Origin: Spirosoma aerolatum
GTDB lineage: Bacteria; Bacteroidota; Bacteroidia; Cytophagales; Spirosomataceae
Length of the DNA stretch: 64,000 bases
Direction: 5' to 3'
Assembly: GCF_002056795.1 (NCBI RefSeq)
Contig: NZ_CP020104.1
Span: 5,031,501 to 5,095,500, forward strand
Of the stretch, positions 1 to 64,000 are shown piece after piece. Within the stretch, counting starts at the first letter, position 1, and each line of letters starts with the position of its first letter. The position numbers and the translations under genes were made by a program. The notes beneath the pieces were generated by a model. That model made no database searches. It worked only from the letters and a program-made list of their open reading frames with translations, and had not been told where the DNA came from.

Positions 1-131
1 AATCGGGATTTTAACCCATTAAAACGTTAATCTTTATCGGGATTGCCCTTTCCAAGCTCGCAGCGGCCTATTTTCCCTTACTCTTTTCGCCCAATTCACC
101 AATAACATTCCTGGTCACGCCAGGATGAGTA

Positions 132-365
132 ATGGAAATCAATCACGATTTACTCCTATCGCTGGGATTTGTAAAACTGCCGAATCGGAAATCGGGATAC
201 ACCTATAAAGGTGTAGCAGGCCGATTGCTGGCGGAAGACAGTACCTTTTTCTTTTATGATTTTGCCCCGGCCATTCGCACTAAATCAGAACTGCAGTTCA
301 TGATGATGGCCATTGACTATCGACAGCGGCTGGAAGATGAGGCATTTGACCAATCAACTTTTTGA
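132..365 (+). CDS. Small hypothetical protein
   Basis: A 77-residue open frame starts at an ATG and ends at TGA. I recognise no family. The product is soluble-looking, with no signal peptide or membrane segment, and has an aromatic central stretch (FFFYDF) and an acidic C-terminus. It stands alone, convergent with the secreted protein at 406-813. Reading-frame quality and codon use resemble neighbouring genes, but no function can be assigned. Confidence 0.5.
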   Translation: MEINHDLLLSLGFVKLPNRKSGYTYKGVAGRLLAEDSTFFFYDFAPAIRTKSELQFMMMAIDYRQRLEDEAFDQSTF

Positions 366-405
366 GCCGAGAGAAAATAGCTCGTTCAGTTTATGGATGG
401 GGTGT

Positions 406-813
406 TTAAATAGCCTGTACACTCTTCAGATTCAGTTTGTTATCAAACACAAACACCTTTTCGTTTATACTTAAGCTACCCAGATTATTTTTAGCTCTGT
501 ACTTCACCCGGACAATGATATAGGCGCGTCTGGGATCGACCCGGCCAAAATCAGCGTCTTCCCGAATAATTTCCAGACTCGACGGATCGCGTGTCGTTGT
601 TTTCAGGTATTCTTCTGCCGTCATTTTCGCATCCAGTAGCTCTTCGTGCCGAATCTGCCCCTCAATCAACAAGAAAGGCCCGGACTCAGCCGTTTCGTGA
701 AAACTCAGTACGACAGACGTATGCATGTCTGGTTGAAACGGTATTGCCCCTCCTAACGCAGCAGGAACGTATACATGTACACTAATAACGAGCGGTAAAA
801 ATTTCTTAAGCAT
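406..813 (-). CDS. Hypothetical secreted protein
   Basis: The 135-residue product begins with MLKKFLPLVISVHVYVPAAL, a basic start followed by a hydrophobic stretch that looks like a Sec signal peptide. The rest is a mixed polar sequence with a middle part rich in acidic and arginine residues and a beta-strand-like C-terminal half (YIIVRVKYRAKN, KVFVFDNKLNLKS). No lipobox is visible, so the protein is probably periplasmic. No family is recognised. It is a single gene, convergent with the 77-residue frame at 132-365, and the region upstream (814-1151) holds no gene. Confidence 0.6.
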   Translation of the reverse strand: MLKKFLPLVISVHVYVPAALGGAIPFQPDMHTSVVLSFHETAESGPFLLIEGQIRHEELLDAKMTAEEYLKTTTRDPSSLEIIREDADFGRVDPRRAYIIVRVKYRAKNNLGSLSINEKVFVFDNKLNLKSVQAI

Positions 814-1151
814 AGCGAACTCTGTTTAAGCCCTTACAGCCAATAGCCCGACAAGATGGTTTTGGCTTAGTCAAATATATACAATACGGATTTATTTATA
901 TTCATATATACTGCTCAAATTAGGCAAAGGTCTGTCGCCCAACGTCAGGTACATGCAGTCTGACTTACTCTTCCAAAATAGAAAAGTTGCCTTTCAAAAT
1001 GGAAAGCTTTTTAATACCTGCTTTTTCCCAAAAACCAACGGCCCGAAACACAATAGACTAAAAATCAACAACTTACTAAATAACACCTGTTAACACCAGG
1101 AACTTTGGCATAGGTTTGGACCATCTGATACCGAAACCAAACAGGTCTTTT
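814..1151. other. Gene-free stretch upstream of kdp remnant
   Basis: About 340 bases without a credible reading frame. AT-rich runs and short A/T-rich repeats occur, as expected for a divergent promoter region between the secreted protein (minus strand) and the kdp remnant (plus strand). I could not fix a promoter with confidence. Confidence 0.4.
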
Positions 1152-1238
1152 ATGGGAACGCTCCTGCTGCTGATTGTGACTGCCATCCTTTGCTTTATCT
1201 TTTTCTACAAAGCCATCGACTGGTTCGAACACATTTAA
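1152..1238 (+). CDS. 28-residue membrane peptide preceding kdpF
   Basis: A short frame starts at ATG 1152 and stops at TAA 1236-1238. It encodes a 28-residue peptide, MGTLLLLIVTAIL followed by CFIFFYKAIDWFEHI. The product is one hydrophobic helix with an aromatic, charged C-terminus. From memory, a similar tiny membrane peptide sits just before kdpF in Kdp operons of Cytophagales. Its position 26 bases before kdpF fits that arrangement. The downstream kdp genes are lost here, so the peptide has probably lost its role even though the frame is intact. Confidence 0.55.
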   Translation: MGTLLLLIVTAILCFIFFYKAIDWFEHI

Positions 1239-1264
1239 CCTAAACACCGGTTCACCGGACTATC

Positions 1265-1345
1265 ATGATTACGCTCGTCTTTATTGTAGCACTTCTGGTT
1301 TTTGCCTACATACTCTACGTCCTGATTAAACCCGAAAAATTCTAA
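1265..1345 (+). CDS. kdpF: KdpF-like subunit of potassium-transporting ATPase
   Basis: This 26-residue product starts MITLVFIVALLVF and ends LIKPEKF: a single transmembrane helix followed by a short basic and acidic tail. That matches KdpF, the smallest subunit of the KdpFABC potassium pump of the inner membrane, which stabilises the complex. The next start codon, at 1359, opens a clear KdpA N-terminus, as in a normal kdpFABC operon. kdpA breaks off after about 25 codons and kdpB and kdpC are missing, so this KdpF has no local partner. It is an intact relic unless a second kdp operon exists elsewhere in the genome. Confidence 0.75.
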   Translation: MITLVFIVALLVFAYILYVLIKPEKF

Positions 1346-1358
1346 CTCAAACTACACA

Positions 1359-1433
1359 ATGACTACCGAATGGATGGGGGTTATTGTTACCTACGGTATC
1401 ACCGTGTTGCTGGCAATATCATTGGGCAAGTTC
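1359..1433 (+). pseudogene. kdpA: kdpA 5' fragment
   Basis: The first 25 codons (MTTEWMGVIVTYGITVLLAI, then SLGKF) match the start of KdpA, the potassium-binding membrane subunit, which normally exceeds 550 residues. After about codon 25 the frame passes directly into unrelated sequence resembling a sensor kinase. Nothing of the remaining kdpA, kdpB or kdpC is visible. The arrangement fits one large internal deletion of the operon. The junction position is approximate. Confidence 0.7.
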
Positions 1434-2009
1434 CTTTTCGTGACGGTTCTCTCCGCTGATGTTGCCGAAGCCATCGCGGAAGTACGAAGTAAAGTGCAAG
1501 CCGAATCGCTGTTGAAGAAAACGCCGACCGCTTGCTTCGTCTGACCGGCGACATTCTGAATATGGTTCAGGTTGAGTCGGGGTAGATCGAACTCCACATT
1601 CAGTCGGTTAAACCATTAGAGATGGTCCAAACGGCCATGGCAGACCTCCGAACGCAGGCCGAGCAGAAACAAATTCAGTTTGCGCTGTCGGCATCCGATC
1701 GTAAAAGCGGATTTGGATAAAGCCTCTTAGGTACTGATTAACTTCCTGTCGAATGCCGTTCGGGACAGTCCCGAACAAGCAACGATCGACATTGCTGTTA
1801 ATCAACTGGATAATGAAGTAGAATTCATGGTTCGGGATTATGGTCCAGGCTTACAACCCGCACACCGCGTTTGCTTGTTTGATCAGTATTTCAAAGCCCC
1901 CAGCCTCAATGGCCAGGTCAGTGGCATAGGGTTAGGTCTGGCCATTTCCACAGAGTTTATTCAATCGATGGGTGGACAGATCGGTTTGATATTCCATGAT
2001 ATATTGTAG
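1434..2009 (+). pseudogene. Decayed histidine kinase C-terminal part (Kdp-associated sensor)
   Basis: The stretch can be read as a histidine kinase only by changing frame and passing stops. One frame gives ENADRLLRLTGDILNMVQVE followed by SG and a stop, typical of the end of a phosphoacceptor domain. A later frame starting near 1740 gives INFLSNAVRDSPEQ (degenerate N box), VRDYGPGL (degenerate G1 box) and GIGLGLAISTEFIQSMGGQI (G2 box). At least one in-frame stop near 1582 and frame breaks near 1700-1735 separate them. Kdp operons of Bacteroidota often end with such a kinase, so this is probably the 3' end of the collapsed operon. A functional kinase is excluded by the lost domains. Confidence 0.75.
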
Positions 2010-2042
2010 ATTTACTACAACATATTTAAATTCATTCAACGG

Positions 2043-2525
2043 ATGTCACCTACCCGTTCGGGCCTCTTTTCAAAGCCAACAACTCAACAGGCTAAACTTC
2101 TATTAATTGAAGATAATGATGACCATTGGCTAGTCATGAAGCAGGTCCTGGCCCGGCTGCTTCCTCAGGCAACCTTACAGCGCGTAACTACTGCTCAGGA
2201 GGGGTTGTCTTTACTCCAGGAGTGGACCTATCAGGAATGGGAGTTACCTAAATTGATCCTACTAGATTTGTATTTACCGACTGCCCAGGAAGGCTGGCAG
2301 TTTCTTCGGCAAATCAAAGCTATGGCCCTCCCCTGTAGCCTTATACCAATCATTCTGCTCAGTATATCTGTGAGTCAGCAAGATATAGAGACTGCCTACC
2401 AGCTGGGAGTTGCTTCTTATTTGGTTAAGCCCACAACTCCTTCAGCATGGGAGAGTCTGTTTCGCTGCTTTCATACGTACTGGTGGGAAACAGCCATTCT
2501 CCCTCCTACTCAAATTTCATTCTAA
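2043..2525 (+). CDS. Single-domain response regulator
   Basis: The 160-residue product is a lone receiver domain. The acidic pocket is visible in LLLIEDNDDHW near residues 20-30, the phosphoacceptor aspartate in LILLDLYLP near residue 75, and the switch and lysine region in IILLSIS and YLVKPTTPSAWESL. No output domain follows. Such Rcp-like regulators pass phosphate between kinases or act by protein contact. It lies 33 bases after the decayed kinase, so it may once have been controlled by it. The next gene starts 16 bases downstream and is probably cotranscribed. Confidence 0.85.
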   Translation: MSPTRSGLFSKPTTQQAKLLLIEDNDDHWLVMKQVLARLLPQATLQRVTTAQEGLSLLQEWTYQEWELPKLILLDLYLPTAQEGWQFLRQIKAMALPCSLIPIILLSISVSQQDIETAYQLGVASYLVKPTTPSAWESLFRCFHTYWWETAILPPTQISF

Positions 2526-2541
2526 ATTCAAACGAATTAAA

Positions 2542-3033
2542 ATGCCATTTCTAGTCAATCTATACACGCAGGAGCAGGGGGAACGTACGTTTTCATTCAG
2601 TGGAGTGTCGCTGGGATCAGGTCTGGACATCATCAACACACTGACACATAAGGGCGACCAACTACGAAGAGTACGCTACCTGGATGAGTACGGTGTTATA
2701 GACTTGCCGGTTTGCATCTTCGACGGATCTCCCTTCTCCAAATCCCTGGGAGACCTTGAGCAGGATTGGCAACAATTGCTGATTCAACCCAACGATTGGC
2801 TTCAGAAACCCGCTCAGAGAGACTGGCTTCAACGGGCCCAGGAAATCCAGCAAAGCCGGATCGCTCATCTACAGGAATGCCACGATCAGATGCAGCGACT
2901 GATCTGGACAACCCAGCGTCAACTAAAACGGGGGGTGCGTAAAGACCGTTTGTTACGCCACTATCAGCAAGCCCTGCATCACTTTAGAACATCACTTGCC
3001 CGAACCAAGGATTGCCAGCAGGTAAAGTTGTAG
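2542..3033 (+). CDS. Hypothetical protein cotranscribed with response regulator
   Basis: I chose the ATG at 2542, which follows the response regulator stop by 16 bases and gives 163 residues. A longer frame would overlap the regulator. The first 70 residues are mixed alpha/beta (MPFLVNLYTQEQGE, LDEYGVIDLPVCIFDG). The C-terminal half is a long, charged, probably helical region rich in Gln, Arg and His. No known domain is recognised. Spacing suggests an operon with the receiver-domain protein, so the two may act together; that is inference. Confidence 0.6.
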   Translation: MPFLVNLYTQEQGERTFSFSGVSLGSGLDIINTLTHKGDQLRRVRYLDEYGVIDLPVCIFDGSPFSKSLGDLEQDWQQLLIQPNDWLQKPAQRDWLQRAQEIQQSRIAHLQECHDQMQRLIWTTQRQLKRGVRKDRLLRHYQQALHHFRTSLARTKDCQQVKL

Positions 3034-3221
3034 GCCTGAACTACCCATCGGGCCACCCTGACAGTACTGGCCATTATCATCTGTTCACCTGACTACCATC
3101 ATATACGATTAGCTTTCAACAGGTCTTCTTTGCAGTCGAAATCCCGGTAAGGCTGCCGCTAGTGGAGGTGCGGTAATCCACCATCAAGGATCAACTAACC
3201 TTTTTTGATTCTATTATCATC

Positions 3222-4088
3222 ATGAAGACCTACTCTATCCGTTTAATTATGAGCAGCTTATTGCTCATTTCGCTACTTGTTGCCTGTAGCGACCACCGAT
3301 TTCCGGGCCTGGCACCTAATCGACTCCGTCTAAAAACACTAACCGAAGTAATTGGTAGCAACCAGTTAATAAGCGAGTTTATTTATGATGGCCAAGGGCG
3401 ATTGAGTAACATCAAAACCTACCGAAAAGACACGGCTCGTCTGGAGTATACGTCCTATGTGTATGACAATCAGAATAAACTCACTCAACTCCAGCGAACC
3501 ATCCAGACTCACCTAACCCCGGACCCGCCCAGAACTAAAACCGATAGCTATACTTTCAGCTATGGGACAGGTAACCAAATTACCGAAATCCGATATACCA
3601 ACAACGCGGTAGATAGTCTTAATTTCATCTGCAAGCCTACTTATAATACGGCTAATCAAATTGTTGGCAACTCTGTTGAGAGCTTTAATGGGTATCAGTT
3701 CAACCAGTTTACGACCCAATTTACTTATACCAACAAAAATCTAACAACGGCTCGGATAACCTTTTTGCCGACGGGTCAGGTGAGCGAATTCAACTTCACC
3801 TACGATACAAAGGTCAATCCCTTCTATGGCATTATTATGCCTATTGCGACCCTCAATCTCGACCCCGTAACCATCTCTCCGGTATCGGTTTTCGTTTATC
3901 CGGCCAAGAATGACGGGATTGCCAATCTGATGTCATTGAACCAGAACAATCCCACCTCTGATGGGTATTATGATTTTGTCTACACATATAACAATCTTGG
4001 GTTACCTACCAGCCGAACGGCTTTCCGAGCTGGATTCCCGGATCGAATTGTGATGGGAACCTTAAATTTTGAGTACGAGTCCTACTAG
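3222..4088 (+). CDS. YD-repeat-like lipoprotein
   Basis: The 288-residue product opens with a lipoprotein signal: a hydrophobic stretch ending LLVACS, with the lipidated cysteine near residue 22. The mature part is a series of strands of the type FIYDGQGRLSNIKTY, YVYDNQNKLTQLQR and FTYTNKNLTTARITF, resembling the YD repeats of RHS-like proteins found in many small Bacteroidota lipoproteins. It is too short to be an RHS toxin. It is probably anchored in the outer membrane; its role is unknown. A strong terminator follows at 4177-4209. Confidence 0.75.
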   Translation: MKTYSIRLIMSSLLLISLLVACSDHRFPGLAPNRLRLKTLTEVIGSNQLISEFIYDGQGRLSNIKTYRKDTARLEYTSYVYDNQNKLTQLQRTIQTHLTPDPPRTKTDSYTFSYGTGNQITEIRYTNNAVDSLNFICKPTYNTANQIVGNSVESFNGYQFNQFTTQFTYTNKNLTTARITFLPTGQVSEFNFTYDTKVNPFYGIIMPIATLNLDPVTISPVSVFVYPAKNDGIANLMSLNQNNPTSDGYYDFVYTYNNLGLPTSRTAFRAGFPDRIVMGTLNFEYESY

Positions 4089-4176
4089 ATGTGCCATGTG
4101 GAATAGGACTAATTGGCATGGCGCTTCGGCCACCCCATTAATCAGGATGATATCTTGACAATTATGCCCCACAGAA

Positions 4177-4209
4177 AAAAAGCAGACCATAACACTTAGT
4201 CTGCTTTTT
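4177..4209 (+). terminator. Rho-independent terminator after YD-repeat lipoprotein
   Basis: An 11-base arm (AAAAAGCAGAC, 4177-4187) and its exact complement (4199-4209) enclose an 11-base loop. The right arm ends in a T run. The A run on the left makes it usable from both directions, serving also the minus-strand mutarotase gene. Confidence 0.8.
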
Positions 4210-4383
4210 ATTGATGTTGTATGTCTATATTCTACTTCTCTTAAAAGAGCAAATACCGTGTCATAGTTGCCCCGCAACTTGTTGTATATTACGAATAAGC
4301 TATTTAATGACACCAATTGACATTTAAACTATACGTAACTGCAAAATTCTCAATAACTAAACGAATCCAGTAATGCTTGAGGA

Positions 4384-4731
4384 CTACGCTTCTTTCTCAA
4401 ACTGAAAAATCTGATCCATCAACACCCATTTTTCGCCTTCTTTGGCCCAGGGCAAGGGCTGCTGAAACCGCCACATCAGACGCTCCCACTCCTGCACATG
4501 CGGATTGTCAGCGTCCAGCTCCCGTTTCTTTTCAAAGCTAAACGCATCATCCGTTTCCAGGATCATAAACATCCTGTTACCGGTTCGATAAATCTGAAGG
4601 TCCTGAATACCGGCTTTCAGGTCATTGGCCCGTACTTCTGGCCAACCGCTCCCTTTGGCGTGCCACTGTTCGTATTCACGAATCAGTTCAGGATCATCTT
4701 TCAGGTCGAGTGCCAGACAGAATCGTTGCAT
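4384..4731 (-). CDS. rhaM: L-rhamnose mutarotase family protein (RhaM-like)
   Basis: At 115 residues the product has the size and layout of RhaM, a small dimeric ferredoxin-like protein that interconverts sugar anomers. It starts MQRFCLALDLKDDPELIREY, has a conserved YEQWH region near residue 20, and ends in a tryptophan-rich segment (EWERLMWRFQQPLPWAKEGE). It is the last gene of a minus-strand cluster with a TIM-barrel isomerase 43 bases upstream, an alcohol dehydrogenase and an aldo/keto reductase. The family acts on L-rhamnose or L-fucose; the exact sugar cannot be told from sequence. Confidence 0.85.
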   Translation of the reverse strand: MQRFCLALDLKDDPELIREYEQWHAKGSGWPEVRANDLKAGIQDLQIYRTGNRMFMILETDDAFSFEKKRELDADNPHVQEWERLMWRFQQPLPWAKEGEKWVLMDQIFQFEKEA

Positions 4732-4774
4732 GGAGCTTACTTGTTAAGTAATTACTAATTTGTAAAAAATGAAA

Positions 4775-5590
4775 TTAGCCAAAATAGGCTTTGAATGACC
4801 GGATGGTTTGCCGGGCCGCCTGATCAGAATCTGGAAAAGGAAACGCTTCCGCCGAAATATACCCCGTATAGCCAATTTCTTTGAGGGCAATGGCCACTTC
4901 GTCCATGGCGGTGTGCCCAAATCCAATAGGTCGTCGGTTGCTATCGGCAAAGTGAACATGGCCAATGTACGACCCCGCTTTGCGGATGCTCTCAGGCAAC
5001 GATCGCTCTTCAATGTTCATGTGAAACAGATCAGCCAGCAACACGACCTGATTGGTAGTTAGGGAGCGGATAAACTCAACTCCCGTGCTGAGGTCATTGA
5101 TCAGGTTGGTTTCGTAGCGGTTCAGTGGTTCGTAAATTAGCTTCACACCCAGCGTTTCGGCATGATTACCTAGCTGATATAACCCATCTGCCAGCCAATG
5201 AAGTGCCTGCTCTTTTTCTACGCCCGGTGCTATGTTTCCCTGCATAGAGCCGATAATGGCTGGGGCGCCAACAGTTGCCCCGAACGACATCATAGCGGCA
5301 ATGAAGGCTACCGCGTGGGCGCGAATCTGCGGATCAGGGTCAGTCAGCGTTAATCCATGCAGGACTTTTCCCGCTCCAGTTCCTACAGCCGCTATCTTCA
5401 GGTCAAATCGACCCAGTAAATCCGTTAACTGACTGGAACTAACGGTATCGGCAGCGGGCGTAAATAACTCAACGGCATCGAAACCTAAGGCAGCCGCTTT
5501 GGCCATACTCGTTTCCAGATCATTCCAGTAAATCCAGGGGCCCGTTTTGATGGCAGGAACCAGCGCAATAGTAACACAGGATTTCATCAA
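4775..5590 (-). CDS. Sugar phosphate isomerase/epimerase (AP-endonuclease-2-like TIM barrel)
   Basis: The 271-residue product is a xylose-isomerase-like TIM barrel. Metal and substrate residues are probably in LIYEPLNRYETN (Glu near residue 155), VVLLADLFHMNIEE (Asp/His near 190), YIGHVHFADSNR (His near 210) and YISAEAF (final Glu). Family members act as ketose epimerases or sugar isomerases in the cytoplasm. The start lies 4 bases inside the end of the upstream dehydrogenase gene, pointing to translational coupling. The substrate is unknown; the context of a RhaM-like mutarotase and two dehydrogenases suggests a 6-deoxy or rare sugar. Confidence 0.85.
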   Translation of the reverse strand: MMKSCVTIALVPAIKTGPWIYWNDLETSMAKAAALGFDAVELFTPAADTVSSSQLTDLLGRFDLKIAAVGTGAGKVLHGLTLTDPDPQIRAHAVAFIAAMMSFGATVGAPAIIGSMQGNIAPGVEKEQALHWLADGLYQLGNHAETLGVKLIYEPLNRYETNLINDLSTGVEFIRSLTTNQVVLLADLFHMNIEERSLPESIRKAGSYIGHVHFADSNRRPIGFGHTAMDEVAIALKEIGYTGYISAEAFPFPDSDQAARQTIRSFKAYFG

Positions 5591-6624
5591 TTCGCTATGG
5601 GATCAAAATTGACCATAATTTTCGTGATTGGTCCTGGATTAGCTGACCAGTCTGCCAGAGCAGCCCCCGCTTCATCCAGCGAAACCATCCGGCTAATCAC
5701 CGCATCGACTGGAAATTTACCCGCTTCCAGGTACTCGATCACCTCCGGAAATTCGCTCAGGCAATTGCGGGAGCCCAGAATTTCGATTTCTTTTCGAACG
5801 AATGTACCCGTGTTGTAATCAACGGGCTTTTTTGCATAGCCAATATAAACCACGCGCCCCGTGTAGGCCACCTCATCGACGGCGGCCCGGTAAGTAGCCG
5901 GATGTCCGACAGCTTCGATAATTACATCAGGACCGTCTCCATCGGTAATTTCCGTCAGCGCTTCGTGCAGATCGACGCGGCTTGTGTTGATGGTATGAGC
6001 CGCTCCGGCCAGGCTCGCTGTTCGCATTTTAGCATCGTCGATGTCGATGGCAATCACCTCAGCCCCTCGATGAACCGCAGCTGCCACAGCACCCATACCC
6101 ACAATACCGCAACCGATAACCGCCACTCTTTCGCCCGCTACGACCCGGCCCCGGCTCACGGCATGAAAACCTACCGTCAGCGGCTCAACCAGCGCCAACT
6201 CCCTGACCGACAATGTAGCCGAACTATGTAGTTTTTGCCAAGGAACGCTGATCAATCGGGTCATCGCACCGGGTCGACGGACACCCATCGTTTTGTTGTC
6301 CTGACAGGCATTGGGCCGCCCTTTGCGGCAGGAAAGGCAAACGCCACAATTCAGATACGGATTTAAGGTAACCCGCATACCCGGCTGGTACTGCCCCGGC
6401 ACCTGGTTACCTGTTTCCAGCACAGTAGCCCCCACTTCGTGGCCCAATACGTTCGGATATTCCTGCAATTCGAACAGCCCCCGAAAACCGTTGAGATCGC
6501 CCCCGCAGAAACCTACCTTATTCACTTCCAATAATACATCCTCCGGGCCGGGGGTGGGAATATCGATCTCGCGTATTTCGGTTTTTCCAGGTTCCACCAG
6601 CACCAAAGCAGGTTGTTTATTCAT
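5587..6624 (-). CDS. Zinc-dependent alcohol dehydrogenase (medium-chain family)
   Basis: I chose the ATG at 6624 (MNKQPALVLVEPGK), giving 345 residues and an 8-base overlap with the upstream reductase gene. A longer upstream start is less likely. Catalytic zinc residues are seen in GFCGGDLNGF and GHEVG. The structural-zinc cysteines lie in NCGVCLSCRKGRPNAC. The nucleotide-binding turn is VIGCGIVGMG. Such enzymes oxidise sugars or polyols with NAD(P). The tight overlap on both sides puts it in the same operon as the isomerase and the reductase. L-fucose, L-rhamnose, sorbitol or threonine-like substrates are all possible. Confidence 0.88.
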   Translation of the reverse strand: MNKQPALVLVEPGKTEIREIDIPTPGPEDVLLEVNKVGFCGGDLNGFRGLFELQEYPNVLGHEVGATVLETGNQVPGQYQPGMRVTLNPYLNCGVCLSCRKGRPNACQDNKTMGVRRPGAMTRLISVPWQKLHSSATLSVRELALVEPLTVGFHAVSRGRVVAGERVAVIGCGIVGMGAVAAAVHRGAEVIAIDIDDAKMRTASLAGAAHTINTSRVDLHEALTEITDGDGPDVIIEAVGHPATYRAAVDEVAYTGRVVYIGYAKKPVDYNTGTFVRKEIEILGSRNCLSEFPEVIEYLEAGKFPVDAVISRMVSLDEAGAALADWSANPGPITKIMVNFDPIAN

Positions 6625-7573
6625 CTTGACTGTTCGATTTAGGGATATTATTTTCCGGTTTTCCTTCAAACCACATCTGATTTTTTACCGGAGCGACCAG
6701 CTTCTCAACGCGTTGCAGTAATTCGTCGGGAACGTGAATGTCCAACGCCCGCAAGTTCTGCTCGACCTGATGTTGCTCCGACATACCGACAATGGTGGTT
6801 GCAATTACCGGGTGACGCACCGCATAGTTCAACGCTACATCGCTCAATACCAGACCATATTCACGACATAAAGCGATTAGTTTGGGCTGTATGGCTTTCA
6901 CTTCCGGCGGAGAACTTTGCCAGGGTGGAATCGGAGCATCCGACAAAATCCGCTGCATCAGTGGAGCGGCATTCATCAGGCCAAATCCTTTTTCGATGGA
7001 AAGAGGTACTAGCTCGTCATTGATTTCATCTTCCAGCAAGGTATAATGGCCCCAGGAAAGGACCGCATCGACCTCTACTTGCCGGGCTATCTGCGCCAGA
7101 TACCGGACGGGTAAGCCCGAAAATCCGACATAACGCGCTTTACCCATGGCTTTTACCTTCAGAGCTGCCGGAATAGCCTCGTTCAGTACCTGTTGCCGAT
7201 CGCCAAATTCAATATCGTGGACAGTCAGTAAATCCACGTAATTGACCTGTAACCGTTCTAGAGATTCGTCGATGCTCCGTAAAACCCGTTCGTAGGAAAA
7301 ATCGAATACACCATTGCCATATCGGCAACACTTTGTGGCTAGAAAAACGGAATTACGTTTGTTTTTCAGCGCTTTACCCAACCGTGTTTCAGCCAGTGTA
7401 TCACCATAGAAGGGGGCTACATCGAAGAAATTAATGCCCTGATCGATGGCCGCATGAACGGCACGGATACTTTCGTCTTCGGTAACATCGTTAAACACAT
7501 TCCCTAATGGAGAGGCTCCGAAACTTAGTTGTGATACGACCAAGTCCGTCTGCCCTAATTGACGATACTGCAT
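6617..7573 (-). CDS. Aldo/keto reductase, L-galactose/L-fucose dehydrogenase-like
   Basis: The chosen start (MQYRQLGQTDLVVSQLSFGA) is the canonical AKR beginning and gives 318 residues; a longer frame adds an unsupported extension. The catalytic tetrad is visible: Asp and Tyr in FFDVAPFYGDTLAE, Lys in VFLATKCC and His in LLTVHDIEFG. The overall pattern resembles the plant L-galactose and bacterial L-fucose dehydrogenase branch, which oxidises C1 of a sugar to a lactone. It is the first gene of the four-gene minus-strand cluster ending with the mutarotase at 4384. The sugar identity is inferred from context only. Confidence 0.85.
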   Translation of the reverse strand: MQYRQLGQTDLVVSQLSFGASPLGNVFNDVTEDESIRAVHAAIDQGINFFDVAPFYGDTLAETRLGKALKNKRNSVFLATKCCRYGNGVFDFSYERVLRSIDESLERLQVNYVDLLTVHDIEFGDRQQVLNEAIPAALKVKAMGKARYVGFSGLPVRYLAQIARQVEVDAVLSWGHYTLLEDEINDELVPLSIEKGFGLMNAAPLMQRILSDAPIPPWQSSPPEVKAIQPKLIALCREYGLVLSDVALNYAVRHPVIATTIVGMSEQHQVEQNLRALDIHVPDELLQRVEKLVAPVKNQMWFEGKPENNIPKSNSQDE

Positions 7574-7980
7574 TGATTCGTTTTGAAAAAAGAATCCTGG
7601 TAGTTGCTGTCCCACTCGATGACAACAGTATGATTCACTACTACCTGATACCTGAAATACTCAGATAGCAAATGCGCTCAATACTCGTTTCTACTAGCGA
7701 AAAGCCTATATAAAGGCCCAATTAGCAGAAAATTTTGCCGGTAAAGGTAATATAAAGTAAAAATAGCGCTCCAAATCAAAAAGTTGTAGATCGCCCTGAG
7801 ATAAGCCGATAACTGAGTGAGCCGCTGTAAAATATTACAAATTTCCAGGTGGTGGGGCTAGGACGTTAGCCTTGCCTTGAATTTGCCTATAGCCAGAGAA
7901 CAAACTATCCGTATTTTTACTTAATAATCCCCTACATTTGGGTATCTATCTAGATTAACCACTCAACCATCAATAGCGTC
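7574..7980. promoter_or_regulatory. Divergent promoter region between sugar operon and lipoprotein
   Basis: About 400 bases with no credible gene. A TACATTTG box at 7933-7940 fits the Bacteroidota minus-7 consensus TAnnTTTG and would serve the lipoprotein at 7981. No good TTTG box stands at the usual spacing upstream, only a T run near 7914. The operon promoter on the minus strand should also lie here but I could not locate it. Confidence 0.45.
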
Positions 7981-8403
7981 ATGTCCGGTTTTTCCGTCAA
8001 AAGACTTTGTAGCAGCTTTGCTTTGCCAATTTTATTGTTGGTCATTGGCTGTGGACACTACGTACGTCCCAGTATCGCCCAGGCCACTGCGGGTAGTTAT
8101 CAACTGGATCAGTATTCAACAGCCAATCTTTCCGACAACAATCCTACAGGTACGATTCAGGTCACTGAAATCAGTCCTGACCTGATTAATATTACCGTAA
8201 TGGGCACATCAGGCAAAACTAAATTTACCTATACCTACTCCAATGTCGACGTAGTTTTAACAGGTCAAAACGCCTTCGACCAGGATATGTTCTCGCTGAT
8301 TTATAAGGGAAAATACTTAGGTCAGGCTGGTAGTGATGGCATTAGCCGATTTATTGAAATTTACCCCACACCCCGCATTACACTGCGAGCTATTGAATAT
8401 TAA
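7981..8403 (+). CDS. Hypothetical lipoprotein
   Basis: The 140-residue product has a lipoprotein signal ending LLVIGCGHY, with the lipidated cysteine near residue 24. The mature domain is short and beta-rich (YQLDQYSTANLSDNN, IQVTEISPDLINITVMGTSG, FTYTYSNVDVVL), which could be a small barrel of the lipocalin type, though no signature is clear. It stands alone between two minus-strand operons and is followed by an inverted repeat at 8478-8535. Function unknown. Confidence 0.7.
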   Translation: MSGFSVKRLCSSFALPILLLVIGCGHYVRPSIAQATAGSYQLDQYSTANLSDNNPTGTIQVTEISPDLINITVMGTSGKTKFTYTYSNVDVVLTGQNAFDQDMFSLIYKGKYLGQAGSDGISRFIEIYPTPRITLRAIEY

Positions 8404-8477
8404 TGGTGGCAAACGTAGTGACGGTGATTTCAAAAGATAGAGAAAATCTAAACTAATCTACCAAAACATACTCTAGT

Positions 8478-8535
8478 GTGTTAAAGTGTAAACATGGTTC
8501 ACTTAGGTCTGTTTTCTACTTTAACACTTTAACAC
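8478..8535. terminator. Bidirectional terminator-like inverted repeat
   Basis: Arms GTGTTAAAGTGT (8478-8489) and ACACTTTAACAC (8524-8535) are exact complements with a 34-base loop. It lies between the convergent ends of the lipoprotein and the response regulator gene, a natural place for a shared terminator. The loop is long and the stem AT-rich, so termination strength is uncertain. Confidence 0.5.
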
Positions 8536-8547
8536 TTCAACTATTCA

Positions 8548-9009
8548 TTAAAACTCAGGGTGTTCGCAAACGGTTACGATACTGAACCAATATTGACCAA
8601 TGGCTTTAGTAACTTCACTCAGGCGCTGAAACGTCGAAGGTTTGGTAATGAAACTATTGGCACCGTTAAAGTACGACGTTTCAATATCCTCTTTGGCATC
8701 AGAGGTTGTCAGAACAATGATTGGAATATGCTTAAACTGGTCGCTTGACTTAATTTCACGTAACACTTCACGCCCATCTTTGCGGGGCATATTCAGGTCC
8801 AGCAGAATCAACTCAGGAATCGTGTGCGTTGATCCGGCATACCGACCACTATAGTTCAGAAAATCCAGCAAGTCTTCCCCGTCTTCAGCAAACGAAATAC
8901 GACTAGCTGGGTAATGCTGATGAAAAGCTTCACGTGTTAAATAACGATCGTCTTCGTCGTCATCGACCAGTAGTATATGAATAGGTTTCGGCTGAAGTTG
9001 GTCTGTCAT
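8548..9009 (-). CDS. Single-domain response regulator, partner of the adjacent kinase
   Basis: The start at 9009 (MTDQLQPKPIHILLVDDDED) gives 153 residues, a lone receiver domain. Acidic pocket LLVDDDEDD lies near residues 13-21, phosphoacceptor Asp in LILLDLNMPRKDGREVL, and the conserved Thr/Lys in IIVLTTSDA and SFITKPSTFQ. It resembles Rcp1-type regulators paired with phytochrome-like kinases. Its start codon lies 50 bases inside the histidine kinase gene upstream on the same strand, so the two are translationally coupled and almost certainly a two-component pair. The target of the regulator is unknown because it has no DNA-binding domain. Confidence 0.88.
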   Translation of the reverse strand: MTDQLQPKPIHILLVDDDEDDRYLTREAFHQHYPASRISFAEDGEDLLDFLNYSGRYAGSTHTIPELILLDLNMPRKDGREVLREIKSSDQFKHIPIIVLTTSDAKEDIETSYFNGANSFITKPSTFQRLSEVTKAIGQYWFSIVTVCEHPEF

Positions 9010-10441
9010 AATGTTGTAGTAATTGGCTTTCTGGTAAAACAACCACAAATGTGGTTCCCTCGTTTGGTTGACTCCGTGCTGTGATAATGCCGTGATGGCG
9101 CATAACAACCCGTTTACAAATGGCTAGCCCGATACCAGTACCTTCGAAAGCGGTTTTGCCATGCAATCGTTGAAAAACTTTAAAGATGTGATCTAAATAT
9201 TTCTCCTCAAACCCTATCCCGTTGTCTTCAATAGTGATTTCAAAATAAGGCCTGTCTGGAATTAGTTCAGGATAGGCTTCCCCTTGAACTGGATGCGCCA
9301 TGATCCGAAGCAGAGGCCGAACATCGGGTCTGGTAAATTTAAGCGCATTCGAAATCAAATTGTTAAAAAGATGGTCCATTTGGCTGGGCACGGCCTGAAT
9401 CGTAGGCAATTCACCCACCTCAAGCTGCACATCCAAGCCCTTGATCCGCAATTCCTGGTCGTCGAGAATCCGCTGCACAATATCGGCCAGCGATACGGAT
9501 TTAAAGCCTTCCTGATGATTCGATATTCGCGAGAAATTTAATAAATCCTTTATCAGTTTCGACATACGCTCAGCCGAATGCGAAATCTTACTCATAAACA
9601 TAAGGCTATCCGCATCGAACAAACTGCTGTAGCGATCTGTAATCAAATTCGCAAAGGACTGAATTTTTCGTAGCGGCTCCTGCAAATCGTGACTGGCCAC
9701 GAATGCAAATCGTTCCAACTCTTCATTCGATGTTTCAAGTTGCCGGATTTGCCCTTTCAATTGATTCTCATACTCACGTAGCTGGTCTTCCGTTTCCTGA
9801 CGACGAATTAGTTCCTGCTCGAGCAATCGGTATGAAATGACCAACACCATAAACGTTAGCAACGACAGCAAAAAAATCACAGTCAAGGTATTCCGAAACG
9901 AACGGACAGCCAGGTTATTCCGCATCTCCATCAACGACTGCTCTGTCTCGACCATAATCGACACATGCTGCCGAATGATATTCATAAGTCGCTTGTTTTG
10001 CGCACTTATAGCCAGATTTGCTTTATCGGCCATGCTCGTTCCGATTCGAACCTGCGTAGCCGCTAGCTTATCGCTAATTAGCTCGGCCAGCACTTGTTGA
10101 CGGTGCTGTTGAAGTCGATTGTCGGTGCTTAACTCTTTCAGCTTTTTAAGCTCAACTGGCAATTGACTAACTGCCTTATGATAGGGTTGCAGGTAGGATG
10201 TATCATTGGTGATCAGGTATCCTCGTGAGCCTGCTTCCAGATCCTTGACTAATGACAAGATTCGCTCAAGCGTTCCTGTCACTTCATACGTATGACGGAC
10301 CCGCTGCGTATCCTCCCCATGTTTATTATAGCTGTAAAACGAGATTATAAACCCCGACGCAATCAATACCATAGCTACAATGAATCCCAGGGCTATTCGC
10401 CGATTCATAAGTCTGGGACCAAACTGTGGTGCAATCTTCAT
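8960..10441 (-). CDS. CHASE3-type membrane histidine kinase
   Basis: The start at 10441 (MKIAPQFGPRLMNRR) gives 493 residues; MNRR at 10408 is an alternative. A first membrane helix (about residues 15-35) and a second (near 185-205, FLLSLLTFMVLVISY) flank an all-helical sensor resembling CHASE3 (AGSRGYLITNDTSYLQPY). A coiled coil leads into HisKA with the phosphoacceptor in FVASHDLQEPLRKIQSF. The ATP-binding domain has an N box (NLISNALKF), DNGIGF and GTGIGLAICKRV. The kinase overlaps the 3' receiver protein gene by 50 bases. No signal ligand can be inferred. Confidence 0.9.
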   Translation of the reverse strand: MKIAPQFGPRLMNRRIALGFIVAMVLIASGFIISFYSYNKHGEDTQRVRHTYEVTGTLERILSLVKDLEAGSRGYLITNDTSYLQPYHKAVSQLPVELKKLKELSTDNRLQQHRQQVLAELISDKLAATQVRIGTSMADKANLAISAQNKRLMNIIRQHVSIMVETEQSLMEMRNNLAVRSFRNTLTVIFLLSLLTFMVLVISYRLLEQELIRRQETEDQLREYENQLKGQIRQLETSNEELERFAFVASHDLQEPLRKIQSFANLITDRYSSLFDADSLMFMSKISHSAERMSKLIKDLLNFSRISNHQEGFKSVSLADIVQRILDDQELRIKGLDVQLEVGELPTIQAVPSQMDHLFNNLISNALKFTRPDVRPLLRIMAHPVQGEAYPELIPDRPYFEITIEDNGIGFEEKYLDHIFKVFQRLHGKTAFEGTGIGLAICKRVVMRHHGIITARSQPNEGTTFVVVLPESQLLQHYDRPTSAETYSYTTGR

Positions 10442-10571
10442 AACGTCAGAATTCTCATGTAGCAAATGTAAGGAATAGGGTCAGGACTTGTGAAATGATA
10501 AACATATAACAATGTATTGCAAATACATTGCCACGCTTCGCTTGTTTTTACATTCCAATGATTCTACTACC

Positions 10572-11111
10572 CTATAACGATTCAACCACCAAATTATGGT
10601 TTGTATAGATGCATACATCGGCTGCAATATGCAGACTTTCCCGAACCATCTCCTCGGCAGACAGGTCTGAAGCATGCTTTTTCAGGGCAATAGCCGCCGA
10701 TTGGGCGTACATGCCACCAGAACCAATGGCAGCAATATCGCTATCGGGCTCGATCACATCGCCTGTGCCTGATACAATAAGAAGATCGTCTTTCGATGCA
10801 ACGATGAGCATAGCTTCAAGCTTTCGCAAATAGCGGTCTGTACGCCAATCTTTTGCCAGTTCGATAGCTGCCCGCTTCAGATTGCCTCCGTACGCATTCA
10901 ATTTCTCTTCAAAACGCTCAATGAGCGTAAAGGCATCGGCGGTTGACCCAGCAAAACCCGCCAGCACTTTCCCTCCCATTAATACCCGAACTTTTCGAAC
11001 ATTACTCTTGGCAATAGTATTTCCCATAGTAGCCTGCCCATCGGCACCCAGGGCCACATGGCCGTTGTGCCGAATGCCAACTACGGTTGTTGCATGAATT
11101 GTAGGTTGCAT
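10572..11111 (-). CDS. hslV: ATP-dependent protease subunit HslV
   Basis: The 179-residue product is HslV, the proteasome-like peptidase that works with the HslU ATPase in the cytoplasm. The N-terminus [13 protein letters not shown] holds the catalytic threonine after a 7-residue propeptide, longer than the single Met seen in E. coli. Further family blocks are [42 protein letters not shown] and [13 protein letters not shown]. hslU is not adjacent, unlike in many proteobacteria, so the ATPase must be encoded elsewhere. The gene stands between the kinase pair and an Lrp regulator, all on the minus strand. Confidence 0.95.
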
Positions 11112-11175
11112 AACTTAACTTGTATTGGTGGGTATAACACGGGTGAAGCCGTTTAGGGTTCACAGCCTGGAGCCT

Positions 11176-11239
11176 GGAGCGTGGGGGTTGGAGCAGGGAA
11201 GCATTTTTCCGATTATCCCTGCACCAAGCCCCACGCTCC
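11176..11239. repeat. Imperfect inverted repeat between hslV and lrp
   Basis: Arms 11176-11199 and 11216-11239 match at 22 of 24 positions, with a 16-base loop. The right side (11226-11248) also matches, at 22 of 23 positions, a stretch inside the PspC gene (20518-20540, minus strand). That indicates a dispersed repeat family rather than a simple terminator. The repeat touches the last codon of the Lrp gene. Confidence 0.75.
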
Positions 11240-11246
11240 AAGCCCA

Positions 11247-11720
11247 TCACTCTTCCGAAAAGGGGATTGAGCGGTTAATGCTCTCTTCGAGTGAGATAAA
11301 GGTTTCCGTACGTTGTACTCCGCTCACTTTCTGAATTTTATCGTGTAGCACTTCTCTCAGATGCTGGGTATCACGACAAACGATTTTGGCGAATATGCTA
11401 TAAATACCCGTTGTATAGTGCACATTGACGACCTCAGGGATTTTTTCCAGTTGCCTGGATACATCTTCATACAATGAGCTTTTATCTAAATAAATACCCA
11501 GAAAGGCACTGATATCCCAACCTAGTTTGGCGTGATCGATCACCAGCTGCGATCCCCGAACAATACCCATCTGCCGAAGCTTATTCATCCGAACATGTAC
11601 GGTTCCCCCCGAAACGAAGATTCGTTTCCCAATTTCGGTGTACGGCATATTGGCATCCTGCATTAGCAGGCTCAGTATTTTTAGATCAGTATTATCAATT
11701 TCTAAATTTTTTTCCGCCAT
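11247..11720 (-). CDS. Lrp/AsnC family transcriptional regulator
   Basis: The 157-residue product has an N-terminal winged helix-turn-helix (LDNTD-like start IDNTDLKILSLLMQDA, recognition region FVSGGTVHVRMNKL) and a C-terminal RAM/Lrp ligand domain (VNVHYTTGIYSIFAKIVCRD, GVQRTETFISLEESIN). It probably binds DNA as a dimer or octamer and responds to an amino acid. The presence of a Gly-Gly turn in the recognition region, where many Lrp proteins have Ser-Ser, is typical for this lineage. Targets are unknown; it is divergent from the tRNA-like gene and lepA. Confidence 0.92.
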   Translation of the reverse strand: MAEKNLEIDNTDLKILSLLMQDANMPYTEIGKRIFVSGGTVHVRMNKLRQMGIVRGSQLVIDHAKLGWDISAFLGIYLDKSSLYEDVSRQLEKIPEVVNVHYTTGIYSIFAKIVCRDTQHLREVLHDKIQKVSGVQRTETFISLEESINRSIPFSEE

Positions 11721-11802
11721 TTCAATCTATTTTTCGATGAAGTGCAACAAATCTACTCCATTTTTAAATGAATTATAAATTTTAAGAAATTTTTATGTGA
11801 AA

Positions 11803-11835
11803 TTTGCAACAAATATCACCTATTACTTAACTTTG
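11803..11835 (+). promoter_or_regulatory. Bacteroidota-type promoter for the tRNA-like gene
   Basis: TTTG at 11803-11806 and TAACTTTG at 11828-11835 match the Bacteroidota consensus TTTG / TAnnTTTG with a spacer of 21 bases. Transcription would start near 11840-11844, just before a leader hairpin and 50-60 bases ahead of the tRNA-like gene. Seen in sequence; activity is inferred. Confidence 0.65.
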
Positions 11836-11839
11836 CAAT

Positions 11840-11888
11840 GTCAAGTTGATCGAGCGGGGTCAGCACGCCGGTCTTCTTGACATTTTTT
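11840..11888 (+). promoter_or_regulatory. Leader hairpin with T run upstream of tRNA-like gene
   Basis: GTCAAG (11840-11845) pairs with CTTGAC (11876-11881), directly followed by six Ts (11883-11888). The stem is short and the loop 30 bases, so it is a weak terminator or attenuator candidate. Within the loop, ACGCCGGTCT (11865-11874) is exactly complementary to AGACCGGCGT (12110-12119) in the terminator beyond the tRNA-like gene. That allows an alternative long-range stem. Confidence 0.45.
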
Positions 11889-11896
11889 CCTCACAC

Positions 11897-12054
11897 TGTA
11901 GGATGTCGAAATTGGCAGACGTGCCCTCCTGTCTCGGGGGTGGTGATAAAGGATAAACGCAGCATAATGCCGCCCTCGTGGCGACTGGGGTTGACCACCA
12001 GAGATTGTACTGTAGCTAACTGCACCGTGGGCGGTTCGAGTCCCCCTCCTACAG
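11897..12054 (+). tRNA. tRNA-Leu-like gene with giant variable arm
   Basis: A perfect 7-bp acceptor stem (TGTAGGA 11897-11903 with TCCTACA 12047-12053) encloses a Leu-type D arm (CGAAATTGGCAGACG), a 5-bp anticodon stem (CCCTC 11924-11928 / GGGGG 11936-11940) and a T loop TTCGAGT (12035-12041). The T stem GGCGG / CCCCC has one C-C mismatch. The anticodon loop CTGTCTC places GTC at positions 34-36, which nominally reads Asp codons although the body is Leu-like, and position 37 is a pyrimidine. GGTG (11942-11945) and CACC (12023-12026) form a type II variable arm, but its loop is about 77 nt. The 3' CCA is not encoded in full (G then CA). It could be a functional odd tRNA, a tRNA-like regulator or a decaying gene. 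Confidence 0.6.
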
Positions 12055-12088
12055 CATTTGGTTTTTAGTTTGTTGATGAAGTGTAATT

Positions 12089-12128
12089 GAACACGCCGGC
12101 TCCTGGATGAGACCGGCGTTTGTTTTTT
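12089..12128 (+). terminator. Terminator of the tRNA-like gene
   Basis: ACGCCGG (12093-12099), extended by CTC, pairs with GAG-A-CCGGCGT (12109-12119), with one bulged A. Six Ts follow at 12123-12128. This is a strong Rho-independent terminator about 40 bases after the acceptor stem. It supports independent transcription of the tRNA-like gene and separates it from lepA. Confidence 0.8.
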
Positions 12129-12133
12129 ATGCG

Positions 12134-12141
12134 TATTTTTG
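12134..12141 (+). promoter_or_regulatory. Minus-7 box of a candidate lepA promoter
   Basis: TATTTTTG matches TAnnTTTG and lies 64 bases before the GTG start of lepA, immediately after the tRNA-like gene terminator. No TTTG box at a proper distance is evident because the terminator occupies that position. Confidence 0.35.
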
Positions 12142-12205
12142 CCGTTTAAAAAGGTAGTTCGGCCCATACCGCTTGAACTACAAACCTCAAACAGGATTTT
12201 TCTAC

Positions 12206-13993
12206 GTGAAACACATCCGTAATTTTTGCATTATTGCTCATATCGACCACGGAAAAAGTACCCTGGCCGACCGATTATTAGAATTTACCAAGACAGTAGG
12301 TGCCCGCGACATGCAGGCCCAATTGCTCGATGATATGGATCTGGAACGAGAACGCGGTATCACCATCAAGAGCCATGCCATCCAGATGGAATACATGCAT
12401 AAGGGGGAACTTTATACCCTGAACCTGATCGATACACCAGGGCACGTTGACTTTTCCTACGAGGTTTCGCGATCCATTGCCGCCTGCGAAGGTGCCTTAC
12501 TTTTGGTCGATGCGTCGCAGGGAACCGAAGCACAGACCATCTCCAACCTCTATCTGGCCCTGAATAACGATCTGGTTATTATTCCTGTCCTGAACAAAAT
12601 TGACCTTCCCGGTGCCATGCCCGAAGAGATTAAGGACGAGATGGTTGACCTGCTGGGCTGCGACCGGGACGACATTATTCCGGCATCGGGTAAAGAGGGC
12701 ATTGGTGTTCCTGAAATTCTGGCCGCCATTGTCGAGCGGATTCCAGCCCCAACCGGCGATCCTGATGGCGCCTTACAGGCACTGATTTTTGATTCGCATT
12801 TCAATTCCTACCGTGGTATTGAAGTTATTTTCCGGGTTAAGAACGGACGGATTCGGAAAGGCGACAAGGTTAAATTTATGAACACCGGCAAAGAATATAT
12901 TGCCGATGAGGTAGGTACTCTCGGCTTGGACCAGGTGCCTAAACCAGTGATCGAATGTGGCGATGTAGGCTACCTCATATCAGGAATTAAAGTAGCCAAA
13001 GAGGTAAAAGTCGGCGATACCGTTACCACCGTCGACAATCCTGCCAGTTCGGCAATTCAGGGTTTTTCGGAAGTGAAACCAATGGTATTTGCGGGCATTT
13101 ACCCTGTCGAAACCAGTGAGTTCGAAGACCTCCGCGATGCTATGGAGAAGCTCCAGCTCAATGATGCGGCTCTTGTATGGGAGCCCGAAACATCGGCGGC
13201 CTTAGGCTTTGGCTTTCGTTGTGGCTTTCTGGGGATGCTTCATATGGAGATCGTACAGGAGCGTCTGGAGCGTGAATTTGACATGACGGTCATCACTACA
13301 GTGCCCTCAGTGCGCTTCGAGGTGATGACTACCAAAGGGCAGGACATTCAGGTATCGGCCCCCGCTGATATGCCTGACCCGAACCTCATCGACTATATTG
13401 AAGAGCCATTTATCCGGGCACAGATCATTACCAAGGCCGAGTATGTGGGGGGTATCATGAGTCTATGTATGGATAAGCGGAGTATACTTAAAAACCAGGT
13501 ATATCTAACCGCCGAGCGGGTTGAACTCCAGTTCGAGATGCCACTGGCCGAAGTCGTATTCGACTTTTTCGATAAGCTTAAAACGATCTCGCGTGGGTAT
13601 GCTTCGCTCGACTATGAGTTTATGGACAACCGGGAATCGGACATGGTCAAGCTCGACGTTATGCTCAACGGCGATAAAGTCGATGCCCTCTCAGCCATCG
13701 TCCACCGCTCGAAATCGTACGAATGGGGTAAAAAACTCTGCGAAAAACTCAAGGAATTAATTCCGCGCCAACAGTTTGAAATCGCGATTCAGGCCGCTAT
13801 TGGACAAAAAATCATTGCTCGCGAAACCCTGAGCGCCTTGCGAAAAGACGTACTGGCCAAGTGTTACGGTGGCGATATTTCGCGGAAACGTAAACTGCTC
13901 GAAAAGCAGAAAAAAGGAAAGAAACGTATGCGCCAAGTCGGCAACGTCGAAATTCCGCAGGAAGCCTTTATGGCCGTTCTGAAGATCAACTAA
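12206..13993 (+). CDS. lepA: Elongation factor 4 (LepA), ribosome back-translocating GTPase
   Basis: I place the start at the GTG of 12206 ([20 protein letters not shown]), because LepA proteins begin at this residue and the result, 595 residues, is the family length. The upstream in-frame ATG at 12173 would add 11 unusual residues. GTPase motifs are [26 protein letters not shown] and NKIDLPGA. The C-terminal LepA-specific domain includes [20 protein letters not shown], followed by a lysine-rich end. LepA acts in initiation and elongation on the 30S/70S ribosome. A terminator follows directly. The gene stands alone. Confidence 0.96.
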
Positions 13994-13996
13994 TCG

Positions 13997-14026
13997 AAAA
14001 GCCAGTTCAGTAATGAGCTGGCTTTT
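13997..14026 (+). terminator. lepA terminator
   Basis: AAAAGCCAG (13997-14005) pairs with CTGGCTTTT (14018-14026) across a 12-base loop and is followed by further Ts. It begins four bases after the lepA stop. Confidence 0.85.
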
Positions 14027-14137
14027 TTTAAAACCGTAACAGCCAGCCCATAGCTACACTATCAGCAGTTTAGACACTTAACAAAAACGGCATTTTTTTT
14101 GCGTTGTGGTTACACAATTGAACAACCATAGCCCCAA

Positions 14138-14869
14138 ATGCGTGCTTTATTGTCTTTATTCTTTTTACTGGCGCTTATATCAACAACTTACAGCCAGAAT
14201 CTAGCCGTTGCCCGAACCCAGAAAACACTGTTCACCATTTCGGCAGTTGATGAAAAAACTTCCCAGGAAATTCCAGCTCTGTTTACCATTCAGGCGAAAC
14301 AGGCGAAGAAAAAGTTTGTAGGAAAAAGCTTTGCTGATGGAAAGCCATTTGCCTTTGTGCTCACCCGCACCGATACCCTGAATGTGATAGCCAGTTCGCC
14401 CGGCTATTACGAAGCAGAAGAACTCATGGTGGTTTCGTGCGATACCTGTACGGATTACGGTTACGTAATTCGACTAGAAAAAGAAGAACCCAAGCCAGAT
14501 AGTATATTCCGGAATTTGCAGGTCAACAAGGCATTTCGGCTCGATAATGTGTATTTCGATCAGAGTAGCTATATCCTGCGACCAGAATCATACCCTCAAT
14601 TAAATAAGCTCATCAAGACACTGGTTTCGACGCCAAAGCTAGTTATTGAAATTGCAGGCCACACCGATAATGTCGGCGATCGACGGCTGAACCAGGCCCT
14701 TTCCGAAAATCGGGCCAAGATCATTACCAATTACCTGGTCCGTAATGGCATACCCGAAAGCCGCCTTCACCATAATGGATATGGGGATACACACCCAGCG
14801 GCTCCCAATGATACGGAAGAGAATAAACGAAAGAACCGTCGTGTCGAATTTGTTGTATTAGCTATGTAA
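14138..14869 (+). CDS. OmpA-family peptidoglycan-binding outer membrane protein
   Basis: The 243-residue product has a Sec signal peptide (MRALLSLFFLLALISTTYSQ). An N-terminal domain of about 100 residues resembles the small beta domain common before OmpA domains in Bacteroidota (VDEKTSQEIPALFTIQ). The C-terminal OmpA/MotB domain spans about 130-243, with LDNVYFDQSSYILRPESY, IAGHTDNVGDRRLNQALSEN and NGYGDTHPAAPNDTEENKRK, which carry the Asp and Arg that bind diaminopimelate. It probably ties the outer membrane to peptidoglycan. It is a single gene; no C-terminal sorting domain is seen. Confidence 0.88.
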   Translation: MRALLSLFFLLALISTTYSQNLAVARTQKTLFTISAVDEKTSQEIPALFTIQAKQAKKKFVGKSFADGKPFAFVLTRTDTLNVIASSPGYYEAEELMVVSCDTCTDYGYVIRLEKEEPKPDSIFRNLQVNKAFRLDNVYFDQSSYILRPESYPQLNKLIKTLVSTPKLVIEIAGHTDNVGDRRLNQALSENRAKIITNYLVRNGIPESRLHHNGYGDTHPAAPNDTEENKRKNRRVEFVVLAM

Positions 14870-14955
14870 GTAGGTCATTCTTTGTCATAAATTGCCATCG
14901 AACTGTTCACGGTGAACAACAAGGTGATTCTGAATGACCACGAAATGGCTTTCCG

Positions 14956-15711
14956 ATGACATATTTCGTAAAACCCGGCTCTATTGTTCGTCAGATATGG
15001 GGCGATGCCGATGTAATCTTGCTCGTGTTTGCCGGATCGGCGGCTGAGTTTGCCCTCAACCGAGCTGTCGACTGGTTGTTTTATACCGGAAAATTGCCTG
15101 CTGACCCGATTGGCCGCTTATTTTCAACTGTACGCTATGCGCAGGAGATTGTGTTTACTCCTGATGAAAAAGCTCGCCAGGCTATTGCCCGAATGGGTTC
15201 TATTCACCAGGGCATTGAGCAGAAACGCGGCTATCAGATTCCGGCCTGGGCCTACCGCGACGTGCTTTACATGCTGATTGACTATTCGCAACGTGCTTTC
15301 GAACTGTTGAAACGTCCGCTTACCGATGTAGAGCGTAACGAGTTATTTAGCACCTTTCGTGAAGTTGGTGCAGGTATGGGCGTTCCTGATTTGCCAACCA
15401 CGTATGCCGACTGGCAGACAGACCGGGAACTGCATCTGAATCGTGATCTGGTTCATAGTGAGTTTACGGATCAGTTGTTTCAGCGGTACCGGGAAGAATT
15501 AGGAAACTGGCGGTACGATCTACTCCGACAGGTACAGGGTATGCTGGTTCCTAAACAGGTCCGTCAGTTACTCGAACTGCCCCAGAAGCCTCTCCTTAAT
15601 TACTCGCTGGGCCTATATGGCCTTCTCAATGCGATTGGCTTACGCTCATTCGTTCAGCGGGTTCTTTTACCAACCGAATATTTGCAGCAGATTCGGGCAC
15701 TGGATAAATAA
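14956..15711 (+). CDS. MpaB-like oxygenase family protein (DUF2236)
   Basis: The 251-residue product resembles the oxygenase MpaB / latex-clearing-protein family: an N-terminal GSIVRQIWGDADVILLVFAG, an aromatic helical core (YRDVLYMLIDYSQRAFELL) and GVPDLPTTYADWQ. These proteins are mostly alpha-helical and many bind haem. Assignment of a reaction is not possible from sequence. The L-serine dehydratase gene starts 34 bases downstream on the same strand, so the two may share a transcript. Confidence 0.75.
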   Translation: MTYFVKPGSIVRQIWGDADVILLVFAGSAAEFALNRAVDWLFYTGKLPADPIGRLFSTVRYAQEIVFTPDEKARQAIARMGSIHQGIEQKRGYQIPAWAYRDVLYMLIDYSQRAFELLKRPLTDVERNELFSTFREVGAGMGVPDLPTTYADWQTDRELHLNRDLVHSEFTDQLFQRYREELGNWRYDLLRQVQGMLVPKQVRQLLELPQKPLLNYSLGLYGLLNAIGLRSFVQRVLLPTEYLQQIRALDK

Positions 15712-15745
15712 TTTACGGTTTACCGCTCCAAAAATCTCATCAACA

Positions 15746-17128
15746 ATGCCCTCATCGCCTATTACAACATCTGTTTTCGATCTATTCAAAGTTGGGCCGG
15801 GGCCATCCAGTTCGCATACCATCGGCCCTATGAAGGCCGCCTTCGATTTTCGACAGCGACTCGCGCAACCCCCATCCGACAGCCAACAACGGGCCCATAC
15901 AATTCAGATCCATCTGTACGGCTCATTGAGTGCAACTGGCAAAGGGCATGGCACCGACCGGGCTATTGTGGCAGGGTTACTGGGCTGGCAACCTGAAACG
16001 ACCGATCCCGATGCCTTACTAAAACTGTTGCGGGATGAATCGGTCACGTATCCTGTATCAGTTAGCTCCCAAACGATTGGTATTGGCCCAAAGGATATCT
16101 TTTTCCATAAGAAACGCTATGATTCACCTTATGCCAATACCATGGTACTGAAGTTGGTAGCGAGCGAGGAAATACTAGCCGAGGAAGAATATTATTCTAT
16201 TGGAGGTGGATTTATCCTTCGGAAAGGGGAGCCTGAGGTTGCTGCCAGTGCGCAATCGGTTCCCTATCCATACGGAACTATGGCAGAATTAAAAGAGCAG
16301 CTTGCCAGCCAACAGATTACCCTGGATGACTTGTTGCTGGCCAACGAAATGGCAGTTTCGGGGCGTAGTCGCGTAGAGGTCAATCAGCGGCTCGACCAGA
16401 TTCTGGAGTTCATGCACAAAGCCGTACGGCGTGGGCTGCGCCACAAGGGGACGCTGCCGGGCTCGATCAGGCTGAGCCGCAAAGCGCCGATTCTGTTCAA
16501 TCAGGCGAAGGAAATGAGCCAGTCTTCCGACAGTTTCCTGATTTTTCTGAATGCGTATTGCCTGGCCGCATCCGAAGAAAATGCGGCTGGTGGTATCGTC
16601 GTTACAGCCCCAACCTCAGGCGCATCGGGCGTAATTCCTGGGTTGACGTATTTAGCCAAGCATCATTTTCATTACGACAAAGCTACCTTGCGAGCGGGTA
16701 TGCTGGCGGCAGCCGCCATTGGCTTTCTGGTCAAGCACAACGCCAGTATTTCGGGAGCCGAAATGGGTTGTATGGGCGAAATTGGTACTGCCTCGGCCAT
16801 GGGGGCTGCTTTTCTGACCCGTTGCGCACAGAATAAGGCCAATGTTGGCCCGATTGAAGCGGCTGCCGAAATCGCCATTGAACATCACCTCGGCATGACC
16901 TGTGACCCCATTGGTGGATATGTTCAGATTCCGTGTATTGAACGAAATGCGATGGGCGCCGTAAAAGCATACAATGCCTATCTGCTGGCCACCTCTGGAG
17001 CGGCTTCGTTTCAGAAAATCTCGCTCGACGCCGTCATCAAAGTCATGAAAGCCACCGGCCGCGATATGTCGACCAAATACAAAGAAACCTCCGAAGCCGG
17101 TTTAGCCCTCAGCGCGACAGAGTGTTAA
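15746..17128 (+). CDS. sdaA: L-serine ammonia-lyase, iron-sulfur dependent, single chain
   Basis: The start at 15746 (MPSSPITTSVFDLFKVGPGP) is the family's usual one and gives 460 residues; the open frame extends further upstream into the MpaB-like gene but without support. The N-terminal domain carries VGPGPSSSHTIGP and GKGHGTDRA. The catalytic C-terminal domain carries the cysteines expected to bind the [4Fe-4S] cluster (EMGCMGEIGTASAMG, HLGMTCDPIGGY, QIPCIERNAMG). It converts L-serine to pyruvate and ammonia in the cytoplasm, the breakdown counterpart of the serine synthesis genes near 57-62 kb. Confidence 0.93.
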   Translation: MPSSPITTSVFDLFKVGPGPSSSHTIGPMKAAFDFRQRLAQPPSDSQQRAHTIQIHLYGSLSATGKGHGTDRAIVAGLLGWQPETTDPDALLKLLRDESVTYPVSVSSQTIGIGPKDIFFHKKRYDSPYANTMVLKLVASEEILAEEEYYSIGGGFILRKGEPEVAASAQSVPYPYGTMAELKEQLASQQITLDDLLLANEMAVSGRSRVEVNQRLDQILEFMHKAVRRGLRHKGTLPGSIRLSRKAPILFNQAKEMSQSSDSFLIFLNAYCLAASEENAAGGIVVTAPTSGASGVIPGLTYLAKHHFHYDKATLRAGMLAAAAIGFLVKHNASISGAEMGCMGEIGTASAMGAAFLTRCAQNKANVGPIEAAAEIAIEHHLGMTCDPIGGYVQIPCIERNAMGAVKAYNAYLLATSGAASFQKISLDAVIKVMKATGRDMSTKYKETSEAGLALSATEC

Positions 17129-17146
17129 ACAGAGAGAAAAATAGAG

Positions 17147-17199
17147 AAGGAAGAAGGGCGAAAGTTGGGACGTATTATCTCTTTTCGCTTTTCTTCCTT
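17147..17199. repeat. Purine-rich inverted repeat after serine dehydratase
   Basis: A purine-rich arm (17147-17164, AAGGAAGAAGGGCGAAAG) is nearly complementary to a pyrimidine-rich arm (17181-17199), followed by a T run. It could end transcription of the serine dehydratase gene. Its style resembles the repeats at 18342, 42814 and 58787. Confidence 0.5.
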
Positions 17200-17278
17200 T
17201 TTTGATTCTAAAACAATTCCGCACCTTTAACATGTTTTTAATGACATACCGTCAACGTATACGGTACCATTCTCTAAA

Positions 17279-18358
17279 ATGAATTCAATTTATACACCCC
17301 AACAGCAACGCATATTATTGATTGCAAGCCTGCTCATTATTGCTGGCTTCATTCTGTTTGGCTTAAGCGGATATACAACGGCTTTCCTGGGGGCAGGTAT
17401 TTTATATGTAGTTTTCCGTCCCTGGTTTACGGCACTGGCTATTAAACGCAACTGGAACCGATCACTAGTGGCTTCGCTCCTGATTGTTTTTTCGTTGGTG
17501 GTCATAATCATGCCCTTCCTGACGCTTAGCCTGTTATTGATCGACCGTATTCAGTATTATAGCCAGCATACGGAAGTGATTCTGAATCTGGTAAAAAAAC
17601 TCGAAGAGCTTACGGGTTACAAAATTACCAGCCAGCAAAATATTCAGGCAATTCTCCGACAGGGCGGTACCTATGCAAGTCGATTACTGCCTTCTATAGC
17701 GGGTGGAGCGCTGGATTTTATCGTGATTATCGGCCTGATGCTCTTTACCTTATACTTCATGTTTGTGCAGCAGGAAGCGTTTCAGAAAGGGCTCCAAAAA
17801 TACTTACCCTTCAAGCGGGATACGCAGAAAGAACTGGCGGAGTCGCTAAAGAACAACGTAAACGCCAATGTGCTGGGGCAGGCGCTGGTTAGTCTGGTAC
17901 AGGGTGTGCTGACGGGCCTGACACTCTGGATTTTTGGCGTACCCGATTCGCCATTCTGGGGCACCGTTGCCTTCTTTCTGGCATTTATTCCGGTATTAGG
18001 TACACCACTGGTTTGGGCTCCTGCCGGACTGATTCAACTGTCGCAGGGCAATACTGGGGAGGGAGTAGGCATTTTGCTGGTCGGTGTGATCGTCATTATC
18101 AACATCGATAATCTGCTTCGTATTATGCTTGCTAAGCGCATGGGCGACATCCATCCACTCGTTACGCTGGCTGGTATCGTACTCGGTGTTCCTATCTTCG
18201 GCATAATCGGTCTGGTCATCGGCCCCCTGCTCCTCTCCTATTTCATCGTACTGATTCAGGTGTTCGAACGAGAGAACAAGAAGCAGGAAAAAGAAGCCGC
18301 ACTAGCCGAGGAGCGCCTAGAGAAAGTAGCTGAAAAGAGCGAAAGAGCGAAAGAGTGA
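17279..18358 (+). CDS. AI-2E family transporter (PerM/TqsA-type membrane protein)
   Basis: The 359-residue product is an integral inner membrane protein with about eight hydrophobic segments. Paired N-terminal helices (IASLLIIAGFILFGLSGYT, FRPWFTALAIKRNWN) precede a soluble-looking middle region (residues 90-140) and a conserved C-terminal block (FWGTVAFFLAFIPVLGTPLV, VIIINIDNLLRIMLAKR, HPLVTLAGIVLGVPIFG). Members export autoinducer-2 or act as ion antiporters; the substrate here is unknown. The last residues KSERAKE are encoded by an inverted repeat (18342-18401), so the extreme C-terminus is repeat-derived. Confidence 0.87.
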   Translation: MNSIYTPQQQRILLIASLLIIAGFILFGLSGYTTAFLGAGILYVVFRPWFTALAIKRNWNRSLVASLLIVFSLVVIIMPFLTLSLLLIDRIQYYSQHTEVILNLVKKLEELTGYKITSQQNIQAILRQGGTYASRLLPSIAGGALDFIVIIGLMLFTLYFMFVQQEAFQKGLQKYLPFKRDTQKELAESLKNNVNANVLGQALVSLVQGVLTGLTLWIFGVPDSPFWGTVAFFLAFIPVLGTPLVWAPAGLIQLSQGNTGEGVGILLVGVIVIINIDNLLRIMLAKRMGDIHPLVTLAGIVLGVPIFGIIGLVIGPLLLSYFIVLIQVFERENKKQEKEAALAEERLEKVAEKSERAKE

Positions 18359-18401
18359 AAGCAGGCTTGCGTCAGCCCACTCTTTCACTCTTTCGCTCTT
18401 T
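18342..18401. repeat. Inverted repeat at convergent 3' ends (KSER family)
   Basis: Perfect 20-base arms at 18342-18361 and 18382-18401 enclose a 20-base loop. The left arm overlaps the last codons and stop of the AI-2E transporter gene, and the right arm ends three bases before the PspC gene stop. It shares its core with the 36-bp repeat at 42814-42903. It probably acts as a bidirectional terminator. Confidence 0.8.
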
Positions 18402-18404
18402 ATC

Positions 18405-20909
18405 TTACTGCCGCGTCACTTTACTGGCTCCTGAGGTTTCGGTGTCGAGCGAACCAACCTGACCCAGATCTGCATGGCTGGCACCATTAGCATCAACGGT
18501 CGCTTTACCGATATTCATTCCAGTGGCTTCCAGTTTGCAGGCTCCGCTCAATTCAGCATCCAGTTGGTTAGCATGTCCATGCAGTACCGTATTGGAAGCG
18601 CCTGACATATCGAGATCCAGTTTATCGACTTCGCCATCGAATACGGTACGACAGGCACCGCTCATGCCGATGGTCAAGTGGCCATACCGCTCGAAGCCGG
18701 TCAGGCTGGCTTTTGATGCCCCGGTTAATTGCAGTTCCTCAATCGCCTTCGGAACCGTAATGGTCAGTCCTATGCGTTTCCGATTACTCCAGTCGAATAT
18801 ACCACTCCGGTCGATGAATACTTTTAAGGTATTACCTTCGATTTTTACGTTAACATCCTCCAGGTCTTTTTCACGGCCATCGGCCACCACTTTGTAGGAA
18901 TCCCCTTTTCGGAAACGCACCACAAAAGCTCCACCTACATCGACTTTCGAAAAATCGGTGACGTTGAACTGTCGGGTATGATCGCCGATATGGTCGAAAT
19001 CGTCCCCTAGTTCGCTGGCAACGGCATTCTGTACATCTTCCGTCAGATCGGTCACGTCGTTGTCTTCATCATTGTACTCACGATCTTTCTCCCGTGGGTA
19101 GTTGATGCAAACCAATCCTTCAACTTTGGTAAACTTCCAGATACTCGACTCCATCCGATCAAACTCTTTTCCGCCAAACTCATTACGGATAAATCGGGCA
19201 AACTCACGGGTCATGCGGAATGGCTTCTCGTACGGAACCATCAGATCCATATCCAGATCCTGACCCCTGAAGCGGGATTTGGGAGCCAACTCAATAGTTT
19301 CATCGAAACGAACTGTCGAATCCTTAATGGTATACACATACCGGATCTGGCGGGCGTTGACCTGTGCATCGGTCCGGGTGCGGCCCTGCGCACGGAAATA
19401 CTGCACCAGATTCAATGTATTGCCTTCATACCCTTTCAATTCGATGGATGGTCGCCAGTTGTCATCGTTCTCCGCATTGTTCATCGCGAAAGTCGGAATG
19501 GCAGCCGGTACGTTCAGCACTTTGGTTTCTTCGACCGTACCCCGGCGCTGGAAGCTGCTGATGACAGGGGTCACCGTACCGCCAAATATTACCAGACTCA
19601 CGAGCCAGACGCCAGCTAGTGTCAGGGCGGTACGGCTGCTCAACACACTTCGCATCACGATCAGCATAATGCCCAGTATGGCTAATCCAAAGGCAGGAAT
19701 GAATCCAACCAGAAAAGCCGTTAGTACCATGGGCGCATTAATATCATCCCGAATCATATCAATAGGCAGGTTACCCAGATGAACGCCCGATTCAAACCCG
19801 ATGAAGGCCCCCGCAACAGCCAGACAGGCGACCATCAAGGCAAAGGCAAGAATCAGCATAAGCACACCTGCAAAAATCCGAATGACAGCGACCACCGCAT
19901 TTAGAAACGGCCCTAAAGCACTGCCCAGCCCACCGATTATGGTAGCGATAGCCCGGAACGGAAACAGCAGAACACGAGTCAGGGTACTCTCATTATTTGG
20001 CGATTCGTTGATATTCAGGTTCTGCTTAATGCTATGTTCGATATTCGAGAGCGTAATGGGTTGCCCCTGCATCTCCATTTTTTCGGTAAGTGTATTGGCT
20101 TGCGGAGCAATCATCCAAAGAACGATGTAGAGCAGAAAACCAACCCCGAACAAGACAATACCCAGCACGAAAAGCAGTCGGATAATACCCGTATCGACAC
20201 CAAAGTAGGCCGCAATCCCTGAAGCTACACCGCCCAGTACTTTATCTTCGGGATTCCGAAAAAATTTCTTGACAGTTTTGTCATCCTCAATCGTGCTAAC
20301 TCCCGGCAGGGCAATCCACATGGCAATGTATACAATCAGGGTAAAGCTCGAAACGCCAGCGCCAAACTCATGACCGAGTGGTGGTAAGGCCAGAAACAAG
20401 GTCAGAAAAATCAGCCGTATCCACACAACGTCGATGTTGAAGTAATGTGCCAGACCGGCACACACCCCACCCAGGGTTTTCCGACGTAAATCACGCACCA
20501 GCCGACGTGGTTCAAGAGATGGGCTTGGAGCGTAGGGCTTTGGGTCTTGCGCGGTGCTCTGACTTCCTGCGTTTTTGGGCCCCTGCCCTATACCGCTAGC
20601 CGAATTACGTCCGCCAGTGGTTACGAGTACTTCTTCTTCCTCCACCGCTTCGAAGTCGGCAACGGTACCCATAGCCGCCACGAGTTCGTTCACATCTTCC
20701 AGTGAAATAGCCTGTTTATCAGCCGATTTCAATTTCACCAGCAGTTTTTCGGCAATTCGGTTCTCGATATCGGTTACTATTTCCTGGCTATCCTCATAGG
20801 TGGAGAAATATTGCTGTACCGACGTCAGGTAACTTTTAAGTTTGTCGTAGCCATCCTCTTCAATATGGAAGATGACGCCACTAATATTAATACTAATTGT
20901 CTTTTTCAT
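18405..20909 (-). CDS. PspC and GIN (DUF2807) domain membrane protein
   Basis: The 834-residue product has an N-terminal soluble region (1-100) with HIEEDGYDKLKSYL, then two PspC domains (about 138-210, RKTLGGVCAGLAHYFNIDVV; about 218-270, EDKVLGGVASGIAAYFGVDT). Several membrane helices follow (about 310-450), and a C-terminal putative auto-transporter adhesin head GIN domain (about 650-834) with Gly/Ala/Ser-rich repeats (SGASNTVLHG). PspC proteins take part in envelope stress. The linker PKPYAPSPSLEP (123-134) is encoded by a dispersed repeat also found at 11226-11248. The PadR regulator gene lies 21 bases upstream in the same operon. Confidence 0.9.
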   Translation of the reverse strand: MKKTISINISGVIFHIEEDGYDKLKSYLTSVQQYFSTYEDSQEIVTDIENRIAEKLLVKLKSADKQAISLEDVNELVAAMGTVADFEAVEEEEVLVTTGGRNSASGIGQGPKNAGSQSTAQDPKPYAPSPSLEPRRLVRDLRRKTLGGVCAGLAHYFNIDVVWIRLIFLTLFLALPPLGHEFGAGVSSFTLIVYIAMWIALPGVSTIEDDKTVKKFFRNPEDKVLGGVASGIAAYFGVDTGIIRLLFVLGIVLFGVGFLLYIVLWMIAPQANTLTEKMEMQGQPITLSNIEHSIKQNLNINESPNNESTLTRVLLFPFRAIATIIGGLGSALGPFLNAVVAVIRIFAGVLMLILAFALMVACLAVAGAFIGFESGVHLGNLPIDMIRDDINAPMVLTAFLVGFIPAFGLAILGIMLIVMRSVLSSRTALTLAGVWLVSLVIFGGTVTPVISSFQRRGTVEETKVLNVPAAIPTFAMNNAENDDNWRPSIELKGYEGNTLNLVQYFRAQGRTRTDAQVNARQIRYVYTIKDSTVRFDETIELAPKSRFRGQDLDMDLMVPYEKPFRMTREFARFIRNEFGGKEFDRMESSIWKFTKVEGLVCINYPREKDREYNDEDNDVTDLTEDVQNAVASELGDDFDHIGDHTRQFNVTDFSKVDVGGAFVVRFRKGDSYKVVADGREKDLEDVNVKIEGNTLKVFIDRSGIFDWSNRKRIGLTITVPKAIEELQLTGASKASLTGFERYGHLTIGMSGACRTVFDGEVDKLDLDMSGASNTVLHGHANQLDAELSGACKLEATGMNIGKATVDANGASHADLGQVGSLDTETSGASKVTRQ

Positions 20910-20930
20910 GGCTATTGAGAAGAGAATAGG

Positions 20931-21335
20931 TTAAGCGTTGGCAGATGGAGTGGTTGGATCGGATGGCAGAACAGGCGACGCCCCATTAGCCGGTTTCTTG
21001 TGCTGCTCCGCTTTACCGACAATGGCATTAACCGACTCGGCAAGCTCCTGCCAGGTTTCGTTAAGAGCATCCAGCGAAGAGCGACCCAGTTCAGTCAGAA
21101 TATAATACTTACGAGGAGGCCCAGACGTCGACTCTACCCATTTGTAATCGAGCAGACCGGCATTTTTCAATCGGGTTAGTAGTGGGTACAAGGTACCTTC
21201 CACAACCATGATTCGGGCGGAGGTCAGCTCGTCAAGCATATCGGAGGCATACACTTCGCCCCGCGATATGATGTGCAAGATGCAGAACTCCAGGATGCCC
21301 TTCCGCATTTGCACTTGAGCGTTTTCAATATTCAT
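20931..21335 (-). CDS. PadR family transcriptional regulator
   Basis: The 134-residue product is a winged-helix PadR-type repressor: RKGILEFCILHIISRGEVYA, then VVEGTLYPLLTRLKNAGLLD for the recognition helix and wing, and YYILTELGRSSLDALNETW. A disordered Pro/Ser/Ala tail closes the chain. It is the first gene of the pair with the PspC/GIN protein, the usual arrangement in Bacteroidota, where it probably autoregulates the operon in response to envelope conditions. Confidence 0.92.
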   Translation of the reverse strand: MNIENAQVQMRKGILEFCILHIISRGEVYASDMLDELTSARIMVVEGTLYPLLTRLKNAGLLDYKWVESTSGPPRKYYILTELGRSSLDALNETWQELAESVNAIVGKAEQHKKPANGASPVLPSDPTTPSANA

Positions 21336-21589
21336 TGGTATATAAAATTTCGTTAATTTCTTATTTCAAAGGTACTAAAAGGTACTATGCGATGCAAGGT
21401 ACTTTGCTTCTTTCTATATATAAAACTGGATCAGTGGTAAAAAAGGCAGGCTGAATGGTTATATGATTCAGGATCGTAAATCCAACACTTTTTATGAACT
21501 CAGTGCATGCCACTCTGAAAGCGATTCGTCTGAAAAGAAGTCAAAGACCTCGCATGCTATAGGCCGGCCTATCTGTCTGGGCATCTAAG

Positions 21590-21945
21590 GCAATACCTGA
21601 ATGGGAAAGCATTGAGCACATCGCCGTGTACCGCTTCATGCTATAATGCTGCAAGAATGGGAAAAATCAATCGGTAATGGCACTCCGTCGCGGTACCGAT
21701 TGATGAAAATGTGCTGTTGCCGGAGCACTACTATAGTCCAGATGAGTTAAGGAAGCACTTAACCGATTGGGTAGATTACTATAATCTCAACACTATTATG
21801 AATCTCTGTATAACGTACGCCCCGCCGATGCGTACTGGGAGCGCTAAGAACAAATCGTTGTCGAGCGTAAAAAATCAAGAAGCTAACGACGGCTCAACGG
21901 CGGAAAAGCAACCCATCGCTATGACATATTTTTCAGCGAATCCAA
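21590..21945 (+). pseudogene. Transposase remnant (rve integrase domain, IS3/IS481-like)
   Basis: Read across stops and frame breaks, the stretch gives GKINR, then ENVLLPEHYYSPDELRKHL and TDWVDYYN, then ADAYWER. These line up with the end of an rve-type transposase core (GKIERYHRSMKN, EHYYSPDELR, WVDYYN, PADVY). A stop follows GKINR and the N-terminal catalytic Asp residues are absent. No terminal inverted repeats could be identified. It is a dead insertion sequence fragment. Confidence 0.7.
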
Positions 21946-22188
21946 AGTGGCTAGATTTGTCTCTTCTCTTTTTCGCCCCCATCTGTCCACTTTCGGTTGA
22001 CGATTTACAACGGTGCCTATGAGCGCCTGAAGTTGAGTTTATTCGCTATTATGCTGATTCTATTCGATGGCTTAAAACCAAAGCTAAACGTTGTATTAGA
22101 TCAACCACCGTTCGCCTATTTGGGTAATACCATTACAGTTTGTTAACAGTAGTACCCAAATCGACGAGCGGCTAAGGAAGGCTACTTG

Positions 22189-22725
22189 TTAGACCGTTAA
22201 TTTACCCTCAATCGAGTCATCTAAGGTTTTCCCCATAATCGCACCGGCAGCCATTTTGACAAAGGCTACAGCGTTCCCGTGTTTATTGTCCCAATAATAG
22301 CCCTCACGCGTATCCACTTTGATCACCGTAATACGCGGATCGTCCTCTCCTTCGGTGAACCACGTTTTTAAAAGTGGCTCCCAGAGCTCGTTGATCAGCT
22401 GTTTATCTTTCGATATGGTGGCCTCACCATAGATACTCAGAAAATCCGAATGGGCCGAGCCTTGAAACAATAAGTGAACTCGAGGGTCAAGTTGTATCTC
22501 CGCATTTTTATGACTATCATCGGCACTGAGGAACCAGAAACTGCCAGCTTCATCCACCTTTTGTACCGACATAGGCCTTGTTGTCAATGGCTGGCCTGAG
22601 GTGATTTTGGTACAGAAATAACAGGTCTTGTTCTGATCTACTAATTCCTTAATTTTTTTTCCGGCTTGGGTCCCTTTCAGATCCTGGTGATTGGCTTCGG
22701 GTTGCTCTTGATTAATACTATCCAT
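22189..22725 (-). CDS. Pyridoxamine 5'-phosphate oxidase-like general stress protein
   Basis: The start at 22725 (MDSINQEQPEANHQDLKG) gives 178 residues; a longer frame to 22779 is less likely. The split-barrel FMN-binding fold of the general stress protein 26 type is seen in KTCYFCTKITSGQPLTTRPM, FWFLSADDSHKNAEIQLDP, HLLFQGSAHSDFLSIYGEA and TVIKVDTREGYYWD. Such proteins bind FMN or related cofactors; true PNP oxidase activity is unlikely at this length. It sits between two insertion sequence remnants and may have moved with them. Confidence 0.85.
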   Translation of the reverse strand: MDSINQEQPEANHQDLKGTQAGKKIKELVDQNKTCYFCTKITSGQPLTTRPMSVQKVDEAGSFWFLSADDSHKNAEIQLDPRVHLLFQGSAHSDFLSIYGEATISKDKQLINELWEPLLKTWFTEGEDDPRITVIKVDTREGYYWDNKHGNAVAFVKMAAGAIMGKTLDDSIEGKLTV

Positions 22726-23169
22726 AACGTTTTTAATTAGCGTAGAGTTGTTTCCACGGCTAACAACCTGTTGAACCAACTGTCTTTGGAAAAACCCATA
22801 CTACAAAATTTCTTTATTGTATGGTCTTCGATCGGCCCGTAGTTTCGAACAGATACTACCCAAATTGGAGATTACGTATGGTTAATCAACCTCTATTTTT
22901 AGAACACCCATCCGAGGTTTGTCTTAGCCCCCTGAATGGTTGAACAAAATTGGAAAACCAGCCGGGTCGCCGGTGTGATTAGCCCTAATAAATTCAGAAA
23001 TCATGAGCAAAATCATCGGACAGCCGAAGCTGGCGAAGTTTCTCCCCGAAGACTGCTATTCCATCATCCAAGAGGTAATTCCTGCGGCCATGACGAGACC
23101 TGTCGCAACTACAAGGGCACGAGCCACCCCGCTATCCCCTCATTGCTGCACAAGGGGCGATTGGAGTAT
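22726..23169. other. Degenerate region between stress protein and IS1-like fragment
   Basis: No intact gene. A plus-strand frame opening near 23003 (MSKIIGQPKLAKFLPEDCYS, then IIQEV) looks protein-like for about 25 codons before losing character, suggesting a scrambled coding remnant. I cannot name the family. Confidence 0.35.
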
Positions 23170-23367
23170 TTATGCAAGAGCAGAGAGGGCATGAAAGATT
23201 CCTATGCACGCGTCGATCCTCAACTGCGAGCACTCGAACCGGGCCACCAGAGCGGTTCGCCCACAGTCGTAACAGCGGTATCGTTGAGTACCTGAGCGAG
23301 TGGTGTCATAGCGTTTAACGTGTTGGGTCTGCCCACAATGCTTGCAAGCGATTGCTTCTAAGAGCAT
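23170..23367 (-). pseudogene. IS1-like transposase zinc-ribbon fragment
   Basis: The 65-residue frame carries IACKHCGQTQHVKRYDTTRS, followed by GTQRYRCYDCGRTA. This is the four-cysteine zinc ribbon found at the N-terminus of IS1 InsA-like and related transposases, which helps bind DNA. The rest of the transposase is missing. Together with the remnant at 21590 it marks a small graveyard of insertion sequences. Confidence 0.65.
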
Positions 23368-23505
23368 TCATAAATGCTACTGATTTCAAGACAGTTGAGC
23401 CATTATCCATTCATATTTATTTCCCCATATGCTACAGATAATGTAGTATGGAACCGCTTGTCATTCAGGCTAATGGCCCTGAAGGCAATCCCAACATAAA
23501 AATGC

Positions 23506-23802
23506 TTAGTTGCTAAAGGCTAATTGCTCATTTTCTACATATATCTTTATCTCAGACTGAATACGGATCTGTTTCCCGCTTTCAATTCCTTTTAACCAAG
23601 ATAATACTCTGGCTTTATCGGCTTTCAATTCCTCTACCCGTTTTAGGGAATCAATATGTTCTTCCCCTTTCCTTTCCATGTGTGAAAAGGTTTTCAAATC
23701 ATGGAAGTTAATCTTATAAGTAAGTAGGCCGCACAGAACTTCTCGGGCATCTTCATGAGTAAACACGCCCTCAATTAGCTTCAGATCAATTTTGTGTTCC
23801 AT
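23506..23802 (-). CDS. Hypothetical protein divergent from LysR
   Basis: The chosen start at 23802 (MEHKIDLKLIEGVFTHEDAR) gives 98 residues. The product is soluble and mostly helical, with a charged middle (SHMERKGEEHIDSLKRVEEL) and a final strand. No family is recognised. It is divergent from the LysR gene 92 bases away and shares its promoter region, so it may be a target of that regulator; this is a common LysR arrangement but is inferred. Confidence 0.65.
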   Translation of the reverse strand: MEHKIDLKLIEGVFTHEDAREVLCGLLTYKINFHDLKTFSHMERKGEEHIDSLKRVEELKADKARVLSWLKGIESGKQIRIQSEIKIYVENEQLAFSN

Positions 23803-23894
23803 AAGTAAACATAACATCATGTGTGGCACAAAGGTGACTACTTTATAATATAAGTAAAAATTTATATTATTGATAGAATATATAAATTATTTTT

Positions 23895-24818
23895 ATGAAT
23901 TACACCTTACACCAACTACAGGTATTTCTCAAAATAGCGCAAACGCAGAGCATTACTAAAGCGGCCGATGAGTTATACCTAACCCAACCTGCCGTTTCGA
24001 TTCAACTCAAAAATTTTCAGGATCAGTTTGATATTCCCCTGACGGAGATCATCGGCCGCAAACTGTATCTGACCGACTTTGGTCGGGAGATTGCTCTAGC
24101 CGCCGAAAAAATCGTGAACGAAGTCTATGCTATTAATTATAAAACCTTGTCCTACAAAGGTCTGCTGTTTGGTCGGCTCCGCATCTCCGTAGTATCGACA
24201 GGCAAATATGTGATGCCTTATTTTTTGGCGGGCTTTATACAGACGCACGAAGGGATTGATCTGAAAATGGACGTAACCAACAAGCAGATGGTATTAGAAA
24301 GTCTGGCCAATAATGAAGTAGACTTTGCACTTGTCTCGATCATACCCAAGCAATTGGCTGTACAGCGCGTCGAATTAATGCCCAACAAGTTGTATTTCGT
24401 AGGGGGTGCCAATAGCATTCAGCAAACGCAGGTGCTGGATCCTCAGGCGCTGAAAAACCTCCCTTTAATTTACCGAGAGGCTGGTTCAGGAACGCGCTAC
24501 ATGATGGAAAAATTTATCGCCGATAACCAGATTCAGGTTCGTAAAAAGCTGGAATTGACATCAAACGAAGCGGTGAAACAGGCAATCATGGCTGGGCTGG
24601 GCTATTCAATCATGCCCTTGATTGGTATTCGGAATGAAATTCAACGTGGTGATTTGAAAATTATACCAGTCAGCGGGCTGCCACTGCAAACCTCGTGGAA
24701 CCTAATCTGGTTGAAAGATAAACCCTTTTCACCCGTTTCCCAGGCGTTCATGAACTATCTGGAAATGAATAAAGAACTTATCATATCCGAACGGTTTACT
24801 GGTTACGATCGACAATAA
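23895..24818 (+). CDS. LysR family transcriptional regulator
   Basis: The 307-residue product has the N-terminal winged HTH (MNYTLHQLQVFLKIAQTQSI, KAADELYLTQPAVSIQLKNF) and the periplasmic-binding-like effector domain (about 90-300, GRLRISVVSTGKYVMPYFLA, LIYREAGSGTRYMMEKFI, MAGLGYSIMPLIGI). It resembles the CbbR/CysB-like branch. LysR regulators usually act on a divergent neighbour, here the 98-residue protein at 23506. The intergenic DNA is very AT-rich. The ligand is unknown. Confidence 0.92.
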   Translation: MNYTLHQLQVFLKIAQTQSITKAADELYLTQPAVSIQLKNFQDQFDIPLTEIIGRKLYLTDFGREIALAAEKIVNEVYAINYKTLSYKGLLFGRLRISVVSTGKYVMPYFLAGFIQTHEGIDLKMDVTNKQMVLESLANNEVDFALVSIIPKQLAVQRVELMPNKLYFVGGANSIQQTQVLDPQALKNLPLIYREAGSGTRYMMEKFIADNQIQVRKKLELTSNEAVKQAIMAGLGYSIMPLIGIRNEIQRGDLKIIPVSGLPLQTSWNLIWLKDKPFSPVSQAFMNYLEMNKELIISERFTGYDRQ

Positions 24819-24905
24819 CGGTGGCAATTGATAAAAGAAACACTACGCTCACCCAGTAGCGTATTATTTAACTGTCCCCCTTAGTGAATTTGGTATATAT
24901 AGTTT

Positions 24906-26744
24906 CTACTTTCTACGTGATGATGGCTGAACGCTCGGGTTGCCTTCAGATTTAAACCTTACCTTGACACCGGCATTGGCAATGATGGCAGCCTTTTTTG
25001 GTATGTCGAGGCCATTCGTGTTGAATTCATTATTTTGGGCATGGTTATACTGTCCACCCACATCCGCATTGTAAACGACGTTGTTGGCTACCCGTATGAA
25101 CTGAGAGTAGTTATCCAGATAAATTGCTTCCACATACCAATCCCCAGCCCACTGGCTTCGCTTGATGTCGTGCAGGTAATTTTCTTCGATACGGGTTCCG
25201 CGTTGATTGCCGCCTAAGGTGTAAATGCCTCCTCCATCATCGTGTAACTGAAGGCAGTGATGGATGTGATTGAAGCGGATAAGGTTCGCATAACATCCCA
25301 TATCCGCATACCCTGCTGGCTGATCCCCCACTTGAATACCACTGTAGGGCATATCAAAAATTTCGTTGTGTTCAATAGTCATCCCATGGACATTATATGC
25401 CAGCACACCACCGCCGTTGGTATACACCTGCCCGCATTTTGAAATGGAGTTATTGACAATAACGACACTGTCGGACTGTTCTTCTGGCTTGGCGTTCTTT
25501 TTACCCTGAGCATCAATCACAATACCATTGGCGGCTATATTCGTTAGCGTATTTCCGACTATCGGCGAATTATCGACATTGGCGAAAAATACGATGGCGT
25601 TTGCGCCTGCATTACGAATAACGTTGCCGCGAATGATCACATGTTGGGCATTCATTAACTTAAAAACAGCCTGTGGGTAGGCGCGGTTGACAAATGTACG
25701 GTTAGCAAGTTGGCCATAAGGCAGTACGAATTGCGTAGCTGACAACCCGACTTCTGAAGGGCTGGTCCAGTTTGTACACTCGAACGTAAGGCCCCTGAAC
25801 TCCAGATTCTGAACGGGCGTTTCCTGAGTGCCAACCACCTCAATCAGTACGTCCAGCACCGGTATTTCGAAATCCAATCGCCTTATATCAGCGTCCTTTT
25901 CGGCTTTGAAGTATAGTATTCCCTTTACTTTGTCCAAATACCATTCGCCCGGCTTATCAATAAACTCATAGGCATTTTCATAATAGAAAGGTGCATTCCG
26001 ATAATAGTTGTCATTCTTATTAAAAACGACAGTTCGTTCCGCATCTTCTGGAATAAACCGGACAGAATCTCCATCGACCTCGTGGCTTTTGTAGCGGACA
26101 TTCTGGTGGATCCAGTGTGGGAGTACGACCAGTTCCATGGCCTCTTTCTGGGTAACCGACTTCGCAGCGTCCCAGTCTTTTAATGCAATCGTAAACTCCT
26201 GTTTTTGCACATTCGCCCGCAACAGTCGAAAGTAAGGGCCAAAATCGGTCTCATTTTCTTTGTTTGGCTGCCTCGCCCGTACCGCTGCTTTACCATTGAT
26301 GTAGAGTTGCCTGAAATCACTATGTCCCACAAAAGCTTTGTATATGTTTTGTCCGGCATTATGGAGTGTCCAACCAAGAACTTTCTGCCCACCGGATAAC
26401 ACAGGTTTTTCACCTGGATAGGCCTGATAAACTACCCGGCAATTTACCCTGGCGTCCTGCTGATTGAACGTCAGGGTTTGCTGCAACGCATACCGACCGC
26501 CCCGTAAATTGACCGTGATTTGTTTCGCTTCCGTTTTCAGAAGGCCACCTACCACCTGCTTTGCTTTCTCGATGGTTTTAAACGGACGTTTCAAGGTTCC
26601 CGGATTCGTATCATCCCCTTTCGGCGAGACGTATAGGTTTACCGTTGGGGAAGTAGACAAGCGCTGCGCTACTAAACCTTTACAGATCAGGAAAAGTGGG
26701 AGAAGAAGGAATACCCAGAAAAACTTCATCTTAACAGTCTTCAT
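24906..26744 (-). CDS. Secreted right-handed parallel beta-helix protein
   Basis: The start at 26744 (MKTVKMKFFWVFLLLPLFLI) gives 612 residues with a signal peptide ending near LVAQ. The segment VNLYVSPKGDDTNPGTLKRP marks the start of a pectate-lyase-like beta-helix. Parallel beta-helix repeats run from about 330 to 580 (NAQHVIIRGNVIRNAGANAI, IVVNNSISKCGQ, MTIEHNEIFDMPYSGIQVGD). Such proteins are often polysaccharide lyases or glycosidases (DUF1565/right-handed helix group). No catalytic residues can be assigned. It stands alone, convergent with LysR. Confidence 0.85.
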   Translation of the reverse strand: MKTVKMKFFWVFLLLPLFLICKGLVAQRLSTSPTVNLYVSPKGDDTNPGTLKRPFKTIEKAKQVVGGLLKTEAKQITVNLRGGRYALQQTLTFNQQDARVNCRVVYQAYPGEKPVLSGGQKVLGWTLHNAGQNIYKAFVGHSDFRQLYINGKAAVRARQPNKENETDFGPYFRLLRANVQKQEFTIALKDWDAAKSVTQKEAMELVVLPHWIHQNVRYKSHEVDGDSVRFIPEDAERTVVFNKNDNYYRNAPFYYENAYEFIDKPGEWYLDKVKGILYFKAEKDADIRRLDFEIPVLDVLIEVVGTQETPVQNLEFRGLTFECTNWTSPSEVGLSATQFVLPYGQLANRTFVNRAYPQAVFKLMNAQHVIIRGNVIRNAGANAIVFFANVDNSPIVGNTLTNIAANGIVIDAQGKKNAKPEEQSDSVVIVNNSISKCGQVYTNGGGVLAYNVHGMTIEHNEIFDMPYSGIQVGDQPAGYADMGCYANLIRFNHIHHCLQLHDDGGGIYTLGGNQRGTRIEENYLHDIKRSQWAGDWYVEAIYLDNYSQFIRVANNVVYNADVGGQYNHAQNNEFNTNGLDIPKKAAIIANAGVKVRFKSEGNPSVQPSSRRK

Positions 26745-26875
26745 TATACTCTGCTTAAAATTTAATTTCATAAACACACCTGTTTATGTGTTCGTAGCAA
26801 AGTTTCCTATTTGTTGAGGTAAGTGATGGATGTATGTACAAAGCAGACTTTACAAGACATAACTTGTCTTCTAGG

Positions 26876-27036
26876 CTGTTTAAACTTTTCTGCTCAGGCC
26901 AGGAATTGGGCAATTTTGTCATGCTGACGAAGGAAGCATCTTCGGTAGCTACTAATACTAAACTACCGAAGATGCTTCCTTCGTCAGCATGACAAAAACG
27001 CACCTGTTTGGGCTCAATTTATAAAAGTTTAAACAG
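26876..27036. repeat. Nested perfect inverted repeats (MITE-like)
   Basis: A 35-base arm (26914-26948) is exactly repeated in inverted form at 26963-26997 with a 14-base loop. This hairpin is framed by a second, 14-base inverted repeat (CTGTTTAAACTTTT, 26876-26889; its complement 27023-27036). No gene lies inside. The inner motif beginning GTCATGCTGACGAAGG resembles, from memory, a repeat widespread in Spirosoma-like genomes. It may be a non-autonomous mobile element or a strong bidirectional terminator. Confidence 0.85.
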
Positions 27037-27233
27037 GTCCTTCCTTAAGAATAGGAAAAACAAAACGTTTAGCGCAAATGTTGAAAAAAATACCCGGTTA
27101 GTCACTGGGTTCACTTCTTGTAGATATGAATCTTCAAGTTATAGACCTGACCTGACAGATCGGATCAGATGCGTAGCAGCATTTAATACCCCGGATTTTG
27201 ACCGAACGAAACGCCATCAGAGTTTTTCACCGG

Positions 27234-27412
27234 CTAAATGTGACGTTGCGATTTTGGGCGTAGCGTATAGTAGCGCTTCATGTTGAGGACTCCTTCTGGA
27301 TTGTATTTCTTAACCCGTTCAACTAGCTTCTCCATCCGCTCCAGATCGAACCACCGTTGCTGTTCGCCAGGCAGTTCTCAGCTACGTTCATCCAAATTAC
27401 CAGCCCTGCCAT
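27234..27412 (-). pseudogene. Remnant of a C-terminal oxidase-like domain
   Basis: The minus strand reads WFDLERMEKLVERVKKYNPE and then GVLNMKRYYTLRPKSQ before a TAG at 27234-27236. This resembles the berberine-bridge (BBE) C-terminus of FAD-linked oxidases, where a helix and the pattern KYDP-x-G-V/N-F precede the end. An in-frame stop upstream and missing remainder show that the gene is broken. Family assignment is tentative. Confidence 0.4.
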
Positions 27413-27618
27413 ATCCTTAAAAATATGTTTATACATTGAGTGCTTTATATTTGCTTAATTCAACCAGATCAACGCCAAGTATTGTGAAGCGCATAAGACT
27501 TACCTAGGTTTGTGAGTAGTCAAACCCAGATTTCCCTACCTATCATCCACTTCCTGTCGCCTGAGCTTATTCTGGAAATTTTGAGTTACACTCACCTCTT
27601 ACTCAAATACAAACGTCG

Positions 27619-28911
27619 ATGATATCTGAAATCCGTAACACCACGCCCGTCGGAAAATGGCTACCAGTCTACTTGGTAGCGATTAGTTCTCTGTTACTCT
27701 TTTGTTCGAAAGAGATACCCTCAGATGACCCGGAAACTGCGCTTTTCACCTTTCAAGTAGTTTCCCAACAAGATGGATTGGTTGTTTTTAAAGCTGATTC
27801 CAGTCAGCAAGGAATTACCTATCACTGGAATTTCGGCGACAGTACCGCGCAGGTGAGTACCCAGTCACCTCGAATTACTCATCAATTTACCCGCAACGCC
27901 ACTTATCAGGTAAAACTGACTATCGACAGAAGTACCCGGCAGGTCTCCGGCATTCAATCGGTGAGGGTAGGCACCCGGCTGGCACGCACGCTTGCCGACT
28001 TACCACCCAACAAGCAGGATACCATTCGATTGCTCTACATACTCACTGATCCATCCTTTGTCAGCGCGTTTCCGACAACCAATGGCAATCATTATGATCC
28101 GTATCAGAACCGAGTTTTTGTTGATTTTCTAAACCGTACCCAACCAGACCATCCGCAGGAATTGAACAAACTTGTCTTTCAGCATATCATCTACCCTTTG
28201 TCGGCCAGTGAAATGGCTCGTTTTAAGGATAGTGGAGACCCCGAAGGCTTAATGAGAAAACTATTTGCGGACCCAACTGATCCACTCACCCAGAAACTGG
28301 TAGCTCTTAAACAAGCCAAAGCAGCTACCCGGATTGTCTTTTTCATGAAAGATCCAACCCTACCAACGGGTTATCCCAAATATCCCTATGCAGGTTACTC
28401 CATTTACGAAGGTTCCTTCCTGGTGTGTTTGAATGCCAATGCTGAATTAGCCGCTCATGAGTTAGGCCATTCCTTTGGGCTAGCCCACGATACACTCCGG
28501 GATTGTCAGACATTTCCACTTATGGTGGGTGGGGATGCGCCTTTGAAAGTTTTGGGTAATTGTGGTAGCTATTGGAATCAGTATCGTGAGTTTCAAGTCA
28601 AAGGCTACGTGAATCAACTAGTTAGGTTGGAAGCTCAGCCCTATCGGGGATATCAGTATGTTGTTCCCGAATACTGGCGCGATCAGTTTCCACAGGATCT
28701 ACTGGTCAATCAATTCAGCTATGTTTCGCCGGCTACTACTCCCTACTATCGGCCGGGTGTCAGCCTGATGCAGACACTTTCCGATGCACTGGTTATGCAG
28801 TACAATTACGAACTAGCGCCCCGACTGATTACAAGATTAGATGAGAACCAGATTCTGCCATCCGGCCGGAAAGCCGCTTCGCCTGTAGGCCAACCCGTTT
28901 ACTGTCGCTGA
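27619..28911 (+). CDS. PKD-domain lipoprotein with metzincin-type zinc protease motif
   Basis: The 430-residue product has a hydrophobic N-terminal segment ending LLLFCS, a probable lipobox with Cys near residue 30. A PKD domain follows (about 45-120, ITYHWNFGDSTAQ, NATYQVKLTID). The C-terminal region carries ELAAHELGHSFGLAHD, with HExxHxxGxxH at 280-290, the zinc site of metzincins. Downstream Cys residues (RDCQTFPLM, LGNCGSYW) could form disulfides. The protein is probably a cell-surface metalloprotease, but the substrate is unknown. It is a single gene. Confidence 0.8.
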   Translation: MISEIRNTTPVGKWLPVYLVAISSLLLFCSKEIPSDDPETALFTFQVVSQQDGLVVFKADSSQQGITYHWNFGDSTAQVSTQSPRITHQFTRNATYQVKLTIDRSTRQVSGIQSVRVGTRLARTLADLPPNKQDTIRLLYILTDPSFVSAFPTTNGNHYDPYQNRVFVDFLNRTQPDHPQELNKLVFQHIIYPLSASEMARFKDSGDPEGLMRKLFADPTDPLTQKLVALKQAKAATRIVFFMKDPTLPTGYPKYPYAGYSIYEGSFLVCLNANAELAAHELGHSFGLAHDTLRDCQTFPLMVGGDAPLKVLGNCGSYWNQYREFQVKGYVNQLVRLEAQPYRGYQYVVPEYWRDQFPQDLLVNQFSYVSPATTPYYRPGVSLMQTLSDALVMQYNYELAPRLITRLDENQILPSGRKAASPVGQPVYCR

Positions 28912-29268
28912 TCTATTAAATGAGGGGGTTGAACGTGCTTTACTCCATACAGCTAGCTAAATACTTAAGCCAAATCGATGCACATTTTTTTTGACCTTAA
29001 TCCCTAATGAGTTGGGTCAGTTGTTGAATCACACTTGGGTGGTATCACGGATAAACTCTACGGATTAGCCCGGTTGGGCAAGTAGCATAGGGAAGTACAT
29101 CGAACCAGTATCAAAGTCTGCACCATGGTAGTACGTTCTATCAGAACTATTTCGAAACGATTTGCAACTACTTTGGCCATCGCAGTACCAAGTAGATTCA
29201 ATTCATTCCTTGTTTTTAAATTCAATCACAACATTCTCCATATCTATACGCTTATCGGTGCCAAACAA
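28912..29268. other. Gene-free stretch before ThuA gene
   Basis: About 360 bases. The frame of the ThuA gene is open back to 29125, but the extension does not look like protein and precedes a clear signal peptide. I see no RNA gene, repeat or clear promoter. Confidence 0.4.
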
Positions 29269-30252
29269 ATGCTTATGAAACCCCTATATACCCTGATTGT
29301 CTTGCTTTTCATTAGCAGCCTTAGTTTGGCTCAATCGCCCCAAAAAGGTAAAACGAAAGTGATACGGACCCTAATCGTTGATGGCCAGAACAACCATGAG
29401 CAGTGGCCTAAAATCACGTTTATGATCAAGCGTTATCTCGAAGAAACAGGCAAGTTTTCAGTCGACGTAAAGCGAACTTATTATACCTGGAACGGTGCCG
29501 ACCTGATTGATAAATACAAAATTCCGGGTGTTCAGCCTACGAAAGCATTGCCCAAATCCAGAGCAGACTCCAGCTTTCACCCCGACTTTTCGAAGTATGA
29601 TCTTGTGGTTTGTAATTTTGGCTGGAATGCCGCTCCCTGGTCCGATGAAACGCAGGCCGATTTCGAAAGCTTCATGAAAAAAGGGGGTGGCCTGGTTGTG
29701 GTGCATGCAGCCGATAATTCGTTTCCACTATGGCCTGCCTATAACAAAATGATTGGTTTAGGAGGCTGGGGCGATCGTACCGAGAAAGACGGCCCCTATG
29801 TGTATTATGACAATGATGGAAAGTTAATTAAAGACCCGCAGCCTGGCCGGGCAGGATCGCATGGAGCCCAACAAGAGTTTTTGGTAACCGTTCGCGATAC
29901 GAACCACCCCATCACGAAAGGGATGCCAGTAACCTGGATGCATACCAAAGATGAGATGTATGATCGATTGCGCGGTCCCGCCGAAAATATGACCGTACTG
30001 GCCACTGCCTTTTCATCCAAAGAGAACAAAGGTACCGATCGCAACGAACCTATGCTGATGACCATCAACTACGGGAAAGGCCGAATTTTTCACACGCCGT
30101 TAGGTCATGTGGATTACTCTGTCGAATGCGTCGGCTTCATTACATCGCTACAGCGAGGAGCTCAGTGGGCAGCTACCGGCAAAGTTGATATTCCTATCCC
30201 TTCCGATTTCCCGACATCAAATTCGACTAGCAAACGAAGTTTTACGGAGTAA
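29269..30252 (+). CDS. Secreted ThuA-domain protein
   Basis: The start at 29269 gives 327 residues, with a signal peptide in MLMKPLYTLIVLLFISSLSL; the ATG at 29275 is an equally good alternative. The ThuA-like fold, related to class I glutamine amidotransferases, is shown by RTLIVDGQNNHEQWP, YDLVVCNFGWNAAPW, MKKGGGLVVVHAADNSFPLW, HPITKGMPVTWMHTKDEMYD and GKGRIFHTPLGHVDYS. Members are linked to sugar uptake or breakdown, and secreted forms are numerous in Bacteroidota and Planctomycetota. No catalytic Cys is evident. A lone gene; possible terminators lie far downstream (30602). Confidence 0.88.
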   Translation: MLMKPLYTLIVLLFISSLSLAQSPQKGKTKVIRTLIVDGQNNHEQWPKITFMIKRYLEETGKFSVDVKRTYYTWNGADLIDKYKIPGVQPTKALPKSRADSSFHPDFSKYDLVVCNFGWNAAPWSDETQADFESFMKKGGGLVVVHAADNSFPLWPAYNKMIGLGGWGDRTEKDGPYVYYDNDGKLIKDPQPGRAGSHGAQQEFLVTVRDTNHPITKGMPVTWMHTKDEMYDRLRGPAENMTVLATAFSSKENKGTDRNEPMLMTINYGKGRIFHTPLGHVDYSVECVGFITSLQRGAQWAATGKVDIPIPSDFPTSNSTSKRSFTE

Positions 30253-30601
30253 GGTCAAGCTTTTGGCAGGCTCATACAAGTTTATACTAGCTGAAGAACT
30301 TCACAATTCATCTGGCATTCAGCCAGTTAAACGCTTGCAGAAGGGGTTTCCTTCTTTGAGGCACAAAGAACTAATAGTTTATTTATCGCCCCATAAGTAT
30401 ACTATTTAATAGTTTTATGCCCACTAATAGATTCTTCTACTTGTTTAATTTTCTCATAAAGTAATTAAACAAAGTGAAAAAGTTTTGTTTCCTATAGACA
30501 ATGGTATTAATATTGTTTACCAATAAGTGAGTAGTATAGCAGACGGTTTACATATATGGTATTTAACTGTCTTTAAGTGTCTACTTTACACCTTGCAATT
30601 G

Positions 30602-30631
30602 AACAGGCCATGCTGGTTAGTGTGGCCTGTT
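30602..30631 (+). terminator. Orphan terminator-like hairpin
   Basis: AACAGGCCA (30602-30610) and TGGCCTGTT (30623-30631) form a 9-bp stem with a 12-base loop, followed by TCTTT. No gene ends close upstream on the plus strand. Confidence 0.6.
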
Positions 30632-30725
30632 TCTTTACCACCCTATCACTACTGCTGCTTCGTTTCTATGGCTGAAGCCACTCCAATAAATTGAAAAGAA
30701 ATAGACTTGATTTGCCCAACGCAAC

Positions 30726-30751
30726 AAAGCCCAGTTTTAAAACTGGGCTTT
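30726..30751. terminator. Perfect 26-base palindrome, terminator-like
   Basis: AAAGCCCAGTTTT (30726-30738) is followed directly by its exact complement (30739-30751). It forms a 13-bp stem with A and T tails and can end transcription from either side. The minus-strand LytTR gene ends at 30947, about 195 bases away. Confidence 0.6.
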
Positions 30752-30946
30752 ATCCTTATGGGTTAGTACTGGAGAAAGTGCACCTTAGAGACGAAAAAAC
30801 TCCCCAAAAGTCACAACCCAAGAATACTATTTTTAATGTATACTATACCAGCGCAATTAAATCAGCGAAAAAAATAAGCTAACAAACTAATTTTCAACCC
30901 ATTCGCCAACTAAGCTGATTTGCTGGAGTTGATCACCTAACAGCGA

Positions 30947-31297
30947 CTAGCAGGATTTAACAAGAGTCGGTGAGAAAGCCGCTAAAGTTGGTCTCAGCCT
31001 GCGAATCTGCCGACGTGAGACAGTCAGCTGCCTTTCGCGGGAGAGTTGAACGAATGGATTCGATTCGTATCGAATTCGGTAGGTAACAATATGAGCAGGG
31101 TTGACCAGCATCCCTTTATGAATCCGCAGGAAGGAAGGTAATCGCTCCTCAAAGCGTTTCAATGTAATGGCTACCAGCATCGGTTTTTGTCCCATTAAGT
31201 GAACCATGGTGTAATTACCCATCGCTTCCAGATATTCGATGGTTTGTACTGGAATTGAGCGTTTAGAGGTAAAGTGAGGCAAAAGTAGTGTGTCCAT
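30947..31297 (-). CDS. Stand-alone LytTR DNA-binding protein
   Basis: The 116-residue product is a bare LytTR domain without a receiver: IPVQTIEYLEAMGNYTMVHL, MLVAITLKRFEERLPSFLRI, HKGMLVNPAHIV, then strands and SRRQIRRLRP. LytTR proteins bind DNA direct repeats and regulate extracellular or cell-wall genes. Without a receiver domain, control must be by expression level or protein contact. A second LytTR-only gene lies at 32215 and a small membrane protein between them, all on the minus strand with separate gaps. Confidence 0.88.
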   Translation of the reverse strand: MDTLLLPHFTSKRSIPVQTIEYLEAMGNYTMVHLMGQKPMLVAITLKRFEERLPSFLRIHKGMLVNPAHIVTYRIRYESNPFVQLSRERQLTVSRRQIRRLRPTLAAFSPTLVKSC

Positions 31298-31529
31298 TAG
31301 TAGGGGGGGTTAAATCTTGTGTCGTTGTTTCGTAGACAAAGGTAAACGCCCCTTACGCCAGCCAAATACCCAGTTGAATGAACTGGTAAAAACAGTCACT
31401 GAAGTGTAAAAAAGCACTCATTAACACGTACACTCAACTTCTTCGGTCCATAAATCAGGGCACTTACTAGTTATTTCTAGACAGCAACTTCATGAACACT
31501 GATTTGAATAAACCACTGGTGGCAGGATG

Positions 31530-31799
31530 TTAGCCGCCGATAGAAGCCCCTTGCAGTTTGTACAAACCTCCTCCGATCAGCCCATTCGCCAGATCGATAC
31601 CCTTGTAAAGGCCGGTACTTTTCACGAATCCACTTCCAATATACCCATCACCTAAGCCATTCCGGCTGATACCGCCGTCAGGTGCTGATGCTTTGTGGGT
31701 TTTACTACGTTTGTTACTGATCAATTTATAAATTCCGAAACCAGCCAGTAACGATGCTCCTACTGCAAGGCCGATCAAAGTGGTTACTTTTTTATCCAT
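31530..31799 (-). CDS. Small glycine-rich membrane protein
   Basis: The 89-residue product has a single N-terminal transmembrane helix (TLIGLAVGASLLAGFGIYKL) followed by a basic stretch (NKRSKTHKA) and a Gly-rich, uncharged tail (GGISRNGLGDGYIGSGFVKS). No family is recognised. It lies between two LytTR-only genes on the same strand but is separated from both by 230 bases or more, so cotranscription is not evident. A role at the inner membrane is all that can be said. Confidence 0.6.
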   Translation of the reverse strand: MDKKVTTLIGLAVGASLLAGFGIYKLISNKRSKTHKASAPDGGISRNGLGDGYIGSGFVKSTGLYKGIDLANGLIGGGLYKLQGASIGG

Positions 31800-31968
31800 G
31801 ATTTTATAGGTTGTTTACAGAGATAACCGCAATAGCGTTAAATAGTTTTAGTCGATTCCGGGCATGCTTGACTTAATAAACTAAACTTTTTTGCATTTTT
31901 TTAGTTACAGCCCAATCCAGGTTTTACGCCCTGTCGTATATAGGTCATAAACTCATCAATTAGTTATG

Positions 31969-32003
31969 AAAAACACCCGACCGCCGTTGAGTCGGGTGTT
32001 TTT
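31969..32003. terminator. Intrinsic terminator, 13-bp stem
   Basis: AAAAACACCCGAC (31969-31981) and its complement (31991-32003) enclose a 9-base loop. The T-rich right arm is a classical terminator for the plus strand, where no gene lies upstream. It would also work toward the minus-strand LytTR gene at 32215. Confidence 0.75.
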
Positions 32004-32063
32004 GTTCGCCCTTGAACAATTTCCCTCTTCAACACGTAGCATCAACTCTGACAAGACAATATG

Positions 32064-32104
32064 AAAAAAAGCCTGAATTCAGCAGTTGCTGTCAGGCTTT
32101 TTTT
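32064..32104. terminator. Intrinsic terminator after LytTR gene, 13-bp stem
   Basis: AAAAAAAGCCTGA (32064-32076) and TCAGGCTTTTTTT (32092-32104) enclose a 15-base loop. With A and T runs on both sides it can serve the minus-strand LytTR gene ending at 32215 and any plus-strand transcript from the preceding region. Confidence 0.75.
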
Positions 32105-32214
32105 ATGGAACATGGCATTCAATCATAGGCCGATTCAGTAGTGAGCCAGGATAGGCCAACAATTGAAGATAATGAAACCAAATTTAAGGTACGCCTACCG
32201 CGTAAATCACCGAA

Positions 32215-32712
32215 TTAGTCGCTCAGGAGAATAGAGGTCAGAAGGTTTTTTTCGGGCGGGAAGATGGTCAGTCTGGGCGCTACCGCCGGACAAGCAGAAC
32301 GGGATCCAAACCCAGCTATTTCCGTTTCCTCCAAGCCAGCCCACTCCCGGCGTAAAAGCGACCATCGACGACGCGAAATCGGCAATGCGGCACCGTTTGT
32401 CAGATGCAATATGGCGCTGGCGTTACCAAGCTCGATTCGGTCCATAAACCGCTGATTCACCACATAATGCCGGTGAGTGCGCGTAAACCAGGCCGAAGGT
32501 AATTTAGCTTCAACACGTTTAAGCGTATACGGAACCAGTACGGGCGGATCGCTGCTCCAATAAAGCCAGGTATAATTGGCTTCTCCCCGTAAATACATTA
32601 AGTCGGCAACAGCTCGCCATTTTGCGCCACTATCGCTCGAATAAACCCGTAAGGGTGGCCAGGAAAGTAACTCAGCAGGATTACTGGCTGGTTGATGAAT
32701 GTAGACAATCAT
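32215..32712 (-). CDS. Second stand-alone LytTR DNA-binding protein
   Basis: The 165-residue product holds a LytTR domain in its middle: DLMYLRGEANYTWLYWSSDP, LVPYTLKRVEAKLPSAWFTR, HRHYVVNQRFMDRI and ALPISRRRWSLLRREW. The N-terminal 40 residues are proline- and tryptophan-rich and the C-terminal 35 are variable. There is no receiver domain. It resembles the LytTR protein at 30947 in architecture but is clearly divergent in sequence. Target genes are unknown; the lamin-tail protein at 33250 is the nearest gene on the other side. Confidence 0.82.
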   Translation of the reverse strand: MIVYIHQPASNPAELLSWPPLRVYSSDSGAKWRAVADLMYLRGEANYTWLYWSSDPPVLVPYTLKRVEAKLPSAWFTRTHRHYVVNQRFMDRIELGNASAILHLTNGAALPISRRRWSLLRREWAGLEETEIAGFGSRSACPAVAPRLTIFPPEKNLLTSILLSD

Positions 32713-33249
32713 TCGATAGGCAAACCGGTTGAGTAAATCATTTTAGTCCTCAACAAATCTGGTTGAGTTTCCAGAGTAAACCCTAAGCTTCTTACAGGAA
32801 ATACCCTGGCGTTATGCTGCCAACTTTCCACGCCATTACTTAGTGAATTTTACCTATCAATTTACCTTTACAAGAATTACGCCAAAGCCCAATTCAGTGT
32901 TTATATTTTATGACTACTATTTTTCTTTTGCTATTGTGGCTAGTTAAAATCAGTATTTTGAGCGTTTAAACCGCTTCAATACCTAAATCTCAATCTTTAG
33001 ATAGCTAATGGCTGAGACTAACGTCTATTCAGGCAGAGGCACTTGTGCAATTACTAAGCCAAACTTCGCAACTACCTGCTAAACAGATGGGTATTTAGTA
33101 AAAACCCTTTGCATATAGCACGCTTAAGATTTAACAAAAAAATAACATTCATTCTAAAGAAAGCCATTCAATTTGTAACCAATTTTCGGCATCTTACTAT
33201 AAACCTTATCCATGACCAGGGCTATCCCCATTAATAAAACCAATTAGTT
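32713..33249. other. Gene-free AT-rich region upstream of the large surface protein
   Basis: About 540 bases with stops in all frames. It separates the LytTR gene (minus) from the 987-residue surface protein (plus) and should hold both promoters. I could not place a convincing TTTG / TAnnTTTG pair. It could carry LytTR binding sites, which are direct repeats; none was obvious by eye. Confidence 0.4.
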
Positions 33250-36213
33250 ATGAAAAAATATGTACCGATCAGCATCGCATTGTTCACCATTCTGTTTCTG
33301 GCAGCAACTATTCTAACAATTTCTCCTCTTTTTGCGCGATATACACCCAGCAACGGGGTGGTAAAACAGACTGACAACGGGAGTATTCTACTACCCAAGA
33401 CCCAAAGATCAGGCGTTCTTCGGGAGTTTTATCCTTCACTCCTCCCCCAAACAGCGGTGAAAGGTAACGCCCCATCTTCGCTTGCCGTCAATGCTGATCC
33501 TGTAGGTCAAATCCGAATTACGGAATTTGCCTATAATGGTGCCGGAGCAGCGAATGAATTCATCGAACTGACAAATACTGGAACAGCACCTATTGACCTG
33601 ACGGGTTGGAGTTTCGATGATAATTCCCGAGTGGCCGGTTCATTTTCCATTGGTACATTTGGGGTTGTCCAACCTGGCGAATCGGTCGTCATTGCCGAAG
33701 CGTCGGCGGCTGCCTTCCGAACAGCCTGGTATTTGCCCACTACTGTAAAAGTTGTCGGCAGCAATAACCAAAACCTGGGAAATGGGGATGAACTCAATAT
33801 TTATGATGCCTCAAACACGCTGGTCGATCGCCTTACTTTCCCGAATAGTAGTACGGCAGGTGCTACTGTATTCACCAATGGCGTAAGTGCCTGGACATCT
33901 CAGAGTAATCTGGGCACAAATACAATTGCGAATTGGGTGCTATCGACGGTCAATGATGCTCAGAACTCGTATGCTTCTGTCGATGGCAACATTGGCAGTC
34001 CCGGCGGATATTACACGGCACTAAACCGCGTACTGGTTCGGATAACGGGCAATACCACAACCGTTGCTGAAGGTGGGGCCAGTGATACGTATACGATGGC
34101 CTTGACCAGCCAGCCAACTGCTAATGTCGTTGTGACAATTACGCCCGGCTCTCAATTAACAACCGATGTCCCAACGCTAACTTTCACCCCAGCTAATTTT
34201 AGTCTGACTCAGACCGTAACCGTATCAGCCGTAGATGATAATCTGGTTGAAGGTGTCCATTCTGCCACCATTACGCATAGCGCTACCAGCTCCGACCCGG
34301 CTTATAATGGCATAGCCGTTAATCCTGTTTCAGTTACCATTACAGATAATGACGTAGCGGTTGGCGCTCCGCCTACGATTACTGTAGCCGGTACGACAAC
34401 AACTTACCTAAGTGGATCGGCGATCAGTGGGGTCATCAACGATCCTACCGATCCGGCCCGTACCCTGGGGATTGACTTTACGCTGGCCGACACCGATACA
34501 CCCGTTAACAACCTGACTCTAACGGCCAGCAGCAGCAATGCCAGCGTCGTTCCCAATGCCAATTTGGCGCTGGCGGGTAGCGGTGCCAATCGAAATCTAA
34601 AAATTACGCCTGCCGGGGTTGGGTATACGACTATACTTGCTACCGTATCGGATGGGAGCAATATAACGTCTTACACCATCAGCTACGCGGCATCGGCCGC
34701 GTCGACCACCACCAGCCGGTTTCATACGGGTGCCAGCGATGCGTCGACCGCTCAGGCGCTCGACGCCGACTATATGCTGGTTGGTGACGACGATAATCAG
34801 GTGCTTCGCCTTTATAACAGAGCCAATTCTGGATTGCCTGTCAACGGTTTCGATTATACGTCCTCGCTGGGGTTAACCGACATTTCGGGTGGAGTACCCC
34901 GCCAGGTGAATATTGAAGCCTCCGCTCGAATAGGCAATCGGATTTACTGGCTTGGTTCGCACACCAATGCGTCGAGTGGTGCAACCCGACCGAATCGCAA
35001 TCGACTGTTTGCTACCGATGTAACGGGTAGCGGAGCCAGTACGACCTTGAGCTACGTGGGTCGCTACGATGGACTCAAAACGGACCTGATTGCCTGGGAT
35101 GTGAACAACCAGCATGGGTTAGGTGCCAATTATTTTGGCATTCAGGCCAGTGCAGCAGATGGTGTTGATCCTGAAGCCACAGGAGGGGCCGGCTTTGCTA
35201 TGGAAGGGCTTACCGTTGCTCCCGATGGTACGACGGGCTATCTTGCATTCAGAGCCCCAATTTCCCCGGCATCGAACCGAACCAAGGCGTTGATTGTACC
35301 CGTTACCAACTTTACATCGCTTGTATCAGGCAACCCAACGTCGGGCTCGGCTACCTTCGGTGCGCCTATTTTACTAGATCTTGGCGGACGCGGTATTCGG
35401 GAAATCAAAAGCAACGGTAATGGGCAGTACCTGATTGTTGCTGGTCCTTCAGGTAGCGCCGGTTCTGATCCCAATGCCTTTAAACTGTTCACCTGGACAG
35501 GCAACCCGGCTGACCCAGCTCGTCAGCGATCGGCTGATCTGAGTGGTCTGAGTGGTATTAGTGGAGGCAGCAGCATCGAATCGATTGTTGACCTACCAGC
35601 CACACTGGATGCGACCAGTTCTATCCAGTTTCTGATGGACAATGGTAGCCAGGTATTTTACAATGATGGCACCGGAGGCAAAGACTTGTCGCAGAACAAT
35701 TTCAAGAAATTCCGCAGCGATTTCGCGACGTTAGGGTCTGTTCAGAGCCCTGATCTAAGCCCAACGCTAATCCTTCCACAGGCGGCTTTTGGCACCAGTA
35801 GCCCTGATAATGTGCGTAATTTTGTCGTGAATTTATTCGAAGCGGGTGGCGTACCAACGACAAGTGGCAGCGTGGTTATCACGATTACGGTTCCCGCTGG
35901 TTATTCGGTATCGTTCAATTCGACCCTGACCAACATCAATGTGACCGGGGGGACTAATAACCCCGTAGCCGTTGAGAACTCAAAGTGGTATGTTTCCAAT
36001 AACGTAGACAACCAGCAGATTACGCTGACGATGAATACCGGACAGCTAATTGCCGCCAATGCGACGGCGGTGCTGGGTTTTAGTGCTACCCGTACTACCG
36101 CCAACTCAGGAAGCGTGTCCAATATTACGGTCAATGTGAGTAATGATACTACGCAAACCTACGATGGAAACTCAACCAACAATGTGTATGCCCGAATCAT
36201 AAGCGGATTATAA
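33250..36213 (+). CDS. Large surface protein with lamin-tail and Calx-beta-like domains
   Basis: The 987-residue product has a signal or anchor helix (residues 5-28), then a lamin-tail domain (about 78-195, QIRITEFAYNGAGAANEFIE, IDLTGWSFDDNS). A Calx-beta-like domain follows (about 260-370, VDDNLVEGVHSATITHSATS, VTITDND), then an Ig-like stretch. A propeller-like region (about 490-800, ADYMLVGDDDNQVLRLYNR) resembles DUF3616 or esterase-like repeats. It ends in a beta domain without the conserved type IX sorting tail I would expect. It is probably exported and adhesive or calcium binding. The gene overlaps the convergent kinase gene by six bases. Confidence 0.78.
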   Translation: MKKYVPISIALFTILFLAATILTISPLFARYTPSNGVVKQTDNGSILLPKTQRSGVLREFYPSLLPQTAVKGNAPSSLAVNADPVGQIRITEFAYNGAGAANEFIELTNTGTAPIDLTGWSFDDNSRVAGSFSIGTFGVVQPGESVVIAEASAAAFRTAWYLPTTVKVVGSNNQNLGNGDELNIYDASNTLVDRLTFPNSSTAGATVFTNGVSAWTSQSNLGTNTIANWVLSTVNDAQNSYASVDGNIGSPGGYYTALNRVLVRITGNTTTVAEGGASDTYTMALTSQPTANVVVTITPGSQLTTDVPTLTFTPANFSLTQTVTVSAVDDNLVEGVHSATITHSATSSDPAYNGIAVNPVSVTITDNDVAVGAPPTITVAGTTTTYLSGSAISGVINDPTDPARTLGIDFTLADTDTPVNNLTLTASSSNASVVPNANLALAGSGANRNLKITPAGVGYTTILATVSDGSNITSYTISYAASAASTTTSRFHTGASDASTAQALDADYMLVGDDDNQVLRLYNRANSGLPVNGFDYTSSLGLTDISGGVPRQVNIEASARIGNRIYWLGSHTNASSGATRPNRNRLFATDVTGSGASTTLSYVGRYDGLKTDLIAWDVNNQHGLGANYFGIQASAADGVDPEATGGAGFAMEGLTVAPDGTTGYLAFRAPISPASNRTKALIVPVTNFTSLVSGNPTSGSATFGAPILLDLGGRGIREIKSNGNGQYLIVAGPSGSAGSDPNAFKLFTWTGNPADPARQRSADLSGLSGISGGSSIESIVDLPATLDATSSIQFLMDNGSQVFYNDGTGGKDLSQNNFKKFRSDFATLGSVQSPDLSPTLILPQAAFGTSSPDNVRNFVVNLFEAGGVPTTSGSVVITITVPAGYSVSFNSTLTNINVTGGTNNPVAVENSKWYVSNNVDNQQITLTMNTGQLIAANATAVLGFSATRTTANSGSVSNITVNVSNDTTQTYDGNSTNNVYARIISGL

Positions 36214-36849
36214 ATCGGAGAGTGAGTTATTGATCAGGCTCACCACTTCGTCGAAATCCAACGGGCGAGCTACATAATCCAGCCGGTCAACATCAAGTAC
36301 CAGTAGAGGTCCTAACTGATAGCCTGAAGCAAACTCTTCGTAGAGTTGATTCAGGCTATCAAGGTATTCATCGCTTATGGCCTGCTCAAAATCCCGCCCT
36401 CGCTTTCGAATGCGCTGGCGAAGTCGAGGCAGGCTGGCACGCAGGTAAATCATCAGATCAGGTGGCCGAACCAGACTCGTCATGTTTTCGAACACCTGTC
36501 GGTATGTCAGATAATCGCGCTCGGTCATATCACCACGCTGGTATAGGTTACGGGCGAAAATAGCCGCATCCTCGTAAATAGTCCGATCCTGAACCATTAC
36601 ACCTGGCCGACCGGATATGGCTTCTACAGCCTGTTGACGATCCAGAATGCGTTTCATTTGCGCAAAGCGGCTATTCAGAAAAAAGATTTGCAGATTAAAC
36701 GACCAGCGCGGCATATCCGCATAGAAATCAGCCAGATACGGATTACCCTCGACTGCTTCATACAAAACTTCCCAGCCAAATTGAGCCGCCAGCAGTTCGG
36801 CCAGCGTGGTTTTTCCAGCCCCAATATTTCCAGTAATGGCGATATGCAT
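36208..36849 (-). CDS. Deoxynucleoside kinase
   Basis: The ATG at 36849 (MHIAITGNIGAGKTTLAELL) gives 213 residues; an in-frame TTG two codons upstream is less likely. The P-loop GNIGAGKTT, the substrate motif QDRTIYEDAAIFARNLYQRG and the LID-like RQRIRKRGRDFEQ are those of the dNK/dGK/dCK family. It phosphorylates deoxynucleosides for the salvage pathway in the cytoplasm. Base specificity is not evident. The last codons overlap the 3' end of the surface protein gene by six bases (convergent). Confidence 0.92.
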   Translation of the reverse strand: MHIAITGNIGAGKTTLAELLAAQFGWEVLYEAVEGNPYLADFYADMPRWSFNLQIFFLNSRFAQMKRILDRQQAVEAISGRPGVMVQDRTIYEDAAIFARNLYQRGDMTERDYLTYRQVFENMTSLVRPPDLMIYLRASLPRLRQRIRKRGRDFEQAISDEYLDSLNQLYEEFASGYQLGPLLVLDVDRLDYVARPLDFDEVVSLINNSLSDL

Positions 36850-37008
36850 AAGCAAACGGATACCTTTATTGCTCTTATAACGAACTTTCGTGTTTTGAGT
36901 TTAATTTTGTATTTGAAAAGAGCCATAATCAGGAGCTTGATTTGCCGTTGCGAATCGGCTCTTTCACTGGTACGCCAGCCCGGTCATTCACTCTTTCACT
37001 TTTTGCCT

Positions 37009-37980
37009 ATGAAACCGTATCGAGTGCTTTTGTATTACATCTATTCGCCCATTGAGAATCCGGAGCAATATCGGGAGGAGCATCACATGCTTTGCCTTAA
37101 CCTCAACTTGCTGGGGCGGATTATTGTCGCCCCAGAAGGCCTCAATGGAACCGTGTCGGGCCTGACTGCCGATTGCGAAACGTATATGAATACACTTCGC
37201 AACGACCCTCGTTTTGCTGGTATTGAATTTAAGGTCGATGAGGCCGACGGCCATACGTTCCAGAAGTTACACGTACGGGTAAAACCTGAAATTGTTCACT
37301 CCGACCTTCCTGTCGATCCGCTCCGGCAAACGGGTATTTATGTTGAGCCCGACGAATTTCGGAGCCTGAAAAATGACCCGGATGTGGTGCTGGTCGATAT
37401 GCGGTCCAACTATGAACATTCGGTGGGCAGGTTCAAAGGAGCCATTACGTTCGATATGGAAAACCTGCGCGAGCTACCCGAGCATATTGCCGAAATAGAA
37501 CACCTGAAAGGTTCCGGCAAAAAGATCGTTACCTACTGTACGGGCGGCATCAAATGCGAAAAAGCGTCGGCGTATCTGCTCGCCCAGGGCTTCGACAATG
37601 TGTATCAACTCCACGGCGGGATCATCAAATACGGTATGGAAGCCGGTGGTGAAGATTTTGACGGCGAATGCTATGTGTTCGACAACCGGGTTACGGTCCC
37701 TGTAAACCAGGTCAATCCGGCTGTCATATCGACCTGCCACCGCTGTGGTACGCCTACCAGCCGGATGGTCAACTGCGCCAGCCCTGCCTGCAACAATCAT
37801 TTTACCCTCTGCGAATCCTGCGGCCATGAGCATCAGGGCACCTGTTCCGACGCGTGCAAGAACGATCCACAACTCCGTGCATATGACGGTACAGGGTACT
37901 ACGGAAAAACGACCGACAGCTACTCCCCTCTGCAAGGTTTCAAAAGCCGGAAAGGACAAACGCTGGCGGTTAATTTATAA
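37009..37980 (+). CDS. trhO: tRNA uridine-34 hydroxylase (rhodanese-type), TrhO
   Basis: The ATG at 37009 (MKPYRVLLYYIYSPIENPEQ) gives 323 residues, the family length; the longer frame upstream overlaps the kinase gene and is spurious. The N-terminal acylphosphatase-like domain (RIIVAPEGLNGTVSG) precedes a rhodanese domain with the catalytic Cys in VTYCTGGIKCEKASAYLL. The C-terminus has a Cys-rich part (TCHRCGTP, CASPACNNHFTLCESCGHEH). TrhO makes 5-hydroxyuridine at the wobble position of tRNA. It is a single gene, ended by the inverted repeat at 37984. Confidence 0.92.
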   Translation: MKPYRVLLYYIYSPIENPEQYREEHHMLCLNLNLLGRIIVAPEGLNGTVSGLTADCETYMNTLRNDPRFAGIEFKVDEADGHTFQKLHVRVKPEIVHSDLPVDPLRQTGIYVEPDEFRSLKNDPDVVLVDMRSNYEHSVGRFKGAITFDMENLRELPEHIAEIEHLKGSGKKIVTYCTGGIKCEKASAYLLAQGFDNVYQLHGGIIKYGMEAGGEDFDGECYVFDNRVTVPVNQVNPAVISTCHRCGTPTSRMVNCASPACNNHFTLCESCGHEHQGTCSDACKNDPQLRAYDGTGYYGKTTDSYSPLQGFKSRKGQTLAVNL

Positions 37981-37983
37981 ATT

Positions 37984-38054
37984 GATTGACTGCTGAAGCG
38001 GTCGATTGGCGCAGGTGATTCCGACGCGTCAATCGACCGCTTCAGCAGTCAATC
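37984..38054. repeat. Perfect 25-bp inverted repeat between trhO and thrC
   Basis: Arms 37984-38008 and 38030-38054 are exact complements with a 21-base loop. The right arm covers the stop codon of threonine synthase (38049-38051). There is no T run, so it may be a repeat element rather than an ordinary terminator, although it sits where two convergent genes end. Confidence 0.85.
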
Positions 38055-39248
38055 GGTCAGCTTCCCTTTCAAATTATCCAGGTAGCTCTGTCCCGACCCG
38101 GTGTTCAGGAGCAGTACCCGTTCATTCGGCTGAATCCAGCCTTGTTGTAGTAGTTTTTTGGTAGCCGCCCATACAGCCCCGCCTTCTGGCGCTACAAAAA
38201 GCCCTTCGTATCGGGCGAGTTCGCGTACACCTTTTACCATGTCCTCGTCCGAAACGGCAATGGCGGTTCCACCCGACTCCAGCAATGTATTCAGAATAAG
38301 TGGTTCGCCGATTGGGCGTGGAACCGCCAGGCCATTGGCCAGCGTTGGCTGACCTACATACTGCTTACTATTCAGTTGTTTGCCCTGCCAGGTGGTTACA
38401 ATGGGACAACACGATTCAGCCTGTACGGCTACCATGCGCGGCAGGGTTACGTGCTGAGGAAGCCACCCCAGCGATTCCATCTCATCGAACGCTTTCCAGA
38501 TGCCGATCAGGCCGGTGCCTCCGCCCGTTGGGTAAACAATCACGTCGGGTAGCTGCCACGCCAGCTGCTCCGCGATTTCAAAGCCCATCGTTTTCTTCCC
38601 TTCCAGCCGATAGGGTTCCTTTAAGGTCGATACGTCGAAATAGGCACCAGACTGATTGATTTCCTGCACTTTAGCTGCACAGTCGTTAATCAGCCCATCC
38701 ACTTCAATCAGGCGGGCGTTATAGGCCCGGCAGGCTTCCTTAAAGGCATCAGGCGTATGGCGAGGCATCACGACCACGGCTTCCATACCGGCCCGTGCAC
38801 AATAAGCCGCCATGGCCACACCAGCGTTACCAGCCGTTGGGATAATACAGGCTTGTTCACCGTTTTCCTTCGCTTTCGAAATGGCCATACTTAGCCCCCT
38901 CGCTTTGAATGAGCCCGTCGGGTTTAGCCCTTCATCTTTTAGCAGTAGGTGTTGCAGATTAGCGTGGTTAGCCAGTCGGTTCAGGGTCAGGATCGGTGTA
39001 AACCCTTCACCCAGGCTCACTTGGTTGTCGGGCTGAATAACAGGCAGAAGCTCTTCATAGCGCCAGAGCGATTTAGGCCGGGAGGCTAAATCACTGGGCA
39101 ATACACTGCCAACATCCAGCACATAGTCGCAAAGTAAAGGAGCCTGACAGCATCGGGACACCGTCTGCCGACTAAACGGGTCGTAGGTTTTCCCACATTG
39201 CGAACAGTGTAGATCGCCTAATAATGATGATGTAAGAGCTACGTTCAT
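38049..39248 (-). CDS. thrC: Threonine synthase
   Basis: The 399-residue product has an N-terminal zinc-ribbon-like head (LHCSQCGKTYDP, CCQAPLLCD), then a PLP fold-type II domain. The PLP lysine lies in NPTGSFKARGLSMAI, followed by ACIIPTAGNAGVAMAAYCAR and the phosphate loop PTGGGTGLIGIWKAF. It converts O-phosphohomoserine to threonine. Threonine synthases of this class and related PLP enzymes can be confused, so cysteate synthase remains a lesser possibility. A LysR gene lies 64 bases upstream on the same strand and may regulate it. Confidence 0.88.
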   Translation of the reverse strand: MNVALTSSLLGDLHCSQCGKTYDPFSRQTVSRCCQAPLLCDYVLDVGSVLPSDLASRPKSLWRYEELLPVIQPDNQVSLGEGFTPILTLNRLANHANLQHLLLKDEGLNPTGSFKARGLSMAISKAKENGEQACIIPTAGNAGVAMAAYCARAGMEAVVVMPRHTPDAFKEACRAYNARLIEVDGLINDCAAKVQEINQSGAYFDVSTLKEPYRLEGKKTMGFEIAEQLAWQLPDVIVYPTGGGTGLIGIWKAFDEMESLGWLPQHVTLPRMVAVQAESCCPIVTTWQGKQLNSKQYVGQPTLANGLAVPRPIGEPLILNTLLESGGTAIAVSDEDMVKGVRELARYEGLFVAPEGGAVWAATKKLLQQGWIQPNERVLLLNTGSGQSYLDNLKGKLTD

Positions 39249-39312
39249 GGTTGTATTTTTTCCGAAAAATCCCGGTTAACCAGCCATGAAGCAAATACCG
39301 TTTTGAGATGAG

Positions 39313-40218
39313 TTATTCCCGTTTGGAATAATAGCGGAGCGCGAATTGAATAAATCCGCTGACGAGTCGATTGTTTTCGGTGCCTTTACGCTGAATAAAA
39401 TAGAAGATCCTTTGGAGCGTCAAATCTCGAATAGGAACTTCGACCAGCTCGCCCGCTACCAGTTCTTTCATAATGGCCCGCTTTGGTAAAAACGCCAGAC
39501 AGGTATCGGCCAGGACAAAGTTTTTCAGGGCTTCGGTTCCCCCCAATCGAATCAGGATTCGTAATGAAGCGATGGTAAGACCCTGTTTATTCAGTGCATC
39601 TTCAACAACGGCGAGGGTTCCTGAACCATTTTCACGTAAGGCTAACGGAATAGTCGGTAAATCGGCAACGGTAACGGTTCGGTTTCGCAAAGGGCTCCGG
39701 GCCGAGCATACCGCCAGTACATCATCGGTCATAAAGGGTGTGTACGTCAGGGTATTGATCCGGGTCATAACCTCAACAATGCCAACATCAATGTCGTGAG
39801 CCAGCAAGGCATTCTGAATGTTGTTCGAGTTACGGTTCAAAACATTGATCTGGATATTGGTATGCCGCTTCAGATAGGCCGACAGCACAGGCGGCAGCAC
39901 ATAGAGGCTAATGGTGGTGCTGGAACCGACAGCTAACTTGGTGGGTGGTAGAAAATTTTCATTGATCTGCTGAAGCTCCTGGTGCAGTTCTTCCTGCAAC
40001 TGCCCGGCTTCCAGGAGCTTGGCGTAGAGCGTTTGCCCGGCTGGGGTTAAACTGATGCTGGTGCCATGCCGCTCAAACAATCCTGTTTTGTAAAAATATT
40101 CCAGCGATTTGATGTGTTTGCTGATGGCTGACTGACTCAAAAACAACGTCTGGCTGGCTTTGGTAAAGCTCAGCAGACGAGCCACTTCCATAAAAATTTT
40201 GTGCCTTGACGAAAGCAT
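39313..40218 (-). CDS. LysR family transcriptional regulator
   Basis: The 301-residue product has an HTH (MLSSRHKIFMEVARLLSFTK, ASQTLFLSQSAISKHIKSLE) and a CysB/CbbR-like ligand domain (LAVGSSTTISLYVLPPVL, LRENGSGTLAVVEDALNKQG, FVLADTCLAFLPKRAIMKEL). It is upstream of thrC on the same strand with a 64-base gap, so it may be cotranscribed with it, and divergent from surE 209 bases away. The effector is unknown. Confidence 0.9.
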   Translation of the reverse strand: MLSSRHKIFMEVARLLSFTKASQTLFLSQSAISKHIKSLEYFYKTGLFERHGTSISLTPAGQTLYAKLLEAGQLQEELHQELQQINENFLPPTKLAVGSSTTISLYVLPPVLSAYLKRHTNIQINVLNRNSNNIQNALLAHDIDVGIVEVMTRINTLTYTPFMTDDVLAVCSARSPLRNRTVTVADLPTIPLALRENGSGTLAVVEDALNKQGLTIASLRILIRLGGTEALKNFVLADTCLAFLPKRAIMKELVAGELVEVPIRDLTLQRIFYFIQRKGTENNRLVSGFIQFALRYYSKRE

Positions 40219-40427
40219 AAATCCGGTGATGAAAAATCGGGTACTAATTTCGAGTTATTCGCTGTATTCAGAACAATACATGATTATTTAACGCGTCATT
40301 GACTTGTTTTTCGGCCTGAAGGTTGGGCTGATTTCCGTAGTATTGCAATTCCATAGTCGATAGTCGCCAGTCGGTAAACTCTGTCAATAAGGCCTGGCGA
40401 TGCATAAACCTATTGATTTTGCCGTTT

Positions 40428-41204
40428 ATGTCTGAACAAAAACCACTGATATTAGTAACAAATGACGATGGGATCACTTCTCACGGCATTCGCACATTGG
40501 TCGATTTAATGAAACAACTTGGCTCAGTGGTTGTGGTAGCTCCCAACAGTCCCCAATCGGGTATGGGACACGCCATTACCATTGCCAATCCAATCCGGCT
40601 GTATCCGTCCGATATTTTTGGCGACATACCTGCCTATGAATGCTCGGGCACCCCTGCCGACTGTGTGAAACTGGCTAAACATCATGTGCTGAAAGACCGT
40701 TCGCCCGATCTGGTGGTCAGTGGGATCAATCACGGCAGCAATTCGTCGATCAGCATTTTGTATTCGGGGACGATGTCGGCAGCCATCGAAGCAGCTATAG
40801 AGGGGATACCCGCTATTGGTTTTTCGTTAAGCGATTTTACGCGGCAGCCCGATTTTTCGCATACACATGAGCACATCCTGACCATTGCCCGCCATGTGCT
40901 CCAGCAGGGTATTCAACGTGGTACGGCGTTGAATGTCAACTTCCCGGCCCGTGGACCTGAGCCACTGAAAGGCATTCAGATTTGCCGACAGGCCAACGCT
41001 AAATGGCAGGAAGTATTCGACGAACGACGTGACCCACACGGGCGTCGGTATTTCTGGCTGGCGGGCGATTTTGTCAATTTCGACACCCATGCCGAAGACA
41101 CCGACGAATACGCCCTGGCCAACAATTATACCTCTGTTGTTCCCTGTCACTATGACCTGACCGCCTACAGCATGATGGACGAATTGAAAAACTGGAAACT
41201 CTAA
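40428..41204 (+). CDS. surE: 5'/3'-nucleotidase SurE
   Basis: The start at 40428 (MSEQKPLILVTNDDGITSHG) gives 258 residues, the family length. The metal site is formed by the Asp pair of TNDDG, Ser in APNSPQSGMG and Asn in SGINHGSNSS. Further family blocks are CSGTPADCVKLA and ALNVNFPARG. SurE dephosphorylates nucleoside monophosphates in the cytoplasm and supports stationary-phase survival. It precedes the GH3 gene with a palindromic repeat between them. Confidence 0.95.
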   Translation: MSEQKPLILVTNDDGITSHGIRTLVDLMKQLGSVVVVAPNSPQSGMGHAITIANPIRLYPSDIFGDIPAYECSGTPADCVKLAKHHVLKDRSPDLVVSGINHGSNSSISILYSGTMSAAIEAAIEGIPAIGFSLSDFTRQPDFSHTHEHILTIARHVLQQGIQRGTALNVNFPARGPEPLKGIQICRQANAKWQEVFDERRDPHGRRYFWLAGDFVNFDTHAEDTDEYALANNYTSVVPCHYDLTAYSMMDELKNWKL

Positions 41205-41212
41205 GCGTATAG

Positions 41213-41275
41213 GATGTATGACATAGGATATATCGCTCCAACCTACCATACATCATATATCCTACATTATACATC
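41213..41275. repeat. Imperfect inverted repeat between surE and GH3
   Basis: Arms 41213-41233 and 41255-41275 match at 18 of 21 positions. AT-rich, without a T run, and located between two same-strand genes, it is probably a dispersed repeat rather than a terminator. Confidence 0.65.
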
Positions 41276-41283
41276 AACAAAAT

Positions 41284-42831
41284 ATGGCTCTTTTAGGAAG
41301 TTTGCTCAAAAGTGGTATTCGGCTAACGAATGCCGTTCGGTTACGGAAAACGAATCCGTTCAGTCAGCAACGAAAAGCCTTTCGTAAACTCATTCAGAAA
41401 GCCCAGTTTACGGAATTTGGCACGACCTTTCATTTCAATGAATTGCTCCGGGCGGTCGAGTTTGGTGCCCACCATGAGTTCTACGAGAAATTCAAGACGA
41501 ATGTACCTATCCACGACTATAACAAAATGTTCGATGGCTGGTGGAATCGCACACTAGCTGGCGAACGAAACATTACCTGGCCTGGACGGGTAAAATATTT
41601 TGCCTTAAGCTCGGGAACATCCGAAGCCTCTACAAAATACATTCCGGTAACGAAAGCCATGTCGAGGGCTATTCAGCGGGCTAGTATCCGGCAAATTTTG
41701 ACATTGGGCAAATACCAGAACCTCCCGGCTACACTCTACGAAAAAGGCTATCTGATGCTGGGAGGCAGCACCAATCTGAATGCTCGCCAGGGGCATTTTG
41801 AGGGCGATCTGAGTGGGATTACAGCCAGTCAGATTCCGTTCTGGTTTCAGCGATTTTATAAGCCGGGTAAAGAAATAGCTCAGGAACGCGACTGGGCGCT
41901 GAAGCTGGACGAAATCACAGAGCAGGCAGCCGACTGGGATATTGGCTATGTGGTGGGCGTTCCGGCCTGGATTCAGTTGCTGATGGAGAAAATCATTGCC
42001 CGGTATAATGTAAAAACCATCCATGACATCTGGCCCAACTTAATGGTATTTGGCCATGGTGGCGTTTCGTTCGAGCCCTATAAGGCAGGCTTTGAGAAAC
42101 TGCTCGCGCACCCCATTACTTACATCGAAACCTACCTGGCATCCGAAGGCTTCATTGCGTTCCAGACGCACCCCAATGCCGAAGGTATGCAACTAGTACT
42201 GAACAACGGCTTATTTTTCGAATTTATCCCCTTCAACGAAAAGAACTTCTCACCCGATGGCGAACTGGTGGAAAATCCCCAAACGCTCATGATCGATGAG
42301 GTTGAGGAAGGTAAAGAATATGCGCTGTTGATCTCGACCTGTGCGGGTGCCTGGCGTTATCTCATCGGGGATACGATTCGATTTGTCGATAAAAGACAGG
42401 CTGAGATCGTAATTACAGGCCGAACGAAGCACTTTCTGAGCCTGTGTGGCGAACACCTTTCTGTTGATAACATGAATAAAGCGATTGAACTGGTGTCGCA
42501 GGAATTGGGGATTTCGGTGCGTGAATTTACTGTGGCCGGGGTAGCGCATGGTACGCTCTTTGCTCACGACTGGTACATCGGAACCGACGATCACGTAGAC
42601 CCTAACCTACTCCGCGACCGTATCGACGATAAACTCAAAGAACTCAACGACGATTATGCTGTTGAACGCAAACATGCCCTAAAAGATATTTCGGTGACTG
42701 TACTGCCCGCCAAAACCTTTTACGACTGGATGGAATCGCGAGGCAAAATGGGCGGCCAGCACAAATTTCCCCGCGTGCTAAAAAAAGGACTGGTGAAGGA
42801 GTGGGAAAACTTTTTAAAGAGCGAAAGATAG
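41284..42831 (+). CDS. GH3 auxin-responsive-promoter family acyl-adenylase-like protein
   Basis: The 515-residue product matches bacterial GH3-family proteins, of the ANL acyl-adenylating fold known from plant auxin-conjugating enzymes. The ATP motif 1 is YFALSSGTSEASTKYIPVT, motif 2 is ITYIETYLASEGFIAFQ and motif 3 is WRYLIGDTIRFVD, with ITGRTKHFLSLCGEHLSVDN as the hinge. The natural substrates of bacterial GH3 enzymes are not settled. The last residues LKSER are written by the 36-bp inverted repeat at 42814-42903. Confidence 0.88.
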   Translation: MALLGSLLKSGIRLTNAVRLRKTNPFSQQRKAFRKLIQKAQFTEFGTTFHFNELLRAVEFGAHHEFYEKFKTNVPIHDYNKMFDGWWNRTLAGERNITWPGRVKYFALSSGTSEASTKYIPVTKAMSRAIQRASIRQILTLGKYQNLPATLYEKGYLMLGGSTNLNARQGHFEGDLSGITASQIPFWFQRFYKPGKEIAQERDWALKLDEITEQAADWDIGYVVGVPAWIQLLMEKIIARYNVKTIHDIWPNLMVFGHGGVSFEPYKAGFEKLLAHPITYIETYLASEGFIAFQTHPNAEGMQLVLNNGLFFEFIPFNEKNFSPDGELVENPQTLMIDEVEEGKEYALLISTCAGAWRYLIGDTIRFVDKRQAEIVITGRTKHFLSLCGEHLSVDNMNKAIELVSQELGISVREFTVAGVAHGTLFAHDWYIGTDDHVDPNLLRDRIDDKLKELNDDYAVERKHALKDISVTVLPAKTFYDWMESRGKMGGQHKFPRVLKKGLVKEWENFLKSER

Positions 42832-42903
42832 AAAGAGTGAAAGAGCGAATGGCTGTCGCAAGCTTTTTTCGCTCTTTCACTCTTTCTATCTTTCGCTCTT
42901 TAA
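42814..42903. repeat. Perfect 36-bp inverted repeat at convergent 3' ends
   Basis: The left arm 42814-42849 and the right arm 42868-42903 are exact complements with an 18-base loop. It covers the last codons and stop of GH3 and ends five bases before the stop of the LysE-type gene. Its core AAAGAGCGAAAGA is shared with the repeat at 18342-18401. It probably ends transcription in both directions. Confidence 0.88.
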
Positions 42904-42907
42904 CTTC

Positions 42908-43546
42908 CTACCAATTCATTGCCTTCGATAGGGGCTCCAGCAGGCGCGTGTAGGCGATGTTGGCGGCCCCAATCAGGAAAACTACGCCAGTAGTGCGGTT
43001 GAAAATCTTAACAACACGGGGCGTAAACAACCGCTTGAGTCGGTTGGCATAATAGGCCAGCGCTGTCTCGGTACTAAAGACACCTACCAAAGCCGCAATC
43101 ATAAAGGCATACTGCTGAGCATCGGAATAATGCAGGTGCGACCGAATATAGGCCACGATAGCTACCCAGGCTACAAAGTTGACGGGATTGAGGGCGTTCA
43201 GAAAAAAGCCCGTTGTGAAATAGTAGACAAAATTGCCCAAACGGGTTTTGGGATAGGCCAGCCGGGGCGTTCCTTTCATAATGTTCACCAGCCCCAGAGC
43301 TACTAAAAAAATCACCCCAACGATAGCCATGAGATTTTCGAAACCCTGTACTTTGGGGATAAATGAAGTCCCGATAAGGGCCGCAATGACGAATATAATA
43401 TCGCCTACAATAACACCAAACACCATCTTTAGCCCCGATCGAAATCCATTATCGACGCTATTCTGAATCAGCGCAAAAAAGACAGTTCCGAAGGTCAGGC
43501 ACAGCGCAACGCCCAATAAAAAACCAAAGAGAATGGGTAAGAACAC
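42908..43546 (-). CDS. LysE/RhtB-type amino acid exporter
   Basis: The 212-residue product is an integral membrane protein with about six helices (FLPILFGFLLGVALCLTFGT, FGVIVGDIIFVIAALIGTSF, LMAIVGVIFLVALGLVN, FFLNALNPVNFVAWVAIVAY). The block LNPVNFVAW corresponds to the family motif with conserved Asn-Pro. LysE-type proteins export amino acids across the inner membrane; the substrate cannot be predicted. The Nudix gene lies upstream on the same strand, with an inverted repeat in the 116-base gap. Confidence 0.87.
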   Translation of the reverse strand: MFLPILFGFLLGVALCLTFGTVFFALIQNSVDNGFRSGLKMVFGVIVGDIIFVIAALIGTSFIPKVQGFENLMAIVGVIFLVALGLVNIMKGTPRLAYPKTRLGNFVYYFTTGFFLNALNPVNFVAWVAIVAYIRSHLHYSDAQQYAFMIAALVGVFSTETALAYYANRLKRLFTPRVVKIFNRTTGVVFLIGAANIAYTRLLEPLSKAMNW

Positions 43547-43567
43547 AGGATGTGAAAAAGTTTACGA

Positions 43568-43642
43568 TTTACAGTTTACGGCTCATTACTTACAGGGCTT
43601 TGACGCACGTTCCTGGCGCATCAAAGCCCTGTAAACTGTAAA
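43568..43642. repeat. Nested inverted repeat between Nudix and LysE genes
   Basis: Outer arms (43568-43579 and 43631-43642) and inner arms (43592-43603 and 43621-43632) are each 12 bases and exactly complementary, forming a long imperfect hairpin. It lacks a T run on either strand at the right distance. Confidence 0.7.
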
Positions 43643-43662
43643 CCATAAACGATAAACTGTGT

Positions 43663-44211
43663 TTAAATTCCCCGCAACCGGGCTACAATCAGCAGGCCAC
43701 TAACACTGAGTGAATCCGTAATCTGACTGCTCATAACCATATTGACGGCCTCGGCCAGTGGCAGTTTCCAGACGCGCAGATCTTCGGTTTCTTCAGGTTC
43801 ATGTTCGCCCTGTACCAGTTCCTCGGCAATGTAGAGAAAACCTTCTTCGTCAGTCGCGGAGTTCGAGGTATGAATACGGGCTATTTTGGTCCATTTTGCG
43901 GCTTCCAGGCCCGTTTCTTCTTTTAGTTCACGCTTGGCCGAATCGAGTGGATCGGTGCCGATTGGACAACCACCTTCGGGAATTTCCCAGGAATATTCAT
44001 TCAGTGCATAGCGGTATTGCCCAACCAGATACGTATTTCCTTCGCTGTCGATTGGGACTACCCCGATGGCTTTGTTTTTAAAACTGACCACGCCGTAAAT
44101 ACCGGGTGTTCCGGCGGGGGTGATCACCTCTTCATGACGAATCGTTAACCAGGGATTTTCATATTTGACCGACGAATTAAGTGTCTGCCAGGGATTTTCG
44201 GTTGTTTCCAT
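43663..44211 (-). CDS. Nudix hydrolase, ADP-ribose pyrophosphatase-like
   Basis: The 182-residue product carries a Nudix box in EGGCPIGTDPLDSAKRELKE followed by ETGLEA. The glutamates of REL-KEETG that bind Mg2+ are present, while the first Glu of the consensus is replaced by Thr. Layout and flanking blocks (VVSFKNKAIGVVPIDSEGNT, LVGQYRYALNEYSWEIP) fit ADP-sugar diphosphatases of the NudF type, which cleave ADP-ribose to AMP and ribose phosphate. It is transcribed toward the LysE-type gene. Confidence 0.9.
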   Translation of the reverse strand: METTENPWQTLNSSVKYENPWLTIRHEEVITPAGTPGIYGVVSFKNKAIGVVPIDSEGNTYLVGQYRYALNEYSWEIPEGGCPIGTDPLDSAKRELKEETGLEAAKWTKIARIHTSNSATDEEGFLYIAEELVQGEHEPEETEDLRVWKLPLAEAVNMVMSSQITDSLSVSGLLIVARLRGI

Positions 44212-44446
44212 AGAAATAAAAGCGACAGAGGTGCTTACCCTCTCCAGGCTTTTTCAGCTTGCCGATAGTCGAATTGTGCCGTAAAAAGTTGCTAAGTTAA
44301 CCCCTTTCGGCCATTCGTCCTGATCTTCCCCCCTTTTTCCGAACAACAGGCAGCTTATATACATGAAGGATTATTCTTAAGTTTATAGGAGGTGCTCTAA
44401 AATCGTTTATCTTCGGGTTGCTTCTTAACCCAACAACCTTCTGCTT

Positions 44447-45073
44447 ATGAAACAGGGCCTACCAGCGTTACTAAGCCTATATCTATTGGCAGGAGGCTTT
44501 TCCTGTTCGGACTCGCCCCCCTCCCCTCCTAAATCGTCAACCAGCCAGGCGTTACCAATTACCCCTGCTTCTACCGAAGCAAGTAAAGGAGTAGCCATGT
44601 ATATTGCCTTCCCTCAGAAGAATAACCAGGAGAACTGCCAACTTGACCTCACCAAGCTTACATTAATAGGCAAGCCCTTGACTGAATCTGACATTGCGTA
44701 TTATGACCAAAGTGCTGCTCTTTTCAAATTGAACGTTTCTCTGTATGACTGGCTATGGGTAGGCACCAACACCGTTGCCGCTGATTCCATAAATCGGAAC
44801 TATACAAGCCGTTGCATTACGTTAATGCTGGATGGGCAGCCCGTTTTTGGCGGTATTGTCTTAAGCGATTGTAGTAGTACCATCAGTTGCGCTTATAATA
44901 ATCCGCCTTACTTTAATGTCCCATGCCTGCCTCCTCTACCCACTGGAGCGGCTTCCCGCCCTGAGGAATCCTACCAGTTAACGGTAGCCCAAAACCAACG
45001 TCCTTCCCCTTCCACGAATCTGGGCGACCCATTGCTCAGTCGGTTGAAAGCAGTGGGTAAATTAAGAAACTAG
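44447..45073 (+). CDS. Hypothetical lipoprotein
   Basis: The 208-residue product has a lipoprotein signal ending GGFSCSDSPPSPPKSSTS, with the Cys near residue 20 followed by a Pro/Ser linker. The mature part has several Cys residues (ENCQLDL, SRCITL, DCSSTISCAYNNPP, FNVPCLPP), suggesting disulfides in the periplasm or at the cell surface. No family is recognised. It is convergent with the amidohydrolase gene. Confidence 0.65.
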   Translation: MKQGLPALLSLYLLAGGFSCSDSPPSPPKSSTSQALPITPASTEASKGVAMYIAFPQKNNQENCQLDLTKLTLIGKPLTESDIAYYDQSAALFKLNVSLYDWLWVGTNTVAADSINRNYTSRCITLMLDGQPVFGGIVLSDCSSTISCAYNNPPYFNVPCLPPLPTGAASRPEESYQLTVAQNQRPSPSTNLGDPLLSRLKAVGKLRN

Positions 45074-45104
45074 GCCAAGTATGGAGGATATGGCTTTCCC
45101 CTGA

Positions 45105-46097
45105 CTACTTTAACGTATTGGCGTCCAGCCGGAAGAAGCGAACGGCATTATTGAACAGAATATCTCGCTTCTGATCGAACGACAGATAGTCGGCATTTTC
45201 GATCACACTAATCGACGCTTCGAATAGCTTGGGCCACATCATAAAATCGGTGCCGTACAGAATCCGTTTGCCAAAACCAGCCTGCACCAATCGCTTCAGA
45301 TAGGCATGGATTTCAGCCTGCGGATAACTCCAGATAAAACCCGCCAGATCGACATACACATAGGCATTGGCCCCCATAAGAGCAATCATTTCGTCCAACA
45401 TCGGATAGCCAGCATGCATCACCCATATTTTCAGTTTCGGGTGCCGGGCCAGCACATCTTCGAGCAGGAACGGGCGTCCCAGTGAAGCGCGGTATTTCGC
45501 CTGCGTCAGGTTGGCCATACCATTTCCTCCCGTACCCATATGGATACCAACGGGGATATTCAGTTTTTCAGCGGCTGCAAAGTAGCCATCCAATGACATA
45601 TCGCTTGGCGAAAGGCCCTGATACTGTGGAGCTACTTCGCCCATCACTTTATAAAAACCGGACGATAGCGAATCGGTGAAGGCTTGTACACTCATTTCAT
45701 TGGGCGAGCTAACCCCAATACCCGGAATAACCCGATCGGGAGCCGCTTTTTTCCATTTCCGTAAGATCTGCGGATCGCCATAGGCAACAATAGTCATGTT
45801 AAGCCGCTCCATCGTAGCGAGGACTGCTTTTTGCATTTCTTCATCCGACTTGGCCGGTTGTAAGGGGTCTACGCAATCTGTATTCAGGAAGGCCCGCATC
45901 TGTAGATTCTGGGTTGGGTCTCCTCCGGGCATATCCCGCAGGAACCACGGGCACATTTCGACGGCAAACCCAGGACTTACTTTCATCGCGTGCACATGGA
46001 CGTCGATGATCGGTAATGGTCGCTTTGGCGGAGTCGTTTGGGCCAAAGCACAACTTACTGTCAAAAGGGCAACAACGAACAGAGCACTTTTTTTCAT
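45105..46097 (-). CDS. Secreted amidohydrolase-family protein (TIM barrel)
   Basis: The 330-residue product has a signal peptide (MKKSALFVVALLTVSCALAQ). The amidohydrolase-2 fold shows metal-ligand candidates in PIIDVHVHAMK (HxH), PVGIHMGTGG, KIWVMHAGYPML and ILYGTDFMMWP, where the final Asp lies. The family contains decarboxylases and lactonases such as L-fuconolactonase. Because of the signal peptide the protein is probably periplasmic; the Cys near the cleavage site (VSCALAQ) could make it a lipoprotein. Substrate unknown. It is divergent from the GH31 gene. Confidence 0.87.
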   Translation of the reverse strand: MKKSALFVVALLTVSCALAQTTPPKRPLPIIDVHVHAMKVSPGFAVEMCPWFLRDMPGGDPTQNLQMRAFLNTDCVDPLQPAKSDEEMQKAVLATMERLNMTIVAYGDPQILRKWKKAAPDRVIPGIGVSSPNEMSVQAFTDSLSSGFYKVMGEVAPQYQGLSPSDMSLDGYFAAAEKLNIPVGIHMGTGGNGMANLTQAKYRASLGRPFLLEDVLARHPKLKIWVMHAGYPMLDEMIALMGANAYVYVDLAGFIWSYPQAEIHAYLKRLVQAGFGKRILYGTDFMMWPKLFEASISVIENADYLSFDQKRDILFNNAVRFFRLDANTLK

Positions 46098-46335
46098 AGA
46101 GAACAGGACTATAACATCGTTAGGAACGGATTATTCAGGCGCTAAAAATCAGCAATAGTACCTTTACGTCAAAAGTACATAAAGACTCATTATGTAAAAA
46201 CAACGCAAAGACATTTAGTAGATTAAATTTTCGTCGTTTCTCTCCTGCTCGGCCACTACACATTGCGAGCGGGCCAATTTGAGTAGCCGTAAACTCCAAC
46301 TCGCTTATCATGATCAATACAATCCGTATATCCCT

Positions 46336-48486
46336 ATGCCCCGACGATTACTTAGCCTATTGATGCTGATAAACCTGTATTCTGGCTTAGCCGTAACCGC
46401 TCAGCCAACAGACTTTCGATGGGAATCAGTTGCTCCCGGTGTCTGGAAAGCCATTGTAGGACAGCCGGACCGAATCACACCGTTGGCCGTAGCAGGTATT
46501 ACACCTCGTATCGACCGATTGAAATCATTAGGCGAACCTGCATTCCCGAACGCACTGGCCGGAAGTAGCCATCAGTTGGTCGATGGAAAAACCTATCTGC
46601 GCTTTCCTTTACAGAAAGAGGAGCAACTGTTTGGCCTGGGCCTTAACTTCAAAACCGTCCAGCAACGGGGGCAAATCAAAACCCTGCATGTCGATCATTA
46701 CAATGGAAAAGACAATGGACGAACGCATGCTCCGGTACCTTTCTATGTGTCCAGCCTGGGTTATGGGGTGTTGATCAACTCGGCGCGATACATCACCGTG
46801 TATGCCGGTACAGCCGTTCGAACCGACAGCCCAAACCTCCCACCCGAAAAAGACCGGAACACCCAACGCGACTGGAGCGCCCAGCCTTATTCCGATGCAG
46901 TCGAAATACTAATCCCGGCTTCCGGTTCCGACGTATACGTCTTTGCGGGCCGTACGCCCATGGAGGTTGTCCAGCGGTATAATCTGTATAATGGCGGTGG
47001 GGTGTTACCACCAAAATGGGGTCTGGGCTTCACGCATCGAACCCCAACGCTGTTTTCCGACAAACAGATTCTGGCTGAAGTAGCCGATTTCGAAGCCAGA
47101 GGGTACCCACTGAGTTTTGTCGGGCTGGAACCTGGCTGGCAATCCCGCTCCTATCCAAATAGTTTTGTCTGGGACAGTACCCGATTTCCAAAGCCGCAGC
47201 AATTTCTGGACACCCTAAAGCAAAAGGAGATTCGGGCCAATTTATGGATCAACCCCTACGTTTCGTCGCATTCGCCCATTTTTAAGGACATCCTGCCGTA
47301 TACGGGCTCACATATGGTTTGGGTTGGGCGCGTGCCCGATTTTACGTTTCCGAAAGCACAGGCATTATATAAACAGTTATTTACCCAGCAACACCTGTCG
47401 ATAGGCATTTCGGGGTATAAAGTCGATGAGGTCGATGGATACGATCATTGGCTCTGGCCGGATGTAGCTACGTTTCCGTCGGGGATTCCAGCCGAGCAGA
47501 TGCGCCAGATTTACGGGTTACAATTCCAGAAAATGACCGATACCTGGTTTCGGGAACGTAATCAGCGAACGTACGGACTGGTTCGAGGCTCCAATGCTGG
47601 GGCTTCGGCGCTGCCTTACGTGATCTATAACGACTACTACGACCACCACGACTTCATTACGGCCCTATGTACCAGCAGCTTTATCGGTGTGTTATGGACT
47701 CCCGAAGCACGTTCATCCAAAACATCGGAAGAATGGCTCCGGCGGATGCAGTCGGTTTGTTTTTCGCCAATGGCCATGCTAAATGCCTGGGCCGATGGGA
47801 CTAAACCCTGGACATTTGCCGATGTAGCGCAGGACGTTAAAGAAGTCATGCAGCTTCGCATGCAGCTACTCCCCTATCTGTACACCACCTTCGCGCAATA
47901 CCATTTCGACGGAAAACCACCCATCCGCGCCATGCACCTTGTAGATGGATTTTCGGCCGTTTCGCAAACGACAGAAGGGCGGTTGAATTCGACCGATAAC
48001 CCCTACGCCATGGCCGCTACCAAAGACCTGAATGACCAGTTCATGCTTGGCGATTATATGTTGGTAGCACCCATGTTTGCCGGTCAATCCAAACGGACGG
48101 TATGGCTGCCTGCGGGTAAATGGTATGATTTCTATACCGGGCAATTGGTGGGTGAGGCTCAGCTTATCGAAATTAGCCCCGGCCTTTCACGGATTCCGTT
48201 GTTTGTAAAAGATGGCGGAATTATTCCCATGCTTCCACCCCGGCTGCATACCCCCAACAAGCAGGAGACACTTTCCCTGACGGTACGCCATTATGGAACC
48301 CAAGAAGCGAGCTGGTCACTTTACGATGACGACGGCGAAACCTACGACTACGAACGGGGTGTATTCACCTGGACACCTTTAACCGTAAAGCGGGATCGAC
48401 AAGGTAAACTCGTCGGTAGCTGGAGTCGGCCCAGAACACCCAACTTTCATTATTCATCTATCAACTGGCAATTCATGACCCCGTAG
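46336..48486 (+). CDS. Secreted glycoside hydrolase family 31 (alpha-glucosidase/xylosidase-like)
   Basis: The start at 46336 (MPRRLLSLLMLINLYSGLAV) gives 716 residues with a signal peptide; a longer frame starts upstream without support. The catalytic barrel has LPPKWGLGFTHRTPTLFSDK, LWINPYVSSHSP and the nucleophile Asp in GYKVDEVDGYDHW. FWGDV-type blocks are replaced by TRSS-like sequence, so the acid/base is not certain. The C-terminal beta domain includes LPAGKWYDFYTGQ. GH31 enzymes release glucose, xylose or galactose from alpha-linked glycans in the periplasm. No SusCD pair is nearby. Confidence 0.88.
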   Translation: MPRRLLSLLMLINLYSGLAVTAQPTDFRWESVAPGVWKAIVGQPDRITPLAVAGITPRIDRLKSLGEPAFPNALAGSSHQLVDGKTYLRFPLQKEEQLFGLGLNFKTVQQRGQIKTLHVDHYNGKDNGRTHAPVPFYVSSLGYGVLINSARYITVYAGTAVRTDSPNLPPEKDRNTQRDWSAQPYSDAVEILIPASGSDVYVFAGRTPMEVVQRYNLYNGGGVLPPKWGLGFTHRTPTLFSDKQILAEVADFEARGYPLSFVGLEPGWQSRSYPNSFVWDSTRFPKPQQFLDTLKQKEIRANLWINPYVSSHSPIFKDILPYTGSHMVWVGRVPDFTFPKAQALYKQLFTQQHLSIGISGYKVDEVDGYDHWLWPDVATFPSGIPAEQMRQIYGLQFQKMTDTWFRERNQRTYGLVRGSNAGASALPYVIYNDYYDHHDFITALCTSSFIGVLWTPEARSSKTSEEWLRRMQSVCFSPMAMLNAWADGTKPWTFADVAQDVKEVMQLRMQLLPYLYTTFAQYHFDGKPPIRAMHLVDGFSAVSQTTEGRLNSTDNPYAMAATKDLNDQFMLGDYMLVAPMFAGQSKRTVWLPAGKWYDFYTGQLVGEAQLIEISPGLSRIPLFVKDGGIIPMLPPRLHTPNKQETLSLTVRHYGTQEASWSLYDDDGETYDYERGVFTWTPLTVKRDRQGKLVGSWSRPRTPNFHYSSINWQFMTP

Positions 48487-48556
48487 CAGACCGTCTTTCC
48501 GATAACCAAATCCTTTCCTGGTGGCTAATATACCCGGCAATCCGCGTCAAAACCGT

Positions 48557-48564
48557 TATCTTTG
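48557..48564 (+). promoter_or_regulatory. Minus-7 box of candidate promoter for cation efflux gene
   Basis: TATCTTTG matches TAnnTTTG and lies 29 bases ahead of the cation efflux start codon. No TTTG box at the usual distance is evident. Confidence 0.35.
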
Positions 48565-48592
48565 TTGTTTCTAACAAGCTAAAAATGGCCTC

Positions 48593-49615
48593 ATGAGTGC
48601 CAGTCAACAAACAAAATACCGCTGGATGGGCATCTCGCTGGGGCTGAGTATTACCCTGCTGATTCTAAAGTTCACGGCTTACTTTTTAACGTATTCAACG
48701 GCGATTCTGTCGGATGCGGTCGAATCGATTGTAAACGTGATTGCTAGCGGATTTGCCTTTTATAGCATCTATCTGGCCGGGCAACCGCGTGACCTGAACC
48801 ACCCATACGGACACGGGAAAATCGAATTTCTGTCGTCCGGTTTCGAGGGGGCTATGATCCTGTCGGCCGGGATTGTCATTATCTGGCAGGCCATTCTGAG
48901 TTATTTTGAACCTAAAGTGTTAACCAATCTCGACTGGGGCTTTGTCCTGGTAGGCATTACGGCGGCAGCCAATGCGTTTGTCGGCTGGATGCTCATCCGT
49001 TCGGGTCGGCAAACCGATTCGGCAGCCCTCACGGCCGATGGCAAACACCTGCTCACAGATACATTTAGTAGTATTGTCGTCATGGTGGGCGTGGCCCTGG
49101 TGGCGCTCACGGGTCAACATTGGATCGATAGCACACTGTCGTTAGGCATATCGTTGGTAATCATTTACAACGGTTTCCAGATTACCCGCCAGTCGGTAGC
49201 CCGGCTCATGGACGAAACCGACATCCCGACCATGAACCGGGTGGTTGAGTTGCTCAACACCAACCGGGATCGCAACTGGATCGATGTCCATAACTTACGT
49301 GTACAGAAATACGGGGCCGACCTCCACATCGACTGCCACCTGACCCTCCCCTATTACTGGGAGTTGACCCGGGTACACGATGAGGTACACCATTTCGAGG
49401 ATACGTTGAAGGATGGGTTTGACGCTGAAGTAGAAATCTTTGTGCATACGGACCCCTGTATGCAGGATTGTTGCCATTACTGCCAGGTTGCCAACTGCCC
49501 GGTGCGGGGGTCGGCGTTTATCAGCGATGTGGAATGGACGGCCGAAAACCTCCGGCTGAATCAGAAGCATTTTGTGCCACCAACCATACTGACCAATCCC
49601 GGTCTGGCATCCTAA
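48593..49615 (+). CDS. Cation diffusion facilitator family transporter
   Basis: The 340-residue product has six predicted helices with the CDF signature: STAILSDAVESIVNVIASGF (metal Asp in helix 2), NHPYGHGKIEFLSSGFEGAM, and ALTADGKHLLTDTFSSIVVM (helix 5 His/Asp). The cytosolic C-terminal domain carries ADLHIDCHLTLPYYWE and a Cys/His-rich tail (HTDPCMQDCCHYCQVANCPV) that could bind extra metal. It exports Zn2+, Fe2+ or similar ions from the cell. It is a single gene. Confidence 0.93.
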   Translation: MSASQQTKYRWMGISLGLSITLLILKFTAYFLTYSTAILSDAVESIVNVIASGFAFYSIYLAGQPRDLNHPYGHGKIEFLSSGFEGAMILSAGIVIIWQAILSYFEPKVLTNLDWGFVLVGITAAANAFVGWMLIRSGRQTDSAALTADGKHLLTDTFSSIVVMVGVALVALTGQHWIDSTLSLGISLVIIYNGFQITRQSVARLMDETDIPTMNRVVELLNTNRDRNWIDVHNLRVQKYGADLHIDCHLTLPYYWELTRVHDEVHHFEDTLKDGFDAEVEIFVHTDPCMQDCCHYCQVANCPVRGSAFISDVEWTAENLRLNQKHFVPPTILTNPGLAS

Positions 49616-49637
49616 AGCCCTGACTGTTTAGTTTTGC

Positions 49638-50300
49638 TCAGTTGATGAGCAGATTTCGCAGGGCAAGGATGTTTGCCGTTTCATCGAATACAGCCCGAAC
49701 CGGAATCGAAAAGCCTGATAATGTTTGGCTGGTAATAGTCTCTTTCAACCCAAACAATCCCGTCAATGCGTATTCCAGCGTATCGGCATCAATGCCATAC
49801 TGCTCAATAGTTCGGCGTAGCGGGTCAATGATCCAGTATTCAGCTACACGATGAGCTGCATAATCGGCAAACTTGATTTCGCGGTCAATTTTTTCGGTAC
49901 TCTTCGATAACACTTCGACCACCAGATCCGGGGCGGGATAATAGAGCTGATCGGGCATAATCTGCGCAGCCTTGGCGGGTCCAAAATAGCAAATGTCTGG
50001 CTCGTAGCTATTGCGCGTCAGTTCAACTAGTGCTTTTTCAGCCCGAACATACCCTAACTGGCGGTCATTTACATAAACAGTCAGCAACGTAGCCAATAGT
50101 AGCATTGCCGAGTTGTGGCGGTCCAGAGCCGGTGAATGCACTACGACTTCACCATTGATAAACTCAGCTTTTTTATCTTCGTCCAGCCATTCATAAAAAG
50201 CATACCGTTTCTTGCGCTCCTCATCCAGAATAGCCTGCACTTTCTGAAGAATAAGCGGGGCCTGGGGAGCATCTAAAATTTGCAATAGTAGTTCAGACAT
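49638..50300 (-). CDS. Uma2 family (DUF820) putative endonuclease
   Basis: The start at 50300 (MSELLLQILDAPQAPLILQK) gives 220 residues. The PD-(D/E)xK-like active site is visible as EPDICYFGP, then PDLVVEVLSKSTEKIDREIK and YWIIDPLRRTIEQYG. Uma2 proteins are very common in cyanobacteria and Bacteroidota, but their role is unsettled: many are related to transposon or restriction nucleases. The gene stands alone, convergent with the cation efflux gene. Confidence 0.88.
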   Translation of the reverse strand: MSELLLQILDAPQAPLILQKVQAILDEERKKRYAFYEWLDEDKKAEFINGEVVVHSPALDRHNSAMLLLATLLTVYVNDRQLGYVRAEKALVELTRNSYEPDICYFGPAKAAQIMPDQLYYPAPDLVVEVLSKSTEKIDREIKFADYAAHRVAEYWIIDPLRRTIEQYGIDADTLEYALTGLFGLKETITSQTLSGFSIPVRAVFDETANILALRNLLIN

Positions 50301-50364
50301 GGCTAAGCGGGCATTTACCAAAGATAACGATTTATCGCCCATTCTATACAACGACGACCCGCTA

Positions 50365-52773
50365 TTACCAGTTAAAATTCCAGCTCAACGACGGAATAAT
50401 CGTCCCGAAAACAGAAAGCTGGTAGCTTTTGGTCGTAGTATTTACACGCTGGAAATAAATGGAATACGGGTTCTTACGGGCGTAGACATTGTAAAACGAA
50501 AAGGCCCAGTTGCTGTATCGGCGCTGTCCCGTCGTTCGGCGGCCATCTTTCGTAAACGATACATCCAGCCGATGGTAATCAGGAATCCGGTCAACGTTTC
50601 GCTGCGAATAGTCCAGCACTTTTGTGCCATTGAGCCGGTACGTACCATCGGGATAGGTAGTTGGCCGCCCACTGGTATACACGAAATTAGTGCCGAACGT
50701 CCAGCCCCGGCTCCATTTCCACTGGGTTGCAATGGTCAGGTTATGCGGCCGGTCGAACGTGGATGGATACCAGTTACCTCCGTTAATCTGTACGCTGGCA
50801 TAGGGGCTTGGCACCCGCGCCAATGTACGCGAGTAGGTATAAGCCACCAGCCCGGTCAGTAGGCCACGCGTTTTCTGGATACTCACTTCCACTCCATAGG
50901 CACGCCCCTGCGCCCGTAACAGATCGGCATCCAGCGTCGGATTGAGCAATAAAGTAGCCCCGTTACGGTACTCGACCAGGTTTTCAAGGGTTTTATGGTA
51001 TACCTCCACCGACATTTCGTAGGCATTATCCAGAGCATTATGAAAGTATCCTATCGCAAACTGATCGGCTACCTGCGGAGGTACCAGTCCGTCACTTACT
51101 TTCCAGAAATCGACGGGCGAAATAGCCGTTGTATTGGAAATCAGGTGCAGATACTGCCGGGTTCGGTTATAGCTGATTTTCAACGAACTATTCTTTGTTA
51201 CGTTGGCTCGGATAGTTAACCGGGGCTCCCAGCCGCCGTATTTTGCCAGCGACTGCCCACTCCCAAAATGCAGGGTATCGGTTATACTCTCGCGGGTACG
51301 GGGTTGCCCTTCGGCATATGTATAGGCCACTCCTGGCCCCACATTCGTAAACTGCGCATACCGAATACCCGCCTGCACCGATACTACGCGGGTAGGCGTC
51401 CATTCTTCCGATACGTACCCCGCCCATTCACGCGCCTGTTCGGTTGGCAAGGTTATGTTGATAATGGTTGAATTAGTCCCCGTCGGGCTGATGGCTCCCG
51501 GAAGCAGCTGATAGCCCGTCAATGAACTGCCAAACTCAATCCGATGCGCTGCCGTTGGGGTCCACAAACCATCGAAACGGGCATCGCGCTGGCGGATGGT
51601 TGACTGATAGCGGTAGGTATTGAAACTGGTTAGACCATCCAGAAAAAACCGATAATCGCTTTGCGTAGCATTCAGATTAAACGAAAGATGCGGACTCAAA
51701 CGCTGACTCCAGCGGGCTGTAAACAGTGTCGATTGCGTTGTATAGAGTGTGTCTTGCGGGAATTTGAACGTGTCATAACTCCGATAGGCGGTTGCGGATA
51801 CCTGGCTATTTTCGTTAATCCGATACGTCAGCCGACCGTTGAGATCATAGAAAAACGCTCGATCTTTATTCGTTGGAGCCGGGAATAAACCAAGTATAAA
51901 TGAGGGATAAGCGATCCGCCCCCCCGCCAGAAACGTTAGCTTTTTATTCCGACTTGCGGGTCCTTGCACCAACAATCGGCTGGTTAATAAACCGATACCG
52001 CCCGTTACGCTGATCCGCTCGGTTTCGCCCGCTTTGGTGTTCATCAGCAATAAAGACGACAATCGTCCGCCATATGCCGCTGGGATACCTCCTTTGTAGA
52101 GTGTTACATCCTGAATGGCATCGGCATTCAGGTTGCTCAGCAAACCCAGCATATGGCTCGTATTAAACAACGGGGCCCCATCCAATAGTACCAGATTCTG
52201 GTCTGTGCGTCCTCCGCGCACATTGAATCCTCCGGCACCCTCACCTACGGTACTGACACCCGGTTGTAAAGTCAACGCTTTCAGAATATCGACTTCACCA
52301 AATACCACTGGAATGTTACGCAGGTTTTTCATATCCAGCCGCACCACACTCATCTGCGTAGCCGATACATTGGCATCGGGCGTCCGGCCCGTTACATTTA
52401 CCTCGTCCAGTTGGCGTGTATCCGGGTTCAGGGCCACTTCCAGCCGTATCGTATTCCGTCCAACCTCCAGAAACCGGCTCCGCGAATAATATCCAACCGC
52501 TGAAAAGGTCAGATTGTAGGCACTGGGCAACACCTGCATACTAAAAGCGCCTGTACTGTCGGTAGTGGTGCCTGCCCCCTGCTTTTTATCATAAATTGAT
52601 GCGTTGGCTATCGGTTTGCCCGTCACCCCATCGTTGACCTGTCCATAAACACGAAATCGAATCTGAGCCTGCGTAAACCACCCACTAAGTAGTAGCCAGA
52701 CCAGTAGCCCACAGCGAATGGCCTTTTTTCCATCTCCCGACAACGTAGCCTTGCCTTTCGTTTGATTTACCAT
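50365..52773 (-). CDS. TonB-dependent outer membrane receptor
   Basis: The 802-residue product has a signal peptide (about 20-37), a carboxypeptidase-regulatory-like domain (about 42-125, FRVYGQVNDGVTGKPIANAS), a plug domain (about 150-250, PVVFGEVDILKALTLQPGVS, FNVRGGRTDQNLVLLDGAPL) and a 22-strand barrel. The final block (YSIYFQR) and terminal aromatic residue suit outer membrane insertion. Its start overlaps the DUF4249 lipoprotein gene by seven bases, and a kelch lipoprotein gene lies 60 bases further upstream. The ligand is unknown; SusC-type length (about 1000) is not reached, so it is not a classical SusC. Confidence 0.92.
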   Translation of the reverse strand: MVNQTKGKATLSGDGKKAIRCGLLVWLLLSGWFTQAQIRFRVYGQVNDGVTGKPIANASIYDKKQGAGTTTDSTGAFSMQVLPSAYNLTFSAVGYYSRSRFLEVGRNTIRLEVALNPDTRQLDEVNVTGRTPDANVSATQMSVVRLDMKNLRNIPVVFGEVDILKALTLQPGVSTVGEGAGGFNVRGGRTDQNLVLLDGAPLFNTSHMLGLLSNLNADAIQDVTLYKGGIPAAYGGRLSSLLLMNTKAGETERISVTGGIGLLTSRLLVQGPASRNKKLTFLAGGRIAYPSFILGLFPAPTNKDRAFFYDLNGRLTYRINENSQVSATAYRSYDTFKFPQDTLYTTQSTLFTARWSQRLSPHLSFNLNATQSDYRFFLDGLTSFNTYRYQSTIRQRDARFDGLWTPTAAHRIEFGSSLTGYQLLPGAISPTGTNSTIINITLPTEQAREWAGYVSEEWTPTRVVSVQAGIRYAQFTNVGPGVAYTYAEGQPRTRESITDTLHFGSGQSLAKYGGWEPRLTIRANVTKNSSLKISYNRTRQYLHLISNTTAISPVDFWKVSDGLVPPQVADQFAIGYFHNALDNAYEMSVEVYHKTLENLVEYRNGATLLLNPTLDADLLRAQGRAYGVEVSIQKTRGLLTGLVAYTYSRTLARVPSPYASVQINGGNWYPSTFDRPHNLTIATQWKWSRGWTFGTNFVYTSGRPTTYPDGTYRLNGTKVLDYSQRNVDRIPDYHRLDVSFTKDGRRTTGQRRYSNWAFSFYNVYARKNPYSIYFQRVNTTTKSYQLSVFGTIIPSLSWNFNW

Positions 52774-53807
52774 CCTGCTGGTACGTCTAGTTGAAACTGA
52801 GGGAAATTCGACCCGCAGTCGCCGGGTGGAATAAAGGACTTGTTCAGGCGGTTGAGGAACTTATCATAGCCAATCGTATCGCCTGGAATAACCAACCGTT
52901 GTTTACTGACGGCCGAAGCCCCAAAATACCCTAGTGCCAATATGGTCGTATCGGCCTGTAGATGCACATTACCCTCAATAGAAGCCGGTTGAGGGTCGAA
53001 CAAGGAACCGGTACGACTACGCTGCTCTTCAAAATGTGTCCAGTATTGATAAGCTGCCCGGCTCAGTGAATATTGCCTGACCTCAACATATTGCCTGCCG
53101 ACGGCATAGACTGGCGAATTGAACACCGAGCGGTGGCTGATGCGGTTGCCATTGATCAGTGCATCGGATAATACACTGGTCAACTGACTAAAGTAAGGCA
53201 CCCAGCAGGAACAGGTGCTACAGACTGTAATAGACCCAACAGGGGGGTGTTTGGGATCATAGCTCGTCCAGCGGGGTACATAACTATAAGTCGACCACCG
53301 ATAATAATCACCCGGTGTAGCCGGATCACGGGTATCAATCAGGACATTGTACAGGTCAGGCTGACCAGAATAACCCTCCGACTGCCGATACTCAGCATAA
53401 ACCCGTTCGATTGGCGCTACAGGAGCCAGCAGCTCCGGCGAGGAAACATAAATACGGCCGTCGGGTAGGACAATCTTCAACGTATACCGATGACCTGGCT
53501 GACCTCGAAAAGCCGGATCGCGCACCCAGTAATACGATGGCAGTAGCGGGTCCTGTTCCAGCGTTACAGTTCGCTCACCATTATCCGTAATCGTAACGAT
53601 GGCCCCATTGATTATCAGTTCTTCCGGGAAAAGGTTTCCCGACGAATAGGTTCCTGAAAAAGTCAGTTTAAACGGATACGGTGGCGCTTCATCCGTAATA
53701 AATCCATCCACCACCAATCGGGGTTCGACTTGACGAATCGGCAATTGAACCTCATCCACACAGGCGATCAGGAAAATAAAAACACCAGCTAGTAACAGGT
53801 TTCGCAT
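52767..53807 (-). CDS. DUF4249 lipoprotein, TonB receptor partner
   Basis: The 346-residue product has a lipoprotein signal (MRNLLLAGVFIFLIAC, Cys at residue 16). The mature domain opens RLVVDGFITDEAPPYPFKLT, then GAIVTITDNGERTVTLE and GQPGHRYTLKIVLPDGRIY, the pattern of DUF4249 proteins. It also contains a Cys-rich loop (VCSTCSCWVPYFSQL). Such lipoproteins are regularly encoded beside TonB-dependent receptors in Bacteroidota and may form a surface lid or adaptor analogous to SusD. It overlaps the receptor gene by seven bases, so the two are translationally coupled. Confidence 0.88.
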   Translation of the reverse strand: MRNLLLAGVFIFLIACVDEVQLPIRQVEPRLVVDGFITDEAPPYPFKLTFSGTYSSGNLFPEELIINGAIVTITDNGERTVTLEQDPLLPSYYWVRDPAFRGQPGHRYTLKIVLPDGRIYVSSPELLAPVAPIERVYAEYRQSEGYSGQPDLYNVLIDTRDPATPGDYYRWSTYSYVPRWTSYDPKHPPVGSITVCSTCSCWVPYFSQLTSVLSDALINGNRISHRSVFNSPVYAVGRQYVEVRQYSLSRAAYQYWTHFEEQRSRTGSLFDPQPASIEGNVHLQADTTILALGYFGASAVSKQRLVIPGDTIGYDKFLNRLNKSFIPPGDCGSNFPQFQLDVPAGW

Positions 53808-53867
53808 ATATCAATAACAAACAGATCCATACTACCAGGGCATCCTACGCTTTTCACGATCAACGAA

Positions 53868-55187
53868 TTAGGGTACAAACTCCCAGAAATCGGTACAACC
53901 TACCAGCCGGTGGCTCGACGAACCTACCTCCGTCTGGCTTTCGTATCCCCAACCTAGATACGCCCGCTTAGGCCCGCTCCACACCACCAGATAGCGATTA
54001 CCCTCCCCCGGGTAATCGGTCAGATACTGCCATTTATCCGTAGCCGGGTCATACTGCCAGATGTCACGCAGGCCACGCTGGTCATTTGCTGTACCTAAGC
54101 CAAAGTATCCTTTTCCATTCACCGAAAACCCAGTTCCCCTTGATCGCTGCGTACCAGGGAAATCGGCTTTCCGTGTCCAGGTGTCCTTTTGCGAATCGTA
54201 GGCGAACAAATGGGGTTGGCTTCCTAACACCTGATTGACCACATAGCCCGTTTCGCCCAGGCTAAACGTCGCCATAACGCCTGGTTTTTCGGGCAAGGGA
54301 GCGCGAGCTTCCTGATCGAACTGAGCATAAATACCACGCATGGCCGGTGAGCCATTATTAGTCAGAAAAAACGCCCATTCAGTGGTGGTAAAATACACCA
54401 CTTCGCCATCTTCGCCCTGATAATACGGAAATACCCGGCTGCCCCCAGCCGGAAAAATGGCGTATAAATCCCGTGAATAAATGTACTTACCAGGAAACAG
54501 ATCGTCGGTCTGGTAGCCCATCCCATAGAAATACGATCGGTCGACATTGTGGTAATAAAGTACATACTCGATCAATCCCCGGCGAAGCGTCAGATAAGGC
54601 GGAGTATAATCGTACCAGGTATTTAGCTGATAGTTAAACAAGGCACGCTGCCAGGTTTCGGCATCCACATACCGCGTGACCTGTACGGTACTCCCCGTTC
54701 GATCCAGATCCGAAACGAAGCTGACAATCGACCCGGTAAAATCACCACTATTGAACGGCAACTGAGCCAGTCGCTTCCACGGATTATAGGTCGTATGCGT
54801 ATACGTTCGCTCAAGGGTAAGGCTATCTTTCTGATTATAGCGAAAGCCCAGTCGCAGCGTATAGGTTTGCCCCGGATTTAAGTCTGACAACCGAAATATA
54901 GTCAGACTAAACGGATCATAAACCTGTTCCTCGACCGAGTTTAGGGCTAATACCGTACCTGATGCGGTCTGAGCGGTCAATCGCCAGTCGGTTGGTTTAA
55001 TGACCGAAGTTAGCTTAACGATCACCTCGGCGGTAGTCGATCCAATCGGCTGTACCGATACCAGAGCCGCCTGTGATGGTAAAACCACTTTTGTGTTTAC
55101 AACTTGGGCTGGTTCAGGAGTTTTTGAACAGCAAGTCATCCAAAACACGGTTAGCCCAAGCAGCCAACATCTTAACCGATTATTCAC
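53868..55187 (-). CDS. Kelch-repeat lipoprotein of the receptor operon
   Basis: The 439-residue product has a lipoprotein-like signal ending WMTCCSKTPEP. An IPT/fibronectin-like domain follows (about 30-130, SVQPIGSTTAEVIVKL, DLNPGQTYTLRLGFRY). Kelch-type beta-propeller repeats fill the rest (FSVNGKGYFGLGTANDQRGL, DIWQYDPATDKWQYLTDYPG, WSGPKRAYLGWGYESQ). It is the first gene of the operon with DUF4249 (60 bases apart) and the receptor. It is probably a surface-exposed binding protein; the ligand is unknown. No galactose-oxidase active site is seen. Confidence 0.83.
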   Translation of the reverse strand: MNNRLRCWLLGLTVFWMTCCSKTPEPAQVVNTKVVLPSQAALVSVQPIGSTTAEVIVKLTSVIKPTDWRLTAQTASGTVLALNSVEEQVYDPFSLTIFRLSDLNPGQTYTLRLGFRYNQKDSLTLERTYTHTTYNPWKRLAQLPFNSGDFTGSIVSFVSDLDRTGSTVQVTRYVDAETWQRALFNYQLNTWYDYTPPYLTLRRGLIEYVLYYHNVDRSYFYGMGYQTDDLFPGKYIYSRDLYAIFPAGGSRVFPYYQGEDGEVVYFTTTEWAFFLTNNGSPAMRGIYAQFDQEARAPLPEKPGVMATFSLGETGYVVNQVLGSQPHLFAYDSQKDTWTRKADFPGTQRSRGTGFSVNGKGYFGLGTANDQRGLRDIWQYDPATDKWQYLTDYPGEGNRYLVVWSGPKRAYLGWGYESQTEVGSSSHRLVGCTDFWEFVP

Positions 55188-55369
55188 TGAAAGGTGTTAG
55201 ATATATGATCTTCATGCAATATAGGGTCTCTAAAAGAATGATTAGTAATAAAATAATTTTTCTTTATCGAAATAGTTGTATTAAATCTTTTTATTTGCCA
55301 ATTTTGACTCACTTGCTGCTGACGCGGCATCCATCATTGCTTTTTTCAATTCAGGTTGTATTCAATGGG

Positions 55370-55400
55370 AAAGGCTGGCCGCACTACGACCAGCCTTTTT
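55370..55400 (+). terminator. Orphan intrinsic terminator upstream of yheT
   Basis: AAAGGCTGG (55370-55378) and CCAGCCTTT (55390-55398) form a 9-bp stem with an 11-base loop. A T-rich tail follows (TTATTTT). Confidence 0.75.
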
Positions 55401-55539
55401 ATTTTGATACGTTCACATTCGTTCAGCATAGAGTTACTATCAATACCGAATTGGCAATAGAATCGGGCAAACAATAAAACAAAACAAACCAATCGCCCTA
55501 TTTTTTTGAATTTACCAGGTTTCTAAGCGGTAGAACGCT

Positions 55540-55547
55540 TACCTTTG
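55540..55547 (+). promoter_or_regulatory. Minus-7 box of candidate yheT promoter
   Basis: TACCTTTG fits TAnnTTTG and lies 25 bases before the chosen start at 55572. The matching TTTG box is not at the ideal distance. Confidence 0.4.
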
Positions 55548-55571
55548 CGGCTTCAATCGCCCGCGTGTGCA

Positions 55572-56582
55572 ATGCCGCTGATTGCCCCATCCAGCTATGA
55601 GCCGCCCGCCCGTTTGTGGAACGGCCACCTACAAACCATTATCCCCTCGCTGTTTCGCAAGGTATCGGTTGCTTACGTCCGCGAACGTATCGAAACTCCC
55701 GACGATGATTTTCTGGATCTTGATTGGGCAAAGGCAATGGATAATGATCAATGGATAATGAATAATGAAAAGGCTGCTATTGTCCATTATCCATTAGTTA
55801 TTCTCTCCCATGGTCTGGAAGGCAGCTCGACGAGCCCGTATCTGGCAGGCATGGTCAGGCAGTTGACTAATCATGGATTCGATTGCCTGGCCTGGCATTA
55901 TCGGTCGTGCAGTGGCGAAATGAATCGCCAGCAACGTTTTTACCATGTTGGTGAAACCAGCGATCTGAACTTTGTGGTTAACTATGCCCTCACGAAAGGC
56001 TACACAACCCTGTATCTGATGGGGTTCAGCGCAGGTGGCAACGTGACCTTGAAATACCTCGGCGAACAAGGCGGTGCAATCAATCCAGCTATCAAAAAAT
56101 CTGTTGTTTTCTCGGTTCCCCTCGATCTGATGGGCTCAGCCCGACGGCTGGAGCAATGGGATAGCTGGGTATATAACTACCGATTCAATCGGACACTAAA
56201 GCGGAAAGTTTTGCAGAAAGCAGAAGTGATGCCGGGTGTTTTTCCGACCGAAGCTGTTCGAAAAGTTCGGAGCGTTCGAGAGTTCGATAATACCTTTACG
56301 GCACCTATGAACGGCTTTCGGGATGCACTGGACTACTATACGCAGAGTAGTTCGCTTCAGTTTATTCCGAATATTGCGATACCCACGCTGATTATCAATG
56401 CGAAAAACGACCCGTTTCTTTCGCCCGAATGTTTCCCAGAATCGTTGGCCCGGGAACTACCCAACGTCTGGATGGAGTTTCCAGAGCAAGGGGGGCACTG
56501 TGGCTTCCCCGACAGGCACAGCAGCCTTCAGGGTACCTACTGGTCGGAAAAGCGAGCGCTCGAGTTTTTAACAAAATTATAG
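55572..56582 (+). CDS. YheT-family alpha/beta hydrolase with in-frame palindromic insertion
   Basis: The start at 55572 (MPLIAPSSYEPPARLWNGHL) gives 336 residues. Family blocks are RLWNGHLQTIIPSLFRK, the N-terminal catalytic core VILSHGLEGSSTSPYLAGM, the nucleophile elbow LMGFSAGGNVTLKYLG and the final His in PEQGGHCGFPDR. YheT-like hydrolases are esterases of unknown physiological substrate. Residues about 53-74, rich in Asn and Asp, interrupt the usual DLDW-to-VILSHGLEG spacing and are encoded by a palindromic repeat (55736-55795). The nucleotidyltransferase gene follows within eight bases. Confidence 0.9.
   Translation: MPLIAPSSYEPPARLWNGHLQTIIPSLFRKVSVAYVRERIETPDDDFLDLDWAKAMDNDQWIMNNEKAAIVHYPLVILSHGLEGSSTSPYLAGMVRQLTNHGFDCLAWHYRSCSGEMNRQQRFYHVGETSDLNFVVNYALTKGYTTLYLMGFSAGGNVTLKYLGEQGGAINPAIKKSVVFSVPLDLMGSARRLEQWDSWVYNYRFNRTLKRKVLQKAEVMPGVFPTEAVRKVRSVREFDNTFTAPMNGFRDALDYYTQSSSLQFIPNIAIPTLIINAKNDPFLSPECFPESLARELPNVWMEFPEQGGHCGFPDRHSSLQGTYWSEKRALEFLTKL
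55736..55795. repeat. Palindromic repeat in-frame inside yheT
   Basis: AATGGATAATG occurs at 55736-55746 and again at 55750-55760, and its exact complement CATTATCCATT at 55785-55795. All copies are within the reading frame of the YheT gene and encode AMDNDQWIMNNEKAAIVHYP. From memory, the ATTATCCATT motif is common in intergenic repeats of this lineage. Confidence 0.8.
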
Positions 56583-56589
56583 TCCTGGT

Positions 56590-56850
56590 ATGATACCTTA
56601 TCAAGTAGCTATACAGCAATATTTTAACTCTCAACCAGTTAAGAGAGCTTATTTATTTGGCTCACAAGCTCGAGGAGAATCTACTCAGGAAAGTGATGTT
56701 GATATTTTGGTTGAATTGGAGCCAAAGGTATCTTTATTTGACTTCGTGCGAATGAAGATACAGTTAGAAGAACTTCTGCATGTATCCGTCGATCTGGTTT
56801 CTGCCAATACCGCTTCGAGTAAAACTGGAATTCTTATTACAACAATTTAA
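56590..56850 (+). CDS. MNT-type nucleotidyltransferase-domain protein
   Basis: The 86-residue product carries the nucleotidyltransferase signature AYLFGSQARGESTQESDVDI, followed by LVELE, with the two Asp residues that bind metal. Such minimal nucleotidyltransferase (MNT) proteins are often antitoxins of HEPN toxins, but no HEPN partner is adjacent. After VDLV the C-terminus is atypical, so a late frameshift is possible. The gene lies eight bases after yheT and 28 bases before the SerB-SerA fusion, and may be cotranscribed. Confidence 0.8.
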   Translation: MIPYQVAIQQYFNSQPVKRAYLFGSQARGESTQESDVDILVELEPKVSLFDFVRMKIQLEELLHVSVDLVSANTASSKTGILITTI

Positions 56851-56878
56851 TAAAGAGTCGGAATAGATTCTCAAATTC

Positions 56879-58783
56879 ATGCTCACCAAACCATTGGAAC
56901 AGACGTACTACATCATTGATTTCGACAGTACCTTCACAAAGGTAGAGGCCCTCGACGTGCTGGGCGAAATCTCACTCATCGGCCGACCCGACCGGGAGGA
57001 TGTACTCAACGAAATTAAAGCCATTACCGACCGGGGCATGTCGGGCGAGATTTCGTTTACCGAATCGCTCAATCTACGGCTGAACCTGCTCAAAGCACAT
57101 CGCGATCATCTTCCGGCGCTCATCGACAACCTGATGGGCAAAATCTCCGACTCGTTTCAGCGCAACAAGGATTTTCTGACCGAAAATGCCGAGAACATTT
57201 ACGTTGTATCGAACGGATTTAAAGAATTCATCGTGCCGATTGTCACGTCGCTGGGGGTTCTGGCCGACAATGTGTTTGCCAATACGTTTGTGTTCGATGA
57301 AAGCGGTGCCATTATTGGTTTCGACCCTGAAAATCCACTGTCGGCCAATGGGGGCAAATCGCAGGTGATTCGAAACCTGAATCTGGATGGCGAAGTGTAC
57401 GTGCTGGGTGATGGCTATACAGATTATGAAATCCGGGCATCGGGGCTGGCGAACCGTTTTTATGCCTTTACCGAAAATGTGATGCGACCCCGAGTAGTCG
57501 AAAAAGCGGATCACATTGCCCCTTCGCTCGATGAATTTTTATACCATAATAATTTGAACCGCAGTCAATCCTATCCCAAAAGCCGAATCAAAGTACTGCT
57601 GCTGGAAAACGTCCACCCCGTAGCGGTTCAGCTCTTCGAACAGGAAGGCTTCAACGTCGAAATTCGAAAAGGAGCACTGGATGAGGAGGAACTCATCGAA
57701 GCCATTCGCGACGTATCGATCCTGGGTATCCGTTCTAAAACCAACGTGACTGCCCGCGTCCTTGAACACGCTAACAAACTGATGACAGTCGGCGCATTCT
57801 GTATTGGTACCAATCAGATTGACCTTGACGCCTGCACCCGGAAAGGGATTGCGGTGTTCAATGCCCCTTATAGCAACACACGTTCGGTAGTCGAACTGGC
57901 GATTGGTGAGATCATTATGCTGATTCGGAGCATTGTTCCGAAAAGCAACCTGATGCACCAGGGCGGCTGGGATAAGTCGGCAAAGAATAGCTTCGAAGTG
58001 CGGGGTAAAAAACTGGGACTGGTCGGTTATGGCAACATCGGTACGCAGTTATCGGTTGTGGCCGAAGCCCTGGGCATGGAGGTGTACTTCTACGACATCG
58101 TGGATAAACTAGCCCTGGGAAATGCCCGCAAATGCAAATCGCTGGATGAACTGCTGGCCATTGCCGATATTATCAGCCTGCATACAGACGGACGCAAGGA
58201 AAACAAAAATCTGATCAGCTACCGGGAGTTCGCACTCATGAAAGCTGGGGTTATTTTCCTGAACCTGTCGCGGGGTCATATTGTAGATGTTCCGGCTCTG
58301 GTCGATGCCATTGAGCGGGGTAAAGTGGCGGGTGCGGGCGTCGATGTGTTTCCGCACGAACCCAAAACTAACAATGAAGAGTTTGTTAGTGCCCTTCGAA
58401 ACTTACCGAACGTAATTCTGACTCCGCACATCGGTGGCAGCACCGAAGAAGCCCAGGAAAACATTGGCAATTTTGTACCAGGCAAACTGCTCGAATATAT
58501 CAACAATGGCAGTACGTATGGCAGTGTCAATTTCCCGGAACTTCAGTTGCCGCTGCTCAAAGGCGCACACCGACTGCTCCACATTCACGCCAACGTACCG
58601 GGTATTCTGGCAAAAATGAACTCAATTTTCGCCAAATACCACATCAACATTCACGGCCAATACCTCAAAACCAACGAGCAGATTGGGTATGTGATTACAG
58701 ACGTTGCGAAAGAATATGCCGAGGAAGTTGTCGATGAGCTGAAGAAAATCGACAATACAATCAAGTTTAGGCTTCTCTACTAA
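56879..58783 (+). CDS. serA: Fused phosphoserine phosphatase / D-3-phosphoglycerate dehydrogenase
   Basis: The 634-residue product joins two serine-pathway enzymes. Residues 1-225 are a HAD phosphatase of the SerB type: YIIDFDSTFTKVEALD (nucleophile DxDxT), IYVVSNGFKEFI, and GDGYTDYE. Residues 235-545 are a phosphoglycerate dehydrogenase with LGLVGYGNIGTQLSVVAEAL (NAD site) and VILTPHIGGSTEEAQENIGN (catalytic His). A C-terminal ACT domain (550-634, LLHIHANVPGILAKMNSIFA) probably binds serine for feedback control. It catalyses the first and last steps of serine synthesis; SerC for the middle step is encoded at 60816. Confidence 0.95.
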   Translation: MLTKPLEQTYYIIDFDSTFTKVEALDVLGEISLIGRPDREDVLNEIKAITDRGMSGEISFTESLNLRLNLLKAHRDHLPALIDNLMGKISDSFQRNKDFLTENAENIYVVSNGFKEFIVPIVTSLGVLADNVFANTFVFDESGAIIGFDPENPLSANGGKSQVIRNLNLDGEVYVLGDGYTDYEIRASGLANRFYAFTENVMRPRVVEKADHIAPSLDEFLYHNNLNRSQSYPKSRIKVLLLENVHPVAVQLFEQEGFNVEIRKGALDEEELIEAIRDVSILGIRSKTNVTARVLEHANKLMTVGAFCIGTNQIDLDACTRKGIAVFNAPYSNTRSVVELAIGEIIMLIRSIVPKSNLMHQGGWDKSAKNSFEVRGKKLGLVGYGNIGTQLSVVAEALGMEVYFYDIVDKLALGNARKCKSLDELLAIADIISLHTDGRKENKNLISYREFALMKAGVIFLNLSRGHIVDVPALVDAIERGKVAGAGVDVFPHEPKTNNEEFVSALRNLPNVILTPHIGGSTEEAQENIGNFVPGKLLEYINNGSTYGSVNFPELQLPLLKGAHRLLHIHANVPGILAKMNSIFAKYHINIHGQYLKTNEQIGYVITDVAKEYAEEVVDELKKIDNTIKFRLLY

Positions 58784-58786
58784 TAT

Positions 58787-58852
58787 GGGAGTAAGGCAAA
58801 AAGGAGGAAGGGAAGAATAAAAAGCTACCGGCCTCCTTTTTGCTTTACTCCC
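58787..58852. repeat. 21-base inverted repeat between serA fusion and membrane protein
   Basis: Arms 58787-58807 and 58832-58852 match at 20 of 21 positions with a 24-base loop, directly after the stop of the SerB-SerA gene. The purine/pyrimidine-biased style resembles the repeat at 17147. It may end part of the transcripts ahead of the next gene. Confidence 0.75.
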
Positions 58853-58873
58853 TTTCTCTTTTCTTCCTCTTTT

Positions 58874-60805
58874 ATGCCCAATAACTACTTTCAACCTTCC
58901 TCATTCGAATCACGTTATGCGCAATGGATATCACCCGGTAGAGTAGCCATATGCTTCGCAGGATTAGCCCTGTTGTATGGCATATTTTTTATCCGAAATT
59001 TCAGCGGCCCTCTGGCCAGTATGGTTCCCAGCGATACCGACCAATGGGATTACATTGGTTATTATTTCGCTAAGAATCTGTCGTTCATCCCATTCCCCCA
59101 TCTGGATCTGCTGAACGATAAAACCTTCTACCCCTACGGTACCAACCACGTTTTTCAGAGCTGGGCTTTTGAACAGGATTACTGGTACGCAGGCTGGTAT
59201 CTGTTTCTGGGCAATGGTCCCTGGCTGAACATCTATTACCTGATTAGTCTGTTTCTGCTCAGTTTTGGGCCCTATGCATTGCTTCGGCACGATTACGGGG
59301 AATTCCGGGCCGCATTGGCAGGTTTGTTTGTCTGCTTCTTCAATTTTTACGCGCTCAACAAATATCCGGGTCACTTCACCCATGCGGTCATCCACTGGAC
59401 GGTGCTTTGCATCTTAACCGATTTTCTGCTAACCCGGCGGGTTGTGTTGCAGGAACGAGTAAGTCTCCGGTTCCTGCTCCTGAAAATTCTTCTGGTCCTT
59501 TTAAGCCTGGGCCACGACCTAACCTATATGGCAGGGTACGCATTAAGTTCATTTACTATCAATGCGTTGTTTGTAAGCGGACTACTAGGCTGGCGATTGG
59601 TTCGAAGCCCGCAAAAACCGGGTGAGCAAATCAGGAATTTATTGGCCACCTGGCGTGTAGAGCTGCAAAAGCCGCTCATTCCAATTCTATTGGTATTAAC
59701 CACGCTGCTGGTTAGCTTTCTTTACCTGCCGCTGCTGCTCGAAATCGTGCAGCAAACGCAGTTATTTGTTTTTAAAGACCGTTTTGCCAATGGGCATGGC
59801 TGGGTACATCCGCTCCGGTTGCTGGCTCCTTACTTACCCGGATTTGATCCGGTTATCGATCCATTGGGCAGGTATCTAAAGGATATGCCCGAAGGTTATG
59901 GGGCAGGAAGTGCCGGCTGGTTTCTACTTTTTCTGGGCCTTCTGGGTTTCTGGACCACCCGAAAACCTATTCGCTGGGCGTATGTCCCCCTCCTTATCTT
60001 TGGCCTGATACATGCCCTCTATCACCCGATTCGAATCCCTACGCTCCAAATTTTCCCCTGGGATCGATTTAACCGGATGCCTTCGCGGGTTACCATCACT
60101 TACCCGGTTATCCTGGTCATCTTTGCCTTGCATTGGAGTGGTCGCATTCGCCCTGTTGTTTTCGGTCTATGGCTACTGGTTGGGCTTATTGAGGCTGTCA
60201 GCGTGTATCAATATCGCTATAGTCAGCAACCGTATTATTATTCCGACTCATTCAAGGCGTACATCGACCGCATTCAGCAACAACCCGGTGAAGCCATTTT
60301 AGACTGGCCTTTCTGCCTGATTGGTGGCAATTCGGTTGGTTTGCCGGAAGGACTTTGTCCGTTATATAATCGAACGAATATGCTCTATGCGCTTCAGCGC
60401 TTTCACAATAAGAAAACAATCGGTCATTATTTCGGCCGGTTGCACGAGTCGCAGATCAAACCCTTTATTCAGGCGGGCTGGCCTACCTTGCTGAATCATC
60501 CGGACACGTCGAGTATCTGGGAGGCCAAGCAACTGACCACCTGCCTGACCGATGACCAATGGCGTTTTTTTAAGGAATTCTATGAGGCCAATGACTTCGC
60601 CGGTATCAATCTTTGCATAGATTTGCTGCCTAAATCATGCATAGATTTGTTTTATAAACAGATGGGTCGGCCAGTAGCTGCTACTGAAGTGCCTGGGGCC
60701 GGTCGTGTCGTATTCATCCCCAAATCAGCCGTTATGCGGCAAAAAGTCAATCGCTTACTAGGTCAGTCAGTACGGTTTCCCTGCGGCTGTCCACTCAATC
60801 CCTAA
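58874..60805 (+). CDS. Multi-pass membrane protein, glycosyltransferase-C-like
   Basis: The 643-residue product has about a dozen hydrophobic segments. A first helix (about 25-45) is followed by an acidic periplasmic loop (SDTDQWDYIGYYFAKNLSFI), similar in style to the Asp motifs of GT-C enzymes. Further helices run to about residue 450. A C-terminal soluble domain of about 180 residues (ILDWPFCLIGGNSVGLPEGL) has a pair of Cys-rich short blocks. The fold suggests a polyprenyl-linked sugar transferase or YfhO-like protein, but no family is certain. It lies between serA and serC without an obvious functional link. Confidence 0.7.
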   Translation: MPNNYFQPSSFESRYAQWISPGRVAICFAGLALLYGIFFIRNFSGPLASMVPSDTDQWDYIGYYFAKNLSFIPFPHLDLLNDKTFYPYGTNHVFQSWAFEQDYWYAGWYLFLGNGPWLNIYYLISLFLLSFGPYALLRHDYGEFRAALAGLFVCFFNFYALNKYPGHFTHAVIHWTVLCILTDFLLTRRVVLQERVSLRFLLLKILLVLLSLGHDLTYMAGYALSSFTINALFVSGLLGWRLVRSPQKPGEQIRNLLATWRVELQKPLIPILLVLTTLLVSFLYLPLLLEIVQQTQLFVFKDRFANGHGWVHPLRLLAPYLPGFDPVIDPLGRYLKDMPEGYGAGSAGWFLLFLGLLGFWTTRKPIRWAYVPLLIFGLIHALYHPIRIPTLQIFPWDRFNRMPSRVTITYPVILVIFALHWSGRIRPVVFGLWLLVGLIEAVSVYQYRYSQQPYYYSDSFKAYIDRIQQQPGEAILDWPFCLIGGNSVGLPEGLCPLYNRTNMLYALQRFHNKKTIGHYFGRLHESQIKPFIQAGWPTLLNHPDTSSIWEAKQLTTCLTDDQWRFFKEFYEANDFAGINLCIDLLPKSCIDLFYKQMGRPVAATEVPGAGRVVFIPKSAVMRQKVNRLLGQSVRFPCGCPLNP

Positions 60806-60815
60806 TTCAATTATT

Positions 60816-61892
60816 ATGCCTCAAACGTACTTTACGCCCGGCCCTGCCGAACTCTATCCAACGTTTTACAAGCATTTGCAAACGGCTATGGATGAGCAAA
60901 TTGGCTCGATTTCGCACCGTAGCCAACGGTTTCGGGACCTCTATAAGTTCGCTGACGAGCAGCTTCGGACGTTGCTGAGCATTCCGGCCACGCATGGTAT
61001 TTTTTTTACGGGCTCGGCCTCCGAAGTGTGGGAGCGTATGCTGTTGAACTGCGTTGAGTTTGAGAGTTTTCACCTCGTCAACGGCTCATTCTCGCAGAAG
61101 TTTTACGACTACGCCAATGCGCTTCACAAACACGCACAGGTGTTCGAAAAGCCGTTTGGCGAAGGATTCGACGCAGCCGAAATTCAGGTTCCTGAGTATG
61201 CCGAGGTTGTCTGTCTGGCGCATAATGAAACATCTTCGGGTGTGCAGATGAAAACCTCCGAAATTCATAAGCTCAAACGCAAATACCCGAAAAAGCTATT
61301 CTGCGTGGATATGGTTTCGTCGGCCCCCTACCCCGATCTTGACTTCAGTAGTATCGATTCAGCTTTCTTCTCGGTGCAGAAAGCCTTTGGTATGCCTGCT
61401 GGTCTGGGTGTCTGGATTGCCAGTGAAGGTTGTCTGGCTAAAGCCGAGCGCTTGCAGAAGTCCGATTCGCTCACTATTGGTGCCCATCATACGCTGCCAA
61501 CGCTCTGGAAACATTATAAAACGTTTGAAACGCCAGCTACGCCAAACGTACTGTTTATCTATTTGCTGGGCAAGATCGCCGAAGACTTCAATCGGATTGG
61601 TATCGATACCATTCGGAAGCAGACCGAAGAAAAGGCAAAAATGATTTATAAATTCATTGACAACTCCGATGCCTTTGAGGCTTTTGTTAAGCAGGAGCGC
61701 CACCGCTCGCAAACTGTCGTTGTTGCCACCACTCAAAAGCCGTCTGCCGACGTCATTGCAGGTGCCAAAGCCGCGAATATGGTCGTAGGCAGTGGGTATG
61801 GAAAGTTCAAGGAAAGCCAGATTCGGATTGCCAATTTCCCGGCCACTTCGGCCGATCAGGTAGCCGCTTTACTGGAGCAGTTGCAACGGTAG
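60816..61892 (+). CDS. serC: Phosphoserine aminotransferase (class V), SerC-type
   Basis: The 358-residue product is a class V PLP aminotransferase: TYFTPGPAELYP at the start, GSISHRSQRFRDLY, HNETSSGVQMKTSE and FCVDMVSSAPYPDLDF, with the PLP Lys in FFSVQKAFGMPAGLGVWI. The start and the loss of long insertions resemble the SerC/PSAT branch of Bacteroidota. It converts 3-phosphohydroxypyruvate to phosphoserine. The gene is 10 bases after the membrane protein and on the same strand as the SerB-SerA fusion, which supports a serine-synthesis role. Confidence 0.88.
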   Translation: MPQTYFTPGPAELYPTFYKHLQTAMDEQIGSISHRSQRFRDLYKFADEQLRTLLSIPATHGIFFTGSASEVWERMLLNCVEFESFHLVNGSFSQKFYDYANALHKHAQVFEKPFGEGFDAAEIQVPEYAEVVCLAHNETSSGVQMKTSEIHKLKRKYPKKLFCVDMVSSAPYPDLDFSSIDSAFFSVQKAFGMPAGLGVWIASEGCLAKAERLQKSDSLTIGAHHTLPTLWKHYKTFETPATPNVLFIYLLGKIAEDFNRIGIDTIRKQTEEKAKMIYKFIDNSDAFEAFVKQERHRSQTVVVATTQKPSADVIAGAKAANMVVGSGYGKFKESQIRIANFPATSADQVAALLEQLQR

Positions 61893-61901
61893 TTCATTTA
61901 C

Positions 61902-61939
61902 CCAGTGCGAATCGCAGAAAACCTTGCGATTCGCACTGG
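61902..61939. terminator. Terminator between serC and DinB gene
   Basis: A 15-base arm (61902-61916) is exactly complementary to 61925-61939 with an 8-base loop. It lies between two convergent genes, with a short T-rich tail toward the plus side. Likely bidirectional. Confidence 0.8.
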
Positions 61940-61958
61940 TTTATAGTAACGGCGTTAT

Positions 61959-62459
61959 TTATAACCGGTTAAGGTGATGTTGGGTGTGAATGCTGATAAA
62001 GTAAAGCATTTCCCGCACAGTCAGTTTGCCCAATGCCGGATGAGGCATACAATACGCATCCAATTCCTGTTCCGCCCAGCTTTTTATTGCATTGTTTACA
62101 GCCTTATACATCGCTGTAAATCGATCAATGACAACCTGTTTTTCGACATCCATATCCTCAGGCCGGGGAACGAAAGGCGTTGGCGCTTTCATGCCTGTGG
62201 AAAGCACAGCGTTATACTCCGCAGCAAGCTGGTCGTAGAGTTTGGGCAGATGATCAGCTTTCCCCCATTGAGCCAATACTTCACGTGGGCCAGTCATTAC
62301 TTTAACAACAGGCCGGGCCGATAGGTACAGATGCTGCATCACATCAGCTACGGACCATTTATCGCCGATATGACGCTGAAATTCCTCTTCCGATAATCGG
62401 TTAGCCACATCGACAAATGCCTGACAATCGGCGGTAATTCGTTCTGAAATCGTTTGCAT
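61959..62459 (-). CDS. DinB-like superfamily protein
   Basis: The start at 62459 (MQTISERITADCQAFVDVAN) gives 166 residues; the longer frame to 62522 carries an odd basic N-terminus. The four-helix DinB/YfiT fold shows metal-binding His candidates in KWSVADVMQHLYLSARPV (first His) and LYFISIHTQHHLNRL (last His pair). Members include thiol-S-transferases and DNA-damage-induced proteins; the reaction here is unknown. It is convergent with serC and divergent from the DUF4920 gene. Confidence 0.85.
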   Translation of the reverse strand: MQTISERITADCQAFVDVANRLSEEEFQRHIGDKWSVADVMQHLYLSARPVVKVMTGPREVLAQWGKADHLPKLYDQLAAEYNAVLSTGMKAPTPFVPRPEDMDVEKQVVIDRFTAMYKAVNNAIKSWAEQELDAYCMPHPALGKLTVREMLYFISIHTQHHLNRL

Positions 62460-62627
62460 AGCGTTTTCTTCACCCCTAGCCCCCCTCCCGTTTTGGGAAA
62501 CGAGAACTAAGCAGGCTTTCACTTATTTTTCTAATTGATGGTCAAAGTAATAAAGTCTATGCTATAATTTACAAAGCGGTGTTGTATGCGAACTGTAGCA
62601 TTGACCAGCGGATACCACAAAAAGTCG

Positions 62628-62635
62628 TACTTTTG
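62628..62635 (+). promoter_or_regulatory. Minus-7 box of DUF4920 gene promoter
   Basis: TACTTTTG fits TAnnTTTG, 32 bases ahead of the start codon. A TTG at 62601-62603 stands at a slightly long distance (24 bases) as possible minus-33 element. Confidence 0.5.
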
Positions 62636-62666
62636 ACGAACACTCGTTCATCAAAATAACACAGTA

Positions 62667-63116
62667 ATGAAACACTTCCTGCTTACCGCGTTTTTGCTTA
62701 CCGCTTCGATCGGCGTCTTCGCGCAAACCAGCTTCCATGGCAAAAAAATTACAGAGACCGGCGCCATTCCAGCTACTCAGCTAGCCAATAAAATGGGCGA
62801 CAAACCACAAATGCCAGCTAAAGTAGAAGGTACGGTTGAGTCGGTCTGCAAAGTAAAAGGCTGCTGGATGAAGCTGAAAACGGCCGATGGTCAAACCATG
62901 CGCGTCACGTTTAAAGATTACGGCTTCTTTGTGCCAAAAGATATTGAAGGCAAAACCGTGGTTGTTGAAGGATTGGCCGAAACCACCACTACGCCCGTAG
63001 CCGACCTGCGTCACTACGCACAGGACGCTGGAAAGTCGAAGGAAGAAATCGAGAAAATTACCCAGCCCGAAAAAGCGCTGACATTTGTTGCCGATGGCGT
63101 TATCGTAAAAAGATAA
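62667..63116 (+). CDS. Secreted DUF4920 domain protein
   Basis: The 149-residue product has a signal peptide (MKHFLLTAFLLTASIGVFAQ) and the DUF4920 pattern: KVEGTVESVCKVKGCWMKLK with two conserved Cys, MRVTFKDYGFFVPKDIEGKT and VVVEGLAETTTTPVADLRHY. DUF4920 proteins are small OB-fold-like periplasmic proteins of Bacteroidota; the Cys pair could bind metal or form a disulfide. No function is established. It is 57 bases upstream of the lipoprotein at 63174, on the same strand. Confidence 0.88.
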   Translation: MKHFLLTAFLLTASIGVFAQTSFHGKKITETGAIPATQLANKMGDKPQMPAKVEGTVESVCKVKGCWMKLKTADGQTMRVTFKDYGFFVPKDIEGKTVVVEGLAETTTTPVADLRHYAQDAGKSKEEIEKITQPEKALTFVADGVIVKR

Positions 63117-63173
63117 TCGGCTCCTACAACCCTTTTTTTAGTTCTTGAGTCTTGCTAAAAAAAGGATTATAGT

Positions 63174-63605
63174 ATGATACAGTTAAAGAAAAAGCTTTCT
63201 GGTTTACTCTTCGTTGGAACACTTGTTTTTGCTGCTTGTCAACATGCCAACACCGACCCTACTGATCAGGTATCGTTAGGGCTTCATCAATCAGCCCGGA
63301 TCGGTTCCGACGTAACCGTTCGGGTCGATTCCATTCAGGACAGCCGCTGTCCAGCCAATGCCACTTGTATCTGGGCAGGCCAGGCAAAGGTTAAAATGCT
63401 GCTATCGAACGATCGGGATTCTACCACCGTTCGATTAGCCCTGGGTGCCGATCCCGGTGTGAGTAACAACAAACGTCCTGATTCAACGAATGTAACGCTC
63501 AGTAGTCAAACCTATAAAGTGATCCTGCGTGAAGTAAACCCTTATCCAGGCACGACACCAAGCAATCAGCCTCAAACGGCGGTTGTGCAGGTCACGAAGC
63601 TATAG
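63174..63605 (+). CDS. Small lipoprotein, first of a tandem pair
   Basis: The 143-residue product has a lipoprotein signal ending LVFAACQHAN, with the Cys near residue 22. The mature domain is beta-rich: DQVSLGLHQSARIGSDVTVR, VDSIQDSRCPANATCIWAGQ, STTVRLALG and YKVILREVNPYPG. The pair of Cys around CPANATC with the Trp-Ala-Gly-Gln block recurs in small Bacteroidota lipoproteins and could form a disulfide. A close paralogue starts 38 bases downstream (63644). Function unknown. Confidence 0.72.
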   Translation: MIQLKKKLSGLLFVGTLVFAACQHANTDPTDQVSLGLHQSARIGSDVTVRVDSIQDSRCPANATCIWAGQAKVKMLLSNDRDSTTVRLALGADPGVSNNKRPDSTNVTLSSQTYKVILREVNPYPGTTPSNQPQTAVVQVTKL

Positions 63606-63643
63606 GCGCTCAGACCTTACCCGATGAGTAAAAATCAGAATCA

Positions 63644-64000
63644 ATGAAGCGACTCCTGATTATTGGAACCATTGTCTTTTCGGCTTGTCAATCCAATGAC
63701 ACGCTACCAGCCAATCAGGTATCAGTGAGGCTTCATCAATCAGCCCGACTGAGTTCTGATGTTACAGTTCGCGTTGATTCTATATGGGACAGCCGCTGCC
63801 CAAACTCAAGCTATATGTCTTGTTTGACAGCAAGCTCAGCAACCGTTAAACTGCTCCTGTCAAAGACGATCGACTCCAGCACAGTCCGATTGACGTTGGG
63901 GTTCTATGACAAGAACAATAGCCAGGATTCAACGAAGGTTACCCTGCGTAGTCAGGCCTATAAAGTGGTTCTAAAGGATGTGACACCCTATCCAACTTCG
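63644..64000 (+). CDS. Small lipoprotein, second of a tandem pair (cut by window end)
   Basis: The frame starts at ATG 63644 and is open to the end of the window, giving at least 119 residues. MKRLLIIGTIVFSACQ is a lipoprotein signal with Cys near residue 15. The body repeats the upstream protein: NQVSVRLHQSARLSSDVTVR, VDSIWDSRCPNS, TVRLTLG and YKVVLKDVTPYP. The block between the two Cys residues differs (CPNSSYMSCLTASSA against CPANATCIWAGQA), so this copy has diverged there. It is a tandem duplicate; the C-terminus lies beyond the window. Confidence 0.75.
   Translation, partial: MKRLLIIGTIVFSACQSNDTLPANQVSVRLHQSARLSSDVTVRVDSIWDSRCPNSSYMSCLTASSATVKLLLSKTIDSSTVRLTLGFYDKNNSQDSTKVTLRSQAYKVVLKDVTPYPTS

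Follow-up and report, generated by a model that had tools for sequence, protein, structure and literature searches.

The transcript of a tRNA-type gene can also give rise to a small RNA, as in 3'ETS-leuZ, an RNA of a tRNA 3' external transcribed spacer that is derived from the trailer. Kissing loops mediating retroviral dimerisation expose stretches that vary in sequence and remain self-complementary. In tmRNA, a tRNA-like end is part of a larger RNA. Long variable arms and non-canonical structures are described for allo-tRNAs, selC-type tRNA-Cys and tRNA-Sec in the available part of PMC7609411, which also places some allo-tRNA-like forms in polycistrons, their use being unknown. According to the available part of PMC12286853, GOLLD and ROOL are structured phage RNAs of unknown function that occur near tRNA islands and form RNA-RNA multimers.

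The gene described here was found in a window of 64,000 nucleotides from Spirosoma aerolatum (contig NZ_CP020104.1, positions 5,031,501 to 5,095,500); positions below are those of the window. It encodes a tRNA-like RNA with a giant variable arm (11897..12055, plus strand, 159 nt including the discriminator G and C74). The RNA shares with canonical tRNA-Leu and tRNA-Asp (RF00005) the cloverleaf, a D arm of the Leu type, an Asp-like loop, G73 and C74, and differs from them in its variable domain (39–123 nt in hosts), a pyrimidine at position 37 and, in this clade, a bulge in the T stem; RF00005 and ARAGORN detect the family only as a short form of 77 nt. Unlike the case of 3'ETS-leuZ, the trailer element found here hardly varies from genus to genus and follows an RNA that is itself no ordinary tRNA, and the putative dimers, unlike those of retroviruses, concern phage versions of a tRNA-like RNA. 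Some of the phage arrays that hold the RNA also include a tmRNA, but the family keeps an anticodon arm and ARAGORN called no tmRNA at 36 member loci. In allo-tRNAs and tRNA-Sec, the acceptor/T geometry is altered according to the same part of PMC7609411, whereas it is 7/5 here; in addition, the arm is here a multi-helix domain, and the family was seen only in Bacteroidia and phage contigs. GOLLD and ROOL, as presented in the available part of PMC12286853, are larger and have no tRNA body, although the GOLLD linker may hold tRNAs.

Structure of the RNA in S. aerolatum

The cloverleaf consists of a 7-bp acceptor stem, D and anticodon arms and a T arm with a 5-bp stem. The acceptor stem (TGTAGGA/TCCTACA, 11897-11903/12047-12053) was read directly and is supported by covariation. 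It is followed by the Leu-type D arm with GG in the loop (11906..11922), the outermost pair of which is U-U in the window sequence, and by the anticodon arm CCCTC-CTGTCTC-GGGGG (11924..11940, loop 11929-11935) with the anticodon GTC and U37. The T arm (12029..12046) has the loop TTCGAGT (12035-12041), and the gene ends with the discriminator G73 and an encoded C74 (12054..12055). Together with U8, the GG of the D loop and the TTCGA of the T loop, these elements make up the usual tRNA signature. An earlier reading of the letters without database searches (the sequence-only reading) had described the acceptor stem, the D arm, the 5-bp anticodon stem and the T loop in the same way, all of which direct reading confirmed, as well as a GTC anticodon with a pyrimidine at position 37 in a Leu body, which agrees with the loop CTGTCTC. 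It had also assumed a C-C mismatch in the T stem; a bulged pyrimidine (GGG-Y-GG/CCCCC) describes the stem better, since a homolog (L048) that is devoid of this base pairs fully. The bulge is typical of the window's own clade.

The variable domain (11942..12026) begins with the V1 stem GGTG/CACC (11942-11945/12023-12026), which encloses exactly 77 nt. The oversized interior had been correctly noticed, but its description as a loop with one hairpin did not hold, as the 77 nt contain several helices. These are the short helix V2 (11950-11951/12020-12021), a conserved internal loop GATAAA/CTAA (11952-11957 and 12016-12019), the 8-bp helix P5 (11960-11967/12005-12012) and two hairpins, namely P6 (CGCC/GGCG, 11971-11974/11980-11983), which was read directly, and the predicted P7 (11986-11988/11998-12000). 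An alternative pairing of ACCACC with GGTGGT of the variable arm was ruled out, since V1 covaries with the 3' CACC in alignment A1 (see below). Folding of the single RNA sequence was no better than that of shuffled sequences (z 0.23), and for this reason the evidence for the structure is comparative.

Conservation and covariation

After rejection of 45 of 317 rows that were short or contained N, the anticodon arm could be parsed in 227 of the 238 unique rows; the other 11, nine of which belong to another phage RNA family and two of which are copies at locus L098 with a replaced anticodon stem, were dropped, leaving 227 unique members.

In alignment A1 (24 diverse members), 13 of 39 pairs changed on both sides and 96.9% of the cells were paired. 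None of 500 shuffles was as high on four of the five covariation measures, and 55 of 500 reached the fifth one (further pair types). The anticodon arm is invariant in A1, as is P7, and covariation is located elsewhere, including P5 and P6. In alignment A4 (108 distinct sequences), which was fitted to a covariance model and hence leans toward it, 22 of 32 pairs changed on both sides, 97.0% of the cells were paired and all five measures lay above all 500 shuffles. The A4 acceptor stem showed 99.9% paired cells and changes on both sides in five of seven pairs; the corresponding values for the D arm were 96.3% and two of three pairs. The T-arm helix (helix 6) was paired in 99.6% of the cells, and V1 covaries in this alignment. 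Compensatory changes in the acceptor and variable-arm stems, which the earlier reading had proposed to look for, are thus present and, as judged from the alignments, most helices of the family are supported by covariation.

The motifs of the internal loop, [GA]A[TCA]AAA facing CTAA, are both present in 182 of the 227 unique members. In these, the first pair of V2 is paired in 181 cases (GC 135, CG 19, TA 18, AT 8, TG 1), the shuffled maximum being 68.7%. The family core therefore comprises the acceptor, D, anticodon and T arms, V1, V2, the internal loop and a hairpin of free sequence. Long forms carry an additional GGRTTGACCAC (85/167 host and 56/60 phage members), and the candidate P7 within it never varies. 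At the 3' end, G73 and C74 are each found in 226 of the 227 members. Since a C after the discriminator was also found in 33 ordinary tRNAs read from the same genome, the 3' end of the RNA resembles a tRNA end awaiting CCA completion.

Detection and distribution among hosts

ARAGORN found no genes in the window. Comparison of the window with Rfam gave no match at the gathering score and no tRNA match up to E = 10, loose thresholds yielding matches at chance level only. At 36 member loci, ARAGORN called only the 77-nt form at L118, which was also the only match of RF00005 among nine member loci. The genome of S. aerolatum (8.0 Mb, one contig) contains one copy of the RNA. Ordinary tRNAs gave 41 matches in it, including tRNA-Asp(GTC) and tRNA-Leu(GAG), and because normal copies of both are present, the tRNA-like gene does not replace either of them.

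BLAST detected a copy, usually at a single site per genome, in 203 of the 222 genomes belonging to the same taxonomic family and in 29 of the 36 genera, and more members were found throughout the order with the first covariance model, so that the presence in relatives on which the earlier reading had made its claim depend is confirmed. The tally of the order search (223/242) includes matches to ordinary tRNA-Leu and tRNA-Ser, and the overall tally of the class search described below likewise contains such weak matches. The matches split into full-length ones (at least 79 bits and at least 109 nt) and the rest (at most 57 bits, 74-92 nt), with two copies of L098 falling between the groups (63-67 bits). 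On the basis of their length, weak matches (<=57 bits with R1, <62 bits with R2) were regarded as ordinary Leu/Ser tRNAs and left out of the count, except for 77-nt forms and cut or damaged copies. When the second covariance model was run over 346 class genomes, 65 of them reached E <=1e-15 (counted by hand from the table). Of these 65, 15 lie among the 16 genomes of the own order, where G231 has the 77-nt form, and 50 among the 330 genomes of other orders. In a phylum sample of 118 genomes, 12 were found at E <=1e-14, all from the own order or from elsewhere in the class. In GTDB species genomes, a pattern scan yielded at least 120 stretches; the 80 matches listed all bear Bacteroidota names, among them Spirosoma, Dyadobacter, Cyclobacterium, Algoriphagus, Flammeovirga, Runella, Emticicia, Saprospiraceae and others. 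Copy number in the family varies from 1 to 6: tandem arrays of 4 to 6 copies spaced by ~190-210 nt occur in several genomes (six copies at L083, five at L082 and five at L167 in Flammeovirga pacifica).

No description of the RNA was found in the searched literature (titles and abstract openings, with subscription journals mostly outside the coverage). A family with a full tRNA body has probably gone unnoticed because ARAGORN as the tRNA finder and Rfam as the RNA family library both reject it.

Short, altered and decayed copies were also seen. The 77-nt form occurs in four relatives (G231, G386, G391, G399); the three such forms that were read (L458, L118, L459) have no variable domain and show the loop CTATCTC with A34. 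ARAGORN names the form of L118 tRNA-Asp(atc), so some members of this kind may be annotated as odd Asp tRNAs. At L098, two of four tandem copies (1690-1822 and 1870-2002, minus strand) have the 5' side of the anticodon stem replaced by the palindromic repeat CATCCCGATAGCTATCGGGA, possibly a repeat element that was inserted there. Apparently decayed copies lie near the Lrp gene at L438:1227-1343 and L435:2105-2214, and the family may be in the process of loss in some relatives.

Transcription unit and neighbor genes

A promoter-like sequence, TTG-N21-TAACTTTG, is located at 11804..11835 (plus strand) and was recognized in a pattern scan of divergent regions. It is of the type TTG/TANNTTTG, which we take to be the Bacteroidota consensus. 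Of 75 divergent intergenic regions, 44 carry the pattern TTG-N17-23-TANNTTTG directed at the RNA, with 1.05 expected from mononucleotide shuffles, and two carry it directed at Lrp; in phages, it is present in 3 of 59 upstream regions. The 5' leader (11840..11888) contains, by direct reading, a GTCAAG/CTTGAC hairpin followed by a T run just 5' of the RNA and has an attenuator-like appearance. Downstream, an intrinsic terminator was read directly at 12093..12128 (stem ACGCCGG/CCGGCGT, hairpin 12093-12119, then a T run). The region 12056-12130 folds with z −2.15; a consensus terminator scan did not report the terminator at 12093..12128. The promoter-like boxes and the terminator attributed to the gene by the sequence-only reading were thus located, the promoter pattern being common among hosts, and the transcription unit probably spans from the promoter near 11804 to the terminator ending near 12128.

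The divergent gene upstream (11247..11720, minus strand) encodes a transcription regulator of the Lrp/AsnC family (157 aa; Pfam AsnC_trans_reg 5.6e-20, HTH_24, HTH_AsnC-type). Among the 118 host loci with sufficient flanking sequence, 76 have a homolog of it divergently upstream, at a median distance of 164 bp, and wherever the gene is present beside the RNA, the orientation is divergent (76/76). As loci of the class sample outside the own order show the same arrangement, it is probably old. An Lrp ortholog (E <1e-50) was found in 33 of 35 genomes of the order with the RNA and in 17 of 35 without a full-length match, in hand-picked sets with counts that ignore kinship and completeness, the latter set being impure, since it includes four genomes with the 77-nt form (G231, G386, G391, G399), two with apparently decayed copies (G417, G413), one whose RNA is cut by the stretch end (G233) and one without lepA at the DNA level (G208); as evidence for a coupling of the RNA with Lrp in presence and absence, these counts are accordingly weak. 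Lrp often persists where the RNA has been lost, and the orthologs in the 17 genomes indicate that Lrp has other work.

A reading frame at 12173..13993 (plus strand), presumably lepA-like as recognized from its sequence and encoding a translation GTPase, lies downstream and is probably separate. LepA was rejected as a general partner, since the lepA cluster was found at just six loci. LepA and HslV adjoin the RNA in some close relatives, and SufB does so at 12 loci, one of which was confirmed by Pfam. None of ten recurrent neighbor proteins matched PADLOC defence models; Pfam matches above the cut-off among these ten were to SufB/D, DUF819 and an RNase H-like protein. A genome of the same genus (G208, 99% completeness) lacks the RNA and an Lrp ortholog and gave no lepA match above 45 bits at the DNA level, which reflects either a gap or a regional deletion.

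A 3' trailer element of 20 nt, TTTAGTTTGTTGATGAAGTG (12064..12083, plus strand), near-invariant in the clade, is a candidate small RNA seed or processing signal. Of 215 host loci, 95 have it downstream of the RNA on the same strand, at a distance of 1-174 nt, 91 in exact form and four with one mismatch; the other 120 show at least six mismatches. It stands directly ahead of a terminator in the 11 examples displayed. It was not found at the 12 phage loci scored. An exact match to it occurs nowhere else in the 8-Mb genome, and a single further site has at most two mismatches (L478:1501-1520; 18/20); this site is antisense-oriented, provides 16 nt of unbroken complement and lies 26 nt before a reading frame of 86 aa with a Pfam ACT_4 match just below the cut-off; the reversed pattern, used as a control, had no match in the genome. 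From its sequence context, the element looks like the seed of a small RNA, and a processing site or a protein site is possible instead.

Phage members

The loop pattern matched 86 viral stretches, and the RNA was present in all 80 that were examined; as the stretches were fetched by this pattern, the count does not measure the frequency of the RNA among phages. The score was at least 77.9 bits in 79 of the 80, L321 being cut by the stretch end and L300 partly cut. Ordinary tRNAs also occur in 44 of the 80 stretches, five or more in 23. In L279, the RNA is part of an array comprising 25 tRNAs, a normal tRNA-Asp among them, and a tmRNA; other stretches, for example L283, L302, L320 and L322, contain no tRNA over the part of the contig that was covered. 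Eight of ten phage neighbor proteins matched a PHROG at E <=1e-3; neighbors include terminase large subunits (near some members), exonucleases and PhoH. BLAST of named phages with two of the phage members, and of named phages and plasmids with the window sequence, found nothing, and a third phage member matched one uncultured phage of 636 kb with the RNA amid tRNAs.

On a FastTree tree (219 rows, 138 columns) with many unresolved forks, in which near-copies add to the clustering, the host/phage label needs two changes, with a shuffled mean of 51. From this tree, the phage versions look like old lineages rather than recent pick-ups.

Of 50 unique phage regions, 47 have a palindrome of at least 6 nt after GACCAC (17.6 expected), and in 36 its length is at least 8 nt (4.8 expected); some 20 distinct palindrome sequences occupy this place. 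Near-identical phages raise these counts but not the variety. Hosts show no such excess (at least 8 nt in 9 of 75, 7.0 expected). Among 44 unique 18-nt phage stretches, 39 contain a palindrome of at least 6 nt, with nine different central tetranucleotides. An odd-length loop cannot be self-complementary; 23 of the 3-bp inverted repeats have such loops. Those with an even loop are self-complementary in 25 cases (23/23 of 4 nt and 2/2 of 6 nt), and one 8-nt even loop is not. A plain hairpin needs no self-complementary loop, and pairing between two copies would; the palindromes thus suggest that phage versions form dimers through diverse self-complementary loops. Alternatively, the palindromes may serve a ligand with two-fold symmetry or have a cause at the level of the DNA.

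Other unusual RNAs were noticed in the phage stretches. Some phage members (L257, L289, L291, L296, L312) have an additional hairpin-like insertion in the D loop. A second unannotated phage RNA family has Leu-like tRNA ends (AGTCAGG...CCTGACTAC) around 60-110 nt without a clear anticodon arm and occurs in the same phage tRNA arrays (minus strand, L265:7683-7830, 6143-6262, 6478-6616 and 7947-8052, and L326:5065-5185 and 5270-5412; plus strand, L325:3170-3298 and L270:4907-5050). In addition, a phage tRNA-like gene at L304:4214-4339 (plus strand) carries ~50 extra nt in the anticodon region and is not called by ARAGORN.

Anticodon loop and aminoacylation identity

Loop counts were obtained from 91 unique members, those fetched by loop-fixing patterns being left out. 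U35, C36 and C38 are each present in 91 of 91, and position 37 is always a pyrimidine (U 90, C 1). U33 is found in 82, and position 34 is G in 80, as in the window, and A or C in 11. All 33 ordinary tRNAs read from the same genome have a purine at position 37, as do 248 of the 251 unique phage tRNAs, which makes the use of the RNA for decoding unlikely as far as the sequence can tell. The loop shares six of seven bases with that of tRNA-Asp (CUGUCUC and CUGUCAC, respectively).

In the available part of PMC9976931, bacterial Asp identity is given as G73, G10, G34, U35, C36 and C38, the second acceptor pair being minor. Among the 227 unique members, G2 is found in 227, C71 in 226 and G73 in 226, and the combination of an xUC anticodon, C38 and G73 occurs only in tRNA-Asp among the 33 ordinary tRNAs read. 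The G1-C72 pair of tRNA-Asp is replaced by U1 and A72 (223 each), and G10 is found in 14 members (A 160, U 53). Bacterial Ser determinants include, in the same part of PMC9976931, G73, G2-C71, R4-Y69 and a large variable arm. G73, G2-C71, the large arm and R4-Y69 (215/227) are present in the RNA, but A72 stands in place of C72 (223/227) and G30-C40 is found in only 5 of 227 (U30-G40 in 182); position 11 is U in 203. LeuRS wants A73, and G73 is a LeuRS antideterminant in E. coli tRNA-Ser, according to that part of PMC9976931; in the family, 226 of 227 members have G73. Aspartylation is the leading proposal because the fixed loop bases, G73 and G2-C71 cover most of the Asp identity set and Ser fits less well. 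The remark of the sequence-only reading on an Asp anticodon in a Leu body thus proved important: G34, U35, C36, C38 and G73 fit AspRS, and U37 argues against decoding.

Discussion

The comparisons argue strongly for a real, conserved and structured RNA common to bacteria and phages and absent from Rfam. Structure and conservation are thus strongly supported, and from the same sequences we infer charging and function. The account that we tentatively prefer, at somewhat less than even confidence, is that of a tRNA-derived RNA matured like a tRNA, outside codon reading, charged or charge-sensing, set by Lrp and dimeric in phages. Its ends would very probably be cut by tRNA enzymes and completed with CCA. 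AspRS would recognize the RNA via G34, U35, C36, C38, G73 and G2-C71 and load aspartate, a step to which we give close to an even chance. U37 and the bulky arm would probably exclude the RNA from decoding, and it may, somewhat less probably than the charging step, act as a charged or charge-sensing molecule outside the ribosomal A site, with the divergent Lrp/AsnC regulator setting its level in many hosts. Phages would carry the RNA for the same activity, or for relief from it, during infection, and their versions might, with even chances, pair into dimers via the self-complementary loops. Against the AspRS step stand the absence of G10 and G1-C72, a position 34 occupied by A or C in 11 of the 91 members and by A in the three 77-nt forms read, which should be disfavored by AspRS, and an anticodon stem more fixed than AspRS requires. 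The account as a whole is further weakened by the partial agreement with Ser identity, by the Lrp orthologs in genomes without a full-length match, by the 77-nt forms that lack the variable domain and by the dispensability of the RNA in some relatives. A more cautiously held formulation is that of a new RNA class, a non-decoding aminoacylatable relative of tRNA in Bacteroidia and their phages with a giant arm, an adjacent Lrp gene and, in some clades, a small RNA in the trailer.

The tRNA-Asp-like loop, with its six shared bases, could also serve as a decoy or mimic that sequesters a nuclease, toxin or modifying enzyme, phages thereby protecting their tRNA pool. The variation in copy number from 1 to 6 with tandem arrays, the presence of the RNA in phage stretches with and without ordinary tRNAs and its dispensability in some relatives agree with this unlikely, though not negligible, alternative, but conservation almost equals that of the anticodon loop both at the acceptor end and in the variable domain's internal loop, which is beyond the need of a decoy; that ten recurrent neighbors gave no PADLOC match weighs weakly against it, since the actor need not be a neighbor. 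Slightly less probable is a tRNA body that acts as a processing or stability module, the work being done by the variable domain, as a ligand- or protein-binding element, and, in this clade, by a small RNA cut from the trailer. The conserved internal loop, the exact trailer element in 91 of 215 host loci over spacers of 1-174 nt with the terminator next to it in the displayed cases, and the antisense-oriented 18/20 match before a small ACT-like gene would fit; yet the trailer is absent from 120 host loci and the 12 phage loci scored, and the 77-nt forms, read without a variable domain, keep the loop and the acceptor. Charging by SerRS via G73 and the long arm, with the anticodon loop left for another partner, is improbable: the Ser determinants shared by the RNA are offset by A72, U11 and U30-G40, and the strict UCUC loop would be left without explanation.

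That the RNA is a true decoding, or recoding, Asp tRNA with an unusual arm is more doubtful still. The GUC anticodon (80/91) and U33 (82/91) would allow it, but not the pyrimidine at position 37 in every loop-unbiased member or the non-U33 bases in nine, and a normal tRNA-Asp coexists with it in the genome and in several phage arrays. An intron spliced from the variable arm, to which the insert-less 77-nt forms might point, is very improbable, as the insert helices are conserved and continuous with the arm, no Rfam intron matched and the domain ranges from 39 to 123 nt in hosts. The lowest probability, close to nil, is given to a decaying tRNA pseudogene. Decay seems to have affected the copies at L438 and L435, but covariation, near-invariant loop and ends, a conserved promoter pattern and separate phage lineages are not the marks of relaxed selection. 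The earlier reading had left three options: a new tRNA class, a tRNA-derived regulatory RNA and a decaying tRNA. Conservation, covariation, the common promoter and retention in phages reject the last of them for the window gene, and the other two are supported as to form only, the family being widespread and unseen by Rfam and ARAGORN.

The family appears to be a natural example of a tRNA fold retained for non-decoding use, in a group of which many members can be cultivated. Since phages retain it both within tRNA arrays and in stretches where no ordinary tRNA was found, its value to infection is testable, and it bears on the roles of non-decoding tRNAs, on phage tRNA arrays and on the sensing of amino-acid supply. 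If the family is indeed such a new RNA class, the giant arm, self-dimerizing in phages, would let a charged or charge-sensing RNA, long shared with phages, act outside translation.
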